A stretch of 64,000 nt of DNA, from NCBI RefSeq assembly GCF_947301925.1, contig NZ_CAMYUE010000012.1:1-64000 (forward strand), in the 5' to 3' direction. Under the pieces are notes generated by a model that saw only the letters and a list, made by a program, of their open reading frames with translations, was not told where the DNA came from and did not search any database. This document shows positions 1 through 64,000 of this stretch, piece by piece. Made by a program: the position numbers and the translations under genes. Source of the DNA: an uncultured Ruminococcus sp. GTDB lineage: Bacteria > Bacillota > Clostridia > Oscillospirales > Ruminococcaceae. Each line of letters opens with the position of its first letter. Position 1 is the stretch's first letter.

Positions 1-112
1 GACGTATTCCGCACGTTACAGCGGCTCAAAAGTGATCGCTTTTGCGGTAATTCAGGTGGCACCACGGGTATTATGCCCCGTCCTGTAGTTTCAGGACGGG
101 GCTTTCTGTATT
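1..112 (+). promoter_or_regulatory. T-box riboswitch, 3' part, ahead of asnS-asnA
   Basis: AGGTGGCACCACGG at 54-67 is close to the 14-base T-box signature that pairs with the uncharged tRNA acceptor end. It is followed by a terminator hairpin (75-102) and a T-rich tail, the usual antiterminator/terminator switch. Stem I with the specifier codon lies left of the window, so the amino acid cannot be read directly. Asparagine is inferred because both downstream genes (asnS, asnA) handle it. Confidence 0.88.
75..112 (+). terminator. T-box attenuator terminator
   Basis: Arms GCCCCGTCCTG (75-85) and CAGGACGGGGC (92-102) form a perfect 11-bp stem with a six-base loop, followed by TTTCTGTATTT. It ends about 50 bases before the asnS start, so it is the regulated terminator of the leader. 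Confidence 0.88.
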
Positions 113-161
113 TCAGCTCGTCCTGCATGAAACACTTTATATTTTGAAAGGAAGATCTTTT

Positions 162-1532
162 ATGAAGCACATTGACGTAAAGGAGATAATCTCCTCAAAG
201 GACTATGCAGGCAAGCAGGTAACTGTATGCGGCTGGGTACGCACATCACGCAACTCCAAGAGCGTGGCTTTCGTTGAGCTCAACGACGGCACATCGCTGA
301 AAAACGTTCAGGTAGTAGTCGAAAAGGGCGACAGCGACTACAAGGAGCCCAGAGTTGGCATGGCACTGAAGGTCACAGGTACGGTCGTTGAGGGCAGGAA
401 CGACACTATGGAGATAAACGCCGTTCCCGACGGTATTACCGTACTGGGCGACGCTCCCACGGATTATCCCCTCCAGAAGAAGGGCCATACCCTTGAATTC
501 CTCCGCACTATCCCTCACCTCAGAGGCAGAACGAATACCTTCAACGCAGTATGGAGAGTACGTTCCGTACTGGCAGCTGCAATACACGAATACTTCCAGA
601 GCAATAACTATATATATGTAAATACTCCCCTTATCACAGGCAGCGACTGTGAGGGCGCAGGCGAGATGTTCCAGGTAACTACCATCGGCTACAGCACCGA
701 TTACAAGAGCGAGGAGGACTACTGTGCCGCCGACTTCTTCGGCAGAAAGGCAGGCCTTTCCGTATCGGGACAGCTTGAGGGCGAAATGGCGGCAACTGCC
801 ATGGGCAAGATATACACCTTCGGCCCCTCATTCAGAGCCGAGAACTCCAACACTCCCAAGCACCTTGCAGAGTTCTGGCACGTTGAGCCCGAGATAGCCT
901 TTGCCGAGCTTGACGACGTTATTGAGATCGCAGAGGATATGCTCAAGCACGTTATCCGCACTCTCCTCGACAAGTGTCCCGACGAGATCGCATTCTTTGA
1001 CGCTCACTTCGAGAAGGGACTCAGGGCAAGACTTGAGGAGCTCATCTCCCACGACTTCGGCAGAGTTACCTATACAGAGGCTATCGAGCTGCTGAAGAAC
1101 TCGGGCGAGAACTTCGTATACCCCGTAGAGTGGGGCTGCGACCTCCAGACCGAGCACGAGAGATATCTCTCCGAGAAGGTATTCAAGAAGGCTGTATTCG
1201 TAACAGATTATCCCAAGGAGATAAAGTCCTTCTACATGAAGCTGAATCCCGACGGCAAGACAGTTGCAGCCGTTGACCTCCTTGTACCCGGTGTCGGCGA
1301 GATAATCGGCGGCAGCGAGAGAGAGGCAGACTACGACAAGCTCATAGAGGCAATGAACAAGAGAAACATGAACCTCGATCTCTACAGCGATTACCTCGAT
1401 CTCCGCAAGTTCGGCACAGTTCCTCACGGCGGCTTTGGTCTGGGCTTCGAGAGACTCATCATGTACACAACAGGCATGGCAAATATCCGCGACGTAATAC
1501 TGTTCCCCAGAACAGTAGGTTCTATCAGATAA
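162..1532 (+). CDS. asnS: Asparaginyl-tRNA synthetase
   Basis: Class II synthetase that charges tRNA-Asn in the cytoplasm. The 456-residue protein has an N-terminal OB-fold anticodon domain (VTVCGWVRTSR near residues 21-31) and a class II core. Motif 2 is visible as FRAENSNTPKHLAEFWHVEPE-like sequence split around residue 230, and motif 3 as GFGLGFERL near the C terminus with the family ending in LFPR. I start at ATG 162, which has GAAAGGA nine bases upstream; an in-frame TTG at 144 overlaps the Shine-Dalgarno site and is unlikely. It is the first gene behind the T-box and is followed by asnA 109 bases later. Length and motifs are normal for AsnRS. Confidence 0.97.
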   Translation: MKHIDVKEIISSKDYAGKQVTVCGWVRTSRNSKSVAFVELNDGTSLKNVQVVVEKGDSDYKEPRVGMALKVTGTVVEGRNDTMEINAVPDGITVLGDAPTDYPLQKKGHTLEFLRTIPHLRGRTNTFNAVWRVRSVLAAAIHEYFQSNNYIYVNTPLITGSDCEGAGEMFQVTTIGYSTDYKSEEDYCAADFFGRKAGLSVSGQLEGEMAATAMGKIYTFGPSFRAENSNTPKHLAEFWHVEPEIAFAELDDVIEIAEDMLKHVIRTLLDKCPDEIAFFDAHFEKGLRARLEELISHDFGRVTYTEAIELLKNSGENFVYPVEWGCDLQTEHERYLSEKVFKKAVFVTDYPKEIKSFYMKLNPDGKTVAAVDLLVPGVGEIIGGSEREADYDKLIEAMNKRNMNLDLYSDYLDLRKFGTVPHGGFGLGFERLIMYTTGMANIRDVILFPRTVGSIR

Positions 1533-1641
1533 TTTATCCCGTAACGCCGAAAGCGGCGTAACCTGCTTAAAACAGTACAGCACAGGGAGCATCAATGGCG
1601 CTGTTCTCTGTTAGAATATCAAGAAAAGGAAAGTGATTACT

Positions 1642-2652
1642 ATGTCAAGATCGCTGTATATCCCTGAGGGCTATAAGTCCTCACTGACGCTGAGAGAGAC
1701 TCAGCACGCAATCAAATACATCAAGGACGTATTCCAGCAGGCTCTTTCATTCGCTCTTACTCTGGACAGAGTATCCGCTCCCCTTATCGTAAGGAAGGGC
1801 AGCGGTATCAACGACGACCTCAACGGCGTTGAGCGCAAGGTGGATTTCGACATAAAGGAAATAGCTGCCGAGGCAGAGGTCGTACAGTCTCTGGCAAAGT
1901 GGAAGCGTATGGCTCTCTACCGCTACGGCTACAGTGCAGGTGAGGGCATTTATACCGATATGAACGCTATCCGCCGCGATGACGATACCGACAACACCCA
2001 TTCCATATTCGTTGACCAGTGGGACTGGGAGAAGGTCATCACTCCCGAGCAGAGGAACATACAGTTCCTGAAGGAGACGGTGAAGTCCGTAGTTAAGGCA
2101 ATAGCCTACACCAAGCGCAAGGTGAGCCTCCGCTATCCCCAGATAGCAGGAAAGATCTGCGAGGAGCCCTACTTCATAACCACACAGGAGCTTGAGGATA
2201 TGTATCCCGACAAGACAGGCCACGAGCGCGAGCGCCTCATCACCAGGGAGCACAAGACCGTATTCCTTATGGGTATAGGCGGCAAGCTCTCCAGCGGTGA
2301 GAAGCACGACGGCAGAGCTCCCGACTATGACGACTGGTCCCTCAACGGCGATATCCTCTTCTGGGACGAGGTGCTTGACGATTCTCTGGAGATATCCTCA
2401 ATGGGTATCCGTGTTGACGCGGAGTCCCTGAAAAAGCAGCTTGCAGAGTGCGGCGCAGAGGACAGGATGCAGTATAAGTACCACCAGATGATAGCGGACG
2501 GAACGCTTCCCCTGACTATCGGCGGCGGTATCGGCCAGTCCAGACTCTGTATGTTCATGCTTGAAAAGGCGCATATCGGCGAGGTACAGTCCTCCATATG
2601 GCCTGATGATATGATAGAGAAGTGTGCCGCAAACGGCATAACACTGCTCTGA
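1642..2652 (+). CDS. asnA: Aspartate--ammonia ligase (asparagine synthetase A)
   Basis: Makes asparagine from aspartate, ammonia and ATP. The 336-residue protein has the AsnA signatures: YIPEGY at the start, KVDFDIK near residue 72, FVDQWDWEK near residue 130 and GGGIGQSRLCM near residue 295, which is the class II synthetase-like motif 3. The start at ATG 1642 has AAGGAAAG at 1626-1633; the in-frame GTG at 1633 is too close to it. Placement right after asnS, with no strong terminator between (only a six-bp ACGCCG/CGGCGT hairpin at about 1544-1559), means both charging and synthesis of asparagine answer to the same T-box. Confidence 0.96.
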   Translation: MSRSLYIPEGYKSSLTLRETQHAIKYIKDVFQQALSFALTLDRVSAPLIVRKGSGINDDLNGVERKVDFDIKEIAAEAEVVQSLAKWKRMALYRYGYSAGEGIYTDMNAIRRDDDTDNTHSIFVDQWDWEKVITPEQRNIQFLKETVKSVVKAIAYTKRKVSLRYPQIAGKICEEPYFITTQELEDMYPDKTGHERERLITREHKTVFLMGIGGKLSSGEKHDGRAPDYDDWSLNGDILFWDEVLDDSLEISSMGIRVDAESLKKQLAECGAEDRMQYKYHQMIADGTLPLTIGGGIGQSRLCMFMLEKAHIGEVQSSIWPDDMIEKCAANGITLL

Positions 2653-2654
2653 TG

Positions 2655-2960
2655 AAAAAGCCCGGAAGCTTATATGCGGTACTCGTAAAGAAGTATGTAT
2701 GGGATTTACCGGGGGAAACCTTTCTGAGGAAAGGTTCTCCCCCGTGCCCCCTTCCAAAGACTTTATAGCTGATTTTTTCTATAACAGAGCCCCCTTGTAA
2801 TTATACAAGGGGGCGAGTTTTTTATGGGGCTCTGTCATAGAAAAAATTAAACCAGGAGCCTTGAAAGAAGCATGAGAAAAAACATCTCAAAAGGGTTTTC
2901 CCCGATAAATTCTCACAAATATTTCTCTATGCGTATCACACACAATCTTCCGGGCTTTTT
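2655..2960. terminator. Convergent terminator split by an inserted repeat
   Basis: AAAAAGCCCGGAAG at 2655-2668, right after asnA, is perfectly complementary (14 bp) to CTTCCGGGCTTTTT at 2947-2960, right after the lipoprotein gene on the other strand. The arms plus flanking A/T tracts make a standard bidirectional terminator, but they are separated by 278 bases of family B element instead of a short loop. Confidence 0.75.
2669..2946. repeat. Family B intergenic inverted-repeat element, copy 1
   Basis: The two ends are imperfect inverted repeats of roughly 90 bases. The left end holds GGGGGAAACCTTTCTGAGG and a hairpin of AACCTTTC with GAAAGGTT (near 2717-2735), and the right end, read on the other strand, repeats the same order including TCGGGGAAAACCC. 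The middle holds a nested hairpin, GAGCCCCCTTGT with ACAAGGGGGC (about 2789-2813). It resembles 62100-62340. No transposase is present, so it would be a non-autonomous, MITE-like element. Nothing in it looks coding. Confidence 0.7.
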
Positions 2961-2963
2961 TCA

Positions 2964-3581
2964 TTATTGTTCCTGTGTGGTTGGTGCAGCTGCTTCGGTG
3001 GTGACGGCTTCGGAGGCCGCTTCCGCAGTGGCTGCGTCTGAGCCCTGCTCCGCAGATATCTCCGCAGTTTTGACTTCGGTGAACTTCATGGTCAGTTTAT
3101 TGTTTGGCATCTCAAAGCCGCTGATGAGACCCTCTTTGTCCACTGTAAGGGTGTAGTCGCCGCCGTCCAGCTTGCCGCTGATACTGATACTGCCGTCCTT
3201 TTCCTCGCCGCTGAGCTCCTCATTTTTTGCGTTGTCGTCCACAGCCTGCATGAAGTTCAGCATCATGGCTTTTACGGGCACTGCCGACTGTGGCACGGAA
3301 AAGCTCAGCCCCTTATATGAGGCCATAACGTTTCCCTCGCTGAATTCGAGCTTGACGCCGCTGAGAGTATTGGGCTCGGAGAATTCTATCTCCCACACGC
3401 CCTCGCCGTAGCGCATCATGCTGCCCTCGGCTTCAAGGCGGTCGATGGTAATGCTGACGGCCGCGGAAAAGGGCTCGTCAAGCCTGTTCCTGCAAGATGT
3501 GCTGCCGCCGCGGGTCACAGCGCAGGCTGTGAGGCATACCGCAGCAGCCATAGTGATTACGGATGTAAAGATCCTTTTCAT
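2964..3581 (-). CDS. Secreted lipoprotein of unknown function
   Basis: The 205-residue protein starts with a lipoprotein signal (MKRIFTSVITMAAAVCLTAC, lipobox LTAC). The body is rich in beta-type alternating sequence (WEIEFSEPNTLSGVKLEF, then YTLTVDKEGLISGF), which is reminiscent of LolA/LppX-like lipid-binding folds, but this is a guess from pattern only. The C terminus is an Ala/Thr/Glu-rich low-complexity tail. The start at 3581 has GGAG eight bases upstream; a further upstream ATG at 3599 has no ribosome site. It lies downstream of nnr on the same strand (gap 52 bases), and its 3' end faces asnA. Confidence 0.8.
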   Translation of the reverse strand: MKRIFTSVITMAAAVCLTACAVTRGGSTSCRNRLDEPFSAAVSITIDRLEAEGSMMRYGEGVWEIEFSEPNTLSGVKLEFSEGNVMASYKGLSFSVPQSAVPVKAMMLNFMQAVDDNAKNEELSGEEKDGSISISGKLDGGDYTLTVDKEGLISGFEMPNNKLTMKFTEVKTAEISAEQGSDAATAEAASEAVTTEAAAPTTQEQ

Positions 3582-3633
3582 GATACCAGCTCCGATCATA
3601 GTAATGAAAATACATTTTTACATCCTTATACTG

Positions 3634-5346
3634 TTATACGGTCTTATTGCTCTTTTTTTCCTTGAGTATGGCGAAAGCCTCGGGCAGACAGGATATGATA
3701 TCCCTTGGCAGCATAGCCTCCATGCCCAGCTTTCTTGCGGCGGTATCGCCTGCAAGGCCGTGCATATAGACTCCTGCGCAGGCGCCGTCGAATACACCGC
3801 AGCCCTGAGCAATGGCAGCTCCTATCATACCTGCAAGGACGTCGCCGCTGCCGCCGACGCTCATGCCTGCGTTGCCTGTGTGGTTGACGGCAACGTTATT
3901 GTGAGAGGCGACGATAGTACCTGCGCCCTTGAGTACAACGGTGATGCCGTACTGCGCGGCGAACTTTTCGGCCACAACCAGTCTTTTATCGGCTATCATG
4001 GGCACATCGCAGCTGAGCAGCCGTGCCATCTCGCCCATATGGGGAGTAATGATGATATCCGACTTCTTCTTCATTAAAATATCTATGTCCCCGGCTATGC
4101 AGTTTATTCCATCTGCGTCGATGATAACGGGACAATTTGCAGTTTCGGTGACGAATTTCACAAGCTCCGTGGTATCGGGAGTCACTCCCATGCCGCAGCC
4201 TATTACTATGGTGTCTGCTTTTTTCATAGCCTCTGCAAGGGGCTCACGGCTGCTGTCGTAGAGCATATAGCCGTAGTCGTCGCTGTCCAGCTCTATGAAG
4301 GTAGCCTCGGGAGCCAGCACGGATACCGTGTCTATGCACTTCTCAACAGAGGCTACACGGACCAGACCTGCGCCGCTGCGGAGAGCGCCCAGCGCTGCAA
4401 AAGCAGCGGCGCCCCGCATGGAGGAGCTTCCTGCGATGACCAGCACCTCGCCGAAATCGCCCTTATAGGCGTCCCTTTCGCGCTTGGGAGGATAGAATGC
4501 GAGGAAGTTGCGTTCGATACGGTGGTACTTGCAGGCGAAATCGTCGTGCATCTTCTTTATGGCCTCACGGGGTATACCTATATCCGCAACGGTAATATGT
4601 CCGCAGTATTTCTTCAGGGGAAACTGTGACATACCTGTTTTGATATAGCCGAATGTGATAGTCTCGTCGGCCTCGAAGGTACCTGCCGAGACCGCGCCGG
4701 AGGAGCTGTTGCCGCCGCTGGGGATATCAACGGCAATGCGGTATGCGCCGGAGCCTATACCGAATATGCCCATGGTGTCCTTGTCCAGCTCTCCGTGGAA
4801 GCCTGTGCCGAACACGCCGTCCACCAGCACCTGAGCGGAGACCACCGCACCCTTGATGAGACCCATGCGCTTCTTTTCGGCAAGAAGCAGATTATCCAGC
4901 GGGTTCAGTTCTTTTTCGTCCTCATGAGGCTCGGCGCTTCTGGGCTGTATAGTCATATAGTCCAGCTCCGCAGCCTCAATGGCCGCTTCAACGTTTCCGC
5001 TGCGGAAGCCCTCGATGAAGGTTATACGGTCACGGGGGAGGATACTGAGCATTTCCTGTGCAAGGGGAGTTTTCGGCAAACCGCCTATGTGGATAATGGT
5101 CAGCCTGTAGCCCTTGTACAGCAGGATATCGGCTGCGGCGTAGCAGTCGCCGCCGTTGTTTCCCGTACCTGCCAGGAATACCACGGAGCAGTCCTCTGGG
5201 CGGAGCTTTGCTTCATTGCGGCAGTAGCTGTCGATAAGCTCCGCAAGCTTGCTGCCTGCATTTTCCATGAGCTTTCTTTTGGAGACGCCGAGGCTTTCGG
5301 AGATCTCCTCCAGTCTGCCCATCTGCTTTGGGGTGACTATCTTCAT
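3634..5346 (-). CDS. nnr: Bifunctional NAD(P)H-hydrate repair enzyme
   Basis: Repairs hydrated NADH/NADPH. The N-terminal half is the YjeF-type epimerase (GTGNNGGD near residue 60, then a DIPSGGNSSSG-like loop) and the C-terminal half is the ADP-dependent dehydratase (GSSSMRGAAAFAALGALRSGAG near residue 308; GNAGMSVGGSGDVLAG near residue 510). The 570-residue length fits the fused enzyme. On the minus strand AGGAGG lies one base from a first ATG (5352) and seven bases from the second (5346), so I use the second. The epimerase half carries a long charged insert (about residues 130-160). It is transcribed toward the lipoprotein gene and sits 59 bases after the 5406-5927 membrane gene. Confidence 0.94.
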   Translation of the reverse strand: MKIVTPKQMGRLEEISESLGVSKRKLMENAGSKLAELIDSYCRNEAKLRPEDCSVVFLAGTGNNGGDCYAAADILLYKGYRLTIIHIGGLPKTPLAQEMLSILPRDRITFIEGFRSGNVEAAIEAAELDYMTIQPRSAEPHEDEKELNPLDNLLLAEKKRMGLIKGAVVSAQVLVDGVFGTGFHGELDKDTMGIFGIGSGAYRIAVDIPSGGNSSSGAVSAGTFEADETITFGYIKTGMSQFPLKKYCGHITVADIGIPREAIKKMHDDFACKYHRIERNFLAFYPPKRERDAYKGDFGEVLVIAGSSSMRGAAAFAALGALRSGAGLVRVASVEKCIDTVSVLAPEATFIELDSDDYGYMLYDSSREPLAEAMKKADTIVIGCGMGVTPDTTELVKFVTETANCPVIIDADGINCIAGDIDILMKKKSDIIITPHMGEMARLLSCDVPMIADKRLVVAEKFAAQYGITVVLKGAGTIVASHNNVAVNHTGNAGMSVGGSGDVLAGMIGAAIAQGCGVFDGACAGVYMHGLAGDTAARKLGMEAMLPRDIISCLPEAFAILKEKKSNKTV

Positions 5347-5405
5347 ATACATACCTCCTTACGGGTTTAAAATACATCTACAGATCATGATTCAGCGAAG
5401 ATGGA

Positions 5406-5927
5406 TCATGACTTGTGTCTCAGCCTTGCGGGCAGAAATTTCTGTATATTCTCCAGCATACGCTCGTTGGGAGCGAATACCAGTCTTGTGCTGCCGTAGT
5501 TCTCGTCGTTGAAATCAGCGTAATACTCATGCTCCGCGATATTGTCGGTAGCGAATATCACAGTCAGGTCCTCGGTCTCCTCCATGCCGTCCTCGTACTT
5601 GCCGAAGGCGGTGAGCTGCCTGATGTTGGCGGACACCATTTCCTTGCGCTTTTTCTTGGCGATTATCTTATCCACGTCCAGCTCGCCGTTGGTAAAGGCG
5701 TATTCGTATTCCACCTTTGTGTTCTGAACTATGTGGAAAGTTCCGTAGCCTGCGACGATAGCCAGCGCAAAGCCCAGCAGGGCTACCAGCGGGTTCCTCA
5801 GCTGCAATACAGCCAGTGCTGCAAGAGCGATGGAGAAAAGGACTCCCACTATTATCATGAGTACGCGCCTGGTCTTATCGGCTGAGGTCTCGTTCTTTTT
5901 TACAAGCTGTTCCGCAAAATTATCCAT
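5406..5927 (-). CDS. Small membrane protein, DUF6106-like
   Basis: A 173-residue protein with a charged N terminus (MDNFAEQLVKK), two adjacent hydrophobic helices at about residues 22-40 and 45-66, and a soluble C-terminal domain with many acidic and aromatic residues (YEYAFTNGELDVDKI, then EHEYYADFNDENYGSTRLVF). The layout resembles the uncharacterised DUF6106 family of Clostridia, from memory, so the family name is tentative. It probably heads a minus-strand group with nnr and the lipoprotein gene. Function unknown. Confidence 0.8.
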   Translation of the reverse strand: MDNFAEQLVKKNETSADKTRRVLMIIVGVLFSIALAALAVLQLRNPLVALLGFALAIVAGYGTFHIVQNTKVEYEYAFTNGELDVDKIIAKKKRKEMVSANIRQLTAFGKYEDGMEETEDLTVIFATDNIAEHEYYADFNDENYGSTRLVFAPNERMLENIQKFLPARLRHKS

Positions 5928-6077
5928 TAGAATATCTCCGTTTCGTTCTTTGATTTAAATGTACTTATATCATACCACATTTTTCGTCAGATTGCAACAA
6001 ATCACGCTAAAAAATTCAATTCTGTAGTGTTATTTCACCACAGTGGTGCCGCCCGTTGATTTTTTTCAAAAAAAGGC

Positions 6078-6106
6078 TTGATTTTTTTAAGATCTGCGTA
6101 TATAAT
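6078..6106 (+). promoter_or_regulatory. Promoter of the pheS-pheT leader
   Basis: TTGATT at 6078-6083 and a perfect TATAAT at 6101-6106, with a 17-base spacer. It lies just before the T-box leader, so transcription should begin near 6113. Confidence 0.85.
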
Positions 6107-6118
6107 ATGTTTATAACC

Positions 6119-6360
6119 CGATGACTGAGAGAGTAAGAATGCGGACTTCCTACAGAGAGGGGCGGCAAGGTGAAAGCGTCCCGTTATGATACATTCCGAA
6201 GTTCACTCACGAGGGGCGGAGCGGAAGCGCTTGTGCAAAAAGCGTTGTAGGCTGACGACGTAGGTCTGCGTTAAAGACAAGAGAGTGTCGGCTCTCCTGA
6301 CAATGGGTGGTATAAAAGCAAGGTTTAGGTCTTGTCCTGTTGGACAGGGCTTTTTTATTT
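6119..6360 (+). promoter_or_regulatory. Phenylalanine T-box riboswitch
   Basis: Full T-box leader. The stem I GGTGAAAGC signature is at 6169-6177; the specifier loop reads GAAGTTCAC with TTC (Phe) at 6202-6204; a degenerate T-box sequence, ATGGGTGGTATAAA, is at 6303-6316; and the terminator is at 6329-6360. Uncharged tRNA-Phe would stabilise the antiterminator and switch on pheS, the unknown gene and pheT. The T-box proper deviates from consensus in its 3' half, whereas GGGTGG is intact. Confidence 0.92.
6329..6360 (+). terminator. Phe T-box terminator
   Basis: GTCTTGTCC (6329-6337) pairs with GGACAGGGC (6342-6350), including two G-U pairs, followed by TTTTTTATTT. It is the regulated terminator of the leader. 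Confidence 0.87.
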
Positions 6361-6383
6361 AGTCACGACACATAAATCATTTG

Positions 6384-6466
6384 CAGGGGCTGGCGTCCTC
6401 GACAGCCCGTTGCCCCAGGGCAAAAAACATAATACGGGCGGGACGTCGAGGACGCCGTCCCCTACA
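6384..6466. repeat. G+C-rich inverted repeat between T-box and pheS
   Basis: GGCGTCCTCGAC at 6392-6403 is perfectly complementary to GTCGAGGACGCC at 6445-6456, with outer CAGGGG and CCCCTA ends. It lies after the attenuator and just before the pheS ribosome site. It looks like one of the short dispersed G+C-rich palindromes of this window rather than part of the riboswitch. Confidence 0.7.
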
Positions 6467-6485
6467 CTATTTTGAGGTGAAAAGA

Positions 6486-7514
6486 ATGAAAGAACAGCTT
6501 GAAAAGATCGAAGCGCTGGCAAAGCAGGAGCTCTCCTCCTGTACCGAGATCAAGGCGCTGGACGATCTGAGGATCAGATTCCTCGGAAAGAAGGGCGAGC
6601 TCACCGCTATCCTTAAGCAGATGGGTAAGCTCTCGGCAGAAGAAAGACCCGTTATCGGCCAGCTTGCAAATAAGGTAAGAGCCGATATCGAAGAAGCTAT
6701 AGGCAGCAAGCTCGCTTCACTGAAGGCGGACGCACAGGCTGCAAAGCTTGCGGAGGAGAAGATCGACATCACTCTCCCCGGAAAGCAGGCTCCCTTCGGA
6801 AAGCTCCACCCCCTTACAAAGGTGGAGAACGAGATCAGGGAGATATTCATAGGCATGGGCTTCAATATCGCCGACGGTCCCGAGATCGACGACGATTACC
6901 ATGTTTTCGAGGCGCTTAATCTGCCTCCCGATCACCCTGCAAGAGATACACAGGATACATTCTATATCGAGGGCACAGATGAGTCTGTTCTCCTCCGTAC
7001 CCAGACCTCGTCGGTACAGGTACACGTTATGGAGAACCAGAAGCCCCCTATCCGTATCATCTCCCCCGGACGAGTATTCCGTTCAGACGCCGTTGACGCC
7101 ACACATTCTCCTCTGTTCCACCAGATAGAGGGACTTGTTGTTGACAAGGGTATCACAATGAGCGACCTGAAGGGCACTCTGGAAATGCTTATGAAGAAGC
7201 TCTACGGCAACGACTGCAAGCTCCGTTTCCGTCCCCACCACTTCCCCTTCACCGAGCCCAGCTGCGAGGTGGATATCAGCTGCTTCAACTGCGGCGGAAA
7301 GGGCTGCTCCATGTGTAAGGACGAGGGCTATATCGAGCTCCTCGGCGCAGGCATGGTACACCCCAAGGTGCTGGAGAACTGCGGCATAGATCCCGAGGAG
7401 TATTCCGGCTTTGCCTTCGGTCTCGGACTTGAGAGAATGGTCATGGGACGCTATGACATCAACGATCTCCGTCTCCTCTACGAGAACGACGTGAGGTTCC
7501 TCAGCCAGTTCTGA
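6486..7514 (+). CDS. pheS: Phenylalanyl-tRNA synthetase alpha subunit
   Basis: Catalytic alpha chain of the alpha2-beta2 PheRS. The 342-residue protein has the N-terminal coiled-coil arm (about residues 1-85), class II motif 2 region (ISPGRVFRSDAVDATH near residue 195), FRPHHFPFTEPSCEVD near residue 250 and the motif 3 region GFAFGLGLERMVM near residue 310. ATG 6486 is preceded by GAGGTG six bases away; codons further upstream translate the inverted repeat and are not real. It is followed after one base by an unknown membrane gene and then by pheT. Confidence 0.97.
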   Translation: MKEQLEKIEALAKQELSSCTEIKALDDLRIRFLGKKGELTAILKQMGKLSAEERPVIGQLANKVRADIEEAIGSKLASLKADAQAAKLAEEKIDITLPGKQAPFGKLHPLTKVENEIREIFIGMGFNIADGPEIDDDYHVFEALNLPPDHPARDTQDTFYIEGTDESVLLRTQTSSVQVHVMENQKPPIRIISPGRVFRSDAVDATHSPLFHQIEGLVVDKGITMSDLKGTLEMLMKKLYGNDCKLRFRPHHFPFTEPSCEVDISCFNCGGKGCSMCKDEGYIELLGAGMVHPKVLENCGIDPEEYSGFAFGLGLERMVMGRYDINDLRLLYENDVRFLSQF

Positions 7515-7515
7515 T

Positions 7516-8028
7516 ATGGACAAGAAGCAGATAGGTCAGTATTCCATATTGATCCTCCTGACAGTCGGCGGTGTGATAAAAATGATGTGGCATAATGAAA
7601 ACATAGAAAAGCCTGCCGCATTTATCATCATATTATGTATATTCACCGCAGCCGTTGCAGCATTCTATGCTGTAAAGCTGGTGACAGGAAGCTCCTCCAT
7701 GTGCAAAAAGCTGGGACTTAAAAATAAAAGCGAGCTCACTGCATGGAAGAACAGCTGCCCAATAAGATACGAGGGCGGAATTTATGCCGACGAGGAATAC
7801 ACGCTGTTCATGAATAACGGCGCTGTGTGGAGAACCAACGATATAATGTCCATGAGGGACTACACAGGTCAGAGAAAAACAGCAGGCTTCAACTATAATA
7901 TAGACTTTACCCATGTAAACGGCAATCACGCCTATGTGATAATGTCCGATAAATTTGAGCGCGACAGTCTCCACATCGAAATGGAGCAGTTCCTTTCAGA
8001 AGTAAAGGAGCGCTACAGAGGACGCTGA
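7516..8028 (+). CDS. Membrane protein of unknown function between pheS and pheT
   Basis: A 170-residue protein starting one base after the pheS stop, so it is co-transcribed and probably translationally coupled. Two hydrophobic helices (about residues 9-24 and 34-55) are followed by a soluble region with YEGGIYADEEYTLFMNNGAVW and HAYVIMSDKFERDSLHIEMEQFL. I recognise no family. Genes between pheS and pheT are uncommon, so its link to tRNA-Phe supply may be incidental, although it will respond to the T-box. Confidence 0.82.
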   Translation: MDKKQIGQYSILILLTVGGVIKMMWHNENIEKPAAFIIILCIFTAAVAAFYAVKLVTGSSSMCKKLGLKNKSELTAWKNSCPIRYEGGIYADEEYTLFMNNGAVWRTNDIMSMRDYTGQRKTAGFNYNIDFTHVNGNHAYVIMSDKFERDSLHIEMEQFLSEVKERYRGR

Positions 8029-8070
8029 TACTGCGTCACGGAGTAAAATATACGAAAGGAAATCGATGAT

Positions 8071-10527
8071 ATGAATTTATCAATGAAATGGCTCGGCGAT
8101 TATGTTAAAGCCGATATGCCTATAAAGGATTTCTGCCATGCCCTCACCATGAGCGGCTCAAAGGTAGAATGCTATGAAAAAGAGGGAAGCAATATCTCCA
8201 ATGTGGTAGTTGGAAAGATACTCTCAAAGGGACCTCACGAGAATGCTGACGCCCTGTTCGTTTGTCAGGTGGACATCGGCGCGGAGGCTCCCATACAGAT
8301 AGTTACAAACGCAAAGAATGTCAAGGAGGGCGACCTGGTGCCCGTTGCTCTTGACGGAGCAGTGCTCCCCGAGGGTAAGATAAAGAAGTGCAAGATGCGC
8401 GGAGTAGAAAGCTTCGGTATGTTCTGCGGACTCGATACTCTCGGCCTCACAGCCCACGACTTCCCCTATGCAGACCCCGATGGCGTTTTCGTCATCGAGG
8501 AGGACTGCAAGATAGGCGAGGATATCCATACAGCTATCGGTCTTGACGATACTTCCGTTGAGTTCGAGATAACCTCCAACCGTCCCGACTGCCTCAGCGT
8601 TATCGGCCTTGCAAGAGAGACCGCCGCTACCTACGGCACAGAGCTGAAGGTGAAGGCTCCTGAATTCAAGGGCGTTGACGGCGATATCAACTCCATGCTG
8701 AAGGTGGATATCCACAACACAGAGAAGTGCCAGCGCTACTGCGCAGGTATCGTTAAGAACGTAAAGATAGGTCCCTCACCCAGATGGATGAGGGAGAGGC
8801 TCCGTGCAAGCGGCGTTCGTCCCATCAACAACTTCGTTGATATCACAAACTACGTTATGCTGGAATACGGCCAGCCCATGCACGCTTTCGACCTCCGTTA
8901 TGTTGAGGGAGCTCATATCAATGTCCGCAACGCAAAGAACGGCGAGAAGATAATGACTCTCGACGGCGTTGAGCGCGAACTCACAGAGGATATGCTGGTA
9001 ATCGCTGACGAGAAGAAGCCCGTTGCCGTTGCAGGTATCATGGGCGGCGAGTACAGCGGCATCATGGACGATACCACAACAGTGGTATTCGAGTCCGCAT
9101 ACTTCGAGCCCACACAGGTAAGACGTACATCAAAGGCTCTCCGCCTGAAGTCCGACGCCTCATCACGCTATGAGAAGGGCGTTGACAGACTCATCTCCAT
9201 GACCTGCCTGAAGCGTGCCTTCGAGCTCGTTGAGGAGCTTGGCGCAGGCGAGGTGCTTAACACGGTCATCGACTGCGACTACACAGACAAGACTCCCGCT
9301 ACGGTTGATTTCAGCGCAGAGTGGATAAACAATTTCCTCGGCACGGATATCTCCGAGGCTGACATGATAAAGTACCTTGAGCGCCTTGACTTCAAGGTGG
9401 AGAACGGCAGGGTGATAGCTCCTTCCTTCCGTATAGACATCGGCTGCAAGGCTGATATCGCAGAGGAGGTCGCCCGTATCTACGGCTACAACAACATTCC
9501 CTCAACAGACTTCCGCGGCGTTGCAAGAGCAGAGTTCACAGAGGAGCAGAAGTTCGCACGCACACTGAGAAATGCAGCAGTTGCTCTGGGCGGCTACGAG
9601 ATAGCTACTTATTCATTCGTATCGCCCAAGTATTTCGATAAGATAAAGCTCCCTGCCGACAGTAAGCTCCGCAAGGTAGTAAAGATAGTTAATCCTCTGG
9701 GCGAGGACACCAGCGTTATGAGAACATCTACTATTCCCTCCATGCTGGACGTGCTCTCCTTCAACTACAACAACCGAAACGAGAAGGCCTGCCTCTTTGA
9801 GATCGCAAAGGAGTACCTCCCCGCACAGGAGGAGAAGCCCTTTATCAACGGCGATACCCTTGCAAACAGCGGCATGCAGAAGCATAAGTACAGCTATTCT
9901 CTCCCCGATGAGCCCCAGAGACTCACTATCGGTATGTACGGCGGCGACGCTGATTTCTACACCCTCAAGGGCATGGTAGAGCAGCTCCTTGCAGAGCTGA
10001 AGATAGAGGACGTTGAGTATGTACGCGCAGGAGACTGCGAGGTATTCGACGAGAAGTACGCTCTCCACCCCGGCAGAAGCGCAGTCATCATCAAGGACGG
10101 CGCACATCTGGGTATCATGGGCGAGGTTCACCCCGAGGTTCAGGAGACCTATGAGATAGGCGTCAAGACCTACGTTGCAAAGCTGAATATCCCCGAGCTC
10201 ATGGCAGCTGCCGCTGACAAGATAACCTATCAGCCCCTGCCCAAGTTCCCTGCGACCACCCGTGACCTCAGTCTCCTTGTGGACGAGGATATGCCTGTTG
10301 CAGAGCTTGAAAAGGCTATCAAGGGCGCAGTAGGAAAGATACTTGAAAAGGTATCCCTCTTTGACGTATACCGAAGCGACGAAATGAAGCAGAACGGCAA
10401 GAAGAGCGTAGCTTACTCCATTTCCATGCGTTCACACGAGGGCACTCTCACCGACGAGCAGGCAGACGGCGCAATGAAGCGCGTACTGAAGGCTCTCAGT
10501 GCTATCGGCGCAGAGCTGAGAGGCTGA
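8071..10527 (+). CDS. pheT: Phenylalanyl-tRNA synthetase beta subunit
   Basis: Beta chain of PheRS, 818 residues, with the usual domain order: N-terminal EMAP/tRNA-binding fold (about residues 40-150, VVGKILSKGPHENADALFVCQVD), B3/B4 editing domain (about 200-400), B5 domain (about 405-475, ending in GYNNIP), degenerate class II core (about 490-690) and C-terminal ferredoxin-like anticodon domain (from KFPATTRDLSLLVDED, near 720). AAAGGAAA lies eight bases before ATG 8071. It is the last gene of the Phe T-box operon, and terminators follow at 10621 and 10684. Confidence 0.97.
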   Translation: MNLSMKWLGDYVKADMPIKDFCHALTMSGSKVECYEKEGSNISNVVVGKILSKGPHENADALFVCQVDIGAEAPIQIVTNAKNVKEGDLVPVALDGAVLPEGKIKKCKMRGVESFGMFCGLDTLGLTAHDFPYADPDGVFVIEEDCKIGEDIHTAIGLDDTSVEFEITSNRPDCLSVIGLARETAATYGTELKVKAPEFKGVDGDINSMLKVDIHNTEKCQRYCAGIVKNVKIGPSPRWMRERLRASGVRPINNFVDITNYVMLEYGQPMHAFDLRYVEGAHINVRNAKNGEKIMTLDGVERELTEDMLVIADEKKPVAVAGIMGGEYSGIMDDTTTVVFESAYFEPTQVRRTSKALRLKSDASSRYEKGVDRLISMTCLKRAFELVEELGAGEVLNTVIDCDYTDKTPATVDFSAEWINNFLGTDISEADMIKYLERLDFKVENGRVIAPSFRIDIGCKADIAEEVARIYGYNNIPSTDFRGVARAEFTEEQKFARTLRNAAVALGGYEIATYSFVSPKYFDKIKLPADSKLRKVVKIVNPLGEDTSVMRTSTIPSMLDVLSFNYNNRNEKACLFEIAKEYLPAQEEKPFINGDTLANSGMQKHKYSYSLPDEPQRLTIGMYGGDADFYTLKGMVEQLLAELKIEDVEYVRAGDCEVFDEKYALHPGRSAVIIKDGAHLGIMGEVHPEVQETYEIGVKTYVAKLNIPELMAAAADKITYQPLPKFPATTRDLSLLVDEDMPVAELEKAIKGAVGKILEKVSLFDVYRSDEMKQNGKKSVAYSISMRSHEGTLTDEQADGAMKRVLKALSAIGAELRG

Positions 10528-10620
10528 ACAGCGTGATGCTGACTGCCAAAGGCATATTGGCATTTATCAGTGTGTGATCCAGGTATATATGACCATTTGT
10601 CGTGTACACAGAATATTTAA

Positions 10621-10646
10621 GGGCGGATACTATCCGCCCTTTTTTA
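10621..10646 (+). terminator. Terminator after pheT
   Basis: GGGCGGATA (10621-10629), one-base loop, TATCCGCCC (10631-10639), then TTTTTTAT. The same palindrome recurs near 48653, so it also belongs to the short G+C-rich repeat class. Confidence 0.75.
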
Positions 10647-10685
10647 TGCAAAAAACAAATGCCTGAATTGCGCATTATAACATAA

Positions 10686-10722
10686 AAAGAGCCTGACAAT
10701 TTTTCGTGTCAGGCTCTTTATT
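10686..10722. terminator. Bidirectional terminator between pheT and the lipoprotein gene
   Basis: AAAGAGCCTGACA (10686-10698) pairs perfectly with TGTCAGGCTCTTT (10707-10719), with A and T tracts on the two sides. It serves the minus-strand gene ending at 10725 and can stop read-through from pheT. Confidence 0.85.
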
Positions 10723-10724
10723 AA

Positions 10725-11612
10725 TTACTGATAACTCGAAGTATCTCCGGTCATAACTGTGAAATCAAAACTTATGACCTTTGCATCTTCATCATTATAC
10801 CCAAAAGATGAAGTATATATGCTGTAGTTTCCAAAAAGGTTCTTTTCCTTGCTCTTTGTGCGTAATTCGTAATGTGAAGTACTGAACATACCTTTCGGCT
10901 GATCCCAGAAAACATCGGGCTCAAAACATAATGAGAAGTTTGCGTCGTCAAGGCTGATATGCTTATATCCTAAGTTTTCCAGAAACTCCGGCAAATTTGA
11001 ATATGTAAAATCTTCGGGCTGATATGTGATTCCCTGCGGATACCAGCAGGCATTAGCTCTCTTAGTATCCAGACCGGCAAAGATAAAGTATACTATAGCA
11101 TCACCAACACTTGACTTTTCTTCGCTGTTTGACATATAGTTTATATGAACTATAACATTCGGGTCAGTCACAGAAACAAGCTCTGCTTTGCCTTCTTTTC
11201 CGGGGTCTAATAAGCCATCGGGATTTATTACAGACATATCATACCTGTCACCGAATTCCTCGATGAACTGATCAACAGTATAATATCCGCCGATCTTGAA
11301 AACATCATTTCCTATCTGAACAAGTCCTGATGAGAAATCGGCATTCAGTATTTCCTCTGTAGGCTCATAGGAAGCCTCATCTTCTGTTGTGGTCTCGGCT
11401 TCTGTTGTCTCTTCCTTGTCAATCTCCTTGACAGCATCTGCAAAAGCCTCTTCAAGTTCCTTTTCGTCAGTGTTGTCTAAAGCCTGCTCTACCTTCTTGT
11501 CGTCATACTTTTTACCATTTTTGCTTTCCTTTTCATCGCCGCAGCTTGTCATTGATACCGCACTCATGCAGACTGCAAGAGCAAATGCAGCTATTTTTGT
11601 GAACTTTTTCAT
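10725..11612 (-). CDS. Lipoprotein of unknown function
   Basis: The 295-residue protein has a lipoprotein signal ending in VSMTSC, followed by a Lys/Glu/Thr-rich stalk (about residues 20-85) and a globular region from about residue 90 (NADFSSGLVQIGNDVFKIGGYYTVDQFIEEFGDRYDM). GNDVFKIG followed by TVDQFIEEFG recalls small secreted domains common in Clostridia, but I cannot name a family. ATG 11612 is chosen because GAAAGGA is ten bases upstream, while the in-frame ATG at 11621 touches it. Confidence 0.8.
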   Translation of the reverse strand: MKKFTKIAAFALAVCMSAVSMTSCGDEKESKNGKKYDDKKVEQALDNTDEKELEEAFADAVKEIDKEETTEAETTTEDEASYEPTEEILNADFSSGLVQIGNDVFKIGGYYTVDQFIEEFGDRYDMSVINPDGLLDPGKEGKAELVSVTDPNVIVHINYMSNSEEKSSVGDAIVYFIFAGLDTKRANACWYPQGITYQPEDFTYSNLPEFLENLGYKHISLDDANFSLCFEPDVFWDQPKGMFSTSHYELRTKSKEKNLFGNYSIYTSSFGYNDEDAKVISFDFTVMTGDTSSYQ

Positions 11613-11902
11613 TTTAACCATTTCCTTTCGCGTTTAAAAATATAGAATAATTATAGTGCTGTTTTGTGACAAAATTGCGTAATTGCCTATAATTCGGCAA
11701 CAATGCATAAATATATCGACAAAAGTCGCAACTATTGAACAGTGGAGCCTTTCAGCTTCCCTCTTTTCACTTTTTAGACAAGCGGAAACGGGAAAAGTCT
11801 CACAGGAAAGCATATCTTTGTATGCTTGTACAAATATCATTTCCGTATAATGTTTGAATTTGTGCGGATGCACAACAAGCCGCCCTGTCGTGCCATGAAA
11901 TG

Positions 11903-11935
11903 ACAGTTGCAGAAAACCTGCAACTGTGTTATAAT
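11903..11935 (+). promoter_or_regulatory. Promoter overlapped by a perfect palindrome
   Basis: TTGCAG (11907-11912), 17-base spacer, TATAAT (11930-11935), upstream of the DUF3810 gene. ACAGTTGCAG (11903-11912) and CTGCAACTGT (11918-11927) are perfect 10-base inverted arms around AAAAC, covering the -35 box and most of the spacer. This is the expected place for a repressor operator. The rest of 11640-11900 shows no gene. Confidence 0.75.
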
Positions 11936-11967
11936 AGTATGTAATACGGACCGCGGAGGGGATATCC

Positions 11968-13062
11968 ATGAAAAAGAGATACAGCATACCGCTCATCATT
12001 ATAGGTGCAATGGTGATACTGAATATCATAGCGCGGCTGAGCCGTTCCTTTGCGGACTTCTATGTGACTCACATATTCCACTGCATATCCACGGCAGTTT
12101 CAGCCGTTACGGGACTTCTGCCCTTTTCGCTGGGCGAGATGCTGACTGTTGCGGCGGTAGCGCTTGTCATCATCGGTATACCGCTGTTCCTTATCCTGCT
12201 CATATTCAGAAAGGGCAAGCGCCGCGCAACGGCCGCCTTTGCAGGAACTCTTGCGCTGTGGATACTGTGCTACATAGTCACCACCGAGACCATGAACTGC
12301 TTTATCATGTATCAGTGTACCCCCGTTTCCGAGAAGTATTTCCCCGACGCACATCAGCACACCGACGAGGAGCTGACTGAGCTTTACGGCATACTGATAA
12401 ACGAGTGCAATGAACTGGCTAAGCAGGTACACCGCGACGAAAACGGCTGCTTCGATGTCACCTGCGACATAAACGCAGAGGCAAAAAAGGCCATGAAGAA
12501 GGCAGGAGAGAAATACCCTCAGCTCCGCGGATTTTATCCCGACCCCAAGCCCATACAGTTCTCATACTTTATGAGCCAGTCCCACCTGACGGGCATATAC
12601 CTGCCCTACACCATAGAGGCCAACTATAACGACGATATGGTGCGGGCCAATCTTCCCGCAACGGTATGCCACGAGCTGGCGCACCTGAAGGGCTTTATTC
12701 AGGAGGACGAGGCCAATTTCATGGCATTCGTGGCGGCAACGGGCAGCGATAACGTGGAATTCCGCTATGCAGGCTATCTGGACGCTCTTGAGTATGTACA
12801 TAACACGGTCTGGGAAAACGAGGTGGAGGAGGCCTATCCGCTCTCCGACACCATATCCGATGAAGTGCTCCGCGACTGGTTCAGGTTCATGCCCGAGAAT
12901 TACTGGGAGGACAACGCGGACAAGGAGGTAATATCCACCGAGACGGTCAGCGAGGCCTCCACGGCGGCAATAGACACAAATATAAAAATGAACGGCAGAG
13001 ATGACGGCATAAAGGCCTATTCCATGGTAGTCGATCTGCTGCTGGACTACTATTACCCATAA
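11968..13062 (+). CDS. DUF3810 membrane protein with zinc-protease motif
   Basis: A 364-residue protein with three hydrophobic helices in the first 110 residues (about 7-23, 49-78, 86-103) and a large soluble region. TVCHELAHLKGF near residue 230 with a downstream QEDEANF is a HExxH-plus-Glu zinc-binding arrangement, as in the DUF3810 family (predicted metallopeptidases). The substrate is unknown. GGAGGGG lies seven or so bases before ATG 11968. It has its own promoter at 11907, with a palindrome that suggests dedicated control. Confidence 0.88.
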   Translation: MKKRYSIPLIIIGAMVILNIIARLSRSFADFYVTHIFHCISTAVSAVTGLLPFSLGEMLTVAAVALVIIGIPLFLILLIFRKGKRRATAAFAGTLALWILCYIVTTETMNCFIMYQCTPVSEKYFPDAHQHTDEELTELYGILINECNELAKQVHRDENGCFDVTCDINAEAKKAMKKAGEKYPQLRGFYPDPKPIQFSYFMSQSHLTGIYLPYTIEANYNDDMVRANLPATVCHELAHLKGFIQEDEANFMAFVAATGSDNVEFRYAGYLDALEYVHNTVWENEVEEAYPLSDTISDEVLRDWFRFMPENYWEDNADKEVISTETVSEASTAAIDTNIKMNGRDDGIKAYSMVVDLLLDYYYP

Positions 13063-13223
13063 ATCATAATCTGTAATTGCATGGATTGGTATTTCCGTGC
13101 AGGGAAAGCCGTCCCCCGGCGTACCGCCGGTTACAGTCATTTATAATAAACATGAATTCTGCTGACGGCAAATGGCCGTCACTACAAGTAGAAATTATGA
13201 ATTACACAACAGGAGAAAACAGA

Positions 13224-14312
13224 ATGAAAAAGATCATTGCAGGACTCATTGCCCTTACAGCTGCGGTTTGCAGCATGACATCATGTACAGACAATAAGTC
13301 CGGAAACAGTAAGGAAGGCACGAAAAAATCCTCCGTGCAGCAGACCACCGAAGGTACAGTACCTGATGCAGATTACGACCGTACGGATATGGGGGAGACC
13401 ATCGGGGCATTCATTGACGCATTCAATGCAAGGGATTACAAAAAGACCTTTGAGATGCAGATGCCTGACGGTATAATGGACGTTATGGAGGTCGTGGCCA
13501 GGACGGAAGACGCAAGGGGACAGTCGGTCGAGGAGCTTATAAAGGGATATCAGGATGTTTTTTATAAAGATGCGGAGGACAATAAAATTGATTTCAAAGG
13601 CATAAAAAAGACGGAGCCCGTGAACGAGTCCGAAATGGCAAGCCTGAGCTTTTCTTTCGATATGTACGAATGGATGGTCGATTATGTAGCCGATAACGGC
13701 GGAGTTGAAGGAGTTGATCCTGAAAAACTCAATGAGTCGTTCAACAATATCGATATAGATGACATTTCAGGCCCTTCAAATATTACCGAGGCATATTTTG
13801 TCACCGTAGAACTCGGAGATCATGAGACAGGCGGGACATACGAAGGTGTGTTTTACCTTTTGGGATATAAGGGCGGCTGGAAGATCAATGCCCAGTATCT
13901 TCAGGGGATCGGGATCAGAGCCGAAGAATCCGATATGAACGAGGAAGCTGAGAATCTCTATAAAGCTGCAATGGTGTCGCTGGCGGAAATGGACGAGGAG
14001 GGCGTTCTCGGCGATACATCGGCAGGTCTCATCATCAGCTCGGACGAGACAAAGGATCTCGGCGTGCCGGAGGACTTCGACCCGGAGAGGTTCCGTAAAA
14101 AGCTTGGATCGTATTATCCCGATGCCGCAAGCGAGGACAGAGTATGGTTTGTGGAGATAAAGGACGGCCGCACAGTATTTGCCGCTGTATACGATACGGG
14201 AAATGCCGCTGTTGCTGGTCACTATCCCGATGTGACAGCTGACGGTTCACAGTATGACGGCATGACCTATGACGAGATTTATGACAAATTCTGCCGTGAA
14301 ATAAACGGCTGA
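13224..14312 (+). CDS. Lipoprotein, paralogue of next gene
   Basis: A 362-residue lipoprotein (signal ending CSMTSC, then a Ser/Lys/Thr stalk). The mature part begins with AFIDAFNARDYKKTFEMQMPDG near residue 55 and ends with MTYDEIYDKFCREING. The next gene has the same elements (KFIDAYNSEDYKKTF, MEYDEIYRKYCEGLGG) and nearly the same signal peptide, so the two are tandem duplicates. AGGAGAA precedes ATG 13224; earlier in-frame codons have no ribosome site. The fold may be an NTF2/DUF4878-like secreted domain, but that is only a pattern impression. Confidence 0.85.
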   Translation: MKKIIAGLIALTAAVCSMTSCTDNKSGNSKEGTKKSSVQQTTEGTVPDADYDRTDMGETIGAFIDAFNARDYKKTFEMQMPDGIMDVMEVVARTEDARGQSVEELIKGYQDVFYKDAEDNKIDFKGIKKTEPVNESEMASLSFSFDMYEWMVDYVADNGGVEGVDPEKLNESFNNIDIDDISGPSNITEAYFVTVELGDHETGGTYEGVFYLLGYKGGWKINAQYLQGIGIRAEESDMNEEAENLYKAAMVSLAEMDEEGVLGDTSAGLIISSDETKDLGVPEDFDPERFRKKLGSYYPDAASEDRVWFVEIKDGRTVFAAVYDTGNAAVAGHYPDVTADGSQYDGMTYDEIYDKFCREING

Positions 14313-14343
14313 ACATATTATATCAGTAAAAGGAGATAAAAAA

Positions 14344-15477
14344 ATGAAAAAGATCATCGCAGGGTTCATCGCCCTTACAGCTGCGTTTTGCAGTATGACA
14401 GCCTGCTCAGATAGCACTAAGGACGAGAAGGACAGCAAAGCTTCGGAGCCCGTCACAGAGCAGGTGACTGACGAGATCACCACCGACGAGGTCACCACTG
14501 ATGACTCCGAGGAGGAGACAACCGCACCGAAGGCTGCCGATACAAAGGAGCTGGAGGCTGTAATGAAGAAGTTTATCGACGCATACAACTCAGAGGATTA
14601 CAAAAAGACCTTCAAGCTGACCATGCCCGAGGGAACGGATAAGGTGTTCAAGGCCTTACTGAATACGTCTTCGCTCCAGGAGGAATACGACGGTGTTTCC
14701 GAGGACGAAATGATAAAGGACTCCCAGTCGTCGCTGTTTCTCGGCAAAAAGGAAGGAGACCTGATACTCGGCGACATACTGAAGGCAGAGCCTCTCAACG
14801 AAATGGAGGAATACGATCTGAAGTCGGATCTGTCCCTGATAGCATGGTGCGCGGACTATATCGACAAGAACGGCGGTATCGACGCTGTTGACGGCGATGA
14901 AATGGTAAACCAGATGATTGATCTCTGCGAGGACGACCTTATATCCATGGTCGATCTCACAGAGGCCTACTACCTCACATTCGAGCTTGAATACGAGCCT
15001 ACTGGCGAGAAGAACGAAGGCTATGCCACAGTTTACCGCGTAAACGGCGGAGAGTGGAAGGTGAGCGCCAATGATTTCAAAGGCATAGATACAAGAGGCG
15101 CAGAAAAAAGGCTTGACACCGAGGCAAGCAGCATATCCAAGGCTGCCAATACTGCTCTTGTTGAAATGGACGAGAGAGGTCTTCTTCCCGTCACCGATGA
15201 AAAGTTTATCGTATCCTCCGACGGCAGCAGGGACATGAATGTGCCCGATGACTTCGATGCGGAGCAGTTCAAAAAGCTCATGAAGAATTACTACGAATCC
15301 GAAAATGAGTGGTTTATCAAGATCTATGGCGGCTGCGCATTTGAGGTCGCCGTGTGTGATCCCGAAAAACCGCACGCTGTAGGCACCTATCCTCCATCTG
15401 ATAACGCAGACTTTGAATACGAAGGCATGGAGTATGATGAGATCTACAGGAAGTACTGCGAGGGACTGGGCGGCTGA
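14344..15477 (+). CDS. Lipoprotein, paralogue of previous gene
   Basis: A 377-residue lipoprotein with lipobox CSMTAC and a Thr/Glu/Asp-rich stalk (about residues 25-65), longer than in its neighbour. The mature domain aligns by eye with the 13224-14312 product along its whole length, including the DEKFIVSSDGSRDMNVPDDFD segment (compare GLIISSDETKDLGVPEDFD). AAAGGAG is placed well for ATG 14344. The gap to the first copy is 31 bases, so both are probably on one transcript. Function unknown. Confidence 0.85.
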   Translation: MKKIIAGFIALTAAFCSMTACSDSTKDEKDSKASEPVTEQVTDEITTDEVTTDDSEEETTAPKAADTKELEAVMKKFIDAYNSEDYKKTFKLTMPEGTDKVFKALLNTSSLQEEYDGVSEDEMIKDSQSSLFLGKKEGDLILGDILKAEPLNEMEEYDLKSDLSLIAWCADYIDKNGGIDAVDGDEMVNQMIDLCEDDLISMVDLTEAYYLTFELEYEPTGEKNEGYATVYRVNGGEWKVSANDFKGIDTRGAEKRLDTEASSISKAANTALVEMDERGLLPVTDEKFIVSSDGSRDMNVPDDFDAEQFKKLMKNYYESENEWFIKIYGGCAFEVAVCDPEKPHAVGTYPPSDNADFEYEGMEYDEIYRKYCEGLGG

Positions 15478-15505
15478 TGACCTGATCCGTGCATACGGCG
15501 AAGCT

Positions 15506-15542
15506 CCTCCGAATATACTTTCAGTATCAAGTAATTCGGAGG
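15506..15542 (+). promoter_or_regulatory. Hairpin sequestering the yabP Shine-Dalgarno site
   Basis: CCTCCGAAT (15506-15514) is perfectly complementary to ATTCGGAGG (15534-15542), and GGAGG in the second arm is the yabP ribosome site. An inner stem of ATACT (15515-15519) and AGTAT (15523-15527) extends the helix. Folding would hide the ribosome site from ribosomes arriving on read-through transcripts. Confidence 0.7.
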
Positions 15543-15549
15543 TAGCACC

Positions 15550-15828
15550 ATGCAGGACAAGACCGTAAAGAAGGACCAGAACATAATCCTCGAAAACCGC
15601 AGAAGCATGACTATATCGGGCATAACCGACGTTGACAGCTTCGACGAGAGAGAGATAAGCCTCTATACTCAGCTGGGAGAGCTCATCGTCAAGGGGCGGG
15701 AGCTCCATATCGACTCCATGAGCGTCGAGACCGGAGATATGACCATAACAGGCGAGATACAGGCCATGATCTACGGCGACAGCGACAGAAAGGGACCCGT
15801 TTCCGCACTGGGCAGGCTCTTCAGATGA
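15550..15828 (+). CDS. yabP: Sporulation protein YabP
   Basis: A 92-residue protein with the YabP pattern: NIILENRRSMTISGITDVDSFDE at the N terminus, then LGELIVKGRELHIDSMSVETGDMTITGEI. In Bacillus it is a sporulation-sigma-dependent protein needed for cortex formation, with YabQ. It overlaps yabQ by four bases (ATGA) and starts the conserved yabP-yabQ-divIC-yabR order. Its ribosome site is embedded in a hairpin. Confidence 0.92.
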   Translation: MQDKTVKKDQNIILENRRSMTISGITDVDSFDEREISLYTQLGELIVKGRELHIDSMSVETGDMTITGEIQAMIYGDSDRKGPVSALGRLFR

Positions 15829-16370
15829 GCATAACGGAAAACTTCCTCACGGTAAGCGAGGAGCTGCGTCTATTCGGCATATCCTGCCTTGTGGGAGCCG
15901 CTCTTGGCGCGGTATACGACGTTTTTCGCGCATTCCGCCTGATATTTCCCCATAACAGCATACTTACAGCTTTTGAGGACATACTTTTCTTCTGCATTTA
16001 CGCCGTGACCCTCTCCGTCTTTTCGGCGGTTTTTGCAGGAGGTGAAACAAGGCTGTACTACGCTGTGGGGAACCTTATAGGCTTTGCACTGTACATGGCT
16101 CTTGTGGGCAGCGTCGTAATGGGCACTCTCCGCAGACTTCTGACGCTTCTGGGAGCTGTTCTGAAGCTGATTTTTCGCCCTGTGAAAGCTATTTATACAC
16201 TACTTGGTAAAAAACTACTGCTCAAATTTGTGGGTTTTATCCAAATTATAGTTAAACCACTTAAAAAAATAAAAATAGTATTGCTAAACAGGCGGAATCT
16301 GTTGTATAATAAAATGGAAAATAAAAAGAGAAAGAACGTGAAAAGCGTTGTCGAAAAAAATGAGACATGA
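15825..16370 (+). CDS. yabQ: Spore cortex biosynthesis protein YabQ
   Basis: A 181-residue membrane protein with hydrophobic helices at about residues 14-32, 45-66 and 78-103, and a highly basic C terminus (KKIKIVLLNRRNLL, then NKKRKNVKSV). The N-terminal half, with LGAVYDVFRAFR near residue 26, is characteristic of YabQ, which is localised to the forespore membrane in Bacillus. It overlaps yabP by four bases and divIC by eleven. Confidence 0.9.
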   Translation: MSITENFLTVSEELRLFGISCLVGAALGAVYDVFRAFRLIFPHNSILTAFEDILFFCIYAVTLSVFSAVFAGGETRLYYAVGNLIGFALYMALVGSVVMGTLRRLLTLLGAVLKLIFRPVKAIYTLLGKKLLLKFVGFIQIIVKPLKKIKIVLLNRRNLLYNKMENKKRKNVKSVVEKNET

Positions 16371-16662
16371 AAAGCAGAGAAAAAAGTGTCTGTTCAACCG
16401 CGGTCTTGTTAGACTTGCGGCTCTGGCCGTAGTAATGGGCTGCGGAGTGCTTATCGCAACCACGCTCAGGGACTGCGCCGAAAAAGAGGAGCAGATGGAG
16501 CTCATACAGACAAAAATAGATTCATACGAGACCGAAAATGCCGAGCTGCAGCGTGTCCTTGACAGTGACGACCTCAACGCTTACATGGAAAAGGTCGCAC
16601 TTGAGGAGAGAGGCTATGCCTATCCCGACGAGCGCAGGTTCTACGACACTACAAGGGATTAA
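16360..16662 (+). CDS. divIC: Septum formation initiator DivIC/FtsB-like
   Basis: A 100-residue bitopic protein: basic cytoplasmic tail (MRHEKQRKKCLFNRG), one transmembrane helix (about residues 17-34) and an external coiled coil (EKEEQMELIQTKIDSYETENAELQ) ending in the short hydrophobic segment typical of FtsB/DivIC. It joins the division complex with FtsL and DivIB. The ATG at 16360 lies inside the yabQ 3' end; an in-frame TTG at 16348 is possible, and neither has a strong ribosome site, so coupling to yabQ is likely. Confidence 0.88.
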   Translation: MRHEKQRKKCLFNRGLVRLAALAVVMGCGVLIATTLRDCAEKEEQMELIQTKIDSYETENAELQRVLDSDDLNAYMEKVALEERGYAYPDERRFYDTTRD

Positions 16663-16706
16663 TAGATTCCGTGGGACGGGATCATAAAAAGGAGTTATAA
16701 ATTAGT

Positions 16707-17252
16707 ATGCAGCTGGAAATAGGTAAGATCTACAACGGCAAGGTCAAGGGAATAACGCAGTACGGAGCTTTCGTCGACATCGAGGGCGGAGGCACCGGAA
16801 TGGTGCATATTTCCGAGATCGCCAATACATATGTCAGCGATATCCGCGAGCACCTCACAGAGGAGCAGGATGTCAGGGTAAAGGTCATCGGCATCAACGA
16901 GGCCGGAAAGATCAGTCTTTCCATAAAGAAGGCCTCCGAGAACGGCGATGCACAGCCTCGTCCCAGACGTTTCGACAAGGGTCAGGGCAGATCCGACCGC
17001 GGCGGCGACAGAGGCGGTGACAGGAGCGACAGGGGCGGCGACAGGAACGATCGCAGCTTTGATAAGGGCGACAAGAGCGGAGACCGCGGTAATCAGCGTA
17101 TCAAGCCCGTTGTGTGGGAGCCCAAGAAGCAGATCCCTCAGTCCGAAATGACATTCGAGGATATGATGTCACGCTTCAAGCAGACCAGCGAGGAGCGTAT
17201 GTGCGACCTCAAGCGCAGCACCGACAGAAAAAACGGTACAAGAAGAAAGTAA
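16707..17252 (+). CDS. yabR: S1 RNA-binding domain protein, YabR-like
   Basis: A 181-residue protein with an N-terminal S1 domain (residues 1-72: IGKIYNGKVKGITQYGAFVDI, GMVHISEIA, KISLSIKKA) followed by a low-complexity Arg/Gly/Asp tract (about 80-125, repeats of DRGGDR) and a C-terminal segment with EMTFEDMMSRFKQ. This matches the general stress/ribosome-associated S1 family (YabR/GSP13). The RGD-rich tract is longer than in Bacillus YabR and may add nonspecific RNA binding. It closes the yabP cluster and is followed by a terminator. Confidence 0.9.
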   Translation: MQLEIGKIYNGKVKGITQYGAFVDIEGGGTGMVHISEIANTYVSDIREHLTEEQDVRVKVIGINEAGKISLSIKKASENGDAQPRPRRFDKGQGRSDRGGDRGGDRSDRGGDRNDRSFDKGDKSGDRGNQRIKPVVWEPKKQIPQSEMTFEDMMSRFKQTSEERMCDLKRSTDRKNGTRRK

Positions 17253-17257
17253 CGCAG

Positions 17258-17283
17258 AGCCGTCCGAAGGGACGGCTTTTTTA
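17258..17283 (+). terminator. Terminator of the yabPQ-divIC-yabR cluster
   Basis: AGCCGTCC (17258-17265), loop GAAG, GGACGGCT (17270-17277), then TTTTTT. Confidence 0.9.
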
Positions 17284-17308
17284 TGTCCTCTGAAATCCGT
17301 GAAATATA

Positions 17309-17337
17309 TTTACATCAGTCGAAAAAAGTGGTATAAT
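17309..17337 (+). promoter_or_regulatory. Promoter of the 17370 gene
   Basis: TTTACA (17309-17314), 17-base spacer, TATAAT (17332-17337), 33 bases before the start codon. Confidence 0.75.
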
Positions 17338-17369
17338 AATATAGATTATTATTTTTGGCGGAGGATGAT

Positions 17370-18170
17370 ATGGAATTCAGAAAAAATCCCGATCTTGAGG
17401 AAAAGCCCGATCATCTTCATTATCCTATATGCCGCGGCAGACTTGATGCCATAAACGAAATGAGCACCGGTATACTGAAGTTCAGCCTGATAGCCAGTGC
17501 GGTACTGTGTATAGTATCGCTGATAGGTATACCTCTCCATGTTGTGGGCTGGCTGCCGCTCATCTTCACTCTGAAGGAAGCCGACGGCGACATGGGCTTC
17601 CTCTTTTCGGTGGTGCAGAGCGTCATAAGTCTTCTGCCCGCCGCAATGGCGCTTCTGGGCTGCACAGAGCGCAAGAAATACGACGTGATACTGTTCTTTT
17701 TCTATGCGCTGATGTTTGTTTTTTCATTATTTGTGCGATTGACAGCCCTTGACGCCGTAACGGTCATAATAGGCGGAGTGGGTGTTGTAAAATGCTTCGG
17801 TATGCTGAAGGGCTATGTGGACTTCCGACAGCTGCGAAAGACCGAGGGCTATCCCGTGTTCAGCGTGGTGCTTGCGGAGTACGACGACAGGAAGAAGCAG
17901 AGCCCCGACGGCTATTACCGCGACCCATACGACAGGCTCATGCGCGAAAAGCTCAGAAGTCAGCGCAATATGGGAAAAGGTGAAGGTAACGATCAGCTCC
18001 GCAATCTTACTGAGTTTGCCCAGCCGATGTCGGAGCAGACTGACGGTCTCGGCGATATGCCGGAGCTGGATATCACAGCAGCTTCGGCGGAAAAGGCTGC
18101 ACCGGACAGGTTCACGGTAAAGTCGGGCAAATACGGAGTGGTGCTGTTCAGCGAAATGAAACTTAGATAA
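17370..18170 (+). CDS. Membrane protein of unknown function
   Basis: A 266-residue protein with four to five hydrophobic segments between about residues 35 and 140 (SLIASAVLCIVSLIGIPLHVV, then VVQSVISLLPAAMALLG, VILFFFYALMFVFSLFV and AVTVIIGGVGVV), then a charged cytoplasmic-looking tail (YYRDPYDRLMREKLRSQRN). No family recognised. GGCGGAGG lies five bases before ATG 17370. It has its own promoter and ends 12 bases before comM, so the two may form an operon. Confidence 0.82.
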   Translation: MEFRKNPDLEEKPDHLHYPICRGRLDAINEMSTGILKFSLIASAVLCIVSLIGIPLHVVGWLPLIFTLKEADGDMGFLFSVVQSVISLLPAAMALLGCTERKKYDVILFFFYALMFVFSLFVRLTALDAVTVIIGGVGVVKCFGMLKGYVDFRQLRKTEGYPVFSVVLAEYDDRKKQSPDGYYRDPYDRLMREKLRSQRNMGKGEGNDQLRNLTEFAQPMSEQTDGLGDMPELDITAASAEKAAPDRFTVKSGKYGVVLFSEMKLR

Positions 18171-18182
18171 AGGGGGAAAACT

Positions 18183-19709
18183 ATGTTTGCAAAGGTATCG
18201 AGTCTGGGACTTTTCGGCCTGAATGCCTTTCCCGTAGATGTTGAGATAGATATCAGCCGCGGAAATCCCGTATTCGAGATAGTGGGACTTCCCGACACGG
18301 TGGTAAAGGAGAGCCGCGAGCGTATACGCGCAGCCCTGCGCTCATGCAGCATAAGCTTTCCCGTTGCCTCTGTTATGATAAACCTTGCCCCTGCCGACAC
18401 AAAAAAGAGCGGCTCGGTGCATGATATGGCCATATTCATGGCTATACTCCGCGCTATGCGTATGATAAGCGAGGATACCGACGGCAGCTCCTTCATCGGA
18501 GAGATATCCCTCAACGGCGATATCCGCCGCATAAACGGCGTGCTGCCCATGGTCATGCTTGCCCGTGAAAAGGGCATAAAATCGGTGTTCGTCCCTGCGG
18601 AGAACGCAAAGGAGGCCTCTGTCATAGACGGCGTGGACATATACGCAGTCAGCAATGCGGAGGAGCTTATCCGTCATTTCCGCAATGAGGAGAGGCTTTC
18701 TCCCTGCGAGAGGTATATACCGCCCGAGGCTGCCTATAACGAGCCCCTGGACTTCTCCGACGTAAGGGGACAGCAGTCAGCGAAAAAGGCGCTGGAGATA
18801 GCTGCGGCAGGCGGCCACAATGCCCTGCTGATAGGCTCTCCGGGAAGCGGAAAGAGTATGCTGGCAAAGCGTATGCCCTCCATACTTCCGCCCCTGACCT
18901 TTGAGGAGGCTCTTGAGACCACAAAGATACATTCCATTTCGGGATTACTTACTCCCGAAATGCCCATAATAACAAAAAGGCCCTTCCGCTCGCCCCATCA
19001 CACCATATCCTCGGCAGGACTTGCAGGCGGCGGCACAGTGCCCCACCCGGGAGAGGTATCCCTCGCCCATAACGGCCTGCTGTTTCTGGACGAGCTGGCG
19101 GAGTTCGACCGCAAGACCCTGGAGATTCTGCGTCAGCCCCTTGAGGACAGAAAGGTAACTATCGCAAGGGCGTCGGGGACAGTGACCTATCCCTGCACCA
19201 TTATGCTCATAGGAGCAATGAATCCCTGTCCCTGCGGCTATTACGGCCACCCGAAGAGGAAGTGCATCTGCCCGAAGAACAAGGTCACGGGCTATCTCTC
19301 AAAGATCTCGGGGCCGCTTCTTGACCGCTTCGACCTGCATATCGAGGTAGCTCCCGTGGAGTTCGGCGATCTTTCCTCAAAAATCAAGGAGGAGAGCTCC
19401 GCAGAGATAAGAAAGCGTGTAATTGCCGCAAGAGCCATACAGGAGCAGCGCTTCAGCGGTACGGGTATAACCTGCAATGCGCTGATAACTCCCGACAAGC
19501 TTCAGGAGTTCTGTCCCATGGACGACGCAGCGGAAACCCTGATGAAGAACGTTTTCGACAGGCTGGGACTCAGCGCCAGAGCCTACGACCGCATACTGAA
19601 GGTTGCAAGGACGATTGCGGATATAGACGGCTCAGAGGTGATAAAGAAGCCCCATGTTGCAGCGGCTGCTCAGTTCAGGAGCCTTGACCGCAAATACTGG
19701 AACGAGTGA
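18183..19709 (+). CDS. comM: ComM/YifB-family AAA+ ATPase (Mg-chelatase-like)
   Basis: A 508-residue protein with the full ComM layout: N-terminal Lon-protease-like domain (residues 1-165, from FAKVSSLGLFGLNAF), AAA+ core with Walker A GSPGSGKSMLAKRMP near residue 220 and Walker B LLFLDELAEF near residue 300, a zinc-ribbon-like insert (NPCPCGYYGHPKRKCIC, near residue 352) and the C-terminal Mg-chelatase helical domain. In naturally competent bacteria ComM is a branch-migration helicase; here the role is inferred from family only. The start ATG 18183 follows a purine-rich AAAGGGGG. Confidence 0.93.
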   Translation: MFAKVSSLGLFGLNAFPVDVEIDISRGNPVFEIVGLPDTVVKESRERIRAALRSCSISFPVASVMINLAPADTKKSGSVHDMAIFMAILRAMRMISEDTDGSSFIGEISLNGDIRRINGVLPMVMLAREKGIKSVFVPAENAKEASVIDGVDIYAVSNAEELIRHFRNEERLSPCERYIPPEAAYNEPLDFSDVRGQQSAKKALEIAAAGGHNALLIGSPGSGKSMLAKRMPSILPPLTFEEALETTKIHSISGLLTPEMPIITKRPFRSPHHTISSAGLAGGGTVPHPGEVSLAHNGLLFLDELAEFDRKTLEILRQPLEDRKVTIARASGTVTYPCTIMLIGAMNPCPCGYYGHPKRKCICPKNKVTGYLSKISGPLLDRFDLHIEVAPVEFGDLSSKIKEESSAEIRKRVIAARAIQEQRFSGTGITCNALITPDKLQEFCPMDDAAETLMKNVFDRLGLSARAYDRILKVARTIADIDGSEVIKKPHVAAAAQFRSLDRKYWNE

Positions 19710-19756
19710 CAGCTGTAGGGGACGGCGTCCCCGATGTCCCACCATGTACGGTCATC

Positions 19757-19943
19757 TTGTAGGGAACGCCTTCTCTTGCAAGGCGTTCCCTCTTCAAAAA
19801 CAGTCCACCGGACTGTTTTTGAATTCACCCTTTGCGAGGCGCCTGATGTATTCGTGGCGCTGCCCCGAACCCTGCCAGAGGCGCCGCCTCTGGACTCTGC
19901 CAAAGGGTTGTGAACCCTTTGGAATCCCTTTCATGGGCTCAGC
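19757..19943 (+). repeat. Family A structured intergenic element, copy 1
   Basis: Four hairpins in a row: GGGAACGCCTT with AAGGCGTTCCC; AAAAACAGTCC with GGACTGTTTTT; CCAGAGGC with GCCTCTGG; CCAAAGGG with CCCTTTGG. The element ends in TTCATGGGCTCAGC, about 20 bases before the rodA ribosome site. Copies lie at 29777 and 53773 in the same orientation. No coding content. A short G+C-rich palindrome also precedes it near 19718. Confidence 0.8.
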
Positions 19944-19973
19944 ATAATAAAGAAAAGATCAAAAGGAGAAACA

Positions 19974-21131
19974 ATGAAATCGGCATTCAAAAAACTGCCC
20001 TCGGGCAAACACAGTATAGACGCAGGACTGCTCTTTGCGGTCACGCTGTGCGCTGCCATAAGCACCCTGCTGATATATTCCATAACCTATAACAAGGTCC
20101 TTGAAACAGTGGGCTCCAGCTACTGGAAGACACAGGCCTTCTCCATGTGCGCAGGAATAGTTGCGGCGATAATAATATCTTTTATCGACTACCGCAAGCT
20201 GGTAAAGCTCTGGGTCGTATTCGTCCCCCTGTCACTGGTGCTGGTGGGACTGACCTTTACCTCTCTGGGCTATCAGCGAGAGGGCGCGGACGACCAGGCA
20301 TGGCTGAACCTCGGCTTTATCCAGTTCCAGCCCTCTGAGGTGCTGAAGCTGACCTTTATACTGACATTTGCCTATCATCTCTCACGGGATGAGGAGGATA
20401 TGAACAAGCCTCTGCATATGCTGCTGCTGATAATACACGGCATGATCCCCATAGGCATCATAGGACTTCAGGGCGACTACGGAACGGCTATCGTTTTTGC
20501 GGCAATATTCGTATTCATGATATGCTCCGCAAAGATATCCTGGAAGTACCTTGTTGCAGCTCCCTTTGTGGTAGCTGTGGGAGTTGCCGCCATGTGGTTC
20601 TTCGTGCTCAGCGAGTTCCACAAGAAGCGTATACTCATACTCTTCCACCCCGGAACAGACCCCGAGTATATCGAGTATCAGCAGGATCTGGGACTTGCAG
20701 CACTGAAATCGGGCGGAGTTTTCGGCAAGGGACTTTTCGGCAAGCCCGAGGACTATATCACCGTTCCCGAGATACACAATGACTTCATATTCACCTATGC
20801 AGGACAGGTATTCGGCTATGTGGGAACTCTGGGACTTATAATCATACTGGCATATATATGCCTGAAGATATTCGGCGACAGCCGTATCTGCCGCGATCAT
20901 CTGGGCAAGTTCATCTGCATGGGCGCCTTCGGACTGGTGCTCTCACACTGTATCATGAACGTGGGAATGGTACTGAAGGTAGCGCCCGTTATCGGTGTTC
21001 CGCTGCCCTTCCTCAGTGCGGGAGGCACCGCCCTTATAAGTATGTACGCCATGATCGGACTGGTGCTGAGCACCTACAGTCACCGCGCTGTGAATTACAA
21101 TGTATTCTATGATGAGGACGGGGAAGAATAA
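19974..21131 (+). CDS. rodA: SEDS peptidoglycan polymerase, RodA-like
   Basis: A 385-residue polytopic membrane protein of the RodA/FtsW/SpoVE family, which polymerises glycan strands from lipid II with a partner class B PBP. Signatures are WLNLGFIQFQPSEVLKL near residue 110, the long external loop with GLFGKPEDYITVPEIHNDFIFTYAGQ-type sequence near 250-275, and PVIGVPLPFLSAGGT near residue 340. About ten helices can be traced. The short acidic C terminus and lack of an FtsW-type N-terminal extension favour RodA, but SpoVE/FtsW cannot be excluded. AAAGGAG precedes ATG 19974. Confidence 0.92.
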   Translation: MKSAFKKLPSGKHSIDAGLLFAVTLCAAISTLLIYSITYNKVLETVGSSYWKTQAFSMCAGIVAAIIISFIDYRKLVKLWVVFVPLSLVLVGLTFTSLGYQREGADDQAWLNLGFIQFQPSEVLKLTFILTFAYHLSRDEEDMNKPLHMLLLIIHGMIPIGIIGLQGDYGTAIVFAAIFVFMICSAKISWKYLVAAPFVVAVGVAAMWFFVLSEFHKKRILILFHPGTDPEYIEYQQDLGLAALKSGGVFGKGLFGKPEDYITVPEIHNDFIFTYAGQVFGYVGTLGLIIILAYICLKIFGDSRICRDHLGKFICMGAFGLVLSHCIMNVGMVLKVAPVIGVPLPFLSAGGTALISMYAMIGLVLSTYSHRAVNYNVFYDEDGEE

Positions 21132-21161
21132 GCGCCCGTTCTCACAGATATATGCAACATC

Positions 21162-21189
21162 GCTCCCGTTATCATGCGGGAGCTTTTTT
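21162..21189 (+). terminator. Terminator after rodA
   Basis: GCTCCCG (21162-21168) pairs with CGGGAGC (21177-21183), eight-base loop, followed by TTTTTT. Confidence 0.9.
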
Positions 21190-21200
21190 CTGCTCCGAGG

Positions 21201-21229
21201 TTGACAAATGCTCCGTAAAGGAGTACAAT
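21201..21229 (+). promoter_or_regulatory. Promoter of the YGPP lipoprotein/radical SAM locus
   Basis: TTGACA (21201-21206), 17-base spacer, TACAAT (21224-21229), 31 bases before the first lipoprotein gene and just after the rodA terminator. A near-consensus, probably strong promoter. Confidence 0.88.
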
Positions 21230-21259
21230 TAAAGTAACTACAGATCGGAGGGGATATCC

Positions 21260-21538
21260 ATGAAAAAGAACAAGAAGACCGCACTTATGGCAGCTGTACT
21301 TACAGGAGCTGCCATGCTCACCGGCTGCGATCACGGCAGCGACAATGTTCAGGACGTTTACGGTCCGCCTGTGACGGAAAACACATCATCCTATGCCACA
21401 GTTCCCGCGGTGTACGGTCCTCCGCCGACGGACGAATTCGTTACCGATCCCATTACAGAGGCCGTTACCACGGATTATGACCCGTCGGAGGACAACGTGC
21501 AGATTGTATACGGTCCTCCCGAGACTCCCGAGCGATAA
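21260..21538 (+). CDS. Small lipoprotein with three VYGPP motifs (candidate modified precursor)
   Basis: A 92-residue lipoprotein: signal MKKNKKTALMAAVLTGAAML, lipobox LTGC, so lipid-anchored through Cys23. The mature part has no folded-domain look and carries three VYGPP motifs (DVYGPPV, AVYGPPP, IVYGPPE) separated by Thr/Asp/Glu/Pro-rich spacers; one copy is almost at the C terminus. GGAGGGG precedes ATG 21260. It is the first gene behind a strong promoter, and the second lipoprotein starts 22 bases later. Proximity to a radical SAM enzyme suggests the motifs are modification sites. Not recognised as a characterised family. Confidence 0.85.
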   Translation: MKKNKKTALMAAVLTGAAMLTGCDHGSDNVQDVYGPPVTENTSSYATVPAVYGPPPTDEFVTDPITEAVTTDYDPSEDNVQIVYGPPETPER

Positions 21539-21560
21539 GCTCCGCATCGGAGGTGCAGCC

Positions 21561-21839
21561 ATGAAAAAGAACCGGAAGACCGCCCTTATGGCGGCAATAC
21601 TCACAGGAGCCGCAATGCTGACGGGCTGCGATACGGGCGGCGACATCGTCACGGTCTACGGCCCTCCCACGGCTGAGGAGGCCGCTCCCGCCACGGATAG
21701 CATGGAAGGCGGCGACGGCGGCCAGATGATAAAGGGCTTCCGCGATATGATAGCGGATAAGTATCCCGAGGTCAATAATGACGGCTCGGGCAATGGTATG
21801 CAGGGAGAATATGATTTCCCTGAGGACGATGAATATTAA
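21561..21839 (+). CDS. Small lipoprotein with one VYGPP motif (candidate modified precursor)
   Basis: A 92-residue lipoprotein whose first 25 residues are almost the same as those of the preceding gene (MKKNRKTALMAAILTGAAML, lipobox LTGC), so the two arose by duplication. The single VYGPP follows soon after the lipid anchor (DIVTVYGPPTAEEA), and the remaining part is different: GQMIKGFRDMIADKYPEVNNDG and an acidic C terminus (YDFPEDDEY). CGGAGG lies seven bases before ATG 21561. Read in another frame the region gives a longer open frame, which is not real. Confidence 0.85.
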   Translation: MKKNRKTALMAAILTGAAMLTGCDTGGDIVTVYGPPTAEEAAPATDSMEGGDGGQMIKGFRDMIADKYPEVNNDGSGNGMQGEYDFPEDDEY

Positions 21840-21841
21840 AA

Positions 21842-21873
21842 CTGCACAAAGACTTCTTTGACCTTTTGTGCAG
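21842..21873 (+). other. Inverted repeat after the second lipoprotein gene
   Basis: CTGCACAAA (21842-21850) and TTTGTGCAG (21865-21873) are perfect arms. They start two bases after the stop codon and are followed by a mixed, not T-rich, sequence, so this could be a weak terminator or an mRNA-stabilising hairpin separating lipoprotein and dockerin gene expression. Confidence 0.6.
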
Positions 21874-21945
21874 GTATACAAAGATGGTAACAAAAGGGAA
21901 AAAGTCCGTACTTTTACGGCATTTATTTAATAGCACTGTGGAACC

Positions 21946-22005
21946 GTGACAGCCGAGCGTCCGATCACCATTCGGATATCACTTGCTGTCTCTTTCGGCT
22001 GTCAC
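21946..22005 (+). other. Structured leader before the dockerin/YG-motif gene
   Basis: GTGACAGCCGA (21946-21956) is perfectly complementary to TCGGCTGTCAC (21995-22005). Inside, TCCGA (21960-21964) pairs with TCGGA (21972-21976). The 60-base structure ends 32 bases before the ATG and lacks a T-tract, so it is not a simple terminator. It may be a regulatory 5' UTR element. Confidence 0.65.
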
Positions 22006-22036
22006 GCCATAGATCATCGAAAGGAGTGTTTTTATT

Positions 22037-22891
22037 ATGAAAAAGTCATTACGAACAGTTGTTACCGCAGCAATGTTCGCAGCAGCAAATATGTCTGCGC
22101 TTCCAACTATGGCTGCAGGGGACGAGATAATAAAGGAACAGAACGGAAACAGGGGAGTTTCTGAACAGAGCGCTGATATACAGCAGGATATAGTTGCCGC
22201 TACTACAACGACAGTTTATCCTGTTTACGGTACAAGGCCGCCTCATGAGCTGACTACCACAACTACCTCGACTACAAGCAATATCGAGGAGTTTCTGACC
22301 ATGACCACAACTACCGATTATCCCACGCCTCTCTACGGAACAACTGCACCTATAAACCTTGAGGAATACCTTACCACAACTACTACCGTTCCTCAGCCTG
22401 TTTACGGTCCTCCTATCCAGGACTGGGTGGGCGATGTGAACCTTGACGGCTCCGTTGACAGCTTTGACGTTCTCTCAGTAAGAAAGATGCTGATAAAGGG
22501 CACAGATAAGTACAGTGATGAGTATAAAGAGGCTTACTACGGTGACATGAACAACGACGGCAAGCTCACTATCGCTGATCTTATCCTGTTGCAGAAGTAC
22601 GTTCTGGGCAAGGTAACAAAGCAGGAGCTCCAGCAGCAGTTCCATTACTGGTACGGAAGCCATGATGTGGAGATAGAGCAGATCTATCCTGATGTTCCCG
22701 GAACAGCTCCCGAGAACAATCCCATTGCCACCACAACAACCACTGCCCCATATGATCCCCGTCAGGACGTTGTGGTAACTCTTTACGGCATAGCTCCCAT
22801 AAAGGACATTATCACTGACTTTACTGCTGAGGATCAGGATACCCCTGCTCAGGAGGCTCAGCCTCAGGATACTACAACTCAGGAGAAGTAA
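22037..22891 (+). CDS. Secreted dockerin protein with four YG..P motifs
   Basis: A 284-residue exported protein with a Sec signal (MKKSLRTVVTAAMFAAANMSA, cleavage near TMAA). Three motifs precede and one follows the dockerin: PVYGTRPPHE, PLYGTTAPIN, PVYGPPIQDW and TLYGIAPIKD, the first three set in Thr-rich linkers. The dockerin (about residues 135-200) has two calcium-loop repeats, GDVNLDGSVDSFD and GDMNNDGKLTIAD, and ends in YVLGKVTK. The motifs link it to the two preceding lipoproteins, and the dockerin links it to the cellulosome. AAAGGAG precedes ATG 22037, and the radical SAM gene starts three bases after the stop. Confidence 0.87.
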   Translation: MKKSLRTVVTAAMFAAANMSALPTMAAGDEIIKEQNGNRGVSEQSADIQQDIVAATTTTVYPVYGTRPPHELTTTTTSTTSNIEEFLTMTTTTDYPTPLYGTTAPINLEEYLTTTTTVPQPVYGPPIQDWVGDVNLDGSVDSFDVLSVRKMLIKGTDKYSDEYKEAYYGDMNNDGKLTIADLILLQKYVLGKVTKQELQQQFHYWYGSHDVEIEQIYPDVPGTAPENNPIATTTTTAPYDPRQDVVVTLYGIAPIKDIITDFTAEDQDTPAQEAQPQDTTTQEK

Positions 22892-22894
22892 GAT

Positions 22895-23968
22895 ATGCTC
22901 GATGAAAAAATGAAGCTGGATCATCTCAGACAGATGAGAGAATACAGGAGCTCGCTGATGAAAAAGCCTCAGCTCCGCAACCTTTTCCTGGAGCTTACCC
23001 TGCGCTGCAACGAGAGATGTATGCACTGCGGAAGCTACTGCGGAGAGGTACAGTCAGAGGAGCTGACTGTTGAACAGTACCGCACATTCCTTCAGCAGGT
23101 GAAGGAGGATATGACCACCAAGGGCAAGATGCTGGATATCACAGGCGGAGAGCCCCTGCTCAGGAAGGAATTCTTCGATATACTGGGAGCTGCTCACGAA
23201 CTGGGCTTTGCCTGGGGCATGACCAGCAACGCCACACTTATCGACGACAGCGTGGCAAGAGACCTGAAAAGAGTGGGCATGGGTACTATCTCCGTAAGCA
23301 TAGACGGCCTTGAGGAGACCCACGACGCCTTCAGAAGGACTCCCGGCGGCTATAAAAAGGCCATGAACGGCATCGAGAGCCTTATCCGTGTGGGCAGCTT
23401 CGATCATGTGCAGGTGACAACTGTGGTCACTCATCAGAATATAGGCCAGCTCGACGAGCTGTTCAAAATATTCAATGAAATGGATATCGACTCATGGAGA
23501 GTCATAAATATGGAGCCCATGGGACGTGCAAAGCAGCACCCCGAGCTCATACTCACCAAGGAGGACTATCAGACCCTCTTTGAGTTCATAAGGAACAAGA
23601 GGATTGCAGGCGAGCCCGTTACTTACGGCTGCAGCCACTATCTGGGTATGGAGTACGAGAGGGAGGTACGCGACTGGTACTTCCTTTGTACAGCAGGTCT
23701 GTACACCGCAAGTATCTGTGCAAACGGCGATATCATAGCCTGCCTCGACATCGAGCGCAGACCCGAGTTCGTACAGGGCAATATCCTCCGCGACCGCTTC
23801 AGCGATGTCTGGGAGAATAAATTTCAGATATTCAGGCGCGATCTTGCAGACGATAATGAGGTCTGTTCAAAGTGCGACCAGAAGGACTTCTGCCACGGCG
23901 ACGCATATCACAGCTGGGACTTCGACAACAACAGACCGCAGCTGTGCTTCAAGGACATACTGTTTTGA
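22895..23968 (+). CDS. Radical SAM/SPASM enzyme, probable maturase of YGPP proteins
   Basis: A 357-residue radical SAM protein. Residues 38, 42 and 45 are the CxxxCxxC [4Fe-4S] ligands (LRCNERCMHC); GGEP is at 84-87 and SVSIDGLEETHD near 140. The C-terminal third has the SPASM-type cysteines for auxiliary clusters: FLCTAG, ICANGDIIACLDIE, then CSKCDQKDFCHGD and LCF. From memory it is very like the radical SAM of the rSAM/lipoprotein systems of Bacteroidetes (LTLRCN.RC.HCGS.C, ITGGEPLLR, FVQGNI). It probably installs a radical-based change on peptide residues of the neighbouring YG-motif proteins; the reaction is unknown. The ribosome site (CAGGAGAA) lies inside the end of the preceding gene. 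Confidence 0.92.
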   Translation: MLDEKMKLDHLRQMREYRSSLMKKPQLRNLFLELTLRCNERCMHCGSYCGEVQSEELTVEQYRTFLQQVKEDMTTKGKMLDITGGEPLLRKEFFDILGAAHELGFAWGMTSNATLIDDSVARDLKRVGMGTISVSIDGLEETHDAFRRTPGGYKKAMNGIESLIRVGSFDHVQVTTVVTHQNIGQLDELFKIFNEMDIDSWRVINMEPMGRAKQHPELILTKEDYQTLFEFIRNKRIAGEPVTYGCSHYLGMEYEREVRDWYFLCTAGLYTASICANGDIIACLDIERRPEFVQGNILRDRFSDVWENKFQIFRRDLADDNEVCSKCDQKDFCHGDAYHSWDFDNNRPQLCFKDILF

Positions 23969-23988
23969 TTATTTCCTTCAGATCATTG

Positions 23989-24018
23989 GTACGGGAGCTA
24001 TGGCTCCCGTACTTTTTT
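23989..24018 (+). terminator. Terminator of the YGPP/radical SAM locus
   Basis: GTACGGGAGC (23989-23998), four-base loop, GCTCCCGTAC (24003-24012), then TTTTTT. A very stable terminator that closes the unit. Confidence 0.93.
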
Positions 24019-24070
24019 GCTCCTTTTTCGTCTTTCGGGATAATACTGCATAAATTATACCTGAAGGCTA

Positions 24071-24099
24071 TTGAAAAAAGCTGACGTATCTGCTATAAT
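24071..24099 (+). promoter_or_regulatory. Promoter of the M42 peptidase operon
   Basis: TTGAAA (24071-24076), 17-base spacer, TATAAT (24094-24099), 45 bases before the start codon. Confidence 0.85.
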
Positions 24100-24143
24100 A
24101 TATATTGATGTATTATGATCATGTAATGAAAGGAGTTAATGCA

Positions 24144-25154
24144 ATGGATCTGAAAAAAACCGTCACCGAGCTGGCTGAAGCTTCGGGTACCTCGGGAAGC
24201 GAAGAGGACGCAGCAGGCCTCGCCCTGTCAATGCTCCGGCAGTTCTGCCCCGACGCAGCCATATCGGGCGGAAATGTCATCGGACGCTTCGGCACCCATG
24301 TGGAAGGCCGTCCTTCCCTTGTCCTCGACGCCCATATCGATCAGGTGGGCTTTGCGGTGACCGCCGTCACCGACGAGGGTTTCATCAAGGTGGGGAATAT
24401 CGGAGGCATCGACCGCAGACTGCTTCCCGCACAGCCCGTTGTTATCCACGGAAAAAGCGATATCAAGGGCGTTATATGCTCCACACCGCCGCATCTTACC
24501 AATGGCAGGACACCCGTTCCCGAAATAAGCGACATCGCCATAGACGCAGGTATGTCCAGGGCAGAGCTGGAGCAGATAGTCTCCTCGGGCGATACCATCA
24601 CCTTTGACGCCGTATGCCGCGATCTTATAGGTACCCGTATCACAGGCGGAGCCCTTGACGACCGCTGCGGTGTTGCCGCTGTGCTCTATGCTCTGGAGCT
24701 TCTCGGCGGAGCGGAAACCGCCTATAACGTCACCGTTATCTTCTCCACACAGGAGGAGGTAGGCGAAAGGGGCGCAAAGATCGGCGCATTCGCCGTTGAT
24801 CCCGATATCGCCATAGCTGTTGACGTAAGCTTCGGATTTGCCATGGGCGAGGACGAGACCAAGTGCGGATATCTCGGAAGCGGCCCCATGATAGGCGTAT
24901 CCCCGTCGCTGTCCCGCGAGATCAGCGACAGTCTTGCCGCTGCTGCGGAGGCTGAGGATATCCCCTACCAGACAGAGGTCATGTGCGGACTTACTTCCAC
25001 CAATGCCGACCGCTATGCAGTCAGCCGCTGCGGCGCAAAGACCTGCACCGTGTCGATACCTCTGAGAAATATGCACACCCCCGTTGAGGTGATCGACCTC
25101 ACCGACGTTGAGCTTACCGCAAAGCTGCTTGCGGCATTCATAAAGGAGGGCTGA
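24144..25154 (+). CDS. M42 family aminopeptidase
   Basis: A 336-residue cytoplasmic metallopeptidase. The two-metal ligands can be seen as LDAHIDQVG (His near 66), GALDDRCG (Asp near 178), TQEEVGERGAK (catalytic Glu pair near 210), DVSFGFAMG (Asp near 232) and RNMHTPVEV (His near 315). The family removes N-terminal residues from peptides and often assembles as dodecameric shells. AAAGGAG precedes ATG 24144; in-frame ATGs upstream have no site. It overlaps the ribosome site of a second M42 gene, and the two may form hetero- or parallel complexes. Confidence 0.93.
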   Translation: MDLKKTVTELAEASGTSGSEEDAAGLALSMLRQFCPDAAISGGNVIGRFGTHVEGRPSLVLDAHIDQVGFAVTAVTDEGFIKVGNIGGIDRRLLPAQPVVIHGKSDIKGVICSTPPHLTNGRTPVPEISDIAIDAGMSRAELEQIVSSGDTITFDAVCRDLIGTRITGGALDDRCGVAAVLYALELLGGAETAYNVTVIFSTQEEVGERGAKIGAFAVDPDIAIAVDVSFGFAMGEDETKCGYLGSGPMIGVSPSLSREISDSLAAAAEAEDIPYQTEVMCGLTSTNADRYAVSRCGAKTCTVSIPLRNMHTPVEVIDLTDVELTAKLLAAFIKEG

Positions 25155-25156
25155 TG

Positions 25157-26161
25157 ATGAAGGAGCTTCTGAAAGAACTGTGCCTCGCCGACGGAGTGTC
25201 GGGGGACGAGGGCGCTGTCCGCGACCTCATAATCAGCAAGGTCAAGGACGTCTGCCAGTACAGCATAGACGATCTGGGAAATCTCATATGCTTCAGGAAG
25301 GGAAGAAAGGCTCCCAAAAAGAAACTGATGATATGCGCCCACATGGACGAGGTGGGCTTCATGGTAACGTATATCCGCTCCGACGGAACTCTCCGCTTTG
25401 ACTGCGTGGGAGGCATAGATCCCTCTGTAGTCATCGGAAGGCGGGTAAAGGTGGGCAGCAGCCGTATCAGCGGAGTCATCGGCTCTACTGCTGTACATAA
25501 TCTCAGCAAGGAGCAGCGCGAAAAGGCTCCCGATATTGACAGCCTGTATATCGACATCGGCGCTTCAAGCAGGGAGGAGGCCGAGAAATACGTTTTCCTC
25601 GGCGACTGTGTATACTTCGACGCTGAATTTGCGGAGCTGGGCGAGCACTGCGTAAGGTCAAAGGCTATCGACGACCGTGCAGGCTGCGCTATCATGATAA
25701 AGCTCATGCAGGAAAAGCCCGATTACGATACCTACTTCGTATTCAACGTACAGGAGGAGATAGGTCTCCGCGGTTCGGCGGTATCGTCATTCTCCGTGGC
25801 TCCCGATTTCGCCATCGTGCTGGAGGCCACCACCGCTGCGGATATCGACGGCGTTACAGGCGAGAAGAGAGTCTGCGAGCTTGGCAGAGGTCCCGTTGTG
25901 TCCTTCATGGACAAGAGGACCATCTACGACAAGGAGCTGTACAGACTGGCCTTCGACCTTGCAACCTGCCAGACCAAGACCATGATAGCAGGCGGCAACG
26001 ACGCAGGCTCAATACATATAAGCGGCAAGGGAGTCCGCACCATATCCGTGTCTGTACCGTGCAGATACCTCCATTCTCCCTCGTCGGTCATTGATATGTC
26101 CGACCTTGTAAGCTCATACAAGCTTGTGAAAAATCTTTCAAAGAGGATACCTTTACTATGA
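25157..26161 (+). CDS. M42 family aminopeptidase, second copy
   Basis: A 334-residue paralogue of the preceding peptidase. Ligand motifs are CAHMDEVGFM, SKAIDDRAGC, FNVQEEIGLRG, VLEATTAAD and RYLHSPSSV. Sequence outside the motifs has diverged considerably, so substrates may differ. Two ATGs follow the TGA of the first gene (25154, 25157); AAGGAGGG is three and six bases away, so I use the second. The GNAT gene overlaps its stop by four bases (ATGA). A three-gene peptide-processing operon is likely. Confidence 0.93.
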   Translation: MKELLKELCLADGVSGDEGAVRDLIISKVKDVCQYSIDDLGNLICFRKGRKAPKKKLMICAHMDEVGFMVTYIRSDGTLRFDCVGGIDPSVVIGRRVKVGSSRISGVIGSTAVHNLSKEQREKAPDIDSLYIDIGASSREEAEKYVFLGDCVYFDAEFAELGEHCVRSKAIDDRAGCAIMIKLMQEKPDYDTYFVFNVQEEIGLRGSAVSSFSVAPDFAIVLEATTAADIDGVTGEKRVCELGRGPVVSFMDKRTIYDKELYRLAFDLATCQTKTMIAGGNDAGSIHISGKGVRTISVSVPCRYLHSPSSVIDMSDLVSSYKLVKNLSKRIPLL

Positions 26162-26958
26162 TAACACTTATCGAACATGAATACGAGCTCGACCGCGTCC
26201 TGCTCAACAAGACCCTCTCGGGCAAGAAGATGCTGGCCTATATGAGGGCATACGGTCCCAATTATGAATTCTGCCGTTTTTACAAGATAACCGATGAAAA
26301 AGGCGTGGGCTTCATGTTCATTATCAACTCCACACTGATAATATGCGGCGACGGCAGGCTTGAACCCAATCAGGAGATAGACCTGTTCGTCAGCATGAAC
26401 GTGCCCTTCCGTATAGAGGGCGACCAGAAGATACTTGAGGGCATAAAGATACCCGACAGGTATCAGGTGCTGAACCGTACCATTTTCGAGCTCATACCCG
26501 ATGATACGCCTCTTGAGGCTATAGAGGAGCACGTTGAGTTCAATCCAAGTCTCCCCGACGTATACAAGATACTCAGCGAGGGCTTCCCGAATATAGCCGA
26601 TTTCTCGCTGTGGTACACCGATACCTCCCATCGCTGCCGCCACGGTATAAGCAGGGTATTCACATACCGCAACTCCACAACGGCTTCGGCGGTATTCGAT
26701 ATCGGAAGCACCGTCCTCATCGGACAGGTGGCCACAAACAAGGCTGCAAGAGGCAGAGGCTATGCAAGGGAGTTCCTGAAATGGCTGGCCAAGTTCTTCA
26801 ACGGACTTGGAAAGAGAGCTTATCTCCTTGCTCTGGACGTCAGAGTAAGCTTCTATCAGGAGATAGGCTTCCGCATCGCAGGACGGGAGATAGTTCTGGA
26901 GCGTATCGACGTTGAAAAGGAAAGCGCTGCAAAGGGTCGTCTGGAGGACAGATCCTGA
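26158..26958 (+). CDS. GNAT-family N-acetyltransferase
   Basis: A 266-residue protein with a C-terminal GNAT fold (about residues 120-250). Motif A is VATNKAARGRGYAREFLKWL near residue 185 with the GRGYA pyrophosphate loop, followed by RAYLLALDVRVSFYQEIGFR, where FYQEIGF is the usual GNAT beta-5 region. The N-terminal 115 residues form a separate domain with no recognised identity. The four-base overlap with the M42 gene implies co-expression and perhaps action on free amino acids or peptides; the acceptor is not predictable. Confidence 0.87.
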   Translation: MITLIEHEYELDRVLLNKTLSGKKMLAYMRAYGPNYEFCRFYKITDEKGVGFMFIINSTLIICGDGRLEPNQEIDLFVSMNVPFRIEGDQKILEGIKIPDRYQVLNRTIFELIPDDTPLEAIEEHVEFNPSLPDVYKILSEGFPNIADFSLWYTDTSHRCRHGISRVFTYRNSTTASAVFDIGSTVLIGQVATNKAARGRGYAREFLKWLAKFFNGLGKRAYLLALDVRVSFYQEIGFRIAGREIVLERIDVEKESAAKGRLEDRS

Positions 26959-26974
26959 GCGCGGAAATATGGTG

Positions 26975-27005
26975 AAAAAGCCCGTGAGCTGTCACGGGCT
27001 TTTTT
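26975..27005. terminator. Bidirectional terminator between GNAT and the minus-strand gene
   Basis: AAAAAGCCCGTGA (26975-26987), loop GCTG, TCACGGGCTTTTT (26992-27004). Serves the plus-strand M42-GNAT operon and the minus-strand gene ending at 27007. Confidence 0.92.
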
Positions 27006-27006
27006 C

Positions 27007-28038
27007 TTATGTTCCGATGTACTTTATGTACATCTCCGAGGGCTGTATGTCGGTGTCGGCTTCGATGATGTTCCTGCCGCTGAATGTGGGTATGGTCAGC
27101 GATGTGCCTGTGAAGCTCACAGTGTCGTTTTCGCCCAGCAGGGACGTTCCCAGGTCTATGGTGACTGTCGCGGACTGTGCTCCGCTGCGCACCGTAACGG
27201 GAAGCGTGGTATGATAGGGCTCCCAGCAGGTGACGCCGTTTACATCTGCGTCGATGTAGAACGGAACTGCGGCAGTATCGGCAGGTACTATCTGGAAGCG
27301 GGTGAATACATTGCTGTTGTATTCGGGATAGATCTTGCTGATGAAGCCAACCGAGGTGTCCGAAGATACAGTGAACGGGTACTCCTCGTGGTAGAAATCA
27401 TGTCTGTACGAATCATAGCCGTCAAAGAGCGGATCCTGTACGACAGGGGCGTAGGCCTGATTCATGGACTTTTTCACAAGCAGCACATTATCCTCGGTGA
27501 GCAGGGCGATATAGGGATTCTCGTTGTCGTGATTCCTCAGCAGCCACGGGTATCCGCTGTCACGGTAATACTCGCAGAACAGCTTGTAGCTGCCTGCTCT
27601 CAGGCGGCCGAAGAACTGGCAGTGCTGATAGTCGCAGGGGCGGTCGTCGGCAGTGTAGTCCGTTCTGTCATCGCCGGTATATGACGTTTCTGCGATCATC
27701 CACTGCTGATAGGCCGTTGTGTATGGTGTATTCGGGGGAACAACAGGGATACTGAAAAAGTCTATCCTGATGTTCTGACGGTATGTGGGATCCGACGAGT
27801 TGTTGCTGAGACCGTCTGCAAGAGCGTATTCACGCATTTTCAGCTTGTTCAGCCCTGCCTTGCCGACGCCTCCTGCCGCGCCTTTTATGCGCCAGTCCAT
27901 AAGGGAGCTGCCATCGGAGGTGAAGCGCAGGGGCAGTGCCCCTGTCAGCTCCTTTTCGGTGAACTTGCTGCCTCCAAGCATGGAGTAGAGATCATCGGGA
28001 ACTACGCTTCTTTTTGGTGTGAGTGCCTCGTAAAGCAT
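27007..28038 (-). CDS. Phage-structural-like protein of unknown function
   Basis: A 343-residue protein without signal peptide or membrane helix. Features are MLYEALTPKRSVVPDD at the start, GALPLRFTSDGSSLMDWRIK near residue 35 (a pattern I associate with phage tail/minor structural proteins of Firmicutes), a Tyr/Asp-rich middle and a beta-rich C terminus with TIDLGTSLLGENDTVSFTG. Its start lies three bases after the small gene at 28042-28284, with GGAGGAGG as ribosome site inside that gene's end. No other phage genes are nearby, so it may be domesticated or mobile-derived. Family assignment is uncertain. Confidence 0.72.
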   Translation of the reverse strand: MLYEALTPKRSVVPDDLYSMLGGSKFTEKELTGALPLRFTSDGSSLMDWRIKGAAGGVGKAGLNKLKMREYALADGLSNNSSDPTYRQNIRIDFFSIPVVPPNTPYTTAYQQWMIAETSYTGDDRTDYTADDRPCDYQHCQFFGRLRAGSYKLFCEYYRDSGYPWLLRNHDNENPYIALLTEDNVLLVKKSMNQAYAPVVQDPLFDGYDSYRHDFYHEEYPFTVSSDTSVGFISKIYPEYNSNVFTRFQIVPADTAAVPFYIDADVNGVTCWEPYHTTLPVTVRSGAQSATVTIDLGTSLLGENDTVSFTGTSLTIPTFSGRNIIEADTDIQPSEMYIKYIGT

Positions 28039-28041
28039 TTA

Positions 28042-28284
28042 TCATGCCTCCTCCGCAGGATCGTAGACCTCTCCCGAGCTCTGATCCACCCACTTGCCGT
28101 CGCTGCCGAAGCCGAAGAGAGCTCCTGTGGAGATCTCCCATGCGATGGAGCCCTGAGAAAGTATCCTGCCCCCGATACCGTCGGCGGCAGGGAGGTCGGT
28201 CTTTGCGTCAACAGCTATCTCTGCTGTGACCACGGATCTGCCCTCCTCAAAGCTTCTGAATCTTTCCTTTAAAATGGTGATCAT
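28042..28284 (-). CDS. Small phage-structural-like protein
   Basis: An 80-residue acidic protein. DGIGGRILSQGSIAWEISTGALFGFGSDGKWV resembles the small tail-fibre-linked proteins in prophages that contain a GS.A...TG..Y..DSDG.W pattern, so the call is from pattern recall. AGGAGG lies seven bases before ATG 28284. A consensus cre palindrome sits 24 bases upstream of the start codon. Co-transcribed with the 27007-28038 gene. Confidence 0.7.
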   Translation of the reverse strand: MITILKERFRSFEEGRSVVTAEIAVDAKTDLPAADGIGGRILSQGSIAWEISTGALFGFGSDGKWVDQSSGEVYDPAEEA

Positions 28285-28307
28285 TATGATTCCTCCTTAT
28301 AGATTTT

Positions 28308-28321
28308 TGAAAGCGCTTTCA
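28308..28321. promoter_or_regulatory. Catabolite-response element (cre) palindrome
   Basis: TGAAAGCGCTTTCA is a perfect 14-base palindrome that fits the CcpA cre consensus TGWAARCGYTWNCW at every position. It lies in the upstream region of the minus-strand pair, close to its likely transcription start, where CcpA binding would repress. Repression by a LacI-family regulator other than CcpA is possible. Confidence 0.65.
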
Positions 28322-28339
28322 TAAATGGTCCGTAAAGGG

Positions 28340-28373
28340 GTGAAATTCAAACGAAAACGGTTGAATAAGGAGA
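28340..28373. repeat. Short repeated motif, copy 1
   Basis: GGTGAAATTCAAACGAAAAC followed by GGTTGAATAAGG. Nearly the same 32 bases occur at 62398-62430. ATTCAA and TTGAAT form an inner inverted repeat. It lies in the divergent region between the minus-strand pair and the amidohydrolase gene. Confidence 0.6.
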
Positions 28374-28410
28374 AATTTTTTTTGAAAAAGTTGTAAGCGT
28401 GCACTAACAT

Positions 28411-28439
28411 TTGACAAATCTGAGGATATGGAGTATAAT
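28411..28439 (+). promoter_or_regulatory. Promoter of the amidohydrolase gene
   Basis: TTGACA (28411-28416), 17-base spacer, TATAAT (28434-28439): both boxes are perfect. Confidence 0.93.
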
Positions 28440-28471
28440 ATTCTGTGAATCTGTAATTAGGAGATGTAAGA

Positions 28472-29284
28472 ATGAATCCAGAGGTATACGGAAAATATGA
28501 GATAATAGACGCTCATTCCCATATTTTCCCCGATAAGATCGCCGACACAGCTACAGACAGCATTGGCCATTTCTACGATATGCCTATGAATAACCGCGGC
28601 TTCAGCGAAAAGCTCATAGAGGCAGGCAGCAGGATAGGCGTTAAGAAGTACCTTGTGTGCTCCACTGCCACAAGTCCGAGACAGACCAATAATATAAACC
28701 ACTTTATCGCTCAGGAATGTGAAAAGCACTCCTGCTTCTACGGCTTCGGCACAACTCACGCCGACTCCGCAGACCTTGAGGCGGATATCGAGCAGATAAT
28801 CTCTCTGGGACTCCACGGTGTAAAGCTCCACCCCGATTTCCAGAAGTTCAATGCCGATTCTCCCGAGGCCTTCAGAATATATGAGCTCATGGAGGGCAGA
28901 CTGCCCCTGCTCATACACTGCGGTGATTCAAGATACGATTATTCAAATCCTCACCGCATCAAGAGGATAAACGAGAACTTCCCCGGGCTTCAGATACTTG
29001 CTGCTCATCTGGGCGGCTATCAGCAGTGGGACGCGGCTGAGGAGATGCTTGCAGGCCTTAAGAACGTGAGATTCGACGTAAGCTCATCGCTGGCATTCCT
29101 GACTCCCGAAAGAGCGGCAGGCATTGTAAGGAAATACGGCATTGAGAACTGCTTCTTCGGCTCCGACTTCCCCATGTGGAGCCACGAGGACGAGCTGATG
29201 CGCTTCCTGAAGCTGGGCTTCACCGAGAAGGAGAACCAGATGATACTTGCCGATAACTTCAAGGCGTTTCTCGGACTGGAATAA
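28472..29284 (+). CDS. Amidohydrolase family protein
   Basis: A 270-residue TIM-barrel metal-dependent hydrolase (amidohydrolase 2 type). Metal-site motifs are DAHSHIF near residue 14, VKLHPDF near residue 116, LIHCGD near residue 148, LAAHLGG near residue 175 and FFGSDFPMW near residue 230. Relatives include decarboxylases and lactonases, so the substrate cannot be told from sequence. AGGAG precedes ATG 28472 behind a perfect promoter. A terminator separates it from the deformylase gene. Confidence 0.9.
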   Translation: MNPEVYGKYEIIDAHSHIFPDKIADTATDSIGHFYDMPMNNRGFSEKLIEAGSRIGVKKYLVCSTATSPRQTNNINHFIAQECEKHSCFYGFGTTHADSADLEADIEQIISLGLHGVKLHPDFQKFNADSPEAFRIYELMEGRLPLLIHCGDSRYDYSNPHRIKRINENFPGLQILAAHLGGYQQWDAAEEMLAGLKNVRFDVSSSLAFLTPERAAGIVRKYGIENCFFGSDFPMWSHEDELMRFLKLGFTEKENQMILADNFKAFLGLE

Positions 29285-29290
29285 ACATGA

Positions 29291-29316
29291 ACGGGGCAGT
29301 GCTGTCCCGTTTTTTC
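29291..29316 (+). terminator. Terminator after the amidohydrolase gene
   Basis: ACGGGGCAG (29291-29299) pairs with CTGTCCCGT (29302-29310) with one G-U pair, followed by TTTTTC. Being 20 bases before the next start codon, it allows partial read-through. Confidence 0.8.
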
Positions 29317-29335
29317 TATGAGAAGGAGTATTTTT

Positions 29336-29749
29336 ATGGTAAAGGATATCGTCAGGGACGAGGCTGTGCTGGGCATAAAGTCCGAGCCCGCCACAAGAGC
29401 GGATATGCAGACAGTCAGAGACCTGCTGGATACGGTTAAGGCCAATTCCGAAAGATGCGTGGGTATGGCTGCGAATATGATAGGCGTCCATAAGACCATA
29501 CTTGTGGCGCTTATAGGCGACGAGTATGTGGCTATGATAAACCCGCGGATAGTTGACCGCTCAAAGGAGACCTACGAAACCGAGGAGGGCTGCCTGTCGC
29601 TCAGCGGAGTCCGCAGCGTGACGCGTTACCGCACTATCGCCGTGGAGTATCTGGACAAGAAGTTCAAGCGCCGCCGCGGTATCTTCCGCGACTATGAGGC
29701 GGAGATAATCCAGCATGAGATGGATCACTTCGAGGGGAAGATAATCTGA
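29336..29749 (+). CDS. def: Peptide deformylase-like protein with altered motif 1
   Basis: A 137-residue protein, short for a deformylase. Motif 2 (EEGCLSLSG) and motif 3 (IQHEMDHFEG, with the two His ligands and catalytic Glu) are intact, giving a Cys-His-His metal site. Motif 1, normally GxGxAAxQ, reads VGMAANMIG, so the conserved Gln is replaced by Met. This variant is, as far as I recall, recurrent in short Clostridial deformylases, but it may change activity or specificity. ATG 29336 has AGAAGGAG eight bases upstream. It may be a second, non-essential deformylase. Confidence 0.87.
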   Translation: MVKDIVRDEAVLGIKSEPATRADMQTVRDLLDTVKANSERCVGMAANMIGVHKTILVALIGDEYVAMINPRIVDRSKETYETEEGCLSLSGVRSVTRYRTIAVEYLDKKFKRRRGIFRDYEAEIIQHEMDHFEGKII

Positions 29750-29776
29750 GGATATTATCCCTCATTTGCTGTTGAT

Positions 29777-29909
29777 CTTGTAGGGGACGCCTTCTCTTGT
29801 AAGGCGCCTTGGTTCTTTCGGGGCGCTGCCCCGAACCCCGCCGGAGGCTCTGCCCCCGGACTCCGCCAAAGGAACACAGTCCCTTTGGAATCCCGTTCAT
29901 GGGCTCAGC
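29777..29909 (+). repeat. Family A structured intergenic element, copy 2
   Basis: A shorter copy: GGGGACGCCTT with AAGGCGCC, no AAAAACAGTCC hairpin, then CCGGAGGC with GCCCCCGG and CCAAAGGAAC with GTCCCTTTGG, ending in TTCATGGGCTCAGCC. It lies after the deformylase gene in the same orientation as copies 1 and 3. Confidence 0.78.
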
Positions 29910-29921
29910 CGCTTTATATAA

Positions 29922-29956
29922 AAAGCCTGAAAGCAGGATAACCGCTTTCAGGCTTT
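29922..29956. terminator. Terminator of the DUF11 gene
   Basis: AAAGCCTGAAAGC (29922-29934) pairs perfectly with GCTTTCAGGCTTT (29944-29956), with A/T tracts on both sides. It stands 15 bases after the stop of the minus-strand gene. Confidence 0.88.
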
Positions 29957-29971
29957 GTTGTTAAGGAGGCT

Positions 29972-30835
29972 TTATCTGGAAAGCCTGCCCTTTATGATGA
30001 GAGTGCTTACTCCTGCCTGTGTGCTCCACTGACCTGTGTCGGGATCCTGTGAGAACTGCGCCGCAGGTACTGTGATGACGCCGTCAAGGCTGGTGAATGT
30101 TCCCGTGGCGGGATCGTAGGCGTAGTCGGTGCCCGATGCCCATACAGCGCCGTTGAACTCCGCTGTGAGGCCGCTGAGGACAGGTGTGAAGGTGTCGGTG
30201 AAGATAACGTTGTCGGCAGCCTCCGCAGCTGTGGTGCCGAAGTTCTGGATAACGAAGGTGTAGGTCACCTCGCCGTTCTCCTCCACAGCCGCAGGACTGA
30301 GGGACTTGCTGATGGCAAGGTCTATGCCCTCGGCATAGGATATATCCGCGGAAGCTGTTACAGGCCCGAAGCCTGTGCCGCTTACAGCTGCGGTGTTGGT
30401 TATTTCCGCGCCGGAGCCCATGGGTGCGTAGGCGTTTGTTTCCGCAGAGTAGATAAGAGCTGCATTGCCGCCTGCGGGGACGTTTACGCCTGTTACCGTA
30501 AGCGGATAAAGAGAGGCGATAACGGGAGTGGGCTGCTGTACGCCGTTGACGTAATACAGGAGACTGCCCTCGGTGTAGGACATGGGAACGGCTGTGCCGT
30601 CTGTCTCGCCGAAGCTGTATTCTCCCATATCGTCGGTGACGGTGAGGTCGTTGTAGCAGACAGAGCCCGAATTCACTATACTGATAATGAAGGTGTTGCT
30701 GCTGTCCTGTGAATAGCTGTCGAGCACAGCTGCCTTGGAAACGGAGAGCACCTCCATTATCTCGCCTGCGGTTATATTTGAGCTGGCCACTGTTCCGTTG
30801 TAGGACAGGGTAGCCTGATTATAGAAAGTTGCCAT
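29972..30835 (-). CDS. DUF11-repeat protein
   Basis: A 287-residue beta-rich protein beginning MATFYNQATLSYNG, without a recognisable signal peptide. A DUF11-type conserved-repeat domain is clear: GIDLAISKSLSPAAVEENGEVTYTFVIQNFG-like sequence (split here by position, about residues 188-218) followed by VIFTDTFTPVLSGL. A first, more degenerate copy appears near residues 30-130 (VLSVSKAAVLDSY, then FIISIVNSGSVCYNDLTVTDDMG). DUF11 proteins are normally surface proteins, so the missing signal is odd. GGAGGAA lies five bases before the ATG. Confidence 0.83.
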   Translation of the reverse strand: MATFYNQATLSYNGTVASSNITAGEIMEVLSVSKAAVLDSYSQDSSNTFIISIVNSGSVCYNDLTVTDDMGEYSFGETDGTAVPMSYTEGSLLYYVNGVQQPTPVIASLYPLTVTGVNVPAGGNAALIYSAETNAYAPMGSGAEITNTAAVSGTGFGPVTASADISYAEGIDLAISKSLSPAAVEENGEVTYTFVIQNFGTTAAEAADNVIFTDTFTPVLSGLTAEFNGAVWASGTDYAYDPATGTFTSLDGVITVPAAQFSQDPDTGQWSTQAGVSTLIIKGRLSR

Positions 30836-30943
30836 AGTATTTCCTCCATATGGCGGCGGACCGCCGTACTAAGGGAGGGAGCCTTCCCTCCCTCGATATA
30901 TGATATGAGGGAGGAGCGGAAATGGTGACATGGCACAGAAAGA

Positions 30944-30968
30944 GCCCGGGGACAACAAATCCCCGGGC
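30944..30968 (-). terminator. Hairpin after pdaA
   Basis: GCCCGGGGA (30944-30952) pairs with TCCCCGGGC (30960-30968). On the minus strand it follows the pdaA stop by eight bases and is trailed by CTCTTTCTG. A second hairpin of GGGAGGGA and TCCCTCCC lies near 30873-30892. Confidence 0.72.
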
Positions 30969-30975
30969 CCGTGGT

Positions 30976-31710
30976 CTATACCGTATATCCCGCAGCGCGG
31001 AAGCTGTCTATAAGGTCGCCCAGTATCTCCGCATTTGTGGAGGATACCGAGTGGAGCAGGAGTATCTCTCCGCCGTGTGCTGCTTCGGTGAGCTTTTTCA
31101 GCCCCTCCTCGGGCAGCGGCTGGGAGTCGGTCTTCCAGTCCACATAGGCGCTGCTCCAGAAAAGAGTCTTGTAGCCGCACTGCTGTGCTATGCCCAGCGC
31201 TCTCTCGGAGTATTCTCCGCAGGGACAGCGGAAGTACTGCATCTGATAGCCGAAGTTGTTCATGACGTAGCTGTGAAGCGACATTATCTCTTCCTTTGCG
31301 TCCTCATCGGAGAGGGTAGGCAGGCTCGCATGAGTCATGCCGTGATTTCCGAGGATATGTCCCTCGTCTATCATACGCTTTACAAGAGCGGTCTCCGTTT
31401 TTGCATAAGGACCTGTCAGGAAGAATATGGCCTGAACGTCCTTTTCCTTAAGTGTGTCCAGTATCTTTGCGGTATAGCCGTTTTCATAGCCCTGATCAAA
31501 GGTGATGATTATTCGCTTTTCATCCTCCGACAGGGCGAAGGCATCAAGGTCGCCGTATCGGCTGTTGAACTGCACCGCGTCAAGGGGACGGTTCTTTTCG
31601 TCTGTTGCCGTTCCCTGACCGTAGCCTATAATGGTGTTGTCTGCGGCATATACCGCAGTACACGGCATGACTGCCGCGGTCAGCAGTGCAGCATACGGGT
31701 GTATCTTCAT
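30976..31710 (-). CDS. pdaA: Polysaccharide deacetylase, PdaA-like (delta-lactam type)
   Basis: A 244-residue exported NodB-fold deacetylase with an N-terminal signal (KIHPYAALLTAAVMPCTAVYA). Motifs are IITFDQGYENGYTAKILDTL near residue 68 (PdaA-type, with Gln where most deacetylases have a second Asp), GHILGNHGMTHASL (metal His pair) near residue 120, FRCPCGEYSERAL near residue 158, FWSSAYVDWKT and ILLLHSVS. This layout matches Bacillus PdaA, which deacetylates muramic acid to make the muramic-delta-lactam of spore cortex. RPPxG is here RCPCG. AGAGG spacing favours the second ATG (31710) over 31716. Confidence 0.9.
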   Translation of the reverse strand: MKIHPYAALLTAAVMPCTAVYAADNTIIGYGQGTATDEKNRPLDAVQFNSRYGDLDAFALSEDEKRIIITFDQGYENGYTAKILDTLKEKDVQAIFFLTGPYAKTETALVKRMIDEGHILGNHGMTHASLPTLSDEDAKEEIMSLHSYVMNNFGYQMQYFRCPCGEYSERALGIAQQCGYKTLFWSSAYVDWKTDSQPLPEEGLKKLTEAAHGGEILLLHSVSSTNAEILGDLIDSFRAAGYTV

Positions 31711-31839
31711 AAGCATTTACCTCTGATTTGTGTGTGCGGATCGCTCCGCATGATTATTATGAGCTGTGAGTGCCGTAAAAAACATGGTGATTTCTGCATT
31801 TTGCGGTAAAATCTGCATAAAATTTAAAGAGGTGATATT

Positions 31840-32112
31840 ATGGAGAACCATGAGGACTTCTGCGCTGACCGTGAGGACGGTACGGAGGCGCTTTGCGGAG
31901 ATTATGAGATGAAAAGAAAGAACAGAGCCGACGATATCATAGCAGTACAGGCTGTGCTGTGCATAGTCATAGGGGCGGCCTTTTTCGTGGGGAATATGTT
32001 TTATCCCGATATCACAGGGGAGGTCTTCGGCAGGATACGCGCCCTCTCCGCAGAGGGAAGCATAATGCCCAATCCAATAGACCTGCTGGCGGAACTGATT
32101 GATAAGCTTTAG
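31840..32112 (+). CDS. Small membrane protein, possible reduced SpoIVFA-like partner
   Basis: A 90-residue protein: acidic N terminus (MENHEDFCADREDG), basic KRKNR, one transmembrane helix (about residues 34-52, AVQAVLCIVIGAAFFVGNMF) and a short external tail (EVFGRIRALSAEG). It overlaps the following M50 protease gene by 14 bases. In sporulating Firmicutes the gene before spoIVFB encodes SpoIVFA, a single-pass protein with an external LytM/M23 domain; this protein has the helix but no such domain. The SpoIVFA relation is inference from position. AGAGGTG precedes the ATG. Confidence 0.72.
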   Translation: MENHEDFCADREDGTEALCGDYEMKRKNRADDIIAVQAVLCIVIGAAFFVGNMFYPDITGEVFGRIRALSAEGSIMPNPIDLLAELIDKL

Positions 32113-32686
32113 ACTGGGGCGGACGGCGGTAAGGATAGATTTTTCCTTTCTGGTGTTCAACGCAATGGTGTTCCTTGTCCGTGACGGCAGGTCGGTGCTG
32201 TCCTTCTATACTGTCTGCGCTCTCCATGAGGCAGGCCACCTTGCAGTGCTTACGCTGACGGGAGGAAGCGCGGCCTCGGTGTGCTTCACAGCCGCAGGCA
32301 TACGCATAGATACCCGTAAAACAGGAGCTTCCCCTGTGCTGCATGATATGGCGGTGCTCCTTGCAGGCCCCGCGGTGAACGCAGCCGTATATGCGGCCAT
32401 GGGTATCATGGGACGGGGCGGGGAGTTCGCTGCCCTGAACCTTATGGCGGCGGTATACAATATGCTGCCCTATCGCAGTCTCGACGGCGGAGCGCTGATA
32501 GCACTGCTGACAGCGGGCAGCTCCGCGGAGCAGGCGGCAGACCTTATCCTTGCCGCGGTGAAGCTGCTTATGACAGCTGCCGCAGCATGGGCGGTGTACA
32601 TATACGGCAGGGAGGCGCTGCCTCTGCTCATAGGAGGGACCGCCCTTTTCATCGGCGACCTGCGTCCACGCAAGAAAAGCCCGTAA
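32099..32686 (+). CDS. M50 site-2 protease, SpoIVFB-like
   Basis: A 195-residue intramembrane metalloprotease. The catalytic HEAGH is near residue 43 (ALHEAGHLAVL) and the third metal ligand motif SLDGG near residue 128 (YNMLPYRSLDGGAL); the intervening AGPAVN near residue 90 matches the NPxG-type region. SpoIVFB activates pro-sigma-K in the mother cell of sporulating bacteria, but other S2P proteases exist. The likely start is TTG 32099, translationally coupled to the small upstream gene; the next ATG (residue 23) would remove the first helix. Its stop codon lies in a terminator stem. Confidence 0.85.
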   Translation: MISFRLGRTAVRIDFSFLVFNAMVFLVRDGRSVLSFYTVCALHEAGHLAVLTLTGGSAASVCFTAAGIRIDTRKTGASPVLHDMAVLLAGPAVNAAVYAAMGIMGRGGEFAALNLMAAVYNMLPYRSLDGGALIALLTAGSSAEQAADLILAAVKLLMTAAAAWAVYIYGREALPLLIGGTALFIGDLRPRKKSP

Positions 32687-32718
32687 AGCGGTGTGTTTAC
32701 GCTTTACGGGCTTGTTTT
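32677..32718. terminator. Bidirectional terminator overlapping the M50 stop codon
   Basis: AAGCCCGTAAAGC (32677-32689) pairs perfectly with GCTTTACGGGCTT (32701-32713), followed by GTTTTT. The TAA stop of the protease gene is part of the first arm. Confidence 0.88.
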
Positions 32719-33072
32719 TCAACTTTCCGTTATGCTCAGGTACATGAAGCCGTCAAGCTCCCTGTCGTCATATTCAAAGCTTATAATGTGCGCGTCGTCC
32801 AGAGTGTGGTCGGCATAGGTTATTATCTGGTTCCCGATATCTATACTCGGAACGCCGAGACCGTCCTTTATCTCCTCGGGGGTGAGCTCTCCGAAAACGT
32901 CGCTGATGCCCTCTTTTATGAGGAAATCGGCTATATCGTCAAGCTTCGCCGCGTAGTTTTCGGCTACTTTCTCAGCCAGCTCCTCGGAGCCGTCCGTCAT
33001 CTCATCGCAGGTGATGACCACGTTGCCGAGGTCGGCAGTGTACAGCTCGGATACCTCGTCGTATTCAAACAT
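32719..33072 (-). CDS. Small acidic protein of unknown function
   Basis: A 117-residue cytoplasmic acidic protein (MFEYDEVSELYTADLGNVVITCDE at the start, then ADFLIKEGISDVFGELTPEEIKDGLGVPSIDIG). No membrane segment, signal or recognised domain; the pattern of a short N-terminal beta sheet plus EEL helix resembles small DUF families often found alone. ATG 33072 has AAGGAG eight bases upstream; a GTG at 33081 overlaps that site. It lies downstream of the dehydrogenase gene on the same strand, with an imperfect hairpin (CGGATAC with GTATCCG, near 33106-33126) between. Confidence 0.72.
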   Translation of the reverse strand: MFEYDEVSELYTADLGNVVITCDEMTDGSEELAEKVAENYAAKLDDIADFLIKEGISDVFGELTPEEIKDGLGVPSIDIGNQIITYADHTLDDAHIISFEYDDRELDGFMYLSITES

Positions 33073-33132
33073 ATTCGTCACTCCTTTTCAAAGCACGGGT
33101 ACACGGATACGGGATATCTGTGTATCCGGTCA

Positions 33133-34314
33133 TCACAGACCTGCGTTTGCGGCTATGCGGTAGATAGTTGCAATGTCCTGAGAGGTCAGGTGTACGAAGC
33201 CGCCTGTCTTTCCGTCGCCGAGGCCGAATTTCTCCACAAGGACGGGGATATCCTCCTCCTTGGCGCCCAGCTGCTCGAAGTTTATGGGCATACCTATGCT
33301 GTGGAGGAAGCTGCGGAAGCAGGCTATGCCTTCAAGAGCGGTCTCGTCGGGGAACTCGAAGTTCATCTGGCAGCCCCAGATGCGGACGGCCATCTGTGCA
33401 AAGCGCATAACATCGTGCTTGTATACGAATTCCATCCATGCAGGCATGATGACCGCAAGGCCTGCACCGTGAGCGCAGTCGTAAAGAGCGGAGAGCTCAT
33501 GCTCTATGCCGTGGCTGTTCCAGTCCTGGCTCCTTCCTACGCCTACTATATCGTTATGGGCGACAGTGCCTGCCCACATGATGTTTGCTCTTGCCTCGTA
33601 GTTGTCGGGCTGGGCGATAGCGCGTGGAGTCTCCTTTATCATGGTGAGGAGCACTGCCTCGCAGAGACGGTCTGTTATCTCGACCTCACGGGTATTGGTG
33701 AAGTATCTCTCGAAAACGTGAGCCATTATATCCGTAGCACCGCAGGCTGTCTGGTATGCAGGCAGTGAGCAGGTGAGCTCGGGATTGAGTATGGAGAAGC
33801 GTGGACGTAGCAGGTCTGAGCCCACATCACGCTTGAGGCTGCCCTCCTCCTTGGTGACTACAGAGGCGCCCGAGCCCTCGCTGCCTGCGGCTGCGATAGT
33901 GAGCACAGTGCCTATGGGCAGAGCCTTTTCTACTTCCTTGCCCGTGCCGTAGAAGTCCCAGAAGTCTCCGTCATAGGGTACGCCCAGGGCGATACCCTTT
34001 GAGGAGTCGATACATGAGCCGCCGCCCACCGAGAGAATGAAGTCAACGCCCTCGCTGCGGCAGAGCTCTATGCCCTTATATATAAGTGTGTCGCGGGGAT
34101 TGGGCTGAACGCCGCCCAGCTCCGTGTAGGCGATACCGCTCTCATCGAGGGAAGCCTTAACGCGGTCTATGAGTCCCGACTTCACCGCAGAGCCCGAGCC
34201 GTAGTGTATCAGCACCTTGGTTCCGCCGTACTTCTTTACCATTTCGCCTGCTTTTGATTCTGTATCCCTTCCGAAGATGAACTCGGTAGGGCTGTGAAAC
34301 TGAAAATTATCCAT
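33133..34314 (-). CDS. Iron-containing alcohol dehydrogenase
   Basis: A 393-residue group III alcohol dehydrogenase of the butanol dehydrogenase/YqhD type. Coenzyme-binding VGGGSCIDSSKGIALG is near residue 97; metal ligands are in TDIMAHVFERYF (Asp, His near 196-200) and in the segment with SHGIEHELS and CAHGAGLA (His near 266 and 280). It reduces aldehydes to alcohols, consistent with ethanol production by fermenting ruminococci, though the aldehyde substrate cannot be told. GGAGG precedes the ATG. It follows the SDR gene by 37 bases on the same transcript. Confidence 0.94.
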   Translation of the reverse strand: MDNFQFHSPTEFIFGRDTESKAGEMVKKYGGTKVLIHYGSGSAVKSGLIDRVKASLDESGIAYTELGGVQPNPRDTLIYKGIELCRSEGVDFILSVGGGSCIDSSKGIALGVPYDGDFWDFYGTGKEVEKALPIGTVLTIAAAGSEGSGASVVTKEEGSLKRDVGSDLLRPRFSILNPELTCSLPAYQTACGATDIMAHVFERYFTNTREVEITDRLCEAVLLTMIKETPRAIAQPDNYEARANIMWAGTVAHNDIVGVGRSQDWNSHGIEHELSALYDCAHGAGLAVIMPAWMEFVYKHDVMRFAQMAVRIWGCQMNFEFPDETALEGIACFRSFLHSIGMPINFEQLGAKEEDIPVLVEKFGLGDGKTGGFVHLTSQDIATIYRIAANAGL

Positions 34315-34351
34315 TGTATACCTCCGTTGTGTTTCCTTGTGATCGTTTATG

Positions 34352-35365
34352 TCATTTCATTGCATTCTTTGCCAGCTCCATAGCCGATACGACCTTATCG
34401 CACCAGCTGTCGAAGTCGGGATCGTCGTTCTGACATTCCTTGTGGGCGAGTATATACCTTACGGTATCCCTTATGCCCTGATCTGCGCGTACCTTCGCTG
34501 TGAACCCAGGCACTGCACGTTTGATCTTTGAGTTGTCGAATATGACCGTGCTGGACTTGTCGCCGATGAGAGTCCCCTCAAAGTCGTAGGGGCCCACAGC
34601 ATTGAGCCATTCCGACGATACATGGCAGGCCTTCAGCTCCACACCCAGCTCGTCCGCGATAATGGAGTAGATCTGGTTCCATGACACGCTCTCGTCGGAG
34701 GTTATGTGGAAGGCCTGGCCTATGGCGTGGATATTGCCGATAAGTCCCGCATAGGCAGCAGCGAAGTCGCTGTTGTGGGTAATCGTCCACAGTGAGGTGC
34801 CGTCGCCGTGGATTATGACGGGCTTGCCCTCCATGATACGATTCACCACCTGCCAGCTGCCCTTGTCGCCGTGTACTCCCAGCGGCACCGACCTCTCGTC
34901 GTAGGTGTGGCTGGGGCGGACTATAGTTACGGGGAAGCTGTTTTCGCGGTACTGCTTCATCAGGTACTCCTCGCAGGCTATCTTGTCGCGGGAATACTGC
35001 CAGTGGGGATTGGAAAGGGGAGTGCTCTCGGTTATCACGCAGTCCGAAAGGGGCTTCTGATAGGCCGAGGCGGAGCTTATAAAGATATACTGCTTTGTTT
35101 TTCCGCTGAAAAGTCTGTAGTCTCTCTCAACCTGCTCGGGCACGAAGCCGATGAATTCGCCCACGCAGTCAAAGCTCATACCCTCCAGCTTTTCTGCTGC
35201 GTCTTTCTCGTTGGATATGTCGCACTTTATGACCTTAACGCCCTCAGGGAGCTCGCTGTTCCTGCCGCCGCGGTTCAGCAGAATGACCTCATGTCCCTGC
35301 TGTGCAAGGAGCTTTGTTACGGCCATACTGATAGTGCCTGTACCGCCTATGAATAAGATCCTCAT
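34352..35365 (-). CDS. NAD-dependent epimerase/dehydratase (atypical SDR)
   Basis: A 337-residue extended SDR protein. The N-terminal Rossmann motif GGTGTISMAVTKLLAQ replaces the usual GxxGxxG, as in the CSP41/isoflavone-reductase-like atypical SDRs. YSRDK near residue 144 is the YxxxK active-site pair, with VRPSH following. The substrate is unknown; nucleotide sugars are one option. It has its own promoter (35420-35448) and probably co-transcribes the alcohol dehydrogenase gene downstream. Confidence 0.9.
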   Translation of the reverse strand: MRILFIGGTGTISMAVTKLLAQQGHEVILLNRGGRNSELPEGVKVIKCDISNEKDAAEKLEGMSFDCVGEFIGFVPEQVERDYRLFSGKTKQYIFISSASAYQKPLSDCVITESTPLSNPHWQYSRDKIACEEYLMKQYRENSFPVTIVRPSHTYDERSVPLGVHGDKGSWQVVNRIMEGKPVIIHGDGTSLWTITHNSDFAAAYAGLIGNIHAIGQAFHITSDESVSWNQIYSIIADELGVELKACHVSSEWLNAVGPYDFEGTLIGDKSSTVIFDNSKIKRAVPGFTAKVRADQGIRDTVRYILAHKECQNDDPDFDSWCDKVVSAMELAKNAMK

Positions 35366-35419
35366 GTTTTCTTCACCTCTTTATCGTTTTTTTGTGTAAT
35401 GCGCATAACTGTCGTAAAT

Positions 35420-35448
35420 ATTATACCATACAATTATAAAAAAATCAA
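35420..35448 (-). promoter_or_regulatory. Promoter of the SDR-alcohol dehydrogenase operon
   Basis: On the minus strand TTGATT (35448-35443), 17-base spacer, TATAAT (35425-35420), 55 bases before the start codon. Confidence 0.85.
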
Positions 35449-35497
35449 CCTGAAAATCGGATAAAAGTATCAGATCCATTGTTTCTGATACAAAATC

Positions 35498-35526
35498 TTG
35501 CACTTAAAAATAAAAAATGCTAAAAT
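35498..35526 (+). promoter_or_regulatory. Promoter of the ECF sigma operon
   Basis: TTGCAC (35498-35503), 17-base spacer, TAAAAT (35521-35526). Just upstream, TATCAGA (near 35468-35474) and TCTGATA (near 35484-35490) form an inverted repeat that could be an operator. Confidence 0.68.
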
Positions 35527-35608
35527 AGTGTTACACATTGTTGCTGCACTGCGTTATTATGGGTGAGGACAGATCTGATCCCTACGACAAAGGATATGGA
35601 GGTAGCAT

Positions 35609-36169
35609 ATGACTGACAGTGAGATACTCTGCCTTATGCAGGAGGCTCCGCCCCGCGGGCAGCGGGAGCTTTTCGATAAATACTACAGCTATGTTTATGC
35701 TATAGTCAACAGACTTATAAGCGGATTCGGCAGCATCAGCGATACGGAGGAGTGCGTGATAGACGTATTCGCCTCTGTGATGATGAAGCTGGGAAAGGAC
35801 AGCGATATTTCGCTGAAGTCCTACATAGGCACTGCCGCAAGGAACGCGGCCATAAGCATGAGGAGGTCCATTGCTTCAAAGCGCGGAATGGACCTCCCCG
35901 ACGGCGACGAGAGCATGAACAGAATAGCAGATGAGGCCGATGTGGCGGGAGACGCGGAAAAAAGCGAGCTTTCACAGCAGCTGCTCAGCCTGATAGGCGC
36001 AATGGGCACTCCCGATTCTGTCATAATAATACAGAAGTATTACTATAACAGGACCTCTGCGGAGATAGCCCGAATGGTGGACATGACGCCTGCGGCGGTG
36101 AGAGTACGCTGCGGACGGGCCATGAAGCGCCTGAAAAAGCTCCTCGACGAAAAACATATAACTCTGTAA
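35609..36169 (+). CDS. ECF-type RNA polymerase sigma factor
   Basis: A 186-residue sigma-70 family factor. Region 2 spans about residues 15-85 (RELFDKYYSYVYAIVNRL, CVIDVFASVMMKLGK), and region 4 spans about 122-180 with the helix-turn-helix YYYNRTSAEIARMVDMTPAAVRVRCGRAMK-type sequence. Regions 1.1 and 3 are absent, as in ECF factors. It is followed after 12 bases by a single-pass membrane protein with external modules, the usual position of a regulator. GGAGG precedes ATG 35609. Confidence 0.92.
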   Translation: MTDSEILCLMQEAPPRGQRELFDKYYSYVYAIVNRLISGFGSISDTEECVIDVFASVMMKLGKDSDISLKSYIGTAARNAAISMRRSIASKRGMDLPDGDESMNRIADEADVAGDAEKSELSQQLLSLIGAMGTPDSVIIIQKYYYNRTSAEIARMVDMTPAAVRVRCGRAMKRLKKLLDEKHITL

Positions 36170-36181
36170 AGGAGGATAAAT

Positions 36182-38140
36182 ATGAACAGCAGCAAGAAGA
36201 TAATAGATACCCTTCGCAGTGCGGACAAGGCTTCCGTTGAGAAGCTCATGGACGAGGCCGCAAGGAAGGAAGATATATTTGCAAGGATACAGGAAAGAAC
36301 AGGCGCTCAGAACAGCGATTACACCGACGTTGAAGCAGGCGTTGAGAAGTACGGGCGCAGGATAAGCATTACAAGGATGGTCTCCGCAGCGGCAGCCATA
36401 GCCGTTCTGGCAGGAGCTGTGGGCGGCGGAGTTTACCTTATGAGGCGCCCCAATCCTACCGATGACGACCTGAATATCACAAATACTACAGACGGACAGC
36501 TCACCACTGATGAATCCATACCCGCTGAGCTCACAAAGGATTTCCTTTACGACAGGGTCGTCAATTATGAGGATCACTACCGCAGGTTCTCCTGTGATTA
36601 TGAGATAACCGACAATTCTGAAGGGATCATCCCCTTTACTGTCAGCGGTTCAGTATGTGTGGACAAGGACGGGGATAAGGGCTGGTGCAGCTCCGAGAAA
36701 GTGTATCACGGTAACGATACCGATGTGAAGCTTTCCGAGAATACTCGTACCGTAGAGTATTACTGCGGCGGATACGATGTCCATGCTCAGGGAAACTGGG
36801 CAGATGACAGCGGCAGTGAGCTCACAGGCAAGGAGTACACTATGTCGTATGCCCGGCACGACAGTGTTTATCTGCCAATTTCTCCGGTAGATTGCGGCTC
36901 ACTGTCGGAAAGGATCGGCGATAAGGAGAGCTGGGAGATAACAGGGGACAGGACCGAGAACGGCAGAAGGATAGCCACCATCGAAGGCAAGCATCACTAC
37001 GCTACAGACAACGACGGTAATGAAGCCGAAGTTGATTTCATTGCGGATATAGATGTTTCCTCGGGTATCCGCATTTCCCAGAAGTTCATCACAAGCAGCG
37101 GAGATGTAGTCTTTGAGCTCAATCTTACAAACTGTAAATTCGAGAAGGACGCAGAGGCACCTGTGTCTCCCTCTGATTTCTTCATGTTCGTCGTGGAGGG
37201 GGACTACGCCAAGTCGCAGAATTCGGAATTCGATATAATCGTTCTCAGCGACTATCACGGCGATGTGGACTACGAGCAGGCTACTATAGATCCCAGGCTG
37301 CTGGACGAGGCTATGATATATTTGCCTGTACAGACTCCCGTGACCGCAGAGGCTCACGACGTTCCTGCCGAGCTCACAGGGGAATTCCTTCGCGAGAGAA
37401 GCCTCGGCGCCACACATTACTATGACAGATTCTCGGGCAGCTGGACTGCCACGAGCCTTTCATACTACAGTGCAGGTGAAAATGGTACTTACAAAGGCAG
37501 CATAAAGATAGACAATACTACCATGACAGGCGAATACGACCAGAGCTACTACGATGCTGACGGTGTTTACTGGAATTCCGACCGCAGCTACTTCCTCAAC
37601 AATATTTTCGTAAAGGCACACGAATATGATGAGGAGATATATAACGAAAGATGGTCTGACGGCAATGCAAAGTCGTATGAAGTAAATAGCACCGACAGTG
37701 AATTTGATGACTGGAAGAATAAACCTGACAGGGTAATGTTCTTTGATTTCGGCGGCTTTGATTACATCAGACTGGACAATAACAGGATACAGTATAACGG
37801 TATCGAGGCTGTCAGAAATGAGTCCGAATGGACGATAACAGGTGAAAGGACAGAAAACGGCAGAAGGATTGCCGGCGTAAGCTTCAGTTATGAGCAGCTT
37901 CATGAAGGACAGTATTATCCTGTGGAGGTTACTGCCGATATCGATGTGGAAACAGGTATCTGGCTTGCGTATGAGGTCAAAGATGATAGCTGGGGGAACG
38001 GTACAGTGAGAACTTCCTTCAGGATGACGGATTATAAGTTCGACGACGAAGCAGAGGCTCCCATGACAGCAAAGGAAGTAAGCAGCTATCTTGATGACAA
38101 CGGCTTTAAATCAGAGGGAACCCCTCTGTTAATAGGATGA
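36182..38140 (+). CDS. Membrane protein with duplicated external module, probable sigma regulator
   Basis: A 652-residue protein: cytoplasmic part (residues 1-60, charged, no zinc-finger HxxxCxxC), one transmembrane helix (about 64-84, MVSAAAAIAVLAGAVGGGVYL) and two external modules (about 105-345 and 370-645). Each module begins PAELT..FL..R, contains TG.RTENGRRIA (about residues 256 and 555) and D-V-E/S-TG/SGI, and ends in an AEAP segment, so they are internal duplicates. Position next to an ECF sigma gene suggests an anti-sigma-like signal sensor, but the missing anti-sigma signature makes this inference. Module function unknown. Confidence 0.8.
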   Translation: MNSSKKIIDTLRSADKASVEKLMDEAARKEDIFARIQERTGAQNSDYTDVEAGVEKYGRRISITRMVSAAAAIAVLAGAVGGGVYLMRRPNPTDDDLNITNTTDGQLTTDESIPAELTKDFLYDRVVNYEDHYRRFSCDYEITDNSEGIIPFTVSGSVCVDKDGDKGWCSSEKVYHGNDTDVKLSENTRTVEYYCGGYDVHAQGNWADDSGSELTGKEYTMSYARHDSVYLPISPVDCGSLSERIGDKESWEITGDRTENGRRIATIEGKHHYATDNDGNEAEVDFIADIDVSSGIRISQKFITSSGDVVFELNLTNCKFEKDAEAPVSPSDFFMFVVEGDYAKSQNSEFDIIVLSDYHGDVDYEQATIDPRLLDEAMIYLPVQTPVTAEAHDVPAELTGEFLRERSLGATHYYDRFSGSWTATSLSYYSAGENGTYKGSIKIDNTTMTGEYDQSYYDADGVYWNSDRSYFLNNIFVKAHEYDEEIYNERWSDGNAKSYEVNSTDSEFDDWKNKPDRVMFFDFGGFDYIRLDNNRIQYNGIEAVRNESEWTITGERTENGRRIAGVSFSYEQLHEGQYYPVEVTADIDVETGIWLAYEVKDDSWGNGTVRTSFRMTDYKFDDEAEAPMTAKEVSSYLDDNGFKSEGTPLLIG

Positions 38141-38172
38141 AAAAAGGCTTCCTCTCAGGAGGAAGCCTTTTT
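38141..38172. terminator. Bidirectional terminator between sigma operon and Sel1 operon
   Basis: AAAAAGGCTTCCTC (38141-38154), loop TCAG, GAGGAAGCCTTTTT (38159-38172), perfect, with A and T tracts. It overlaps the last codon position of the minus-strand Sel1 gene. Confidence 0.93.
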
Positions 38173-39743
38173 CATATCCTGTCGTAGTCCAGGCCGTACT
38201 GTTCCGCGTAGTAGTGTGCTCTTGCAGGATTGGGCGCCAGATACTCGCCGCCGTATTTATAACAGGCCGCAAGGAGCTCCGCCGCTTCCTTGTCGCCGCC
38301 TGCCGCAGCCTTCTGGAACAGCTCCGCCGCGGTGGCGAAGTTCTTTGATGTTCCTGTGCCATTGGCATAGCAGCAGCCAAGGGACTTCTGCGCCGCCGTA
38401 TGTCTCTGGGCAGCTGCAAGCTCGTACATTTCCTTTGCGCGGAAGGGATCCTTTTCGGTGCCGATACCGTGCTCATAGCACCAGCCGCAGGAGTACTGTC
38501 CGTCGGGATCCTCCTGCCTTGCGGCCTCCTGATACCATTTGAGAGCCTCCTGCTGATCTTTCGGGACTCCCGTGCCCTTGAAGCAGCACTCGCCGTAGTT
38601 GTACTGAGCCTTGGGGTGGCCCTGCCCGGCGGCCTTCTTATAGTATTCCGCCGCAGCGCGGGGATCCCTGTCGATGCCGTCTCCACGCAGGCAGCAGCCT
38701 GCAAGGTTGTTGAGGGCGTCAAGGTCTCCTTCCTCCGCAGCCTTTCTGAACATCATCACCGCAGTTATCTTGTCCTGCTGAACGCCGTTTCCCGAGAAGT
38801 AGCAGCAGCCCAGATCAAAGAGAGCCGCGGCATGCCCCTGCTCGGCAGCCTGCTTCAGCCAGTATACAGCCTTTGCGGGATCGTATTCTATGCCTGCGCC
38901 GCTGAGGAACATACAGCCTAGCCTGAACTGCGCGTTGGGGTCTCCCATCTGAGCGCGCTTCTGTATGCCCTCGGGGGTATCGTCATCAACGGATACGCCG
39001 TAGCGTTTTGAATAGTATGCAGCTCTTGCCCTGTCGGGAGGGAAGCCGCTGTCACCTGTGAGATAGCAGCGTATCAGCGCCTTCTGGGAGTCATAGTCGC
39101 CCTGCTCGGCAGCCTGCTCGTAGCGGTAAGCCGCCTTTGCCAGGTTCCTCTCGGCGCCCTGCCCCAGATAGTAGCAGTCCGCCAGTTTTTTCTGGGAGCT
39201 GCAATCTCCGCGGTCTGAGGATATGGTGTACCATTTTACGGCCTTGGCGTAGTCCTGCTTGACTCCGCGGCCGTAGAAGAAACGCTCGCCCAGATTGAAG
39301 CAGGCGTCGTTGTCACCGTTCTGCGCACGTCTGAACAGATCCTCTATAAGGGAGGACGACGCCATATAGCCCGTATCTCCGTGTCCCTGTGAGGACTGCT
39401 GCGGCGAGGCGCTCATCTGCCAGCCCAGCGCTCCTGCGATACTGCGCACCACCAGCTCCGCCTTGGCGTCGTTGAGGTACTCGGTGATATCGGTCATAGC
39501 GCGCTGAATAACGGTCTCTGCGCTGCTGCTTCCGCTCATTACGGCGCTGTTTTCCTTTATGAATATCTCGCCCACGTTCTCGCTGAGGGCAACAAAGAAG
39601 GCCTTGTTCTCCTTGCTGAGGCGGGGGGCGAAGTCAGAGAATGCCGAGCAGAATCTCTTGTGATCCCTGAGTATATCTGTGCCGAAGCGGTCTGTGACCT
39701 GCTTTACGGCGGCAGTGGTCTCGGCGAGTAATTTATCGTCCAT
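38172..39743 (-). CDS. Sel1-repeat (TPR-like) protein
   Basis: A 523-residue cytoplasmic protein. After a 130-residue N-terminal alpha-helical part come around ten Sel1 repeats (patterns such as A.FNLGERFFYGRGVKQDYAKAVKWYT, AQFRLGCMFLSGAGIEYDPAKA, and AQYNYGECCFKGTGVPKDQQEA, written here in part), which form a solenoid for protein-protein contacts. GGAGG lies nine bases before ATG 39743. It is the last gene of a minus-strand operon with the 39768 membrane protein and the 40860 lipoprotein, so it could be the cytoplasmic partner of a membrane complex. Specific role unknown. Confidence 0.9.
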   Translation of the reverse strand: MDDKLLAETTAAVKQVTDRFGTDILRDHKRFCSAFSDFAPRLSKENKAFFVALSENVGEIFIKENSAVMSGSSSAETVIQRAMTDITEYLNDAKAELVVRSIAGALGWQMSASPQQSSQGHGDTGYMASSSLIEDLFRRAQNGDNDACFNLGERFFYGRGVKQDYAKAVKWYTISSDRGDCSSQKKLADCYYLGQGAERNLAKAAYRYEQAAEQGDYDSQKALIRCYLTGDSGFPPDRARAAYYSKRYGVSVDDDTPEGIQKRAQMGDPNAQFRLGCMFLSGAGIEYDPAKAVYWLKQAAEQGHAAALFDLGCCYFSGNGVQQDKITAVMMFRKAAEEGDLDALNNLAGCCLRGDGIDRDPRAAAEYYKKAAGQGHPKAQYNYGECCFKGTGVPKDQQEALKWYQEAARQEDPDGQYSCGWCYEHGIGTEKDPFRAKEMYELAAAQRHTAAQKSLGCCYANGTGTSKNFATAAELFQKAAAGGDKEAAELLAACYKYGGEYLAPNPARAHYYAEQYGLDYDRI

Positions 39744-39767
39744 AGGGGATATCCTCCGTGAATATGC

Positions 39768-40811
39768 TTACATTATCCTGTTCTCCGAATCGGGGAACTG
39801 GGTGTTGGGGTATGCCTTTTCCTGAGTGATACGGGCGTTTATCCTGTCAAGGAGCTTCTTTTCCAGCTCGCCCTCGGAGGAGAGTATGCCCGTCATCCTG
39901 CCCAGAGCGGCATAGCCCTCGGTGACGAACCTCTCCGCGCCTGCCACATCATGATAGATATTGAAGGCGTAATAAGCCATGAGGCGCTTTGCGTTGGCGT
40001 CCGTATCGGTGGTAATGACGCCCTTTATCTTGTTGTAGATACTGTCTGCCAGCTGTGTGTTCGGCTCAACCTCCGAGAAGAAGAACAGCAGCCAGTAGTA
40101 GGTCAGGGTCTCCTGATGTATGTACTCCCTTTCCACCATATAGTTCATGACCTCGTGGGAGGGGGCGTGCATTGCACCGTAATTGTCGGTGGCTGCCAGG
40201 TAGGCCATATAGGCTCCGTAATAGAATATCCTCTCGGTCTTGGTGACCTTCTTGAAGCCCAGCTCGTCCACGGGCTTCAGGTCAAGATCTCTGAGGGGCA
40301 TACCGTTACGCAGGTTCTGCATCTTACCGGACATATAGCCTGTGAGACGCTTCCTGAGCACTGTCATGGTGTATATTGTGATGGCAAGGGTTTGCAGTCC
40401 GAAGAATACAATACCCATTGCGAAGCCGTTTGCAAGGGCTCTCAGGTAGTTGTTCTCCCTGTGCCTGAAGAACAGGAGTATGGCTGTGCAGATGCCGATA
40501 TCCACTGCAAGGAGCAGCAGCTTCGAGATGATGCTCATGGCATTTGAGTTCTTTTCGTTGAGCTTCTCGGCGGGCTTTTTCATGTTGAATACCACCTGAT
40601 GCTGGATTATAGGCGAGAGCTTGGTGAAGGAGCTTTTCCACCTTCCGTCATTTTTTAAAAATGTAAGGCCGAACAGTGAGAAGGTGCTGACTCTCATGCA
40701 GAAAAGGGGAGCAATGACTGCGTCAATCAGCAGTCTCAGCAGGGAATTGACTTGAAGGGCGATAATGAAGCCCGTGAGCAGGATCATCATTCTCATCAGA
40801 TCATAGTGCAT
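39768..40811 (-). CDS. Polytopic membrane protein, possibly degenerate M50-like
   Basis: A 347-residue protein with two long hydrophobic segments near the N terminus (about residues 5-40) and two near 100-160, then a cytoplasmic-looking helical region. The order helix, VSTFSLFGLTFLKNDGRWK, then QHQVVF recalls Clostridial M50 membrane proteases, in which the first helix has HExxH; here the corresponding place reads LIDAVIAPLF, with no His or Glu. If related it would be a catalytically dead form, but this is a weak pattern match. AGGAGG lies seven bases before ATG 40811. Middle gene of the lipoprotein-Sel1 operon. Confidence 0.78.
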   Translation of the reverse strand: MHYDLMRMMILLTGFIIALQVNSLLRLLIDAVIAPLFCMRVSTFSLFGLTFLKNDGRWKSSFTKLSPIIQHQVVFNMKKPAEKLNEKNSNAMSIISKLLLLAVDIGICTAILLFFRHRENNYLRALANGFAMGIVFFGLQTLAITIYTMTVLRKRLTGYMSGKMQNLRNGMPLRDLDLKPVDELGFKKVTKTERIFYYGAYMAYLAATDNYGAMHAPSHEVMNYMVEREYIHQETLTYYWLLFFFSEVEPNTQLADSIYNKIKGVITTDTDANAKRLMAYYAFNIYHDVAGAERFVTEGYAALGRMTGILSSEGELEKKLLDRINARITQEKAYPNTQFPDSENRIM

Positions 40812-40859
40812 AAAAAGACCTCCTTTTAGCTGAAAGGGGCGGATCACCGCCCCAGCTTA

Positions 40860-41672
40860 TCAGTATATATCCAGATATGTGATGAGCTCGGCGTTCATTA
40901 TGGTAGTATAGGAGAGGTACCATTTTCCGTCGTGCTCCACGAATGCGCAGCCGTTGCCTATGAAGGAATGATCGTCGTTGCCGTCCTTGTAGTAGACGTA
41001 GCCGCAGTCGGCGGCGGCGCTGAATTCCGTATTGAGGGTCTTGTTGAAGTCCTTCAGCTCGTTCTCGCCCGTTTCCCTCAGCAGCTCCTCTGTAAGGGAT
41101 ACCGTCCATTTCTCGGGCGGGACGTCGGATTTTTCCTTCATGATGTCGTGAATGGCCTGTATGGACTGCTTTATGGCGTTTATCACGTTTGAGCGCTTGA
41201 ACACCACCTGGGGGTTCTTGCCCTCCAGCAGGTCTGTGGAGCGCAAGTAGGCGTGATAGGCCTCTATCTCCTCATCGCAGAGCATATCATATACCGCGTC
41301 CGCATTATTTGTCAGATAGGCATTGTAATAGGCCTTTGCAGCCTCATAGCTGCTGTCGAAGCCTTTCTTCACAGCCTTTGTGGGAGTCTGTGGAGCCTCT
41401 GTGGCTGCCGCTGTTGTTGTGGCAGCTGCCGTATCGGAGGTGACGGTCTCAGCCGATGTGGTCACAGTGGAACCATCGGGAGCGGAGGTGGTCTCCGCAG
41501 CAGAGGTATCCTCGGCGGAGGTCGTCTGCGCCTCGGTGGTCACTCCGGAAGCGGCAGTGGTGTCGGCTGTGACATTGCTGCTGTCTGTTTTATTTTTATT
41601 GCCGCAGCTCCATGAAGCGGCGGCCAGCAGGGCGGCAAGAAGCACAGCCCCTGCGTTTTTAGTGAGCTTCAT
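40860..41672 (-). CDS. Lipoprotein with Thr/Ala/Ser stalk
   Basis: A 270-residue lipoprotein: signal MKLTKNAGAVLLAALLAAA with lipobox SWSC, then a Thr/Ser/Ala/Glu-rich stalk (about residues 30-95) typical of ruminococcal surface proteins, and a C-terminal domain from about residue 105 (SSYEAAKAYYNAYLTNNADAVYDML). The helical start plus strands and WYLSYT ending resemble NTF2-like/DUF4878-type secreted domains, a weak suggestion. AAGGAG precedes ATG 41672. First gene of the three-gene operon, with its own promoter. Confidence 0.85.
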   Translation of the reverse strand: MKLTKNAGAVLLAALLAAASWSCGNKNKTDSSNVTADTTAASGVTTEAQTTSAEDTSAAETTSAPDGSTVTTSAETVTSDTAAATTTAAATEAPQTPTKAVKKGFDSSYEAAKAYYNAYLTNNADAVYDMLCDEEIEAYHAYLRSTDLLEGKNPQVVFKRSNVINAIKQSIQAIHDIMKEKSDVPPEKWTVSLTEELLRETGENELKDFNKTLNTEFSAAADCGYVYYKDGNDDHSFIGNGCAFVEHDGKWYLSYTTIMNAELITYLDIY

Positions 41673-41701
41673 AAATATCTCCTTATAGTCAAGATATTAA
41701 T

Positions 41702-41730
41702 ATTATAGCTCCAAAAGCTCATTCCGTCAA
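41702..41730 (-). promoter_or_regulatory. Promoter of the lipoprotein-membrane-Sel1 operon
   Basis: On the minus strand TTGACG (41730-41725), 17-base spacer, TATAAT (41707-41702), about 30 bases before the start codon. Confidence 0.88.
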
Positions 41731-41761
41731 TACAAAACTTGTCATTTTGCAAAAAATGCAG

Positions 41762-41789
41762 AAAAAAGCGGACGGCAGCGACCGTCCGC
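41762..41789 (-). terminator. Terminator of the LRR gene
   Basis: GCGGACGG (41768-41775) pairs with CCGTCCGC (41782-41789); on the minus strand it is followed by TTTTTTC (41767-41761). Confidence 0.88.
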
Positions 41790-41796
41790 ATTATTA

Positions 41797-42939
41797 TCAG
41801 TAGTCCTTTTTCTTGCCGCAGATCTTGCATACCTTGGACAGCAGCTTGAAGTCGCCGCCGCAGTATACGCATTTGCCTGCGGTCTTTCTGCTTGCAACTA
41901 CGGTCTCGTAGTAGGCGGGGAAGTTCACTGCGTTATCCGAGAGATTTGCCCATGAGATAGTGGTGAGCTTGGGACAGTCCGTGAAGCCGCCGCTGACCTT
42001 TTTCAGTGAAGCGGGCAGGCTTATCCTTTCAAGGTTGGTACAGCCGCTGAAATCGCCCACGGCCGTAACTCCCGCAGGTATCTCCAGAGACCTGAGCCCC
42101 GTGCAGCCGCGGAAGCCGTCAACGCTGAGAACTCCGCCGGGGATATCGATGCTCTTGAGAGCGGTGCAGTTCTGGAAGGAGGAGGCGCCCAGGGACTTTA
42201 TGGTCTTGGGGAGACCTACTGCGGCAAGAGAGACGCAGTTGGCAAAAGCGCACTCCTCGATGAGGCTCACACCGTCGGGGACGATGATACGCTCTATCTT
42301 CTCACAGCCCGAGAAGGCGTATTTGCCTATCTGAGCCACATATTTCGGTATATCTATTGCCTTCAGGCTCTTGCAGCCCGAGAAGGCGAATGCGCCTATT
42401 TCAGTAAGCAGGTCGGGGAACTCCACCGACTCCAGCGCGGAGCAGTCTGCAAAGAGGCAGTCGGACAGGTGTCTGAGCTGAGGCGGGAGCACCAGCTCCT
42501 TCAGAGCAGTACAGCCGCGGAAGGCCCATGTGCCGATATTCTTTATGCTGTCGGGGAACTTTATCTCTTCAAGTGAGGTACAGCCTCGGAAAGCATAGCC
42601 GCCTATATCCGTGACCTTGTCATGGATGATGACGTTCTTCAGCTCTGTATTGTTCTCAAATACGTTATCGCCGATCTTATATACATCACCGGGAATAGTT
42701 ACCTCCTCGGAGCTGCCCTTGTATTCGATGAGGACGCCGTCCTTCACTTCAAAGTCGGCGCTGTTCTTTTTTACGGCCTTGACTTTCTTTGCCACGTTCT
42801 TGTGTTCCGAGCGGTATTTGCGTATTGCCTTGTCAACTATGAAAGGTGTACTGCAATGCGGACAAACCCATGCGTCCTTAGTGCTGTCGACTTCTACGGT
42901 CTTGCTGCAGCTTGTACAGATAGCGTTTACTAATGCCAT
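41797..42939 (-). CDS. BspA-type leucine-rich-repeat protein with zinc ribbons at both ends
   Basis: A 380-residue protein with no signal peptide. The N terminus is a zinc ribbon (CTSCSKTVEVD, WVCPHC, residues 8-30), then basic linker, about nine LRR_5 repeats (IGGYAFRGCTSLEEIKFPDS, and variants of FxGCxxLxxIxIP), and a second Cys4 ribbon at the C terminus (CVYCGGDF, CKICGKKKDY). BspA-like LRRs are usually on surface proteins; here the ribbons and missing signal indicate a cytoplasmic protein, perhaps binding nucleic acid or protein. Promoter at 42977-43005 and terminator on the other side: a single-gene unit. Confidence 0.88.
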   Translation of the reverse strand: MALVNAICTSCSKTVEVDSTKDAWVCPHCSTPFIVDKAIRKYRSEHKNVAKKVKAVKKNSADFEVKDGVLIEYKGSSEEVTIPGDVYKIGDNVFENNTELKNVIIHDKVTDIGGYAFRGCTSLEEIKFPDSIKNIGTWAFRGCTALKELVLPPQLRHLSDCLFADCSALESVEFPDLLTEIGAFAFSGCKSLKAIDIPKYVAQIGKYAFSGCEKIERIIVPDGVSLIEECAFANCVSLAAVGLPKTIKSLGASSFQNCTALKSIDIPGGVLSVDGFRGCTGLRSLEIPAGVTAVGDFSGCTNLERISLPASLKKVSGGFTDCPKLTTISWANLSDNAVNFPAYYETVVASRKTAGKCVYCGGDFKLLSKVCKICGKKKDY

Positions 42940-42976
42940 ACAGATCCCCCTTATTACGTCATAATTTTATATTATT

Positions 42977-43005
42977 ATTCTACCACTTTTACCATCTTAT
43001 GTCAA
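42977..43005 (-). promoter_or_regulatory. Promoter of the LRR gene
   Basis: On the minus strand TTGACA (43005-43000), 17-base spacer, TAGAAT (42982-42977), 38 bases before the start codon. Confidence 0.88.
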
Positions 43006-43080
43006 CAAAACGGGATCAAAACTAACAGAATACACATAAGGGGCAGCTTCGTTTTGTGCTGAATGTATATTGCATAACAA

Positions 43081-43108
43081 AAAAAGAGCTGCACGAAGCA
43101 GCCCTTTT
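43081..43108 (-). terminator. Terminator of ddh
   Basis: AGAGCTGC and GCAGCCCT pair with one mismatch around ACGAA. On the minus strand the hairpin is followed by TTTTTTT, just after the ddh stop codon. Confidence 0.8.
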
Positions 43109-43123
43109 GTGGTACATTTTCTA

Positions 43124-44113
43124 TTAAAGCATGGAAGCTCTGAGCTCTTCGCCGCTGAGCCTTGAAAGGTATGCAGGGGGAACGTCAAAAGCGGTCTTGC
43201 AGCCTGTTGCGCCCTCAGCCTTCATTCTTGCAAGAGCTCTTGCGAAGCAGATGAGCACGCTTGCTGTGAACTCGGGGTTGGACTCCAGCTTCAGTGAGTA
43301 TTCGATCATCTGGTGTGTCTTTTCGCCGTCGCCTGTGAGACCGCTTCTCATAACGAAGCCGCCGTGAGGCATCTTGTTGTGGTTGGCTTCGAACTCCTCC
43401 TCGGAGATGAAGTTTACTGTTGTATCGTACTGATCGAAGTAATTCTTCATAGTCTTGATATCGTTCTCGATTTTTGCGAGATCAGCGCCCTCCTCGGGAA
43501 CTACCCAGCACTCTCTCAGGTGCTTTTCGCGTGTGGAGAGCTCGGGCTGGCTTCCGCTGCGGACAGCATCCATAGCAGCCTCTACGGGGATAGTGTACTG
43601 GATTCCTCTCTTTACGCCCTCAACTCTGCGGATAGCGTCGGAGTGACCCTGGCTTACGCCCTTGCCCCAGAAGGTATAGCTCTTGCCGTTGGGGAGGATG
43701 GACTCTGCATAGAGTCTGTTCAGTGAGAAGAGACCGGGATCCCAGCCCAGGGAGATGAAAGCGAGGTGACCGCTGTCCTTTGCAGCCTTGTCAACGTTTG
43801 CAAAGTGCTCGGGGATCCTTGCGTGAGTGTCGAAGCTGTCGATAACGTTGAACAGCTTAGCCATTTCGGGAGTCTGCTTGGGAAGGTCAGTAGCGCTTCC
43901 TCCGCAGATTATCATAACGTCGATATCATTTGTCATTTTCTCAGCATCTGCAATGCTGTAGACCTTTACACCCTCTGTAAGGGGCTTTACTGTGGAAGGG
44001 TCGCGGCGTGTGAAGATGCCTGCCAGTTCCATGTCATCATTCTGGCGTATAGCCAGTTCAACGCCTCTTCCGAGGTTGCCGTAGCCTGAGATGCCTATTC
44101 TTACTTTAGCCAT
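43124..44113 (-). CDS. ddh: meso-Diaminopimelate dehydrogenase
   Basis: Converts tetrahydrodipicolinate to meso-diaminopimelate with NADPH and ammonia in one step, feeding lysine and peptidoglycan synthesis. The 329-residue protein has the N-terminal Rossmann motif IGISGYGNLGRGVE, a NADPH-recognising FTRRDPS at about residue 34, FISLGWDPGLFSLNRLYAE near residue 120 and SQGHSDAIRRVEGVK near residue 155, all diagnostic for Ddh. AAGGAGG precedes ATG 44113. Single gene with its own promoter and terminator. Confidence 0.95.
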   Translation of the reverse strand: MAKVRIGISGYGNLGRGVELAIRQNDDMELAGIFTRRDPSTVKPLTEGVKVYSIADAEKMTNDIDVMIICGGSATDLPKQTPEMAKLFNVIDSFDTHARIPEHFANVDKAAKDSGHLAFISLGWDPGLFSLNRLYAESILPNGKSYTFWGKGVSQGHSDAIRRVEGVKRGIQYTIPVEAAMDAVRSGSQPELSTREKHLRECWVVPEEGADLAKIENDIKTMKNYFDQYDTTVNFISEEEFEANHNKMPHGGFVMRSGLTGDGEKTHQMIEYSLKLESNPEFTASVLICFARALARMKAEGATGCKTAFDVPPAYLSRLSGEELRASML

Positions 44114-44166
44114 AATTAATTCCTCCTTAAATTACCGTGCTCGCCATTGAACACGACCTAACTGAT

Positions 44167-44195
44167 ATTATAGCACCTTTTTTCAGGATTGTAAA
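44167..44195 (-). promoter_or_regulatory. Promoter of ddh
   Basis: On the minus strand TTTACA (44195-44190), 17-base spacer, TATAAT (44172-44167), about 54 bases before the start codon. Confidence 0.87.
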
Positions 44196-44235
44196 GCGGT
44201 AAATCAAAATTTATATCTGCTGCTGCGCTTTTTAT

Positions 44236-44334
44236 GTCTGTAGGGGCGAACAGCGTTCGCGTGAAATCACCGCAAAAACTAAAGGGCGCACACTGTGCGC
44301 CCGATATAACGGGAACACCGAAGGCGGCGTTCCA
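44236..44334. repeat. Cluster of short G+C-rich palindromes
   Basis: Three small hairpins in a non-coding stretch: CGAAC with GTTCG, GGGCGCACA with TGTGCGCCC (44284-44302, one-base loop) and an AACACCG/CGGCGTT-type pair. Similar units stand near 6384, 48653, 48700 and 53722. The middle one could end transcription of the minus-strand trmB operon, but no clear T-tract follows. Confidence 0.6.
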
Positions 44335-44340
44335 TGCAGA

Positions 44341-44553
44341 TTAAGATTTCCGCTTTCTTTTGGCCTTATGCCTGAGCAGCACCAGTCCCGTCAGTGCGGC
44401 TGCCTTTGCAGCGGTGACAGCCACCTTTTTCGGATCGATCTTTGTGCGTATATCCTGGGGGACCTCTCTTGTAACGCTGAGATCGCCTTTGCCAGCGGTC
44501 TTCATGGAGCCGCCTTCAATATGTATCTTTCCGAGATCCTTCTGAAATTCCAT
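44341..44553 (-). CDS. Small basic protein of unknown function
   Basis: A 70-residue protein: MEFQKDLGKIHIEGG at the start, an Ala-rich possible helix (VAVTAAKAAALTGLVLL, about residues 44-60), then a strongly basic end (RHKAKRKRKS). Its ATG shares one base with the trmB stop (TAATG), so translation is coupled. GGAGGAAG is the ribosome site, inside trmB. No family recognised. Confidence 0.72.
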   Translation of the reverse strand: MEFQKDLGKIHIEGGSMKTAGKGDLSVTREVPQDIRTKIDPKKVAVTAAKAAALTGLVLLRHKAKRKRKS

Positions 44554-45218
44554 TATTCTTCCTCCCATACAGGCTCTGCGATAAGGAACTTTATCTTCTT
44601 GCCCTCATCAGTGAACATCTTCTCGTGCTCGGTTACGAAGTTCTCATATGGACTCTCCGCGTGGAGATCCCATGTCTTGTATTTTATCCTGAAGCCCGCC
44701 TCCTCGAAGTACTCAAAGGACTCCTCAAAGAGCTCGTCGTCATCGGTCTTGAACCACAGCTCGCCGCGGAGGAACTTCTTGTAGTTCACAAGCTGGCGGG
44801 TGTGGGTGAGACGGCGCTTCTTGTGCTTCTTTTTCGGCCACGGGTTGCAGAAGTTGATGTATATGCGTTCAGCGCGGTCGTTCTCGTCCCATGCAAGGTC
44901 AAGGCGCTCGATATTCTGTATGGCTATGCGCACATTGTCGGGAGAAGCCCCCTTTTCCTTGTAGGCCGCCTCCAGCTTGCGCTTTGCCAGCACCAGCATC
45001 TCGTTCTTGATGTCCATGGCTATGAAGTTTGCCTCGGGGTGGGCGGGAGCCGCCTGGGATATGAAGCCGCCCTTGCCGCAGCCCAGCTCCACATACAGGG
45101 GCTTGTCGGGCTGATCGAAGAGCTCTCTCCAGTGACCTATCTGCTTCTGGGGTTCGTGTATGTAAAAGGGACAAGCCTCAAGCTCGGGCTTTGCCCAGGG
45201 TTTGTGACGTATTCTCAT
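44553..45218 (-). CDS. trmB: tRNA (guanine-N7-)-methyltransferase
   Basis: Methylates G46 of tRNA. The 221-residue protein has the SAM-binding VELGCGKGGFISQAA near residue 43, FIAMDIKNEMLVLAKRK (motif II) near residue 65, and the family-specific INFCNPWPKKKHKKRRLTH near residue 122, with the tRNA-binding basic patch. GGGAGG precedes the ATG. It follows the 45235-45579 gene by 16 bases, and the next gene overlaps its stop. Confidence 0.95.
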   Translation of the reverse strand: MRIRHKPWAKPELEACPFYIHEPQKQIGHWRELFDQPDKPLYVELGCGKGGFISQAAPAHPEANFIAMDIKNEMLVLAKRKLEAAYKEKGASPDNVRIAIQNIERLDLAWDENDRAERIYINFCNPWPKKKHKKRRLTHTRQLVNYKKFLRGELWFKTDDDELFEESFEYFEEAGFRIKYKTWDLHAESPYENFVTEHEKMFTDEGKKIKFLIAEPVWEEE

Positions 45219-45234
45219 AAGCTGCCTCCCTGTT

Positions 45235-45579
45235 TCAGGCTATTACCATCTTTTTCTTTCCCTTTTTATTGCGGGGATATTCCTGTATGCGTGAGACATA
45301 ATCGGAATTGACGATCTGCTTCTGACCGTTCTTGTCCTCTATCTCTACCCAGTTGTCCTCAATGGCTGTTACAGTGCCTGTGACACCTGATGCAGAAGAA
45401 GTGTATATTATGACTTCCTTGCCGATATATTTTTTAATAAGCTCGTTCATGATGCGTTCTCCTTTGTTTCGTTTTAAGCGGTTCCTGCGTGCATTCCTGA
45501 CCTGACGGAGCTTTCTTGCCCTTGCAGCAGGCAGCAGGATACATAAAATGATGATAAAATAAAGATACCAGAATTGCAT
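45235..45579 (-). CDS. Membrane-anchored or soluble small protein, DUF6897-like
   Basis: Read from ATG 45579 it is a 114-residue protein: one transmembrane helix (MQFWYLYFIIILCILL), a very basic linker (RKLRQVRNARRNRLKRNKG) and a C-terminal SH3/Sm-like beta domain (GKEVIIYTSSASGVTGTVTAI, then WVEIEDKNGQKQIVNSDYV, IQEYPRNKKGKKK). An internal ATG at 45450 has an excellent AAAGGAG site eight bases upstream and would give only the 71-residue domain, the size I recall for DUF6897 proteins. Both starts may be used. The codons between the two starts look coding. The operon includes trmB. Confidence 0.72.
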   Translation of the reverse strand: MQFWYLYFIIILCILLPAARARKLRQVRNARRNRLKRNKGERIMNELIKKYIGKEVIIYTSSASGVTGTVTAIEDNWVEIEDKNGQKQIVNSDYVSRIQEYPRNKKGKKKMVIA

Positions 45580-45618
45580 AAAAGTCATCCTTTTCAGAAA
45601 GTCTTGGGATCACCATAT

Positions 45619-45647
45619 ATTATAACAGCTTATTTATATTTTGTCAA
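45619..45647 (-). promoter_or_regulatory. Promoter of the trmB operon
   Basis: On the minus strand TTGACA (45647-45642), 17-base spacer, TATAAT (45624-45619). Both boxes are perfect; they lie 40 bases before the longer start of the first gene. Confidence 0.93.
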
Positions 45648-45671
45648 TTGATAATAATAAATAAAAACCAC

Positions 45672-45700
45672 TGGACAAGACTCCGCCGATGTGGTATAAT
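45672..45700 (+). promoter_or_regulatory. Promoter of the pyr operon
   Basis: TGGACA (45672-45677), 17-base spacer, TATAAT (45695-45700), followed by the PyrR-binding leader. Confidence 0.87.
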
Positions 45701-45723
45701 AAATATGTTGTTTGGAAACTACC

Positions 45724-45833
45724 CTTTAATTCGATCCCGTGAGGTCGGCAAGGCGCGTTCGTAAATACTGGATATAACTATAACCATAGCTATAAGTATA
45801 AGTATGCTCCCTGCCGCGCGGGGAGCATTTTTT
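45724..45833 (+). promoter_or_regulatory. PyrR-binding attenuator leader (PYR element)
   Basis: TTTAATTCGATCCCGTGAGG (45725-45744), then TCGGCAAGG, matches the PyrR anti-antiterminator loop consensus (A-GUCC-G-GAGG-Y). It is followed by an AT-rich antiterminator region with TATAACTATAACC, and by a terminator hairpin at 45804-45833. With UMP, PyrR would bind and promote termination. Confidence 0.9.
45804..45833 (+). terminator. pyr attenuator terminator
   Basis: ATGCTCCC (45804-45811) pairs with GGGAGCAT (45821-45828) around a G+C-rich loop, followed by TTTTTT. Confidence 0.88.
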
Positions 45834-45855
45834 GTTGTTGAAAGGAGTGCCGCGT

Positions 45856-46377
45856 ATGGAGCAGAAGCGCGTTATAATGGACGAAAAGGCTGTGGCAAGA
45901 GCTATCGCCCGTATCTCCTACGAGATAATAGAGCGCAACAAAGGCACTGAGGATCTCTGCATAGTGGGCATATTCTCAAGGGGAGTACCCATAGGCAGGA
46001 GGATAGCCGCAAAGCTTTCGGAGCTGGAAAAGAATGAAGTTCCCTTCGGAGCTCTCGATATCACGCCCTACCGTGATGACAGCCGCTCCTCCGAGGAGAC
46101 CGACAAGACCGATATCCCCTTTGATATCACCGACAAGAACGTGGTCATAGTGGACGACGTTATTTTTACGGGCAGGAGCTCCCGTGCCGCCATGGACGCA
46201 GTCATCAAGCGGGGAAGACCCCGTTCCGTACAGCTTGCTGTGCTCATAGACCGCGGTCACAGAGAACTTCCCATACGTCCCGACTATGTGGGAAAAAATC
46301 TCCCCACCTCTCACAGCGAGGTGGTAAAGGTGTCGGCTATGGAGATAGACGGCAGCGACGGAGTTGCAATATACTGA
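45856..46377 (+). CDS. pyrR: PyrR, pyrimidine operon attenuator/uracil phosphoribosyltransferase
   Basis: A 173-residue phosphoribosyltransferase-fold RNA-binding regulator. The PRPP loop is VVIVDDVIFTGRSSRAAMDA near residue 92, the N-terminal part has GIFSRGVPIGRRIA, and VSAMEIDGSDGVAIY ends the protein, in the PyrR pattern. ATG 45856 has AAAGGAG eight bases upstream; earlier in-frame codons overlap the terminator. It autoregulates through the leader directly upstream, and pyrC follows after 32 bases. Confidence 0.95.
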   Translation: MEQKRVIMDEKAVARAIARISYEIIERNKGTEDLCIVGIFSRGVPIGRRIAAKLSELEKNEVPFGALDITPYRDDSRSSEETDKTDIPFDITDKNVVIVDDVIFTGRSSRAAMDAVIKRGRPRSVQLAVLIDRGHRELPIRPDYVGKNLPTSHSEVVKVSAMEIDGSDGVAIY

Positions 46378-46409
46378 TAAAATATCCACAACATGAAAGC
46401 GAGGTAATC

Positions 46410-47684
46410 ATGTCATCTATCCTGATAAGGAATATCCGTGCGGTGGATACCGTAACGGATATCACAACAGACGTACTCATTAAGGACGGAGTTATTGCGG
46501 AGCTGGGCTCCGCTGTCAGCGCTGAGGCGCAGCAGGTCATAGACGGAACAGGGCTGGTGCTCATGCCGTCCCTGTTCGATATGCACGTTCATCTCCGCGA
46601 CCCGGGCTTCACCCACAAGGAGGACGTGCTCACAGGCTGCGGTGCCGCACTTGCAGGCGGAGTAACGGGCGTGCTTGCAATGCCCAACACCAAGCCCCCC
46701 TGCGACAATCCCGAAACTATCCGCTACATCATCGAAAAGGCAGAGGGTACGGGAGTCGACGTATATCCCGTGGGCTGCATAACAGGCGGAATGAGCGGAA
46801 ACGGTCTCTGCGACTACGAGGCGCTGAAGGCCGCAGGCTGCATATGTATATCAGACGACGGACGTCCCGTTGAGAATGCGGAGAATATGAGAAAGGCGCT
46901 GGAGCTCTCAAACGAGAACGGTCTTCTCGTTGCTTCACACTGCGAGGACCTCAGCATAATAAACGGCGGTATCATGAACAAGGGGGAGACCTCTGAAAAG
47001 CTGGGCGTCAAGGGCATGGACAGAGCCTCAGAGGACTATATAACCGCCCGCGAGATGATACTTGCCTCATCGGTGGGCGCAAGGATACACATATGCCACG
47101 TTTCCACCGAGGGAAGCGCCGCAATGATACGCTTTGCAAAGTCAAGAGGAGTTAAGGTAACCTGCGAGACCGCTCCTCACTACTTCATGCTGACGGATAA
47201 GCTCCTTGAGAAGCGCGACGCGGACTACCGCATGAATCCACCTCTGAGGACTCCCGGGGACGTAAGGGCTATCATAGATGCTGTCAAGGACGGCACCATA
47301 GATTGTATCATCACGGATCACGCTCCCCACGCAGCCGAGGAAAAGGCGGACTTTGAAAAGGCTCCCAACGGCGTTGTGGGACTGGAGACATCTCTGGCAG
47401 CCACACTTACAGCCCTCTATCACACCGGAGAGATAGACCTCCACAGGGTAGTGGAGCTCATGTGCGCAAATCCCCGTAAGATACTGGGACTTGAAGTGCC
47501 TGCGATAAAGGAGGGCAGCACAGCCGATCTGGTAATAGCCGATATAAACAGAAAATGGACAGTAGAGCCGGAAAAGCTCCGTTCAAAGTCCCACAACACG
47601 GTATTCAAGGGCATGGAGCTGACAGGAAAGCCTCTCGTCACCATATCAAAGGGCGAGATACGATATGACGGAAGAAACGAATAA
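46410..47684 (+). CDS. pyrC: Dihydroorotase
   Basis: Cyclises carbamoyl-aspartate to dihydroorotate. The 424-residue type I enzyme has the binuclear metal motif FDMHVHLRDPGFTHKED near residue 56, further ligands in ASHCEDLS near residue 175 and IHICHVSTEG near residue 230, and CIITDHAPHAAEEK near residue 300. GAGGT stands before ATG 46410. Second gene of the PyrR-controlled operon. Confidence 0.95.
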   Translation: MSSILIRNIRAVDTVTDITTDVLIKDGVIAELGSAVSAEAQQVIDGTGLVLMPSLFDMHVHLRDPGFTHKEDVLTGCGAALAGGVTGVLAMPNTKPPCDNPETIRYIIEKAEGTGVDVYPVGCITGGMSGNGLCDYEALKAAGCICISDDGRPVENAENMRKALELSNENGLLVASHCEDLSIINGGIMNKGETSEKLGVKGMDRASEDYITAREMILASSVGARIHICHVSTEGSAAMIRFAKSRGVKVTCETAPHYFMLTDKLLEKRDADYRMNPPLRTPGDVRAIIDAVKDGTIDCIITDHAPHAAEEKADFEKAPNGVVGLETSLAATLTALYHTGEIDLHRVVELMCANPRKILGLEVPAIKEGSTADLVIADINRKWTVEPEKLRSKSHNTVFKGMELTGKPLVTISKGEIRYDGRNE

Positions 47685-47706
47685 TCATATATAAGGAGGA
47701 GAGTTT

Positions 47707-48633
47707 ATGTCATTTGACAGACTTATCGAGAAGATCATTGAACTGAAAAATCCCACGGTGGTAGGACTTGACCCGAAGCTGGAATACGTTCCCGAGTTCA
47801 TACAGCGCCGCTATCTTGACAGCGACGGCTGGACGCTGAAGGCTGCCGCAAAGGCTATCTTCGACTTCAATCAGGCTATCATCGACGAGATACACGATAT
47901 AGTCCCCGCTATCAAGCCCCAGGCCGCATACTATGAGATGTACGGCCACTACGGCATTAGGACTCTCGAAAAGACTATCCGCTACGCTAAGCTCAACGGT
48001 ATGTTCGTCATGACAGACGGCAAGCGCAACGATATCGGCGCTACAATGGAGGCCTACTCCAACGCTCATCTTGGCGTTACATCTGTAGGTGAGAACGAGC
48101 TGGAAGCCTTCGGCGCCGACGCTCTCACAGTAAACGGCTATCTGGGCACGGACGGCATAGAGCCTCTGCTGAAGGTCTGCCGCAGTCGTGACAAGGGCAT
48201 ATACGTCCTTGTAAAGACCTCCAATCCCTCATCGGGAGAGCTACAGGATATGAAGCTGGCTGACGGCCGCACCATTTACGAGTGTATGGGCGATATGTGC
48301 GAGAAGTGGGGCGAGGACACACGCGGAAAGTTCGGCTACTCCGCAGTGGGCGCAGTTGTAGGCGCTACATACCCCGAGATGCTGACAGAGCTGAGAAAGA
48401 GACTTCCCCATACTATGTTCCTTGTACCCGGCTACGGCGCACAGGGCGGCGGAGCTGAGGGCCTGAAGGGCGGCTTCGACGAGAACGGTCTCGGTGCTAT
48501 AGTGAACTCCTCACGCGCAGTAATGTGCGCATACAAGAAGGAGGGCTGCGACGAGCGCGACTTCGCAAAGGCTGCCCGCCGCGAGGTGATACGCATGAGA
48601 GAGGATATCTGTCAGTACATCAACCTGAAGTGA
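47707..48633 (+). CDS. pyrF: Orotidine 5'-phosphate decarboxylase (type 2)
   Basis: Last step of UMP synthesis. The 308-residue length and the motifs VGLDPKLEYVPEF near residue 18, AIKPQAAYYEMYG near residue 68 and TDGKRNDIGATMEAYS near residue 102 (catalytic Lys-Asp-Lys-Asp type array) identify the longer type 2 family, not the 230-residue type 1. AAGGAGG precedes ATG 47707. pyrE, pyrD and pyrB are not in this operon, so must be elsewhere. Confidence 0.94.
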   Translation: MSFDRLIEKIIELKNPTVVGLDPKLEYVPEFIQRRYLDSDGWTLKAAAKAIFDFNQAIIDEIHDIVPAIKPQAAYYEMYGHYGIRTLEKTIRYAKLNGMFVMTDGKRNDIGATMEAYSNAHLGVTSVGENELEAFGADALTVNGYLGTDGIEPLLKVCRSRDKGIYVLVKTSNPSSGELQDMKLADGRTIYECMGDMCEKWGEDTRGKFGYSAVGAVVGATYPEMLTELRKRLPHTMFLVPGYGAQGGGAEGLKGGFDENGLGAIVNSSRAVMCAYKKEGCDERDFAKAARREVIRMREDICQYINLK

Positions 48634-48649
48634 TCAGCGTAGGGGCGGA

Positions 48650-48722
48650 TATTATCCGCCCGTGGGATGCACAAAAAAGTATATGTGATATATCGTATGG
48701 AACGCCGCCCACGGCGTTCCGC
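48650..48722. repeat. Two short G+C-rich palindromes between pyrF and carA
   Basis: GGGCGGATATTATCCGCCC (near 48653-48671) is almost the pheT terminator sequence (10621-10639) but has no T-tract. GGAACGCCG with CGGCGTTCC (near 48700-48721) is a second perfect nine-bp hairpin. They sit within the pyr/car transcript and could be processing or stabilising sites. Confidence 0.7.
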
Positions 48723-48829
48723 TGCTGAAATATAATTCTAAACATTGAAACGTTCTGCCCACAATGGCGTGGAACAGAACGCACAACACCAATAATACGA
48801 CCTCTAAAAAATAAAGGGAGGAATTTACA

Positions 48830-49930
48830 ATGTCATTATTCAACATGGGCGAAAAAGCTTACCTCATGCTTGCCGACGGGCAGGTATTCGAGGGCAGGAG
48901 CTTCGGCGCAAAGGGCACGGTCATCGGTGAAGTCGTTTTCACCACGGGAGTTACGGGCTATCAGGAAACTCTCACAGATCCCAGCTACTACGGACAGATA
49001 GTCACCCAGACCTTTCCCCTTATCGGAAACTACGGCGTGAACTCAGAGGACAACGAGTCTGCAAAGTCCTATGTATCGGGTTATATCGTAAGGGAGTGGT
49101 GCAATGCCCCCTCAAACTTCCGCAGCGAGGGCAATATCAACGACTTCCTCAAAGACCACAATATCGTCGGTATCAATAACATCGACACCAGACGCCTTAC
49201 CCGTACTATCCGTGAGGTTGGCGTTATGAACGGCGTTATCACCACCGAGGACGTCTACGCAAAGAAGGAGGAGCTCCTTGAAAAGGTCCGTGCTTTCACC
49301 GTAAAGGACGCTGTTAAGGCTGTGACCAACACCGAGACTCTCACCTATGAGCCCGAGGAGAAGAAGCTCCGCGTGGCGCTGTTCGATTTCGGCTACAAGC
49401 GCAATATCAGACAGGAGCTCTTAAAGAGGGGCTGCGAGGTCATCGTAGTACCTGCCTATACCACGGCTGCGGAGATAAAGGAGCTTGCTCCCGACGGCAT
49501 CATGTTCTCCAACGGCCCCGGAGACCCTGCGGAAAATGTTGAGATAATAGACAATATAAAGGAGATACAGAAGCTGGGCATACCAATATTCGGCATATGT
49601 CTCGGCCACCAGCTCATGGCTCTTGCCAACGGCGGAAAGACCGAGAAGCTGAAGTACGGTCACAGAGGCGCAAACCAGCCTGTTATCGACCTTGAAAGCG
49701 GCCTCACCTACGTTACCAGCCAGAACCACGGCTATGCGGTGGTAGGTGACAGCATCGACCCGTCGGTAGGCCGTGTATCCCATATCAATGCCAACGATAA
49801 GACCTGCGAGGGCATACACTATACCTCAGTCAACGCAAGAACGGTCCAGTTCCACCCCGAAGCACACGGCGGTCCGCTGGATACAGCTTACTTGTTTGAT
49901 GACTTCGTTAAAACAATGCAGAACGCATAA
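48830..49930 (+). CDS. carA: Carbamoyl-phosphate synthase small subunit
   Basis: Glutaminase subunit of 366 residues. The N-terminal CarA domain starts with AYLMLADGQVFEGRSFGA, and the C-terminal class I glutamine amidotransferase has the nucleophile in FGICLGHQLMALANGG (Cys near 260), with the His-Glu pair in VQFHPEAHGGPLDT near residue 345. AGGGAGGA precedes ATG 48830. It is followed by carB after 24 bases. Confidence 0.96.
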   Translation: MSLFNMGEKAYLMLADGQVFEGRSFGAKGTVIGEVVFTTGVTGYQETLTDPSYYGQIVTQTFPLIGNYGVNSEDNESAKSYVSGYIVREWCNAPSNFRSEGNINDFLKDHNIVGINNIDTRRLTRTIREVGVMNGVITTEDVYAKKEELLEKVRAFTVKDAVKAVTNTETLTYEPEEKKLRVALFDFGYKRNIRQELLKRGCEVIVVPAYTTAAEIKELAPDGIMFSNGPGDPAENVEIIDNIKEIQKLGIPIFGICLGHQLMALANGGKTEKLKYGHRGANQPVIDLESGLTYVTSQNHGYAVVGDSIDPSVGRVSHINANDKTCEGIHYTSVNARTVQFHPEAHGGPLDTAYLFDDFVKTMQNA

Positions 49931-49954
49931 TGAATTGATTTGGAGGTAAATAGT

Positions 49955-52900
49955 ATGCCACTCAGAAGTGATATAAAGAAGGTACTTGTTATCGGCTCGG
50001 GTCCTATAGTTATCGGACAGGCAGCCGAATTCGACTACGCAGGCACACAGGCCTGCCGCGCATTAAAGCAGGAGGGACTTGAAGTAGTCCTCGTAAACTC
50101 TAACCCTGCCACCATCATGACCGACAAGGCCATGGCGGACAAGGTCTACATCGAGCCCCTTACCCTTGACGTTGTAAAGCGCATAATAGAAATGGAAAAG
50201 CCCGACAGCCTGCTGTCAACTCTCGGCGGCCAGACAGGTCTTACCCTGTCCATGCAGCTGGCGGAGGAAGGCTTCCTGGAGAGCCACAACGTAAAGCTCC
50301 TCGGCGCCGATCCCGAGACTATCCACAAGGCCGAGGACAGACAGGCCTTCAAGGACACAATGGAGAAAATAGGCGAGCCCGTTATCCCCTCAAAGGTGGT
50401 AGAGACCGTTGAGGACGCTGTGGACTTCGCACAGGTGATACACTATCCCGTTATCGTCCGTCCTGCATTCACTCTCGGCGGAACAGGCGGAGGTATAGCC
50501 CAGAACGAGGAGGAGCTCCGCGATATCGCAACAAACGGACTCCGTCTTTCGCCTATCACACAGATACTTGTTGAGAAATGCATAAGCGGCTGGAAGGAAA
50601 TAGAGTTTGAAGTTATCCGTGATGCAAAAGGCAATGTCATCACAGTCTGCTCAATGGAGAACTTCGACCCCGTAGGCGTCCACACAGGCGACAGTATCGT
50701 TATCGCTCCCGCTGTTACCCTCAGCGACAGGGAGTACCAGATGCTCCGTACAGCGGCTATCAACATCATCAAGGAGCTTAAAGTCGAGGGCGGCTGCAAC
50801 TGTCAGTTCGCACTTCACCCCACAAGCTTCAAGTACGCCGTTATCGAGGTAAACCCCAGAGTTTCCCGTTCTTCCGCACTGGCTTCAAAGGCTACGGGCT
50901 ATCCCATAGCAAAGACCGCGGCAAAAATAGCTATCGGCTATACTCTCGACGAGATTATCAATCAGGTAACAGGCAAGACCTATGCCTGCTTTGAGCCTGC
51001 TCTGGACTATGTTGTCATCAAGTTCCCCAAGTGGGCATTCGATAAATTCGTATATGCAAAGCGTACCCTCGGCACTCAGATGAAGGCTACAGGCGAGGTA
51101 ATGGCTATCGGCACAAGCTTCGAGCAGGCTATGATGAAGGCTGTCCGCTCAATAGAGCTGGGTCTTGACACCATGAACCTGAAGAAGCTGGCAAAGCTGT
51201 CCACAGAGGAGATAAGGGAGAAGCTCCACGTTATCGACGACGAGCGTTCATTCTGCGTATTTGAGGCTCTCAAGCGCGGCATAACTCCCGAGGAGATACA
51301 CGAGATAACCATGATAGACAACTGGTTCCTCTACAAGCTCCTGAATCTTGTGGAGCTGGAGAAATGGCTGGCTGAGGGCGAGCTCACCGAGGAGAAGTAC
51401 GACATCGCAAAGCAGTACGGCTACCTTGACAGCACTATCGAGCGCATCTCGGGACAGAAGTGCCCCAAGCACAAGAGCGCTGTCTACAAAATGGTAGATA
51501 CCTGCGCAGGCGAGTTCAAGGCTGAGACTCCCTACTTCTACTCCACCTTCGATGAGGAGAACGAGGCAAAGCAGTTCATCGAGCGCACCGACAAGGGCAA
51601 GAAAAAGGTCATCGTATTCGGAAGCGGTCCTATCCGTATCGGACAGGGCATCGAGTTCGACTACTGCTCCGTTCACTGTGTATGGACGCTGAAGGAGCTG
51701 GGCTACGAGGCTGTTATCTGCAACAACAACCCCGAGACCGTCTCCACCGACTTTGATACAGGCGACCGTCTCTACTTCGACCCCCTCACCAAGGAGGACG
51801 TTCAGTCCATCATCGAGACCGAGCAGCCCTACGGCGTTGTGGTACAGTTCGGCGGACAGACCGCTATCAAGCTTACACGTTATCTCTCCGATATGGGAGT
51901 GCGCATACTGGGAACCTCCGCTGATATGATCGATGCCGCAGAGGACAGAGAGCGCTTCGACGAGGTGCTTGAAAAGTGCGGTATCCCCAGACCTGCGGGA
52001 CACACAGTAATGAACACCGAGGAAGCGCTTGTGGCTGCCAATGACCTTGGCTATCCCGTGCTGCTCCGTCCTTCATATGTTCTCGGCGGCCAGAATATGA
52101 TAATCGCTCACTCCGACGCAGACGTAAAGGAGTATATGGGCATCATCATGAGCCATAATATAGAGAACCCCGTACTCATAGACAAGTACATGATGGGTAC
52201 TGAAGTCGAAGTTGACGCTATCTGCGACGGCGAGGACTACCTTATCCCCGGTATCATGGAACATATCGAGCGTGCAGGCGTACACTCCGGCGACTCAATA
52301 TCCATTTATCCCGCACAGCACCTCTCCGAACGTATCAAGCGCATAATCGTTGAGTACACGAGACTTCTGGCAAAGGAGCTCAACGTTATCGGTCTGGTAA
52401 ATATACAGTATGTTGTTTATAACCATGAGGTATTCGTTATCGAGGTAAATCCCCGTTCATCGAGAACAGTTCCCTATATCAGCAAGGTCACGGGCATACC
52501 TATGGTGGATATCGCCACAAAGATAATGTTCGGCGCTAAATTAAAGGACATGGGCTACGAGAGCGGACTCTATCCCGCAGGCGACTATGTTGCCGTAAAG
52601 GTGCCTGTATTCTCCTTCGAGAAGCTCACAGACGTTGACACAATGCTGGGACCCGAGATGAAGTCCACAGGCGAGTGTCTCGGTATCGGCAGAAATCTTG
52701 AGGACGCCCTCCTCAAGGGACTTATCGCCGCAGGCTTCGACCTGAAGCGTGAGGGCGGAGTTCTAATTTCCGTCCGCGACAGCGATAAGCGCGAGATACT
52801 TCCCATTGCAGACAAGTTCGAGCGCATGGGCTTTGAGCTTTATGCTACTTCGGGTACGCAGAGCGTGCTCCACAGGAACATGATAGCGGCAAACCTTGTC

Positions 52901-53146
52901 CGCAAGATCTCCGACGGCACACCAAATGTGGAGACTCTCCTTGACAGCGGCAAGATACACTATGTGATATCCACCTCTGCAAAGGGCAGACTTCCCGAGC
53001 GCGACAGCGTCAAGATGAGAAGAAAGTCCATAGAGCGTTCGATATGCAGCCTTACAGCTGTAGATACGGCGAAGTCGCTGGTAAAGGTGCTTGAATCTGG
53101 CAGAACTATCAACGACGTTGAGCTTGTGGACATCACCAAGATATGA
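49955..53146 (+). CDS. carB: Carbamoyl-phosphate synthase large subunit
   Basis: Synthetase subunit of 1063 residues with two homologous ATP-grasp halves. The first half starts KKVLVIGSGPIVIGQAAEFDY, has the ATP loop GGTGGGIAQN near residue 175 and ends near 540; the second starts KKVIVFGSGPIRIGQGIEFDY near residue 553 and contains RPSYVLGGQNM near residue 710. The C-terminal MGS-like allosteric domain (from about 930) responds to UMP and ornithine in relatives. ATG 49955 follows GGAGGT; a TTG at 49940 is upstream of that site. Makes carbamoyl phosphate for pyrimidine and arginine synthesis. Confidence 0.97.
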   Translation: MPLRSDIKKVLVIGSGPIVIGQAAEFDYAGTQACRALKQEGLEVVLVNSNPATIMTDKAMADKVYIEPLTLDVVKRIIEMEKPDSLLSTLGGQTGLTLSMQLAEEGFLESHNVKLLGADPETIHKAEDRQAFKDTMEKIGEPVIPSKVVETVEDAVDFAQVIHYPVIVRPAFTLGGTGGGIAQNEEELRDIATNGLRLSPITQILVEKCISGWKEIEFEVIRDAKGNVITVCSMENFDPVGVHTGDSIVIAPAVTLSDREYQMLRTAAINIIKELKVEGGCNCQFALHPTSFKYAVIEVNPRVSRSSALASKATGYPIAKTAAKIAIGYTLDEIINQVTGKTYACFEPALDYVVIKFPKWAFDKFVYAKRTLGTQMKATGEVMAIGTSFEQAMMKAVRSIELGLDTMNLKKLAKLSTEEIREKLHVIDDERSFCVFEALKRGITPEEIHEITMIDNWFLYKLLNLVELEKWLAEGELTEEKYDIAKQYGYLDSTIERISGQKCPKHKSAVYKMVDTCAGEFKAETPYFYSTFDEENEAKQFIERTDKGKKKVIVFGSGPIRIGQGIEFDYCSVHCVWTLKELGYEAVICNNNPETVSTDFDTGDRLYFDPLTKEDVQSIIETEQPYGVVVQFGGQTAIKLTRYLSDMGVRILGTSADMIDAAEDRERFDEVLEKCGIPRPAGHTVMNTEEALVAANDLGYPVLLRPSYVLGGQNMIIAHSDADVKEYMGIIMSHNIENPVLIDKYMMGTEVEVDAICDGEDYLIPGIMEHIERAGVHSGDSISIYPAQHLSERIKRIIVEYTRLLAKELNVIGLVNIQYVVYNHEVFVIEVNPRSSRTVPYISKVTGIPMVDIATKIMFGAKLKDMGYESGLYPAGDYVAVKVPVFSFEKLTDVDTMLGPEMKSTGECLGIGRNLEDALLKGLIAAGFDLKREGGVLISVRDSDKREILPIADKFERMGFELYATSGTQSVLHRNMIAANLVRKISDGTPNVETLLDSGKIHYVISTSAKGRLPERDSVKMRRKSIERSICSLTAVDTAKSLVKVLESGRTINDVELVDITKI

Positions 53147-53164
53147 AAAGGATTATTCTTAATT

Positions 53165-53704
53165 ATGCGGCATAGAAAAACAATACTATTTTCTGTAATT
53201 GCAGTTTCTGCATTTTGCTTTATAAGTTGTGGACATAATAATAAAGCATCGCTCTCATCGTCACAAAACACAGAGACACAAACCACAGTTGATATCACAG
53301 ATACAAACATAAATAATACTACAGATGTTTCAGATAATGATTCACAAGGAAAAAAATCCTCATCAAGAACGATGGCAAGTGGGATAGGCATGGATTTTTT
53401 TTGTAACGAGTCTCCTCTTCCAAATATGGTTTACGGGCATATTCGTGATAATAGTGAATTTGGAAATTATTTCTTTTCAATTCATAAATCATTGGACGAT
53501 GACGTAGAATATATTGCTTTTGTTAATGAAGAGGGATTTGCCGAAGATGTCTTATGTTGGATATGCAGTTACGATAAGAAATATATTGGTATTGCCAAAA
53601 AATATGGTAGTAAATTGAAAGATGATTTTAAAAACTGGGATGAAGTATTGGCATATTATGGTTTAAAAGAGGGCGAATATACTAATATTTATCCTGAGGA
53701 ATAA
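53165..53704 (+). CDS. AT-rich lipoprotein of unknown function
   Basis: A 179-residue lipoprotein (signal ending CFISC) with Thr/Asn/Asp/Ser stalk. The mature part contains [21 protein letters not shown] and a C-terminal domain with [21 protein letters not shown] and [14 protein letters not shown]. Codon third positions are mostly A or T, unlike the strongly G/C-ending neighbours. There is no good ribosome site apart from AAAAGGA overlapping the carB stop. A recent insertion or gene from another background is likely. A family A repeat follows. Confidence 0.75.
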
Positions 53705-53772
53705 AAGACGGAAAGCTAATTCAGCTGGGGCGGCGGTACGCCGCCCCTACACAAAAAATTATTCGATACTTT

Positions 53773-53946
53773 CAAGGGGACGCCTTCTCTTACAAGGCGT
53801 CCCCTCTTCAAAAACAGTCCACCGGACTGTTTTTGAATTCACCCCTTGCGATGCGCCTTACGTATTTTGGGCTCTGCCCAAACCCGCCAGAGACTCTGCC
53901 TCTGGACTCCGCCAAAGGAACACAGTCCCTTTGGAATCCCTTTCAT
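53773..53946 (+). repeat. Family A structured intergenic element, copy 3
   Basis: GGGGACGCCTT with AAGGCGTCCCC (compare GGGAACGCCTT with AAGGCGTTCCC in copy 1, a base-pair-preserving change), AAAAACAGTCC with GGACTGTTTTT, CCAGAGACTCTGCCTCTGG, CCAAAGGAAC with GTCCCTTTGG, then TTCATACG. It ends about 20 bases before the uvrB ribosome site. A short G+C-rich palindrome (near 53722-53748) precedes it. Confidence 0.8.
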
Positions 53947-53978
53947 ACGTTAATCACTTTTTTCAGAAAGGTAATTAT

Positions 53979-55940
53979 ATGGATCACTTCAAGCTATGCT
54001 CAAACTACGCTCCCGCAGGCGACCAGCCGCAGGCTATAGACAAGCTGGTAAACGGTATACAGTCAGGCAAAAAGGAGCAGATACTCCTCGGCGTTACAGG
54101 CTCGGGAAAGACCTTCACTATGGCGAATGTAATTGCCCGCGTCAACAAGCCCACCCTCGTTCTGGCCCACAATAAGATACTTGCGGCACAGCTCTGCTCG
54201 GAGTTCCGCGAGTTCTTCCCCGAAAACGCCGTGGAGTACTTCGTGTCCTACTACGACTACTACCAGCCCGAGGCCTACGTTCCCAGCACCGACAGCTACA
54301 TCGAAAAGGACTCCTCCGTAAACGACGAGATAGACAAGCTCCGCCACTCCGCCACTACGGCTCTTGCGGAGCGCCGCGACGTTATCATCGTTGCCAGTGT
54401 GTCCTGCATCTACTCACTGGGAAGTCCCGAGGAGTACCGCTCCATGTGCGTTTCCATACGTCAGGGCGCGGAAAAGCCCCGCGATCAGCTCATCAGCGAG
54501 CTTGTGAAGATACGCTACGAGCGCAACGATATCGCCTTTGAGCGTAACAGGTTCAGAGTCCGTGGCGACGTTGTGGAGATATTCCCTGCAATGTCAACGG
54601 ATACGGCTGTCCGCGTAGAGTATTTCGGCGACGAGATAGACCGTATATCCGAGATAAACGTGGTAACGGGCGAGGTGAAGGCGGTAGTCTCCCACGCGGC
54701 CATTTTCCCTGCCTCTCACTACGTTGTGGGCGACGAAAAGCTCGAGGAGGCAATAAAGGAGATAGACCGCGAGCTTGCGGAGCGTATTGACTACTTCCAG
54801 CAGAACAACAAGCTCATAGAGGCGCAGCGCATAGAGCAGCGCACTCACTACGACATGGAGATGCTGCGCGAGGTGGGCTATTGCAGCGGCGTTGAGAACT
54901 ACTCCCGCGTCCTTGCAGGCCGTCCCGCAGGAAGCACTCCTCAGACTCTTATGGACCACTTTCCCGAGGACTTTCTCCTCATAGTGGACGAGAGCCACGT
55001 TACGCTGCCCCAGGTACGCGCCATGTATGCAGGCGACCGCGCAAGAAAGACCACTCTTGTGGACTTCGGATTCCGTCTGCCCAGCGCTATGGACAACCGT
55101 CCGCTGAATTTCGACGAGTTCAACGCGCATATACATCAGGCTATCTACGTCAGCGCAACTCCCGGACAGATAGAGCGTGAAAAGACCGATACCATAATCG
55201 AACAGGTGATACGTCCCACGGGACTGGTTGACCCCGAGATCATCGTAAAGCCCACACATGGCCAGATCGACGATCTGCTCTCGGAGATAAACGAGCGCGT
55301 TGCACGCAATGAGAGAGTTCTGGTCACTACCCTCACCAAGAAAATGGCGGAGGACCTTACCAAATACTATGAGAAGCTGGGCGTGAAGGTGCGCTACCTC
55401 CACCATGATATAGATACTATCGAGCGTATGGAGATCATCAAGGATCTCCGCGAGGGAGTATTCGACGTTCTGGTGGGAATAAACCTCCTCCGTGAGGGAC
55501 TGGACATTCCCGAGGTCAGCCTTATCGCTATCCTCGACGCCGACAAGGAGGGCTTCCTGAGAAGCGAGACCTCCCTGATACAGACCATAGGCCGTGCGGC
55601 GAGAAACTCCCGCGGACAGGTCATAATGTATGCGGACAGCGTGACGGGCTCCATGGAGAGGGCTATCACCGAGACCGAACGCCGCCGCTCCCTGCAAATG
55701 GCATACAACGAGGAGCACGGCATAGTTCCTAAGACTATTATCAAGGACGTCCGCGACGTTCTGGAGATAACCTCAAAGGCTAAGGTGGAGGAAAAGACAA
55801 AAAAGAAGAAGATGTCCGCTGCGGAGAAGCAGCGCCTCATAGACAAGCTCATGGTGGAGATGAAGAACGCGGCGAAGCTGCTTGAATTCGAGCACGCAGC
55901 ATATCTCCGCGACAAGATAAAGGAGCTGAAGGAAAGCTGA
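53979..55940 (+). CDS. uvrB: UvrABC system protein B
   Basis: Damage-verifying helicase subunit of excision repair, 653 residues. Walker [15 protein letters not shown] is near residue 38, the beta-hairpin [16 protein letters not shown] near residue 90, the DESH box in [13 protein letters not shown] near residue 335, the helicase domain 3 with [16 protein letters not shown] near residue 505 and the C-terminal UVR motif ([24 protein letters not shown], in part) at the end. ATG 53979 has AGAAAGG before it; upstream in-frame codons read the repeat element. Likely monocistronic here; uvrA is not in the window. Confidence 0.97.
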
Positions 55941-56020
55941 ACATTTGTGCATACCCCACATATCAGGTATCATGTCGCGTATATATCATACAAAGTTTCA
56001 GATGATATCAGGCATAACTG

Positions 56021-56049
56021 TTGACTTTTGCGGTCGGATAATATATAGT
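56021..56049 (+). promoter_or_regulatory. Promoter of the dockerin repeat-protein gene
   Basis: TTGACT (56021-56026), 17-base spacer, TATAGT (56044-56049), about 57 bases before ATG 56106. Confidence 0.8.
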
Positions 56050-56105
56050 GTAATTAAGAAAAGTGTACGTTCATATCATTACCGTTTTATGAAAGGGTGA
56101 TATCA

Positions 56106-58046
56106 ATGCTGAAAAAAGCTTTATCAGTTATCATTGCAGCGGCTATGCTTCCCGTATGCGGATATTCCGCGGGAGCTTCGGGCGATACGGGCGTTGTCCT
56201 GGCTGTCGGCAGTGAAGATCAGACACCGAGGCAGATGACGCTTGACGACCTCAGGGAGCTTGCTAAGAAGGGCGGCGAGCTGAGCTTCTCCGACCTTGCT
56301 CCCTTTATCGACTCCGACGGTCCCATGAGCGCTTCATCTGTTATGCCTTATGTCTACTATTACATCGAGGACGGTTATTATCTGCTTATCGGCGGCAGCT
56401 CCCCCGGAAAGCCGAGGGTAGCGGAGCTCAGCCGTTATGGCTGTTCGGAAAGCATAGACATACGCACAGGGGACGTTGAGGCCTTTATCGCTGAGAACGC
56501 AGCCGCAAATGAAGATATCTATGTGGGCGGCACGGAAACCCTTACCCTTGACGGTGTAAGGGAGCTGGCAAAGAAGGGCAGCAGCCTTACATGGTCGGAT
56601 TTTGAGCCTTACAGAGGCAGGGACGTTGGCTCGGGACTGTATATACTGGAATATGTCCTTGAGGACGGTTATACCGTGCTGGTAGGCGGAGTCCCCGGAG
56701 AAGATCCCTGGTATATATACCTTTCCCGCTTCGATAGTCAGAACAGGATAGACATACGCACAGATGACGTTGAGGCGTTTATCGCTAACACCGTAACGGA
56801 GACCATGCCCGTTTCTCAGCCGATTACCACCACGACTACTACAGCCGCAAATGAAGATATCTATGTCGGCGGCACGGAAACCCTTACCCTTGACGGTGTA
56901 AGGAAGCTTGCAAAGAAGGGCAGCAGCCTTACATGGTCGGATTTTGAGCCTTACAGGGGCAGAGATATCGGTTCGGGACTGTATATACTGGAATATGTAC
57001 TTGAGGACGGTTATACCGTGCTCGTAGGCGGAGTTCCTCAGGACGCGCCCATTTACATATATCTCTGTTACCATGAGCATCAAATAGATATACGAACAGA
57101 GGACGTTGAGGCCTTTATCGCTGAATATTCCGAAGGGGACAGCAGATATACCATTGATGAGAATTACGTTCTGTTCAATGAGCCTGTTGATGTGGCTTGG
57201 GTAATGTCAGACAAGAACTTCGATGATTACTGCAAGAACAATACCTATAAGTTCTATGTTCCCGACGGTTCAAAGTATATAATACTTATCGGACAATACA
57301 ATGTTGATGTGAATGAGCTGCTGAACGACCCGACTATGCCCGATGTGGACTGTACCATACAGAGCTACACCGTGGAGAGGAGTAACGGTGAGATCACAGT
57401 GGAAGCAGGAGAGGAGTATTTTGTTCCCTATCCTCATAATGATGAGGAGGCTGAGGCTGTATTTGCGCAGGATCACAGCATTTATTCCAAGGTCATGGAG
57501 CTGACGGGCAAGGATTACTTCTTCCGCACCGTAAGGGCTCGCGGCGATGATAAGGAGATCAACGAAAAGAGTCTTATGATCAGTTCTTCGGCGAAGGGAA
57601 GGCTTTTCGTCACCAGAGAAACTCCCGACGGCGGAACAGTCACTGCGGAGCAGCGCGAGGAGGAAGGCTCAGGAGCCGGTACGAAAATATTCGCTGTAAC
57701 AGCTTCGGACGAGTCCATGTATCCTGAGGATTCTGATCCACTGCATATCCCAACGTCAGTGTTAAAGGTAACCAGAATAGACCAGGGTATTGTGACAAAC
57801 TATGAGCTTATGGAGAGCTGCGGTTATCTGATACAGTCAAAAATGAAGATAAGCTCATGCAAGCTGGGCGACGTAAGCGGCGACGGCAATTTCAACGTCG
57901 CGGATATCGTGCTTTTCCAGAGGTGGCTCCTGGGTCAGAAGCCCGAGAACTTCAAGAACTGGCAAGCTGCGGATATGGACGGCAGCGGAGAGCTGGACGT
58001 TTTCGATCTCGCTAAGATGAAACGCTATCTGGTGGAGACAATATAA
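56106..58046 (+). CDS. Secreted dockerin protein with three copies of an unknown module
   Basis: A 646-residue exported protein (signal MLKKALSVIIAAAMLPVCGYSAGA). Three modules of about 85-110 residues share the pattern LTLDGVRELAKKGSSLTWSD, LYILEYVLEDGYTVLVGG, then IDIRTDDVEAFIA; modules 2 and 3 (56501-56696 and 56843-57038) are nearly the same in DNA. A Thr-rich linker separates them. A further region (about residues 345-580) contains VLFNEPVDVAWVMSDKNF. A C-terminal dockerin has GDVSGDGNFNVAD and ADMDGSGELDVFD, so it is a cellulosome component. Module function unknown. AAAGGG precedes ATG 56106. Confidence 0.85.
   Translation: MLKKALSVIIAAAMLPVCGYSAGASGDTGVVLAVGSEDQTPRQMTLDDLRELAKKGGELSFSDLAPFIDSDGPMSASSVMPYVYYYIEDGYYLLIGGSSPGKPRVAELSRYGCSESIDIRTGDVEAFIAENAAANEDIYVGGTETLTLDGVRELAKKGSSLTWSDFEPYRGRDVGSGLYILEYVLEDGYTVLVGGVPGEDPWYIYLSRFDSQNRIDIRTDDVEAFIANTVTETMPVSQPITTTTTTAANEDIYVGGTETLTLDGVRKLAKKGSSLTWSDFEPYRGRDIGSGLYILEYVLEDGYTVLVGGVPQDAPIYIYLCYHEHQIDIRTEDVEAFIAEYSEGDSRYTIDENYVLFNEPVDVAWVMSDKNFDDYCKNNTYKFYVPDGSKYIILIGQYNVDVNELLNDPTMPDVDCTIQSYTVERSNGEITVEAGEEYFVPYPHNDEEAEAVFAQDHSIYSKVMELTGKDYFFRTVRARGDDKEINEKSLMISSSAKGRLFVTRETPDGGTVTAEQREEEGSGAGTKIFAVTASDESMYPEDSDPLHIPTSVLKVTRIDQGIVTNYELMESCGYLIQSKMKISSCKLGDVSGDGNFNVADIVLFQRWLLGQKPENFKNWQAADMDGSGELDVFDLAKMKRYLVETI
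56501..57038 (+). repeat. Direct DNA repeat inside the dockerin gene
   Basis: About 196 bases at 56501-56696 recur at 56843-57038 with only scattered changes (offset 342 bases, exactly 114 codons). Both encode the LTLDGVR...LVGG module. Confidence 0.85.
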
Positions 58047-58062
58047 CATAATGTGCATTTTT

Positions 58063-58096
58063 GCCGCACCTGTTGAATAAGCAGGTGCGGCTTTTT
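58063..58096 (+). terminator. Terminator after the dockerin repeat-protein gene
   Basis: GCCGCACCTG (58063-58072), nine-base loop, CAGGTGCGGC (58082-58091), then TTTTTC. Confidence 0.92.
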
Positions 58097-58134
58097 CATG
58101 TTCCGTGTCGGTTTTGTGAAAACCGCAGAAACTA

Positions 58135-58163
58135 TTGACATTTTGGCTGTGAAATGCTACAAT
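58135..58163 (+). promoter_or_regulatory. Promoter of the GH5 cellulase genes
   Basis: TTGACA (58135-58140), 17-base spacer, TACAAT (58158-58163), 51 bases before the first cellulase start. Same box sequences as the 21201 promoter. Confidence 0.9.
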
Positions 58164-58213
58164 ATAGTTAATATCAGTATACTGGATAAGTATACATGAG
58201 AGGGGAAATAAAA

Positions 58214-60019
58214 ATGAAAAAATTAGCACGCACTGCGGCTGCTCTTGTGTCGGCAGCTGCGCTGGCAGTGACGGGAGCAGCACCCTGTTACGGTCAGTTA
58301 GCGATCACGGCAAATGCCGTGGACACATCAGGCGACGACTGGCTCCACGCAAAGGGCAGCCGTCTCTACGACATGAACGGAAACGAGGTATGGCTCACGG
58401 GTGCTAACTGGTTCGGTTTCAACTGTACCGAGTGCGTTCCCCATTACCTCTGGAGCGGCGACATCGACGATATGGTCAAGGATATCGCAGACCACGGCGT
58501 TAACGTGCTGAGGCTTCCCGTATCCACGGAGCTTCTCTACAACTGGATGATCGGCGATCCCGATCCCATCGGAAGCGTTAACCCCAACGACGATCCTGCA
58601 TATCCCTTCAACATCGACCTTATCAATCCCGACGGCTCCATCGCCAACAGTCAGCAGACCTTCGATGTACTGCTGGCAAAGTGCAAGAAGTACGGTGTAA
58701 AGTGCTTCATCGACATCCACAGCCCCGAATCAAACAACTCGGGACACAACTACGGTCTCTGGTACGGTAAGAGCTTTACGGCACGTGACGGAAAGAAAAC
58801 TACAGTTGACACGGATCTCTGGATAAAGACTCTTGCATGGTGCGCCGACTACTACAAGGGCGACGATACCCTTATCGGCTTCGACCTGAAGAACGAGCCC
58901 CACAGTAAATACGGCGGAGCTCCCGTTGACGCTATATGGGACGATTCCGACGAGGAAAACAACTGGAAAAAGGCTGCGCAGGACTGCGCTGACGCTATAC
59001 TGGCAAAGAACCCCAATGCGCTCATCATCATCGAGGGCGTCGAGGGCTTCGAGGGACACGGCGCATGGTGGGGCGGAAACCTCCGCGGCGTTGCGAAGTA
59101 TCCCGTTATGCCAAAGTCAGGCACCTCGCAGATAGTATACTCTCCCCATGACTACGGCCCTGTAGTAAGCCAGCAGTCATGGTTCGAGAAGGATTTCACC
59201 GAGGAGACCCTCCTCAACGACTACTGGCGCGATACATGGGCATATCTGGTAGAGAAGGATATGTACCCGCTGCTCATCGGCGAGTGGGGCGGACGTCTCG
59301 ACGGCGGAAAGAATGAGAAATGGCTGGGCCTTATCCGCGATTATATGATAAAGAACCACATAAACCACACCTTCTGGTGTCTCAATGACGACTCCGGTGA
59401 TACGGGCGGACTCTGGAAGGATATACAGTTCTCCGCTACTGCGGGAGCTGACGGAAAGATCGTGGGCAAGACCACTATCAACTGGGATACGGAGAAGTAT
59501 GATACATACTATTATCCCGCTATCTGGAAGACGCAGACTTCAAAGAAGTTCATCGGTCTGGATCATCAGGTGGCTCTGGGCAAGGACGGTATCTCGCTGA
59601 ACGACTTCTACGCCAACTACGCTTCCTCCGAGGGAAGCAACCTTGACGGCGGCAAGACCTCCAGCGGAACTCCCGTTACTGCCGGCAGCGCTACCACGAC
59701 TACCTCGACCTCCACAACTACGACGACTACTACATCTTCCACCACCACTACGTCCACAACTACTCCCGATATCGTCAGTAATCGCATTTACGGAGATACT
59801 AACCTCGACGGCCAGGTCGAGCTGGCAGATGCTATTCTCATAATGCAGGCTCTTGCAAACCCCAATAAGTACGGCAAGACCGGCAGCGATCCCAAGCATC
59901 TTACTTCAGAGGGTTCACTCAACGGTGATGTCGACGGAGAACAGGGACTTACAAGCGGTGACGCACTTACCATTCAGATGAAGCTCCTGGGCTTCTACGA
60001 TAAATTACCTATAGCTTAA
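58214..60019 (+). CDS. GH5 cellulase with dockerin
   Basis: A 601-residue secreted cellulase: signal peptide (MKKLARTAAALVSAAALAVTGA), GH5 (beta/alpha)8 catalytic domain from about residue 40 (GSRLYDMNGNEVWLTGANWFG) to 480, Ser/Thr linker (about 490-520) and a C-terminal Ruminococcus-type dockerin (YGDTNLDGQVELADAILIMQ, then a second, longer-spaced calcium repeat GDVDGEQGLTSGDALTIQ). Acid/base Glu228 is in DLKNEPH and nucleophile Glu357 is in IGEWGG. The enzyme probably is an endoglucanase of GH5 subfamily 1; the exact specificity is inferred. GAGGGG precedes ATG 58214. Cellulosome component. Confidence 0.95.
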   Translation: MKKLARTAAALVSAAALAVTGAAPCYGQLAITANAVDTSGDDWLHAKGSRLYDMNGNEVWLTGANWFGFNCTECVPHYLWSGDIDDMVKDIADHGVNVLRLPVSTELLYNWMIGDPDPIGSVNPNDDPAYPFNIDLINPDGSIANSQQTFDVLLAKCKKYGVKCFIDIHSPESNNSGHNYGLWYGKSFTARDGKKTTVDTDLWIKTLAWCADYYKGDDTLIGFDLKNEPHSKYGGAPVDAIWDDSDEENNWKKAAQDCADAILAKNPNALIIIEGVEGFEGHGAWWGGNLRGVAKYPVMPKSGTSQIVYSPHDYGPVVSQQSWFEKDFTEETLLNDYWRDTWAYLVEKDMYPLLIGEWGGRLDGGKNEKWLGLIRDYMIKNHINHTFWCLNDDSGDTGGLWKDIQFSATAGADGKIVGKTTINWDTEKYDTYYYPAIWKTQTSKKFIGLDHQVALGKDGISLNDFYANYASSEGSNLDGGKTSSGTPVTAGSATTTTSTSTTTTTTTSSTTTTSTTTPDIVSNRIYGDTNLDGQVELADAILIMQALANPNKYGKTGSDPKHLTSEGSLNGDVDGEQGLTSGDALTIQMKLLGFYDKLPIA

Positions 60020-60086
60020 CGCATTGGACTGCGCAGCTTTCAGGGGGCTGCGCAGACAAAATAAATTTAATGAGAGGGAAATCATT

Positions 60087-62048
60087 ATGAAGAAGTTTTT
60101 ACGCTCAGTGGCTGCTATAGCCGCTGCAGCAGCCGTTACGGTAACAGGCTCTGCCTACTATATACCCAAGGCTGCAAACGACACCATCGGAACGGCAGTA
60201 GCTGCCGATGACTGCAACGACGACTGGCTCCATGCAAAGGGCAGCCGTCTCTACGACATGAACGGAAACGAGGTATGGCTCACAGGTGCCAACTGGTTCG
60301 GCTTCAACTGCTCGGAGAACTGCGCACACGGTCTTTATGCTGCCGATGTTGACGATATGCTCCAGAGCATTGCGGATCACGGTATCAATATCATCCGTTT
60401 CCCCATTTCCACCACACTGCTCAAGTCGTGGATGGACGGCGAGCCCCATAAGGTAAGCTCGGTTCAGGCTTCCTATACTCCTCCTACAGATCAGGTAGGC
60501 GAGGACGGCAAGGTAACTCCCGCAGGCTACTACACCAATATCAACAAGGACTTCGTGCTTGAAGACGGCAAAACCATCAAGAACTCCATGGAGATCTTCG
60601 ATATCATCATGCAGAAGTGCAAGAAGTACGGCCTCAAGGCATTTATCGATATCCACAGCCCCGATGAGAACAACTCCGGCCACGACTATGAGCTGTGGTA
60701 CGGCAAGGCCGGCATCACCACCAAGGACTGGCAGGATACTCTGGTATGGCTGGCCAAGAAGTACGCAAACGATGATACTCTCCTGGGCTATGACCTGAAG
60801 AACGAGCCTCACGGCAAGCGCGGATATTCGGGAACTTCATGCCCGAGCTCTATTGCAAAGTGGGACGACTCCACCGATGAGAACAACTGGGCTTACGCTG
60901 CAACAAACTGCGCAGAGGCTATCCTGGACGTAAACCCCAATGCTCTTATCTTCATTGAGGGTATCGAGCAGTATCCTATGACCGAAAAGGGCTATACATT
61001 TGATACAGCTGATGTTTTTGATCCCAGGAGTGAGGAAGACAAAAAATGGTACGGCGCATGGTGGGGCGGAAACCTCCGCGGCGTAAAGGACTATCCCATT
61101 AAGATGTCAACTGCTGCAAAGCAGTCTCAGATAGTTTACTCGCCTCATGACTACGGCCCGTCAGTTTACGCTCAGACATGGTTTGCCAAGGACTTCAACA
61201 CACAGACTCTCCTTGATGACTACTGGTATGATACATGGGCTTACATCAACGACAAGGATATCGCACCCCTCCTTATCGGTGAGTGGGGCGGCTTCGTTGA
61301 CGGAACCAAGAATCAGAAGTGGATGGAGCTCCTTGCTGATTATATGGTAAAGAATCACATCAACCACACCTACTGGTGCCTCAACCCCAACTCGGGCGAT
61401 ACAGGCGGACTTCTCAGCCACGACTTCCTCACATGGGATCCTGCACGTTACGGTATCCTTAAAGAGACTCTCTGGCAGACGGACGGCGGCAAGTTCATCG
61501 GTCTCGACCACCAGACTGCTCTCGGCAAGAACGGTCTCTCGCTTAACGACTTCTATTCGTCAGGCGCCAAGAGCAACCTTGACGGCGGCAAGAGCGGCGG
61601 CGGTCAGCCCGTTTTCGTAGACAAGACCACTACTACAACGACCACAAGCACAACAACTTCCACCACGACTACCACCACAACAACAACTACTACATCATCG
61701 GATACTACTACTTCTTCTACAACAACTACAACAACCACTACTACAGCTCCTCCTGTTGATGAAACAACTACTACAACCACTGAACCTAACCCCGGTAAAG
61801 ATGATGTTGATTACGGTGATACCAACTGCGACGGCAAGATAGAGCTGGCAGATGCTATCCTCATCATGCAGTCACTGGCTAACCCCAATAAGTACGGTGT
61901 AGGCGGTACAGCTGACAAGCCTTTGACAGCACAGGGCAAGCTCAACGGCGACGTTGACCAGTCCGTAAAGGGTCTTACTTCCGGCGACGCTCTCCGTATT
62001 CAGGAGTATCTGCTCCACAAGATCGCAAGTCTTGATCCTGCAAAGTAA
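60087..62048 (+). CDS. GH5 cellulase with dockerin, tandem paralogue
   Basis: A 653-residue paralogue. The start of the catalytic domain repeats HAKGSRLYDMNGNEVWLTG and ANWFGFNC from the first gene. Acid/base Glu240 (DLKNEPH) and nucleophile Glu399 (IGEWGG) are present. It has extra loops (for example after KAFIDIHSPDENN and near 295-320), a long pure Thr-rich linker (about residues 510-575) and a dockerin with YGDTNCDGKIELADAILIMQ and GDVDQSVKGLTSGDALRIQ. GAGAGGGA precedes ATG 60087; the gap to the first gene is 67 bases with no terminator, so both are probably co-transcribed. Likely a second endoglucanase acting beside the first. Confidence 0.95.
   Translation: MKKFLRSVAAIAAAAAVTVTGSAYYIPKAANDTIGTAVAADDCNDDWLHAKGSRLYDMNGNEVWLTGANWFGFNCSENCAHGLYAADVDDMLQSIADHGINIIRFPISTTLLKSWMDGEPHKVSSVQASYTPPTDQVGEDGKVTPAGYYTNINKDFVLEDGKTIKNSMEIFDIIMQKCKKYGLKAFIDIHSPDENNSGHDYELWYGKAGITTKDWQDTLVWLAKKYANDDTLLGYDLKNEPHGKRGYSGTSCPSSIAKWDDSTDENNWAYAATNCAEAILDVNPNALIFIEGIEQYPMTEKGYTFDTADVFDPRSEEDKKWYGAWWGGNLRGVKDYPIKMSTAAKQSQIVYSPHDYGPSVYAQTWFAKDFNTQTLLDDYWYDTWAYINDKDIAPLLIGEWGGFVDGTKNQKWMELLADYMVKNHINHTYWCLNPNSGDTGGLLSHDFLTWDPARYGILKETLWQTDGGKFIGLDHQTALGKNGLSLNDFYSSGAKSNLDGGKSGGGQPVFVDKTTTTTTTSTTTSTTTTTTTTTTTSSDTTTSSTTTTTTTTTAPPVDETTTTTTEPNPGKDDVDYGDTNCDGKIELADAILIMQSLANPNKYGVGGTADKPLTAQGKLNGDVDQSVKGLTSGDALRIQEYLLHKIASLDPAK
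61626..61793 (+). repeat. Low-complexity Thr-codon tract
   Basis: A run of ACN codons with a few TCN codons inside the second cellulase gene encodes the flexible linker between catalytic domain and dockerin. All four Thr codons are mixed, which reduces slippage at DNA level. Confidence 0.9.
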
Positions 62049-62057
62049 TTGATTCAG

Positions 62058-62365
62058 AAACGGCACATTTTAACCGCTATACTCATATAGCAGCTTTACG
62101 GGTGATATTGAGGGAAACCCTTTTGAAAAAGGGTTCTCCCTCAAACTCCCTTCCTAAAACTTTTAGCATTAAATTTAGCCCTTACAGGGCGCTCCCCGGT
62201 TATTACCGGATCTCACGTTTTGTGGAGAGCGCCCTGTACGGGCTAAATTCAGTTATAAAGTCTTTGGAAAAGGGGTTCGGGGAAAGAACCTTTCCTCAGA
62301 AAGGTTTGTCCCCGATAATTACGCATAAACTTCTGTATAAGCACCACGGTTATATGTGCCGTTTT
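62058..62365. repeat. Family B intergenic inverted-repeat element in a terminator, copy 2
   Basis: Outermost arms AACGGCACAT (62059-62068) and ATGTGCCGTT (62353-62362), followed by TTTT, form what looks like the terminator of the cellulase gene. Between them is the element: left end with GAGGGAAACCC and hairpin AACCCTTTT/AAAAGGGTT, a long nested hairpin (TAGCCCTTACAGGGCGCTC with GAGCGCCCTGTACGGGCTA) and a right end that repeats the left in inverse, with CAGAAAGGTTTGTCCCCGATAA. It matches copy 1 (2669-2946) at both ends but not in the centre. Confidence 0.72.
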
Positions 62366-62397
62366 TGCGCTCAGCTTTCATAAGAGGGCAGGAAAAG

Positions 62398-62430
62398 GGT
62401 GAAATTCAAACGGAAACAGTTGAATAAGGT
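62398..62430. repeat. Short repeated motif, copy 2
   Basis: GGTGAAATTCAAACGGAAAC followed by AGTTGAATAAGG, differing from 28340-28373 at only two or three positions. ATTCAA and TTGAAT are inverted. Confidence 0.6.
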
Positions 62431-62790
62431 AAAAGTCTTTCGGGAATTCTATGTTGTGTACAAAACAAAGCCTCTGCATTTGTAGGAAATATACAGAAAG
62501 AGCAGCCAATGGAGTTGACTGCTCTTCTGCCGAAAAATATGAGACCATTATGGAAAAGATGTCTTATCAGCGGGGAGTGACTTTTTCGGCACAAAAAGAC
62601 GAATAACTCCCTTGTTTCTGCGACCTGACACAGAATACTGCGGGATATTTGTGCAGTCCGCCGGAATGTGCGGCGGTATCGTCTTTTTGCACCTTCGAGA
62701 TCACTTGATTATGAAAGGAATTTTTTGTCCCCTATATACAATAACGCACGGAATATCAAAAGTGTGACACGAAAGCCTGTTTTTTATGAA
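62431..62790. other. Non-coding stretch with small hairpins
   Basis: I see no credible gene. Hairpins AAGAGCAG with CTGCTCTT (62498-62505 and 62519-62526) and CCGCCG with CGGCGG (62658-62663 and 62671-62676) stand out. Open frames are short, lack ribosome sites and have unusual composition. Confidence 0.55.
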
Positions 62791-62998
62791 ATAAAAAGAG
62801 AACCGCCGACACTGTTGCGCCGGCGGTTTTATTCTCTTCCGAAAGGTGTGTTCAGAGGACGGTGGTGTGCGGCACCGTCATAACTGTTTTTGCGTCGGGA
62901 GGTATGGTCGACGCAGAAACGAGGAACAATGAAGTTTTTTATGCTTATTTCTTTTCCCTTACTGTCTATATTATATATTATCCTGCGGAAATATGCAA
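62791..62998 (-). ncRNA. Candidate small RNA with three hairpins
   Basis: On the minus strand a promoter TTGCAT (62998-62993), 17-base spacer, TATAAT (62975-62970) leads into an approximately 170-base non-coding segment. It contains TGCGTCG/CGACGCA (62915-62891, loop carrying ACCTCC), GACGGTG/CACCGTC (62879-62858) and AACCGCCG/CGGCGGTT (62828-62801), the last followed by CTCTTTTTAT as a terminator. The ACCTCC loop could pair with Shine-Dalgarno sites. No homology known; prediction from structure only. Confidence 0.45.
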
Positions 62999-63180
62999 TA
63001 ACAGAGCAGTCACGGTTTGAATACAGTTCGGATATGAATTGCTTACGGAATGTGTTACAGAGGTTACACATTGCTGACAATGGTGACAGGACAGTCAACG
63101 GGGAGAAGTGTACTGTAAGAATTTTCATTGTACCTTTTCGCTGTTTCTGCATAATATAATGTAAGCGGCAATATGAGTCT

Positions 63181-63255
63181 GCCGTCAGGAGGTGCAGCGG
63201 CGTTCCTGCCGTTTCCGAGGATAGCTTCCCGACGCATGGCAGGTCTCCTGACGGC
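63181..63255. other. Long hairpin near the VanY gene
   Basis: GCCGTCAGGAG (63181-63191) pairs perfectly with CTCCTGACGGC (63245-63255); inside, CCTGCC (63205-63210) pairs with GGCAGG (63238-63243). It contains AGGAGGT at 63187-63193, the same CGTC.GGAGGT context as the loop of the hairpin at 62891-62915. No coding content is evident between 62999 and 63270. Confidence 0.6.
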
Positions 63256-63270
63256 TGCTTTGATATAGAT

Positions 63271-63322
63271 AAAGCTGCCGCAGAGGAGCACCGTTGCAGG
63301 TGCCCGCTGAAGCGGCAGCTTT
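63271..63322. terminator. Branched terminator after the VanY gene
   Basis: AAAGCTGCCGC (63271-63281) pairs perfectly with GCGGCAGCTTT (63312-63322), with an inner stem GCACC (63288-63292) and GGTGC (63299-63303). It lies five bases after the minus-strand stop; the T-tract on that side is short. Confidence 0.75.
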
Positions 63323-63327
63323 TACGT

Positions 63328-64000
63328 TTATTTGTATGCTGATGTGATTCCCAGATATTCCTCGAGGCAGAGGCCGCTGTTGTATACTGCCGTGGCAGTT
63401 GCGGCGCCAAGGAACCTTATGTGCCAGGGCTCGTAGCTGTAGCCTGTATAAGCCTCCTTGCCCTTGGGATAGCGGATTATGAAGCCGAACTTGTGAGCGT
63501 TCTTCTCCAGCCATTCGTACTCGGGCGTGTTTGCAAATGACATATCAATGGTGTTCAGGTCTATTGCAAGTCCTGTCTGGTGCTCTGAGTGTCCGGGACG
63601 GGCTGAGAATGTATCAGCCTTGAGGATACCGTTTATGGCAACGTAGTTGTTGTAGATCCTCTCCTGATCCGCATAGGAACGGAAGCCCGATGAGCAGGTA
63701 AGGGTCAGGCCTACCTTTTCTGCCTCCTTCTTCATCAGCTCGAACTGGGCAACTGCGTTGCCGTTCAGTGCTGAAGCGCTGTAATCCTTGGAAAGGCCGT
63801 ATGTCTTGTTGACTATCAGTATGCCGTCAACGTAGGTGGCTCCGTTAATGTTCTGGATAAGGTGAGTAGTTGTTACTGTCGTGGTTGCGGTGGCAGATGT
63901 GGTAGTAGTTGTTGTGGTGGTAGTGGTGGTTGTAGTTGTGGGAAGGGGCTTCTTGCGCACCGTTACCTTGATGTCAGCCTTTACCGAGGGATTTGCCTTG
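63328..64000 (-). CDS. D-Ala-D-Ala carboxypeptidase, VanY type (5' part outside window)
   Basis: The open frame runs off the right edge, so only the last 224 residues are seen. The visible order is a region ending KADIKVTVRKKPLP (end of an Ig-like domain, probably), a Thr-rich linker (about 20 residues) and an M15B VanY domain. Motifs are SGFRSYADQERIYNNYV, RPGHSEHQTGLAIDL (zinc His and Asp) and YEPWHIRFLG (catalytic Glu and zinc His). It trims the terminal D-Ala of peptidoglycan stems at the cell surface. A GTG at 63960 is internal and should not be taken as the start, because coding continues upstream. Confidence 0.92.
   Translation of the reverse strand, partial: KANPSVKADIKVTVRKKPLPTTTTTTTTTTTTTTSATATTTVTTTHLIQNINGATYVDGILIVNKTYGLSKDYSASALNGNAVAQFELMKKEAEKVGLTLTCSSGFRSYADQERIYNNYVAINGILKADTFSARPGHSEHQTGLAIDLNTIDMSFANTPEYEWLEKNAHKFGFIIRYPKGKEAYTGYSYEPWHIRFLGAATATAVYNSGLCLEEYLGITSAYK

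What the first reader, a model, noticed from the sequence alone, without database searches (positions are those of the whole stretch)
21201..24018. YGPP-motif lipoproteins, a YG-motif dockerin protein and a radical SAM/SPASM enzyme in one locus
Seen: one strong promoter, two duplicated 92-residue lipoproteins (three and one VYGPP), a secreted dockerin protein with four variants (YGTRPP, YGTTAP, YGPP, YGIAP), then a radical SAM enzyme with CxxxCxxC and SPASM-type cysteines, closed by a strong terminator. Known: radical SAM/SPASM enzymes often modify peptides, and I recall an uncharacterised rSAM/lipoprotein family pair (NCBIfam TIGR04133/TIGR04134) in Bacteroidetes, whose partners carry YG.P motifs. 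Inference: the motif is the substrate site, the products are displayed on the membrane and, through the dockerin, possibly on the cellulosome. A surface-displayed, RiPP-like modification in a cellulose degrader would be new.
Basis: partly seen in the sequence, partly recalled or inferred. Interest (0 to 1): 0.92.

Follow-up and report, generated by a model that had tools for sequence, protein, structure and literature searches.

The report
Enzyme modifying YG-P tags on proteins
A rumen-type bacterium carries a radical enzyme next to surface proteins bearing a repeated Tyr-Gly-Pro-Pro tag; the pairing recurs across many gut bacteria, and the tag looks like the site where the enzyme rewrites the protein backbone, which has not been tested.

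Summary
The locus encodes two lipoproteins (three and one VYGPP), a secreted dockerin protein (YGTRPP, YGTTAP, YGPP, YGIAP) and a 357-aa radical SAM/SPASM enzyme. Its best family model is TIGR04133, below the cutoff (271 of 425 bits); the lipoproteins are not TIGR04134. Of 80 loci fetched by enzyme homology, 66 have a YGPP protein within 1.5 kb, 9 a YG-x-P variant, 3 none, 2 lie at contig edges. Other orders of Y, G, P, P occur once in all near the enzyme. Carriers are unrelated scaffolds: lipoproteins, dockerins, DUF805 membrane proteins, zinc ribbons. Tags also occur far from the enzyme gene: a zinc ribbon here, and dockerin-like proteins in the two genomes without a local partner. Tyr and Gly stay fixed; the prolines vary. 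X-Y-G followed by Pro resembles the site of PlpX "spliceases", which cut tyramine out of the backbone. Splicease-like enzymes with AYG-x-P precursors are the nearest sister group in a small tree. Best reading: splicease-like, tag-directed protein modification rather than a released peptide. Substrate role likely; chemistry inferred. Scott et al. 2022 (not held) may already include this family.

The parts
21201..21229 (+). promoter-like site TTGACA-17-TACAAT
   Evidence: consensus scan, 11 of 12; not evidence of function
21260..21538 (+). lipoprotein 1, 92 aa, lipobox LTGC, three VYGPP tags
   Evidence: ORF; no TIGR04134 match
21561..21839 (+). lipoprotein 2, 92 aa, lipobox LTGC, one VYGPP tag
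   Evidence: read (one search lists a longer ORF in the same frame); no relevant family match
21945..22006 (.). perfect 12-bp inverted repeat, 38 nt between arms, between lipoprotein 2 and dockerin gene; possible operator or RNA hairpin, role unknown
   Evidence: no Rfam match at gathering scores in 19000-26000
22037..22891 (+). secreted dockerin protein, 284 aa, YGTRPP / YGTTAP / YGPP / YGIAP
   Evidence: ORF, Dockerin_1
22895..23968 (+). radical SAM/SPASM enzyme, 357 aa, YG-tag modifying enzyme (predicted)
23988..24013 (+). intrinsic-terminator-like stem followed by T-run
   Evidence: 11 pairs

Best explanation
A two-part protein-modification system. The radical SAM/SPASM enzyme recognises a short linear tag, roughly [F/Y]-x-P-x-x-[N/D/E]-x4-[V/L]-Y-G-x(0-3)-P, in host proteins before export or folding, and modifies it at the Y-G step. 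The tag is portable: the local lipoproteins and the dockerin protein are its main carriers, but proteins encoded elsewhere carry it too. [quoted passage not shown] A possible use is surface or cellulosome display of ketoamide protease traps or of protease-resistant backbones. Shown: locus, pairing, motif conservation, many scaffolds, in-trans carriers, predicted fold, and a moderately supported grouping with splicease-like enzymes. Inferred: that Y-G is the modified site (about 0.8), tyramine excision (about 0.5), the protease-related role (about 0.25).
For: Pairing: 66 of 80 homologous loci have a YGPP ORF within 1.5 kb on the same strand, 65 of them within 500 bp, against 4 of 362 background anchors in the same contigs (loci; recount). 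The YGPP proteins are the main recurrent neighbour (one BLAST cluster reaching 42 of 80 loci; the next reach 7). Motif: in 93 partner proteins (chosen for having YGPP) there is no Y-x-PP with x other than Gly and no [VLI]-x-GPP with x other than Tyr, while the prolines vary (YG-not P-P 10, YGP-not P 15, YG-two others-P 12). Residue -1 is V 70%, L 19%; -11 aromatic 49%; -9 P 40%; -6 N 38% (241 windows). In trans: own-genome zinc ribbon with VYGPPP on another contig; relatives of it in 3 of 297 family genomes, all three among the 20 with the enzyme; tagged purine nucleoside phosphorylases in 2 enzyme-bearing genomes; YGPP dockerin-like proteins at distant loci in both genomes (G096, G292) whose enzyme has no local partner. 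Chemistry: PlpXY naturally splices MYG and LYG; published tag variants include PLFPIRPGYGLPI and GAVAAGYGVVFPG, i.e. Y-G-x(1-3)-P, and ketoamide formation does not need the leader (PMC10533398 passages). Two enzymes that respond to the TIGR04133 model, one of them also to TIGR04103, sit beside leader-type precursors (recognised by eye) containing AYGIARP and AYGVP and group next to the YGPP plus TIGR04133 enzymes (92/93).
Against: No modified peptide has been seen. The enzyme scores only 114 bits against TIGR04103 (cutoff 725), below the heme b synthase and mycofactocin maturase models (136, 135 bits), so sequence scores alone do not favour splicing. The 92/93 grouping is under the tree tool's starred level, outgroups were few and several branches long. 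PlpX works with a small partner, PlpY; no conserved small partner gene was found here. Many placements of splice tags in FtsZ, including GPIRPLYGLPI and GAVAAGYGVVFPG, are listed as unmodified in the same paper, so a motif alone does not guarantee splicing. Three loci (L102, L110, L135) have no convincing YG-x-P partner. The strongly conserved Pro-Pro is not explained by an X-Y-G rule.
Confidence: 0.5

Rival explanations
1. Same enzyme and substrate tag, different chemistry: a crosslink within Y-G-x-P, such as a three-residue cyclophane joining the Tyr ring to the beta carbon of the third residue, or an ether or Gly-alpha bond (-2 Da).
Against: Cyclophane motifs are recalled to vary in the middle position and to accept other aromatics; here neither Gly nor Tyr is seen to vary. 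Pro, Met, Thr, Ser, Ala, Val and Ile in the third position would need a very permissive enzyme.
Confidence: 0.28
2. The tag is only a docking handle: the enzyme binds YGPP but modifies another residue or another partner.
For: The preferred aromatic at -11, P at -9 and N at -6 look like binding features.
Against: I see nothing outside Y-G-P that zinc ribbons, lipoproteins, dockerins, DUF805 and TIGR04134 proteins all share, so no other common target residue is apparent.
Confidence: 0.08
3. A classical RiPP: the small tagged proteins are precursors from which a short modified peptide is cut and exported.
For: Repeated cores in small proteins resemble multi-core precursors; the sister clade has leader-type precursors.
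Against: No conserved peptidase or exporter appears among the clusters of neighbours of 90 aa or more within 5 kb (an ABC-transporter-like cluster, named by eye, in 7 of 80 loci has mixed strands). Carriers include whole enzymes and membrane proteins.
Confidence: 0.07
4. Coincidental or purely structural association: YGPP is a linker feature of these proteins and the enzyme acts on something unrelated.
For: AAA+ ATPases carry YGPPG-GK for other reasons, so YGPP alone is not specific, and genome-wide counts of the bare pattern do not separate genomes with and without the enzyme.
Against: Permutation and background controls, and same-strand YGPP site pairs within about 600 bp in 7 of 7 enzyme-bearing genomes with complete site lists against 0 of 18 without the enzyme.
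Confidence: 0.03

Closest known systems
TIGR04133 (rSAM_w_lipo) with TIGR04134 (lipo_with_rSAM), NCBIfam, function unassigned
   Same: Best family match, 271 bits against 136 for the next; two-gene layout; lipoprotein partner with a YG-x-P motif.
   Different: Score below cutoff 425; partner lipoproteins here do not match TIGR04134 and have repeated YGPP; carriers in this branch also include dockerins, zinc ribbons, DUF805 proteins and enzymes.
PlpX/PlpXY splicease (tyramine excision at X-Y-G; spliceotides)
   Same: Radical SAM/SPASM (PMC11002830 passages); Y-G preceded mostly by a hydrophobic residue, Pro within a few residues; leader not needed, tag usable in other proteins (PMC10533398 passages).
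   Different: No leader-type precursor, no PlpY-like partner found, low score to TIGR04103; chemistry not shown here.
Anaerobic sulfatase-maturating enzyme (anSMEcpe)
   Different: Its target motif (recalled C/S-x-P-x-R) is not the shared motif here; different substrate and product.
SuiB / CteB / PqqE / MftC peptide maturases
   Same: SuiB, CteB and PqqE share the fold; MftC acts on a Tyr next to Val (PMC8326336 passage; mftA ends GVY).
   Different: They act on dedicated small precursors (recalled); the tags here are mostly internal and sit in many proteins.

Membership tests
TIGR04133 radical SAM/SPASM | NCBIfam curated score of at least 425 bits | tested here: not met
   271.1 bits
TIGR04133 radical SAM/SPASM | TIGR04134 lipoprotein beside it | tested here: not met
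   neither window lipoprotein matches TIGR04134 at E up to 1
TIGR04133 radical SAM/SPASM | YG-x-P motif in the partner | tested here: met
   window partners YGPP and variants; TIGR04134-scoring proteins of L006, L007, L142, L144, their homologues P0136/P0137 and an unscored L250 ORF of the same look carry YG[MST]P
PlpX-type splicease | radical SAM plus SPASM domains | tested here: met
PlpX-type splicease | X-Y-G substrate site | tested here: met
   Y and G not seen to vary, X mostly V/L; that it is the substrate site is inferred
PlpX-type splicease | score over TIGR04103 cutoff of 725 bits (that TIGR04103 is the IPR026482 class of PlpX is my inference) | tested here: not met
   113.6 bits
PlpX-type splicease | small PlpY-like partner gene | tested here: inconclusive
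   no conserved small ORF flush with the enzyme other than YG proteins; a distant or fused partner is not excluded
PlpX-type splicease | loss of C8H9NO at the motif | not testable with these tools
   needs mass spectrometry
three-residue cyclophane (triceptide) maturase | aromatic-x-x motif with crosslink | tested here: inconclusive
   Y-G-x is compatible, but fixed Gly and Tyr are atypical; motif rules recalled
classical RiPP cluster | conserved peptidase or exporter beside the enzyme | tested here: not met
   none among the 28 largest neighbour clusters printed for 80 loci, ORFs of 90 aa or more within 5 kb; genes elsewhere in the genomes not tested

The most novel reading that the evidence does not exclude
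A widespread tag-directed backbone-splicing system in anaerobic gut bacteria: one enzyme acts in trans on a portable YG-P tag carried by surface lipoproteins, cellulosome-type dockerins, membrane proteins, zinc ribbons and metabolic enzymes, giving the cell a normal proteome with ribosomally made beta-amino (ketoamide) residues rather than a secreted peptide.
Probability: 0.4. Interest if true: 0.88.

Novelty: new variant of a known kind. Interest (0 to 1): 0.77.

Why it matters
It turns an enzyme family with only a placeholder name into a concrete, easily tested prediction: a fixed mass change at Val-Tyr-Gly in named proteins. If correct, non-standard backbone residues are part of the regular surface and cytosolic proteome of common rumen and gut bacteria, including plant-fibre degraders, and the tag could serve as a compact tool for putting reactive ketoamides into proteins. 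It would also suggest a function for the Bacteroidota TIGR04133/TIGR04134 pair.

Tried and rejected
Genome-wide counts of the bare 11-base YGPP pattern do not separate genomes with and without the enzyme: chance frames and AAA+ Walker A sites (YGPPG-GK) swamp them, and the reversed control pattern is often as frequent; only clustered sites are informative.

The zinc-ribbon search of the protein collection found 12 homologues, of which P0125, P0130 and P0131 lack exact YGPP. The Bacteroidota lipoprotein search found 5, too few for a family-wide test, and searching Bacteroidota genomes from a locus was not possible. In one search the row L002 was mistranslated (branch 9.4) and its place is void; the group labels there were assigned by eye. 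No TIGR04103 match over the cutoff was found in 149 Bacillota genomes, so no certified splicease sequence could be compared. Foldseek on PDB was never run; only the VIA second look was used, and it lists no splicease structure.

The purine nucleoside phosphorylase tag is confined to two genomes of one genus; it is not a general feature of that enzyme. In one search a filter on the letters GKT was too wide and dropped real partners (L067 and L105 among them); one search repeats the count with only YGPPG-GK proteins left out. L135 is listed by both scripts as having a YG-x-P ORF; I count it as none because the match lies in a 381-aa ORF with no other likeness. L110 (YGPS) is also counted as none.

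Papers: no paper in the held library mentions TIGR04133, YGPP with radical SAM, or radical SAM with dockerin and Ruminococcus; the listings show no description of this system. This does not show that it is unpublished: Scott et al. 2022 (Chem) and Richter et al. 2024 (Chem Sci) are not held. Of PMC10533398, PMC8326336, PMC11002830, PMC11117315, PMC10885120, PMC10373908 and PMC12710340 I saw only passages.
Full report
What is there. Two 92-aa lipoproteins with nearly identical signal peptides carry three and one VYGPP. A 284-aa secreted protein with a type I dockerin carries four YG motifs, each with a proline within a few residues: YGTRPP, YGTTAP, YGPP, YGIAP. A 357-aa radical SAM/SPASM protein starts 3 bp after the dockerin stop codon. 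A good sigma-70-like promoter precedes the set and a strong terminator-like hairpin closes it. A perfect 12-bp inverted repeat lies between lipoprotein 2 and the dockerin gene, so a single transcript is plausible but not shown. The closest enzyme relatives that bear a species name are from Ruminococcus flavefaciens (87% identity; strain YL228, 86%).

Does the pairing hold? Enzyme homologues were found in 20 of 297 genomes of the family, the own genome included. Of the 19 others, 17 have a YGPP protein on the same strand within the 1.5-kb flanks held, one of them (L027) in a DUF805-like protein interrupted by N; L016 and L017 have none nearby. A separate scan of a genome collection gave 80 loci, chosen by enzyme homology (the best 80 of 550, and some are the same genomes as above). 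Recounted after a filter error: 66 of 80 have a YGPP ORF within 1.5 kb on the same strand, 65 of them within 500 bp; 9 have another YG-x(1-4)-P partner; 3 have no convincing one (L102, L110 with YGPS, L135); 2 (L091, L111) have under 300 bp of sequence upstream. Background anchors in the same contigs gave 4 of 362. In 298 ORFs near the enzyme YGPP occurs 187 times and the 11 other orders of the same letters once in all. Neighbour clustering found YGPP proteins as the main recurrent family (42 of 80 loci; the next clusters 7), with no conserved peptidase or exporter among the clusters printed and no conserved small helper.

Which proteins carry the tag? Very different ones. Lipoproteins and secreted dockerin proteins dominate near the window. 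DUF805 membrane proteins carry it in L025 and L117 (Pfam) and, by look, in L026, L027 and L143. Zinc-ribbon proteins carry it beside the enzyme in L129 and L131 (Pfam) and, by similarity, L124, L125 (YGPMP) and L128. A distant clade has membrane proteins with YG(V/I)-type motifs (L130, L132, L136, L138). In Bacteroidota and Treponema, lipoproteins that score as TIGR04134 have YGMP or YGSP shortly after the lipobox; two homologues (P0136, P0137) and a Phocaeicola ORF of the same look, not scored against the model, have YGTP.

In trans. The own genome has a 97-aa zinc-ribbon-like protein with VYGPPP on another contig (its Pfam ribbon scores lie just under the cutoffs), beside a gene that reads as argininosuccinate lyase (by eye). 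Its relatives occur in 3 of 297 family genomes, and all three are among the 20 with the enzyme; by hand arithmetic that has probability about 3e-4 if independent, though two are of one genus. In two enzyme-bearing genomes of that genus a purine nucleoside phosphorylase has an N-terminal extension with two or three YGPP tags. In the other matches the alignment starts at residue 78 or later, except one (G002) at 56 across a stop codon; the five of these that I read (L179, L182, L188, L190, L198) have no tag. Another enzyme-bearing genome has an acetyltransferase-like protein with an N-terminal VYGPP (name by eye) and two 258-260-aa proteins with a signal-like start and one tag each. The two genomes whose enzyme has no local partner carry YGPP proteins with dockerin-like repeats (by eye) at distant loci, at least five in G096 and two in G292. 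Taking a pair of same-strand YGPP sites within about 600 bp as a mark of a repeated-tag protein, it is present in 7 of 7 enzyme-bearing genomes with complete site lists (G000, G071, G188, G282, G295, G096, G292) and in 0 of 18 without the enzyme (of 20 such genomes G008 and G012 were left out because their lists were cut or not shown, and four of the 18 are under 90% complete). The 7 were not drawn at random: they are those whose sites the tool listed in full.

What the motif says. In 241 distinct windows the residue before Y is V (70%) or L (19%); there is Y or F at -11 in 49%, P at -9 (40%), N at -6 (38%), F at +6 (37%). In 93 partner proteins no Y-x-PP with x other than Gly and no [VLI]-x-GPP with x other than Tyr was found, while the prolines vary in some tens of places. 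The partners were chosen for having YGPP, so the 256 YGPP counts themselves are not evidence; the contrast between varied prolines and unvaried Tyr and Gly is.

Mechanism. An X-Y-G site with hydrophobic X and a proline shortly after resembles what the PlpXY splicease uses: MYG and LYG naturally, with tag variants such as PLFPIRPGYGLPI (modified in FtsZ) and GPIRPLYGLPI and GAVAAGYGVVFPG (listed as unmodified at the FtsZ sites tried). [quoted passage not shown] the leader is not needed and a ten-residue tag has been used in other proteins (PMC10533398, passages). A review describes PlpX as SPASM-containing and the modification as widespread (PMC11002830, passages); another paper says spliceotide products are protease inhibitors (PMC11117315, passage). 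Independently, the two other genomes among 199 of the phylum that respond to the TIGR04133 model at E up to 1e-40 hold enzymes beside leader-type precursors (by eye) containing AYGIARP and AYGVP; one of the two also scores 221 bits to TIGR04103, under its cutoff. An Agathobacter relative has a small unannotated upstream ORF ending in MYGTGVRM. In a tree with few outgroups these three, with an Aureibacter enzyme, form the sister group of the YGPP and TIGR04133 enzymes, apart from MftC and others (92/93, below the starred level, with long branches). I therefore rate tyramine excision as the single most likely chemistry (about 0.5), with crosslinking of Tyr next. Nothing here shows the reaction, and the TIGR04103 score of the window enzyme itself is low.

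Function. A ketoamide at Val or Leu with Gly-Pro-Pro behind it would resemble a protease trap facing outward from the cell or from dockerin-borne assemblies. The tagged proteins that look cytosolic do not fit this well; altered backbone stability or partner binding are alternatives. This part is speculation (about 0.25).

Novelty. NCBIfam still gives both families only placeholder names. No paper in the searched library describes the system in the listings I saw, but the key splicease survey, Scott et al. 2022, cited as reporting 939 predicted systems, is not held and may include this clade.

Noticed in passing
L045:1371-1664 (own genome, another contig); L200, L201: Tagged zinc-ribbon-like protein encoded beside arginine-biosynthesis-like genes (argH-like; argC-like in L200 and L201; by eye) in three enzyme-bearing genomes.
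   Followed up: partly
L176:1644-2783, L177:1501-2583: Purine nucleoside phosphorylase with N-terminal YGPP tag repeats in two related genomes, unlinked to the enzyme gene.
   Followed up: partly
L223 (G295 contig 18): Acetyltransferase-like protein (by eye) with an N-terminal VYGPP tag.
   Followed up: no
L046:3484-5373, L047:3785-5740: In two genomes a papain-like (by eye) protease gene lies directly downstream of the enzyme, which there has no local tagged partner.
   Followed up: no
L248:1641-2354: Three tandem DUF1843 proteins beside a related radical SAM enzyme, with MYAASI, LYAAGI or PYGAGI near the N-terminus; a methyltransferase gene follows and a rimK gene precedes.
   Followed up: no
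L142:3408-5972: Two TIGR04134 lipoproteins plus an 80-aa lipoprotein-like ORF with KYGMPISKYGMPP upstream of one enzyme.
   Followed up: no
L124, L128, L129: Records labelled Thermoguttaceae, planctomycete or Anaerolineaceae from ruminant metagenomes carry zinc-ribbon plus enzyme pairs close to a Bacillota one: gene transfer or misbinned contigs.
   Followed up: no
window 21945-22006: Perfect 12-bp inverted repeat between the lipoprotein and dockerin genes, no Rfam match.
   Followed up: partly
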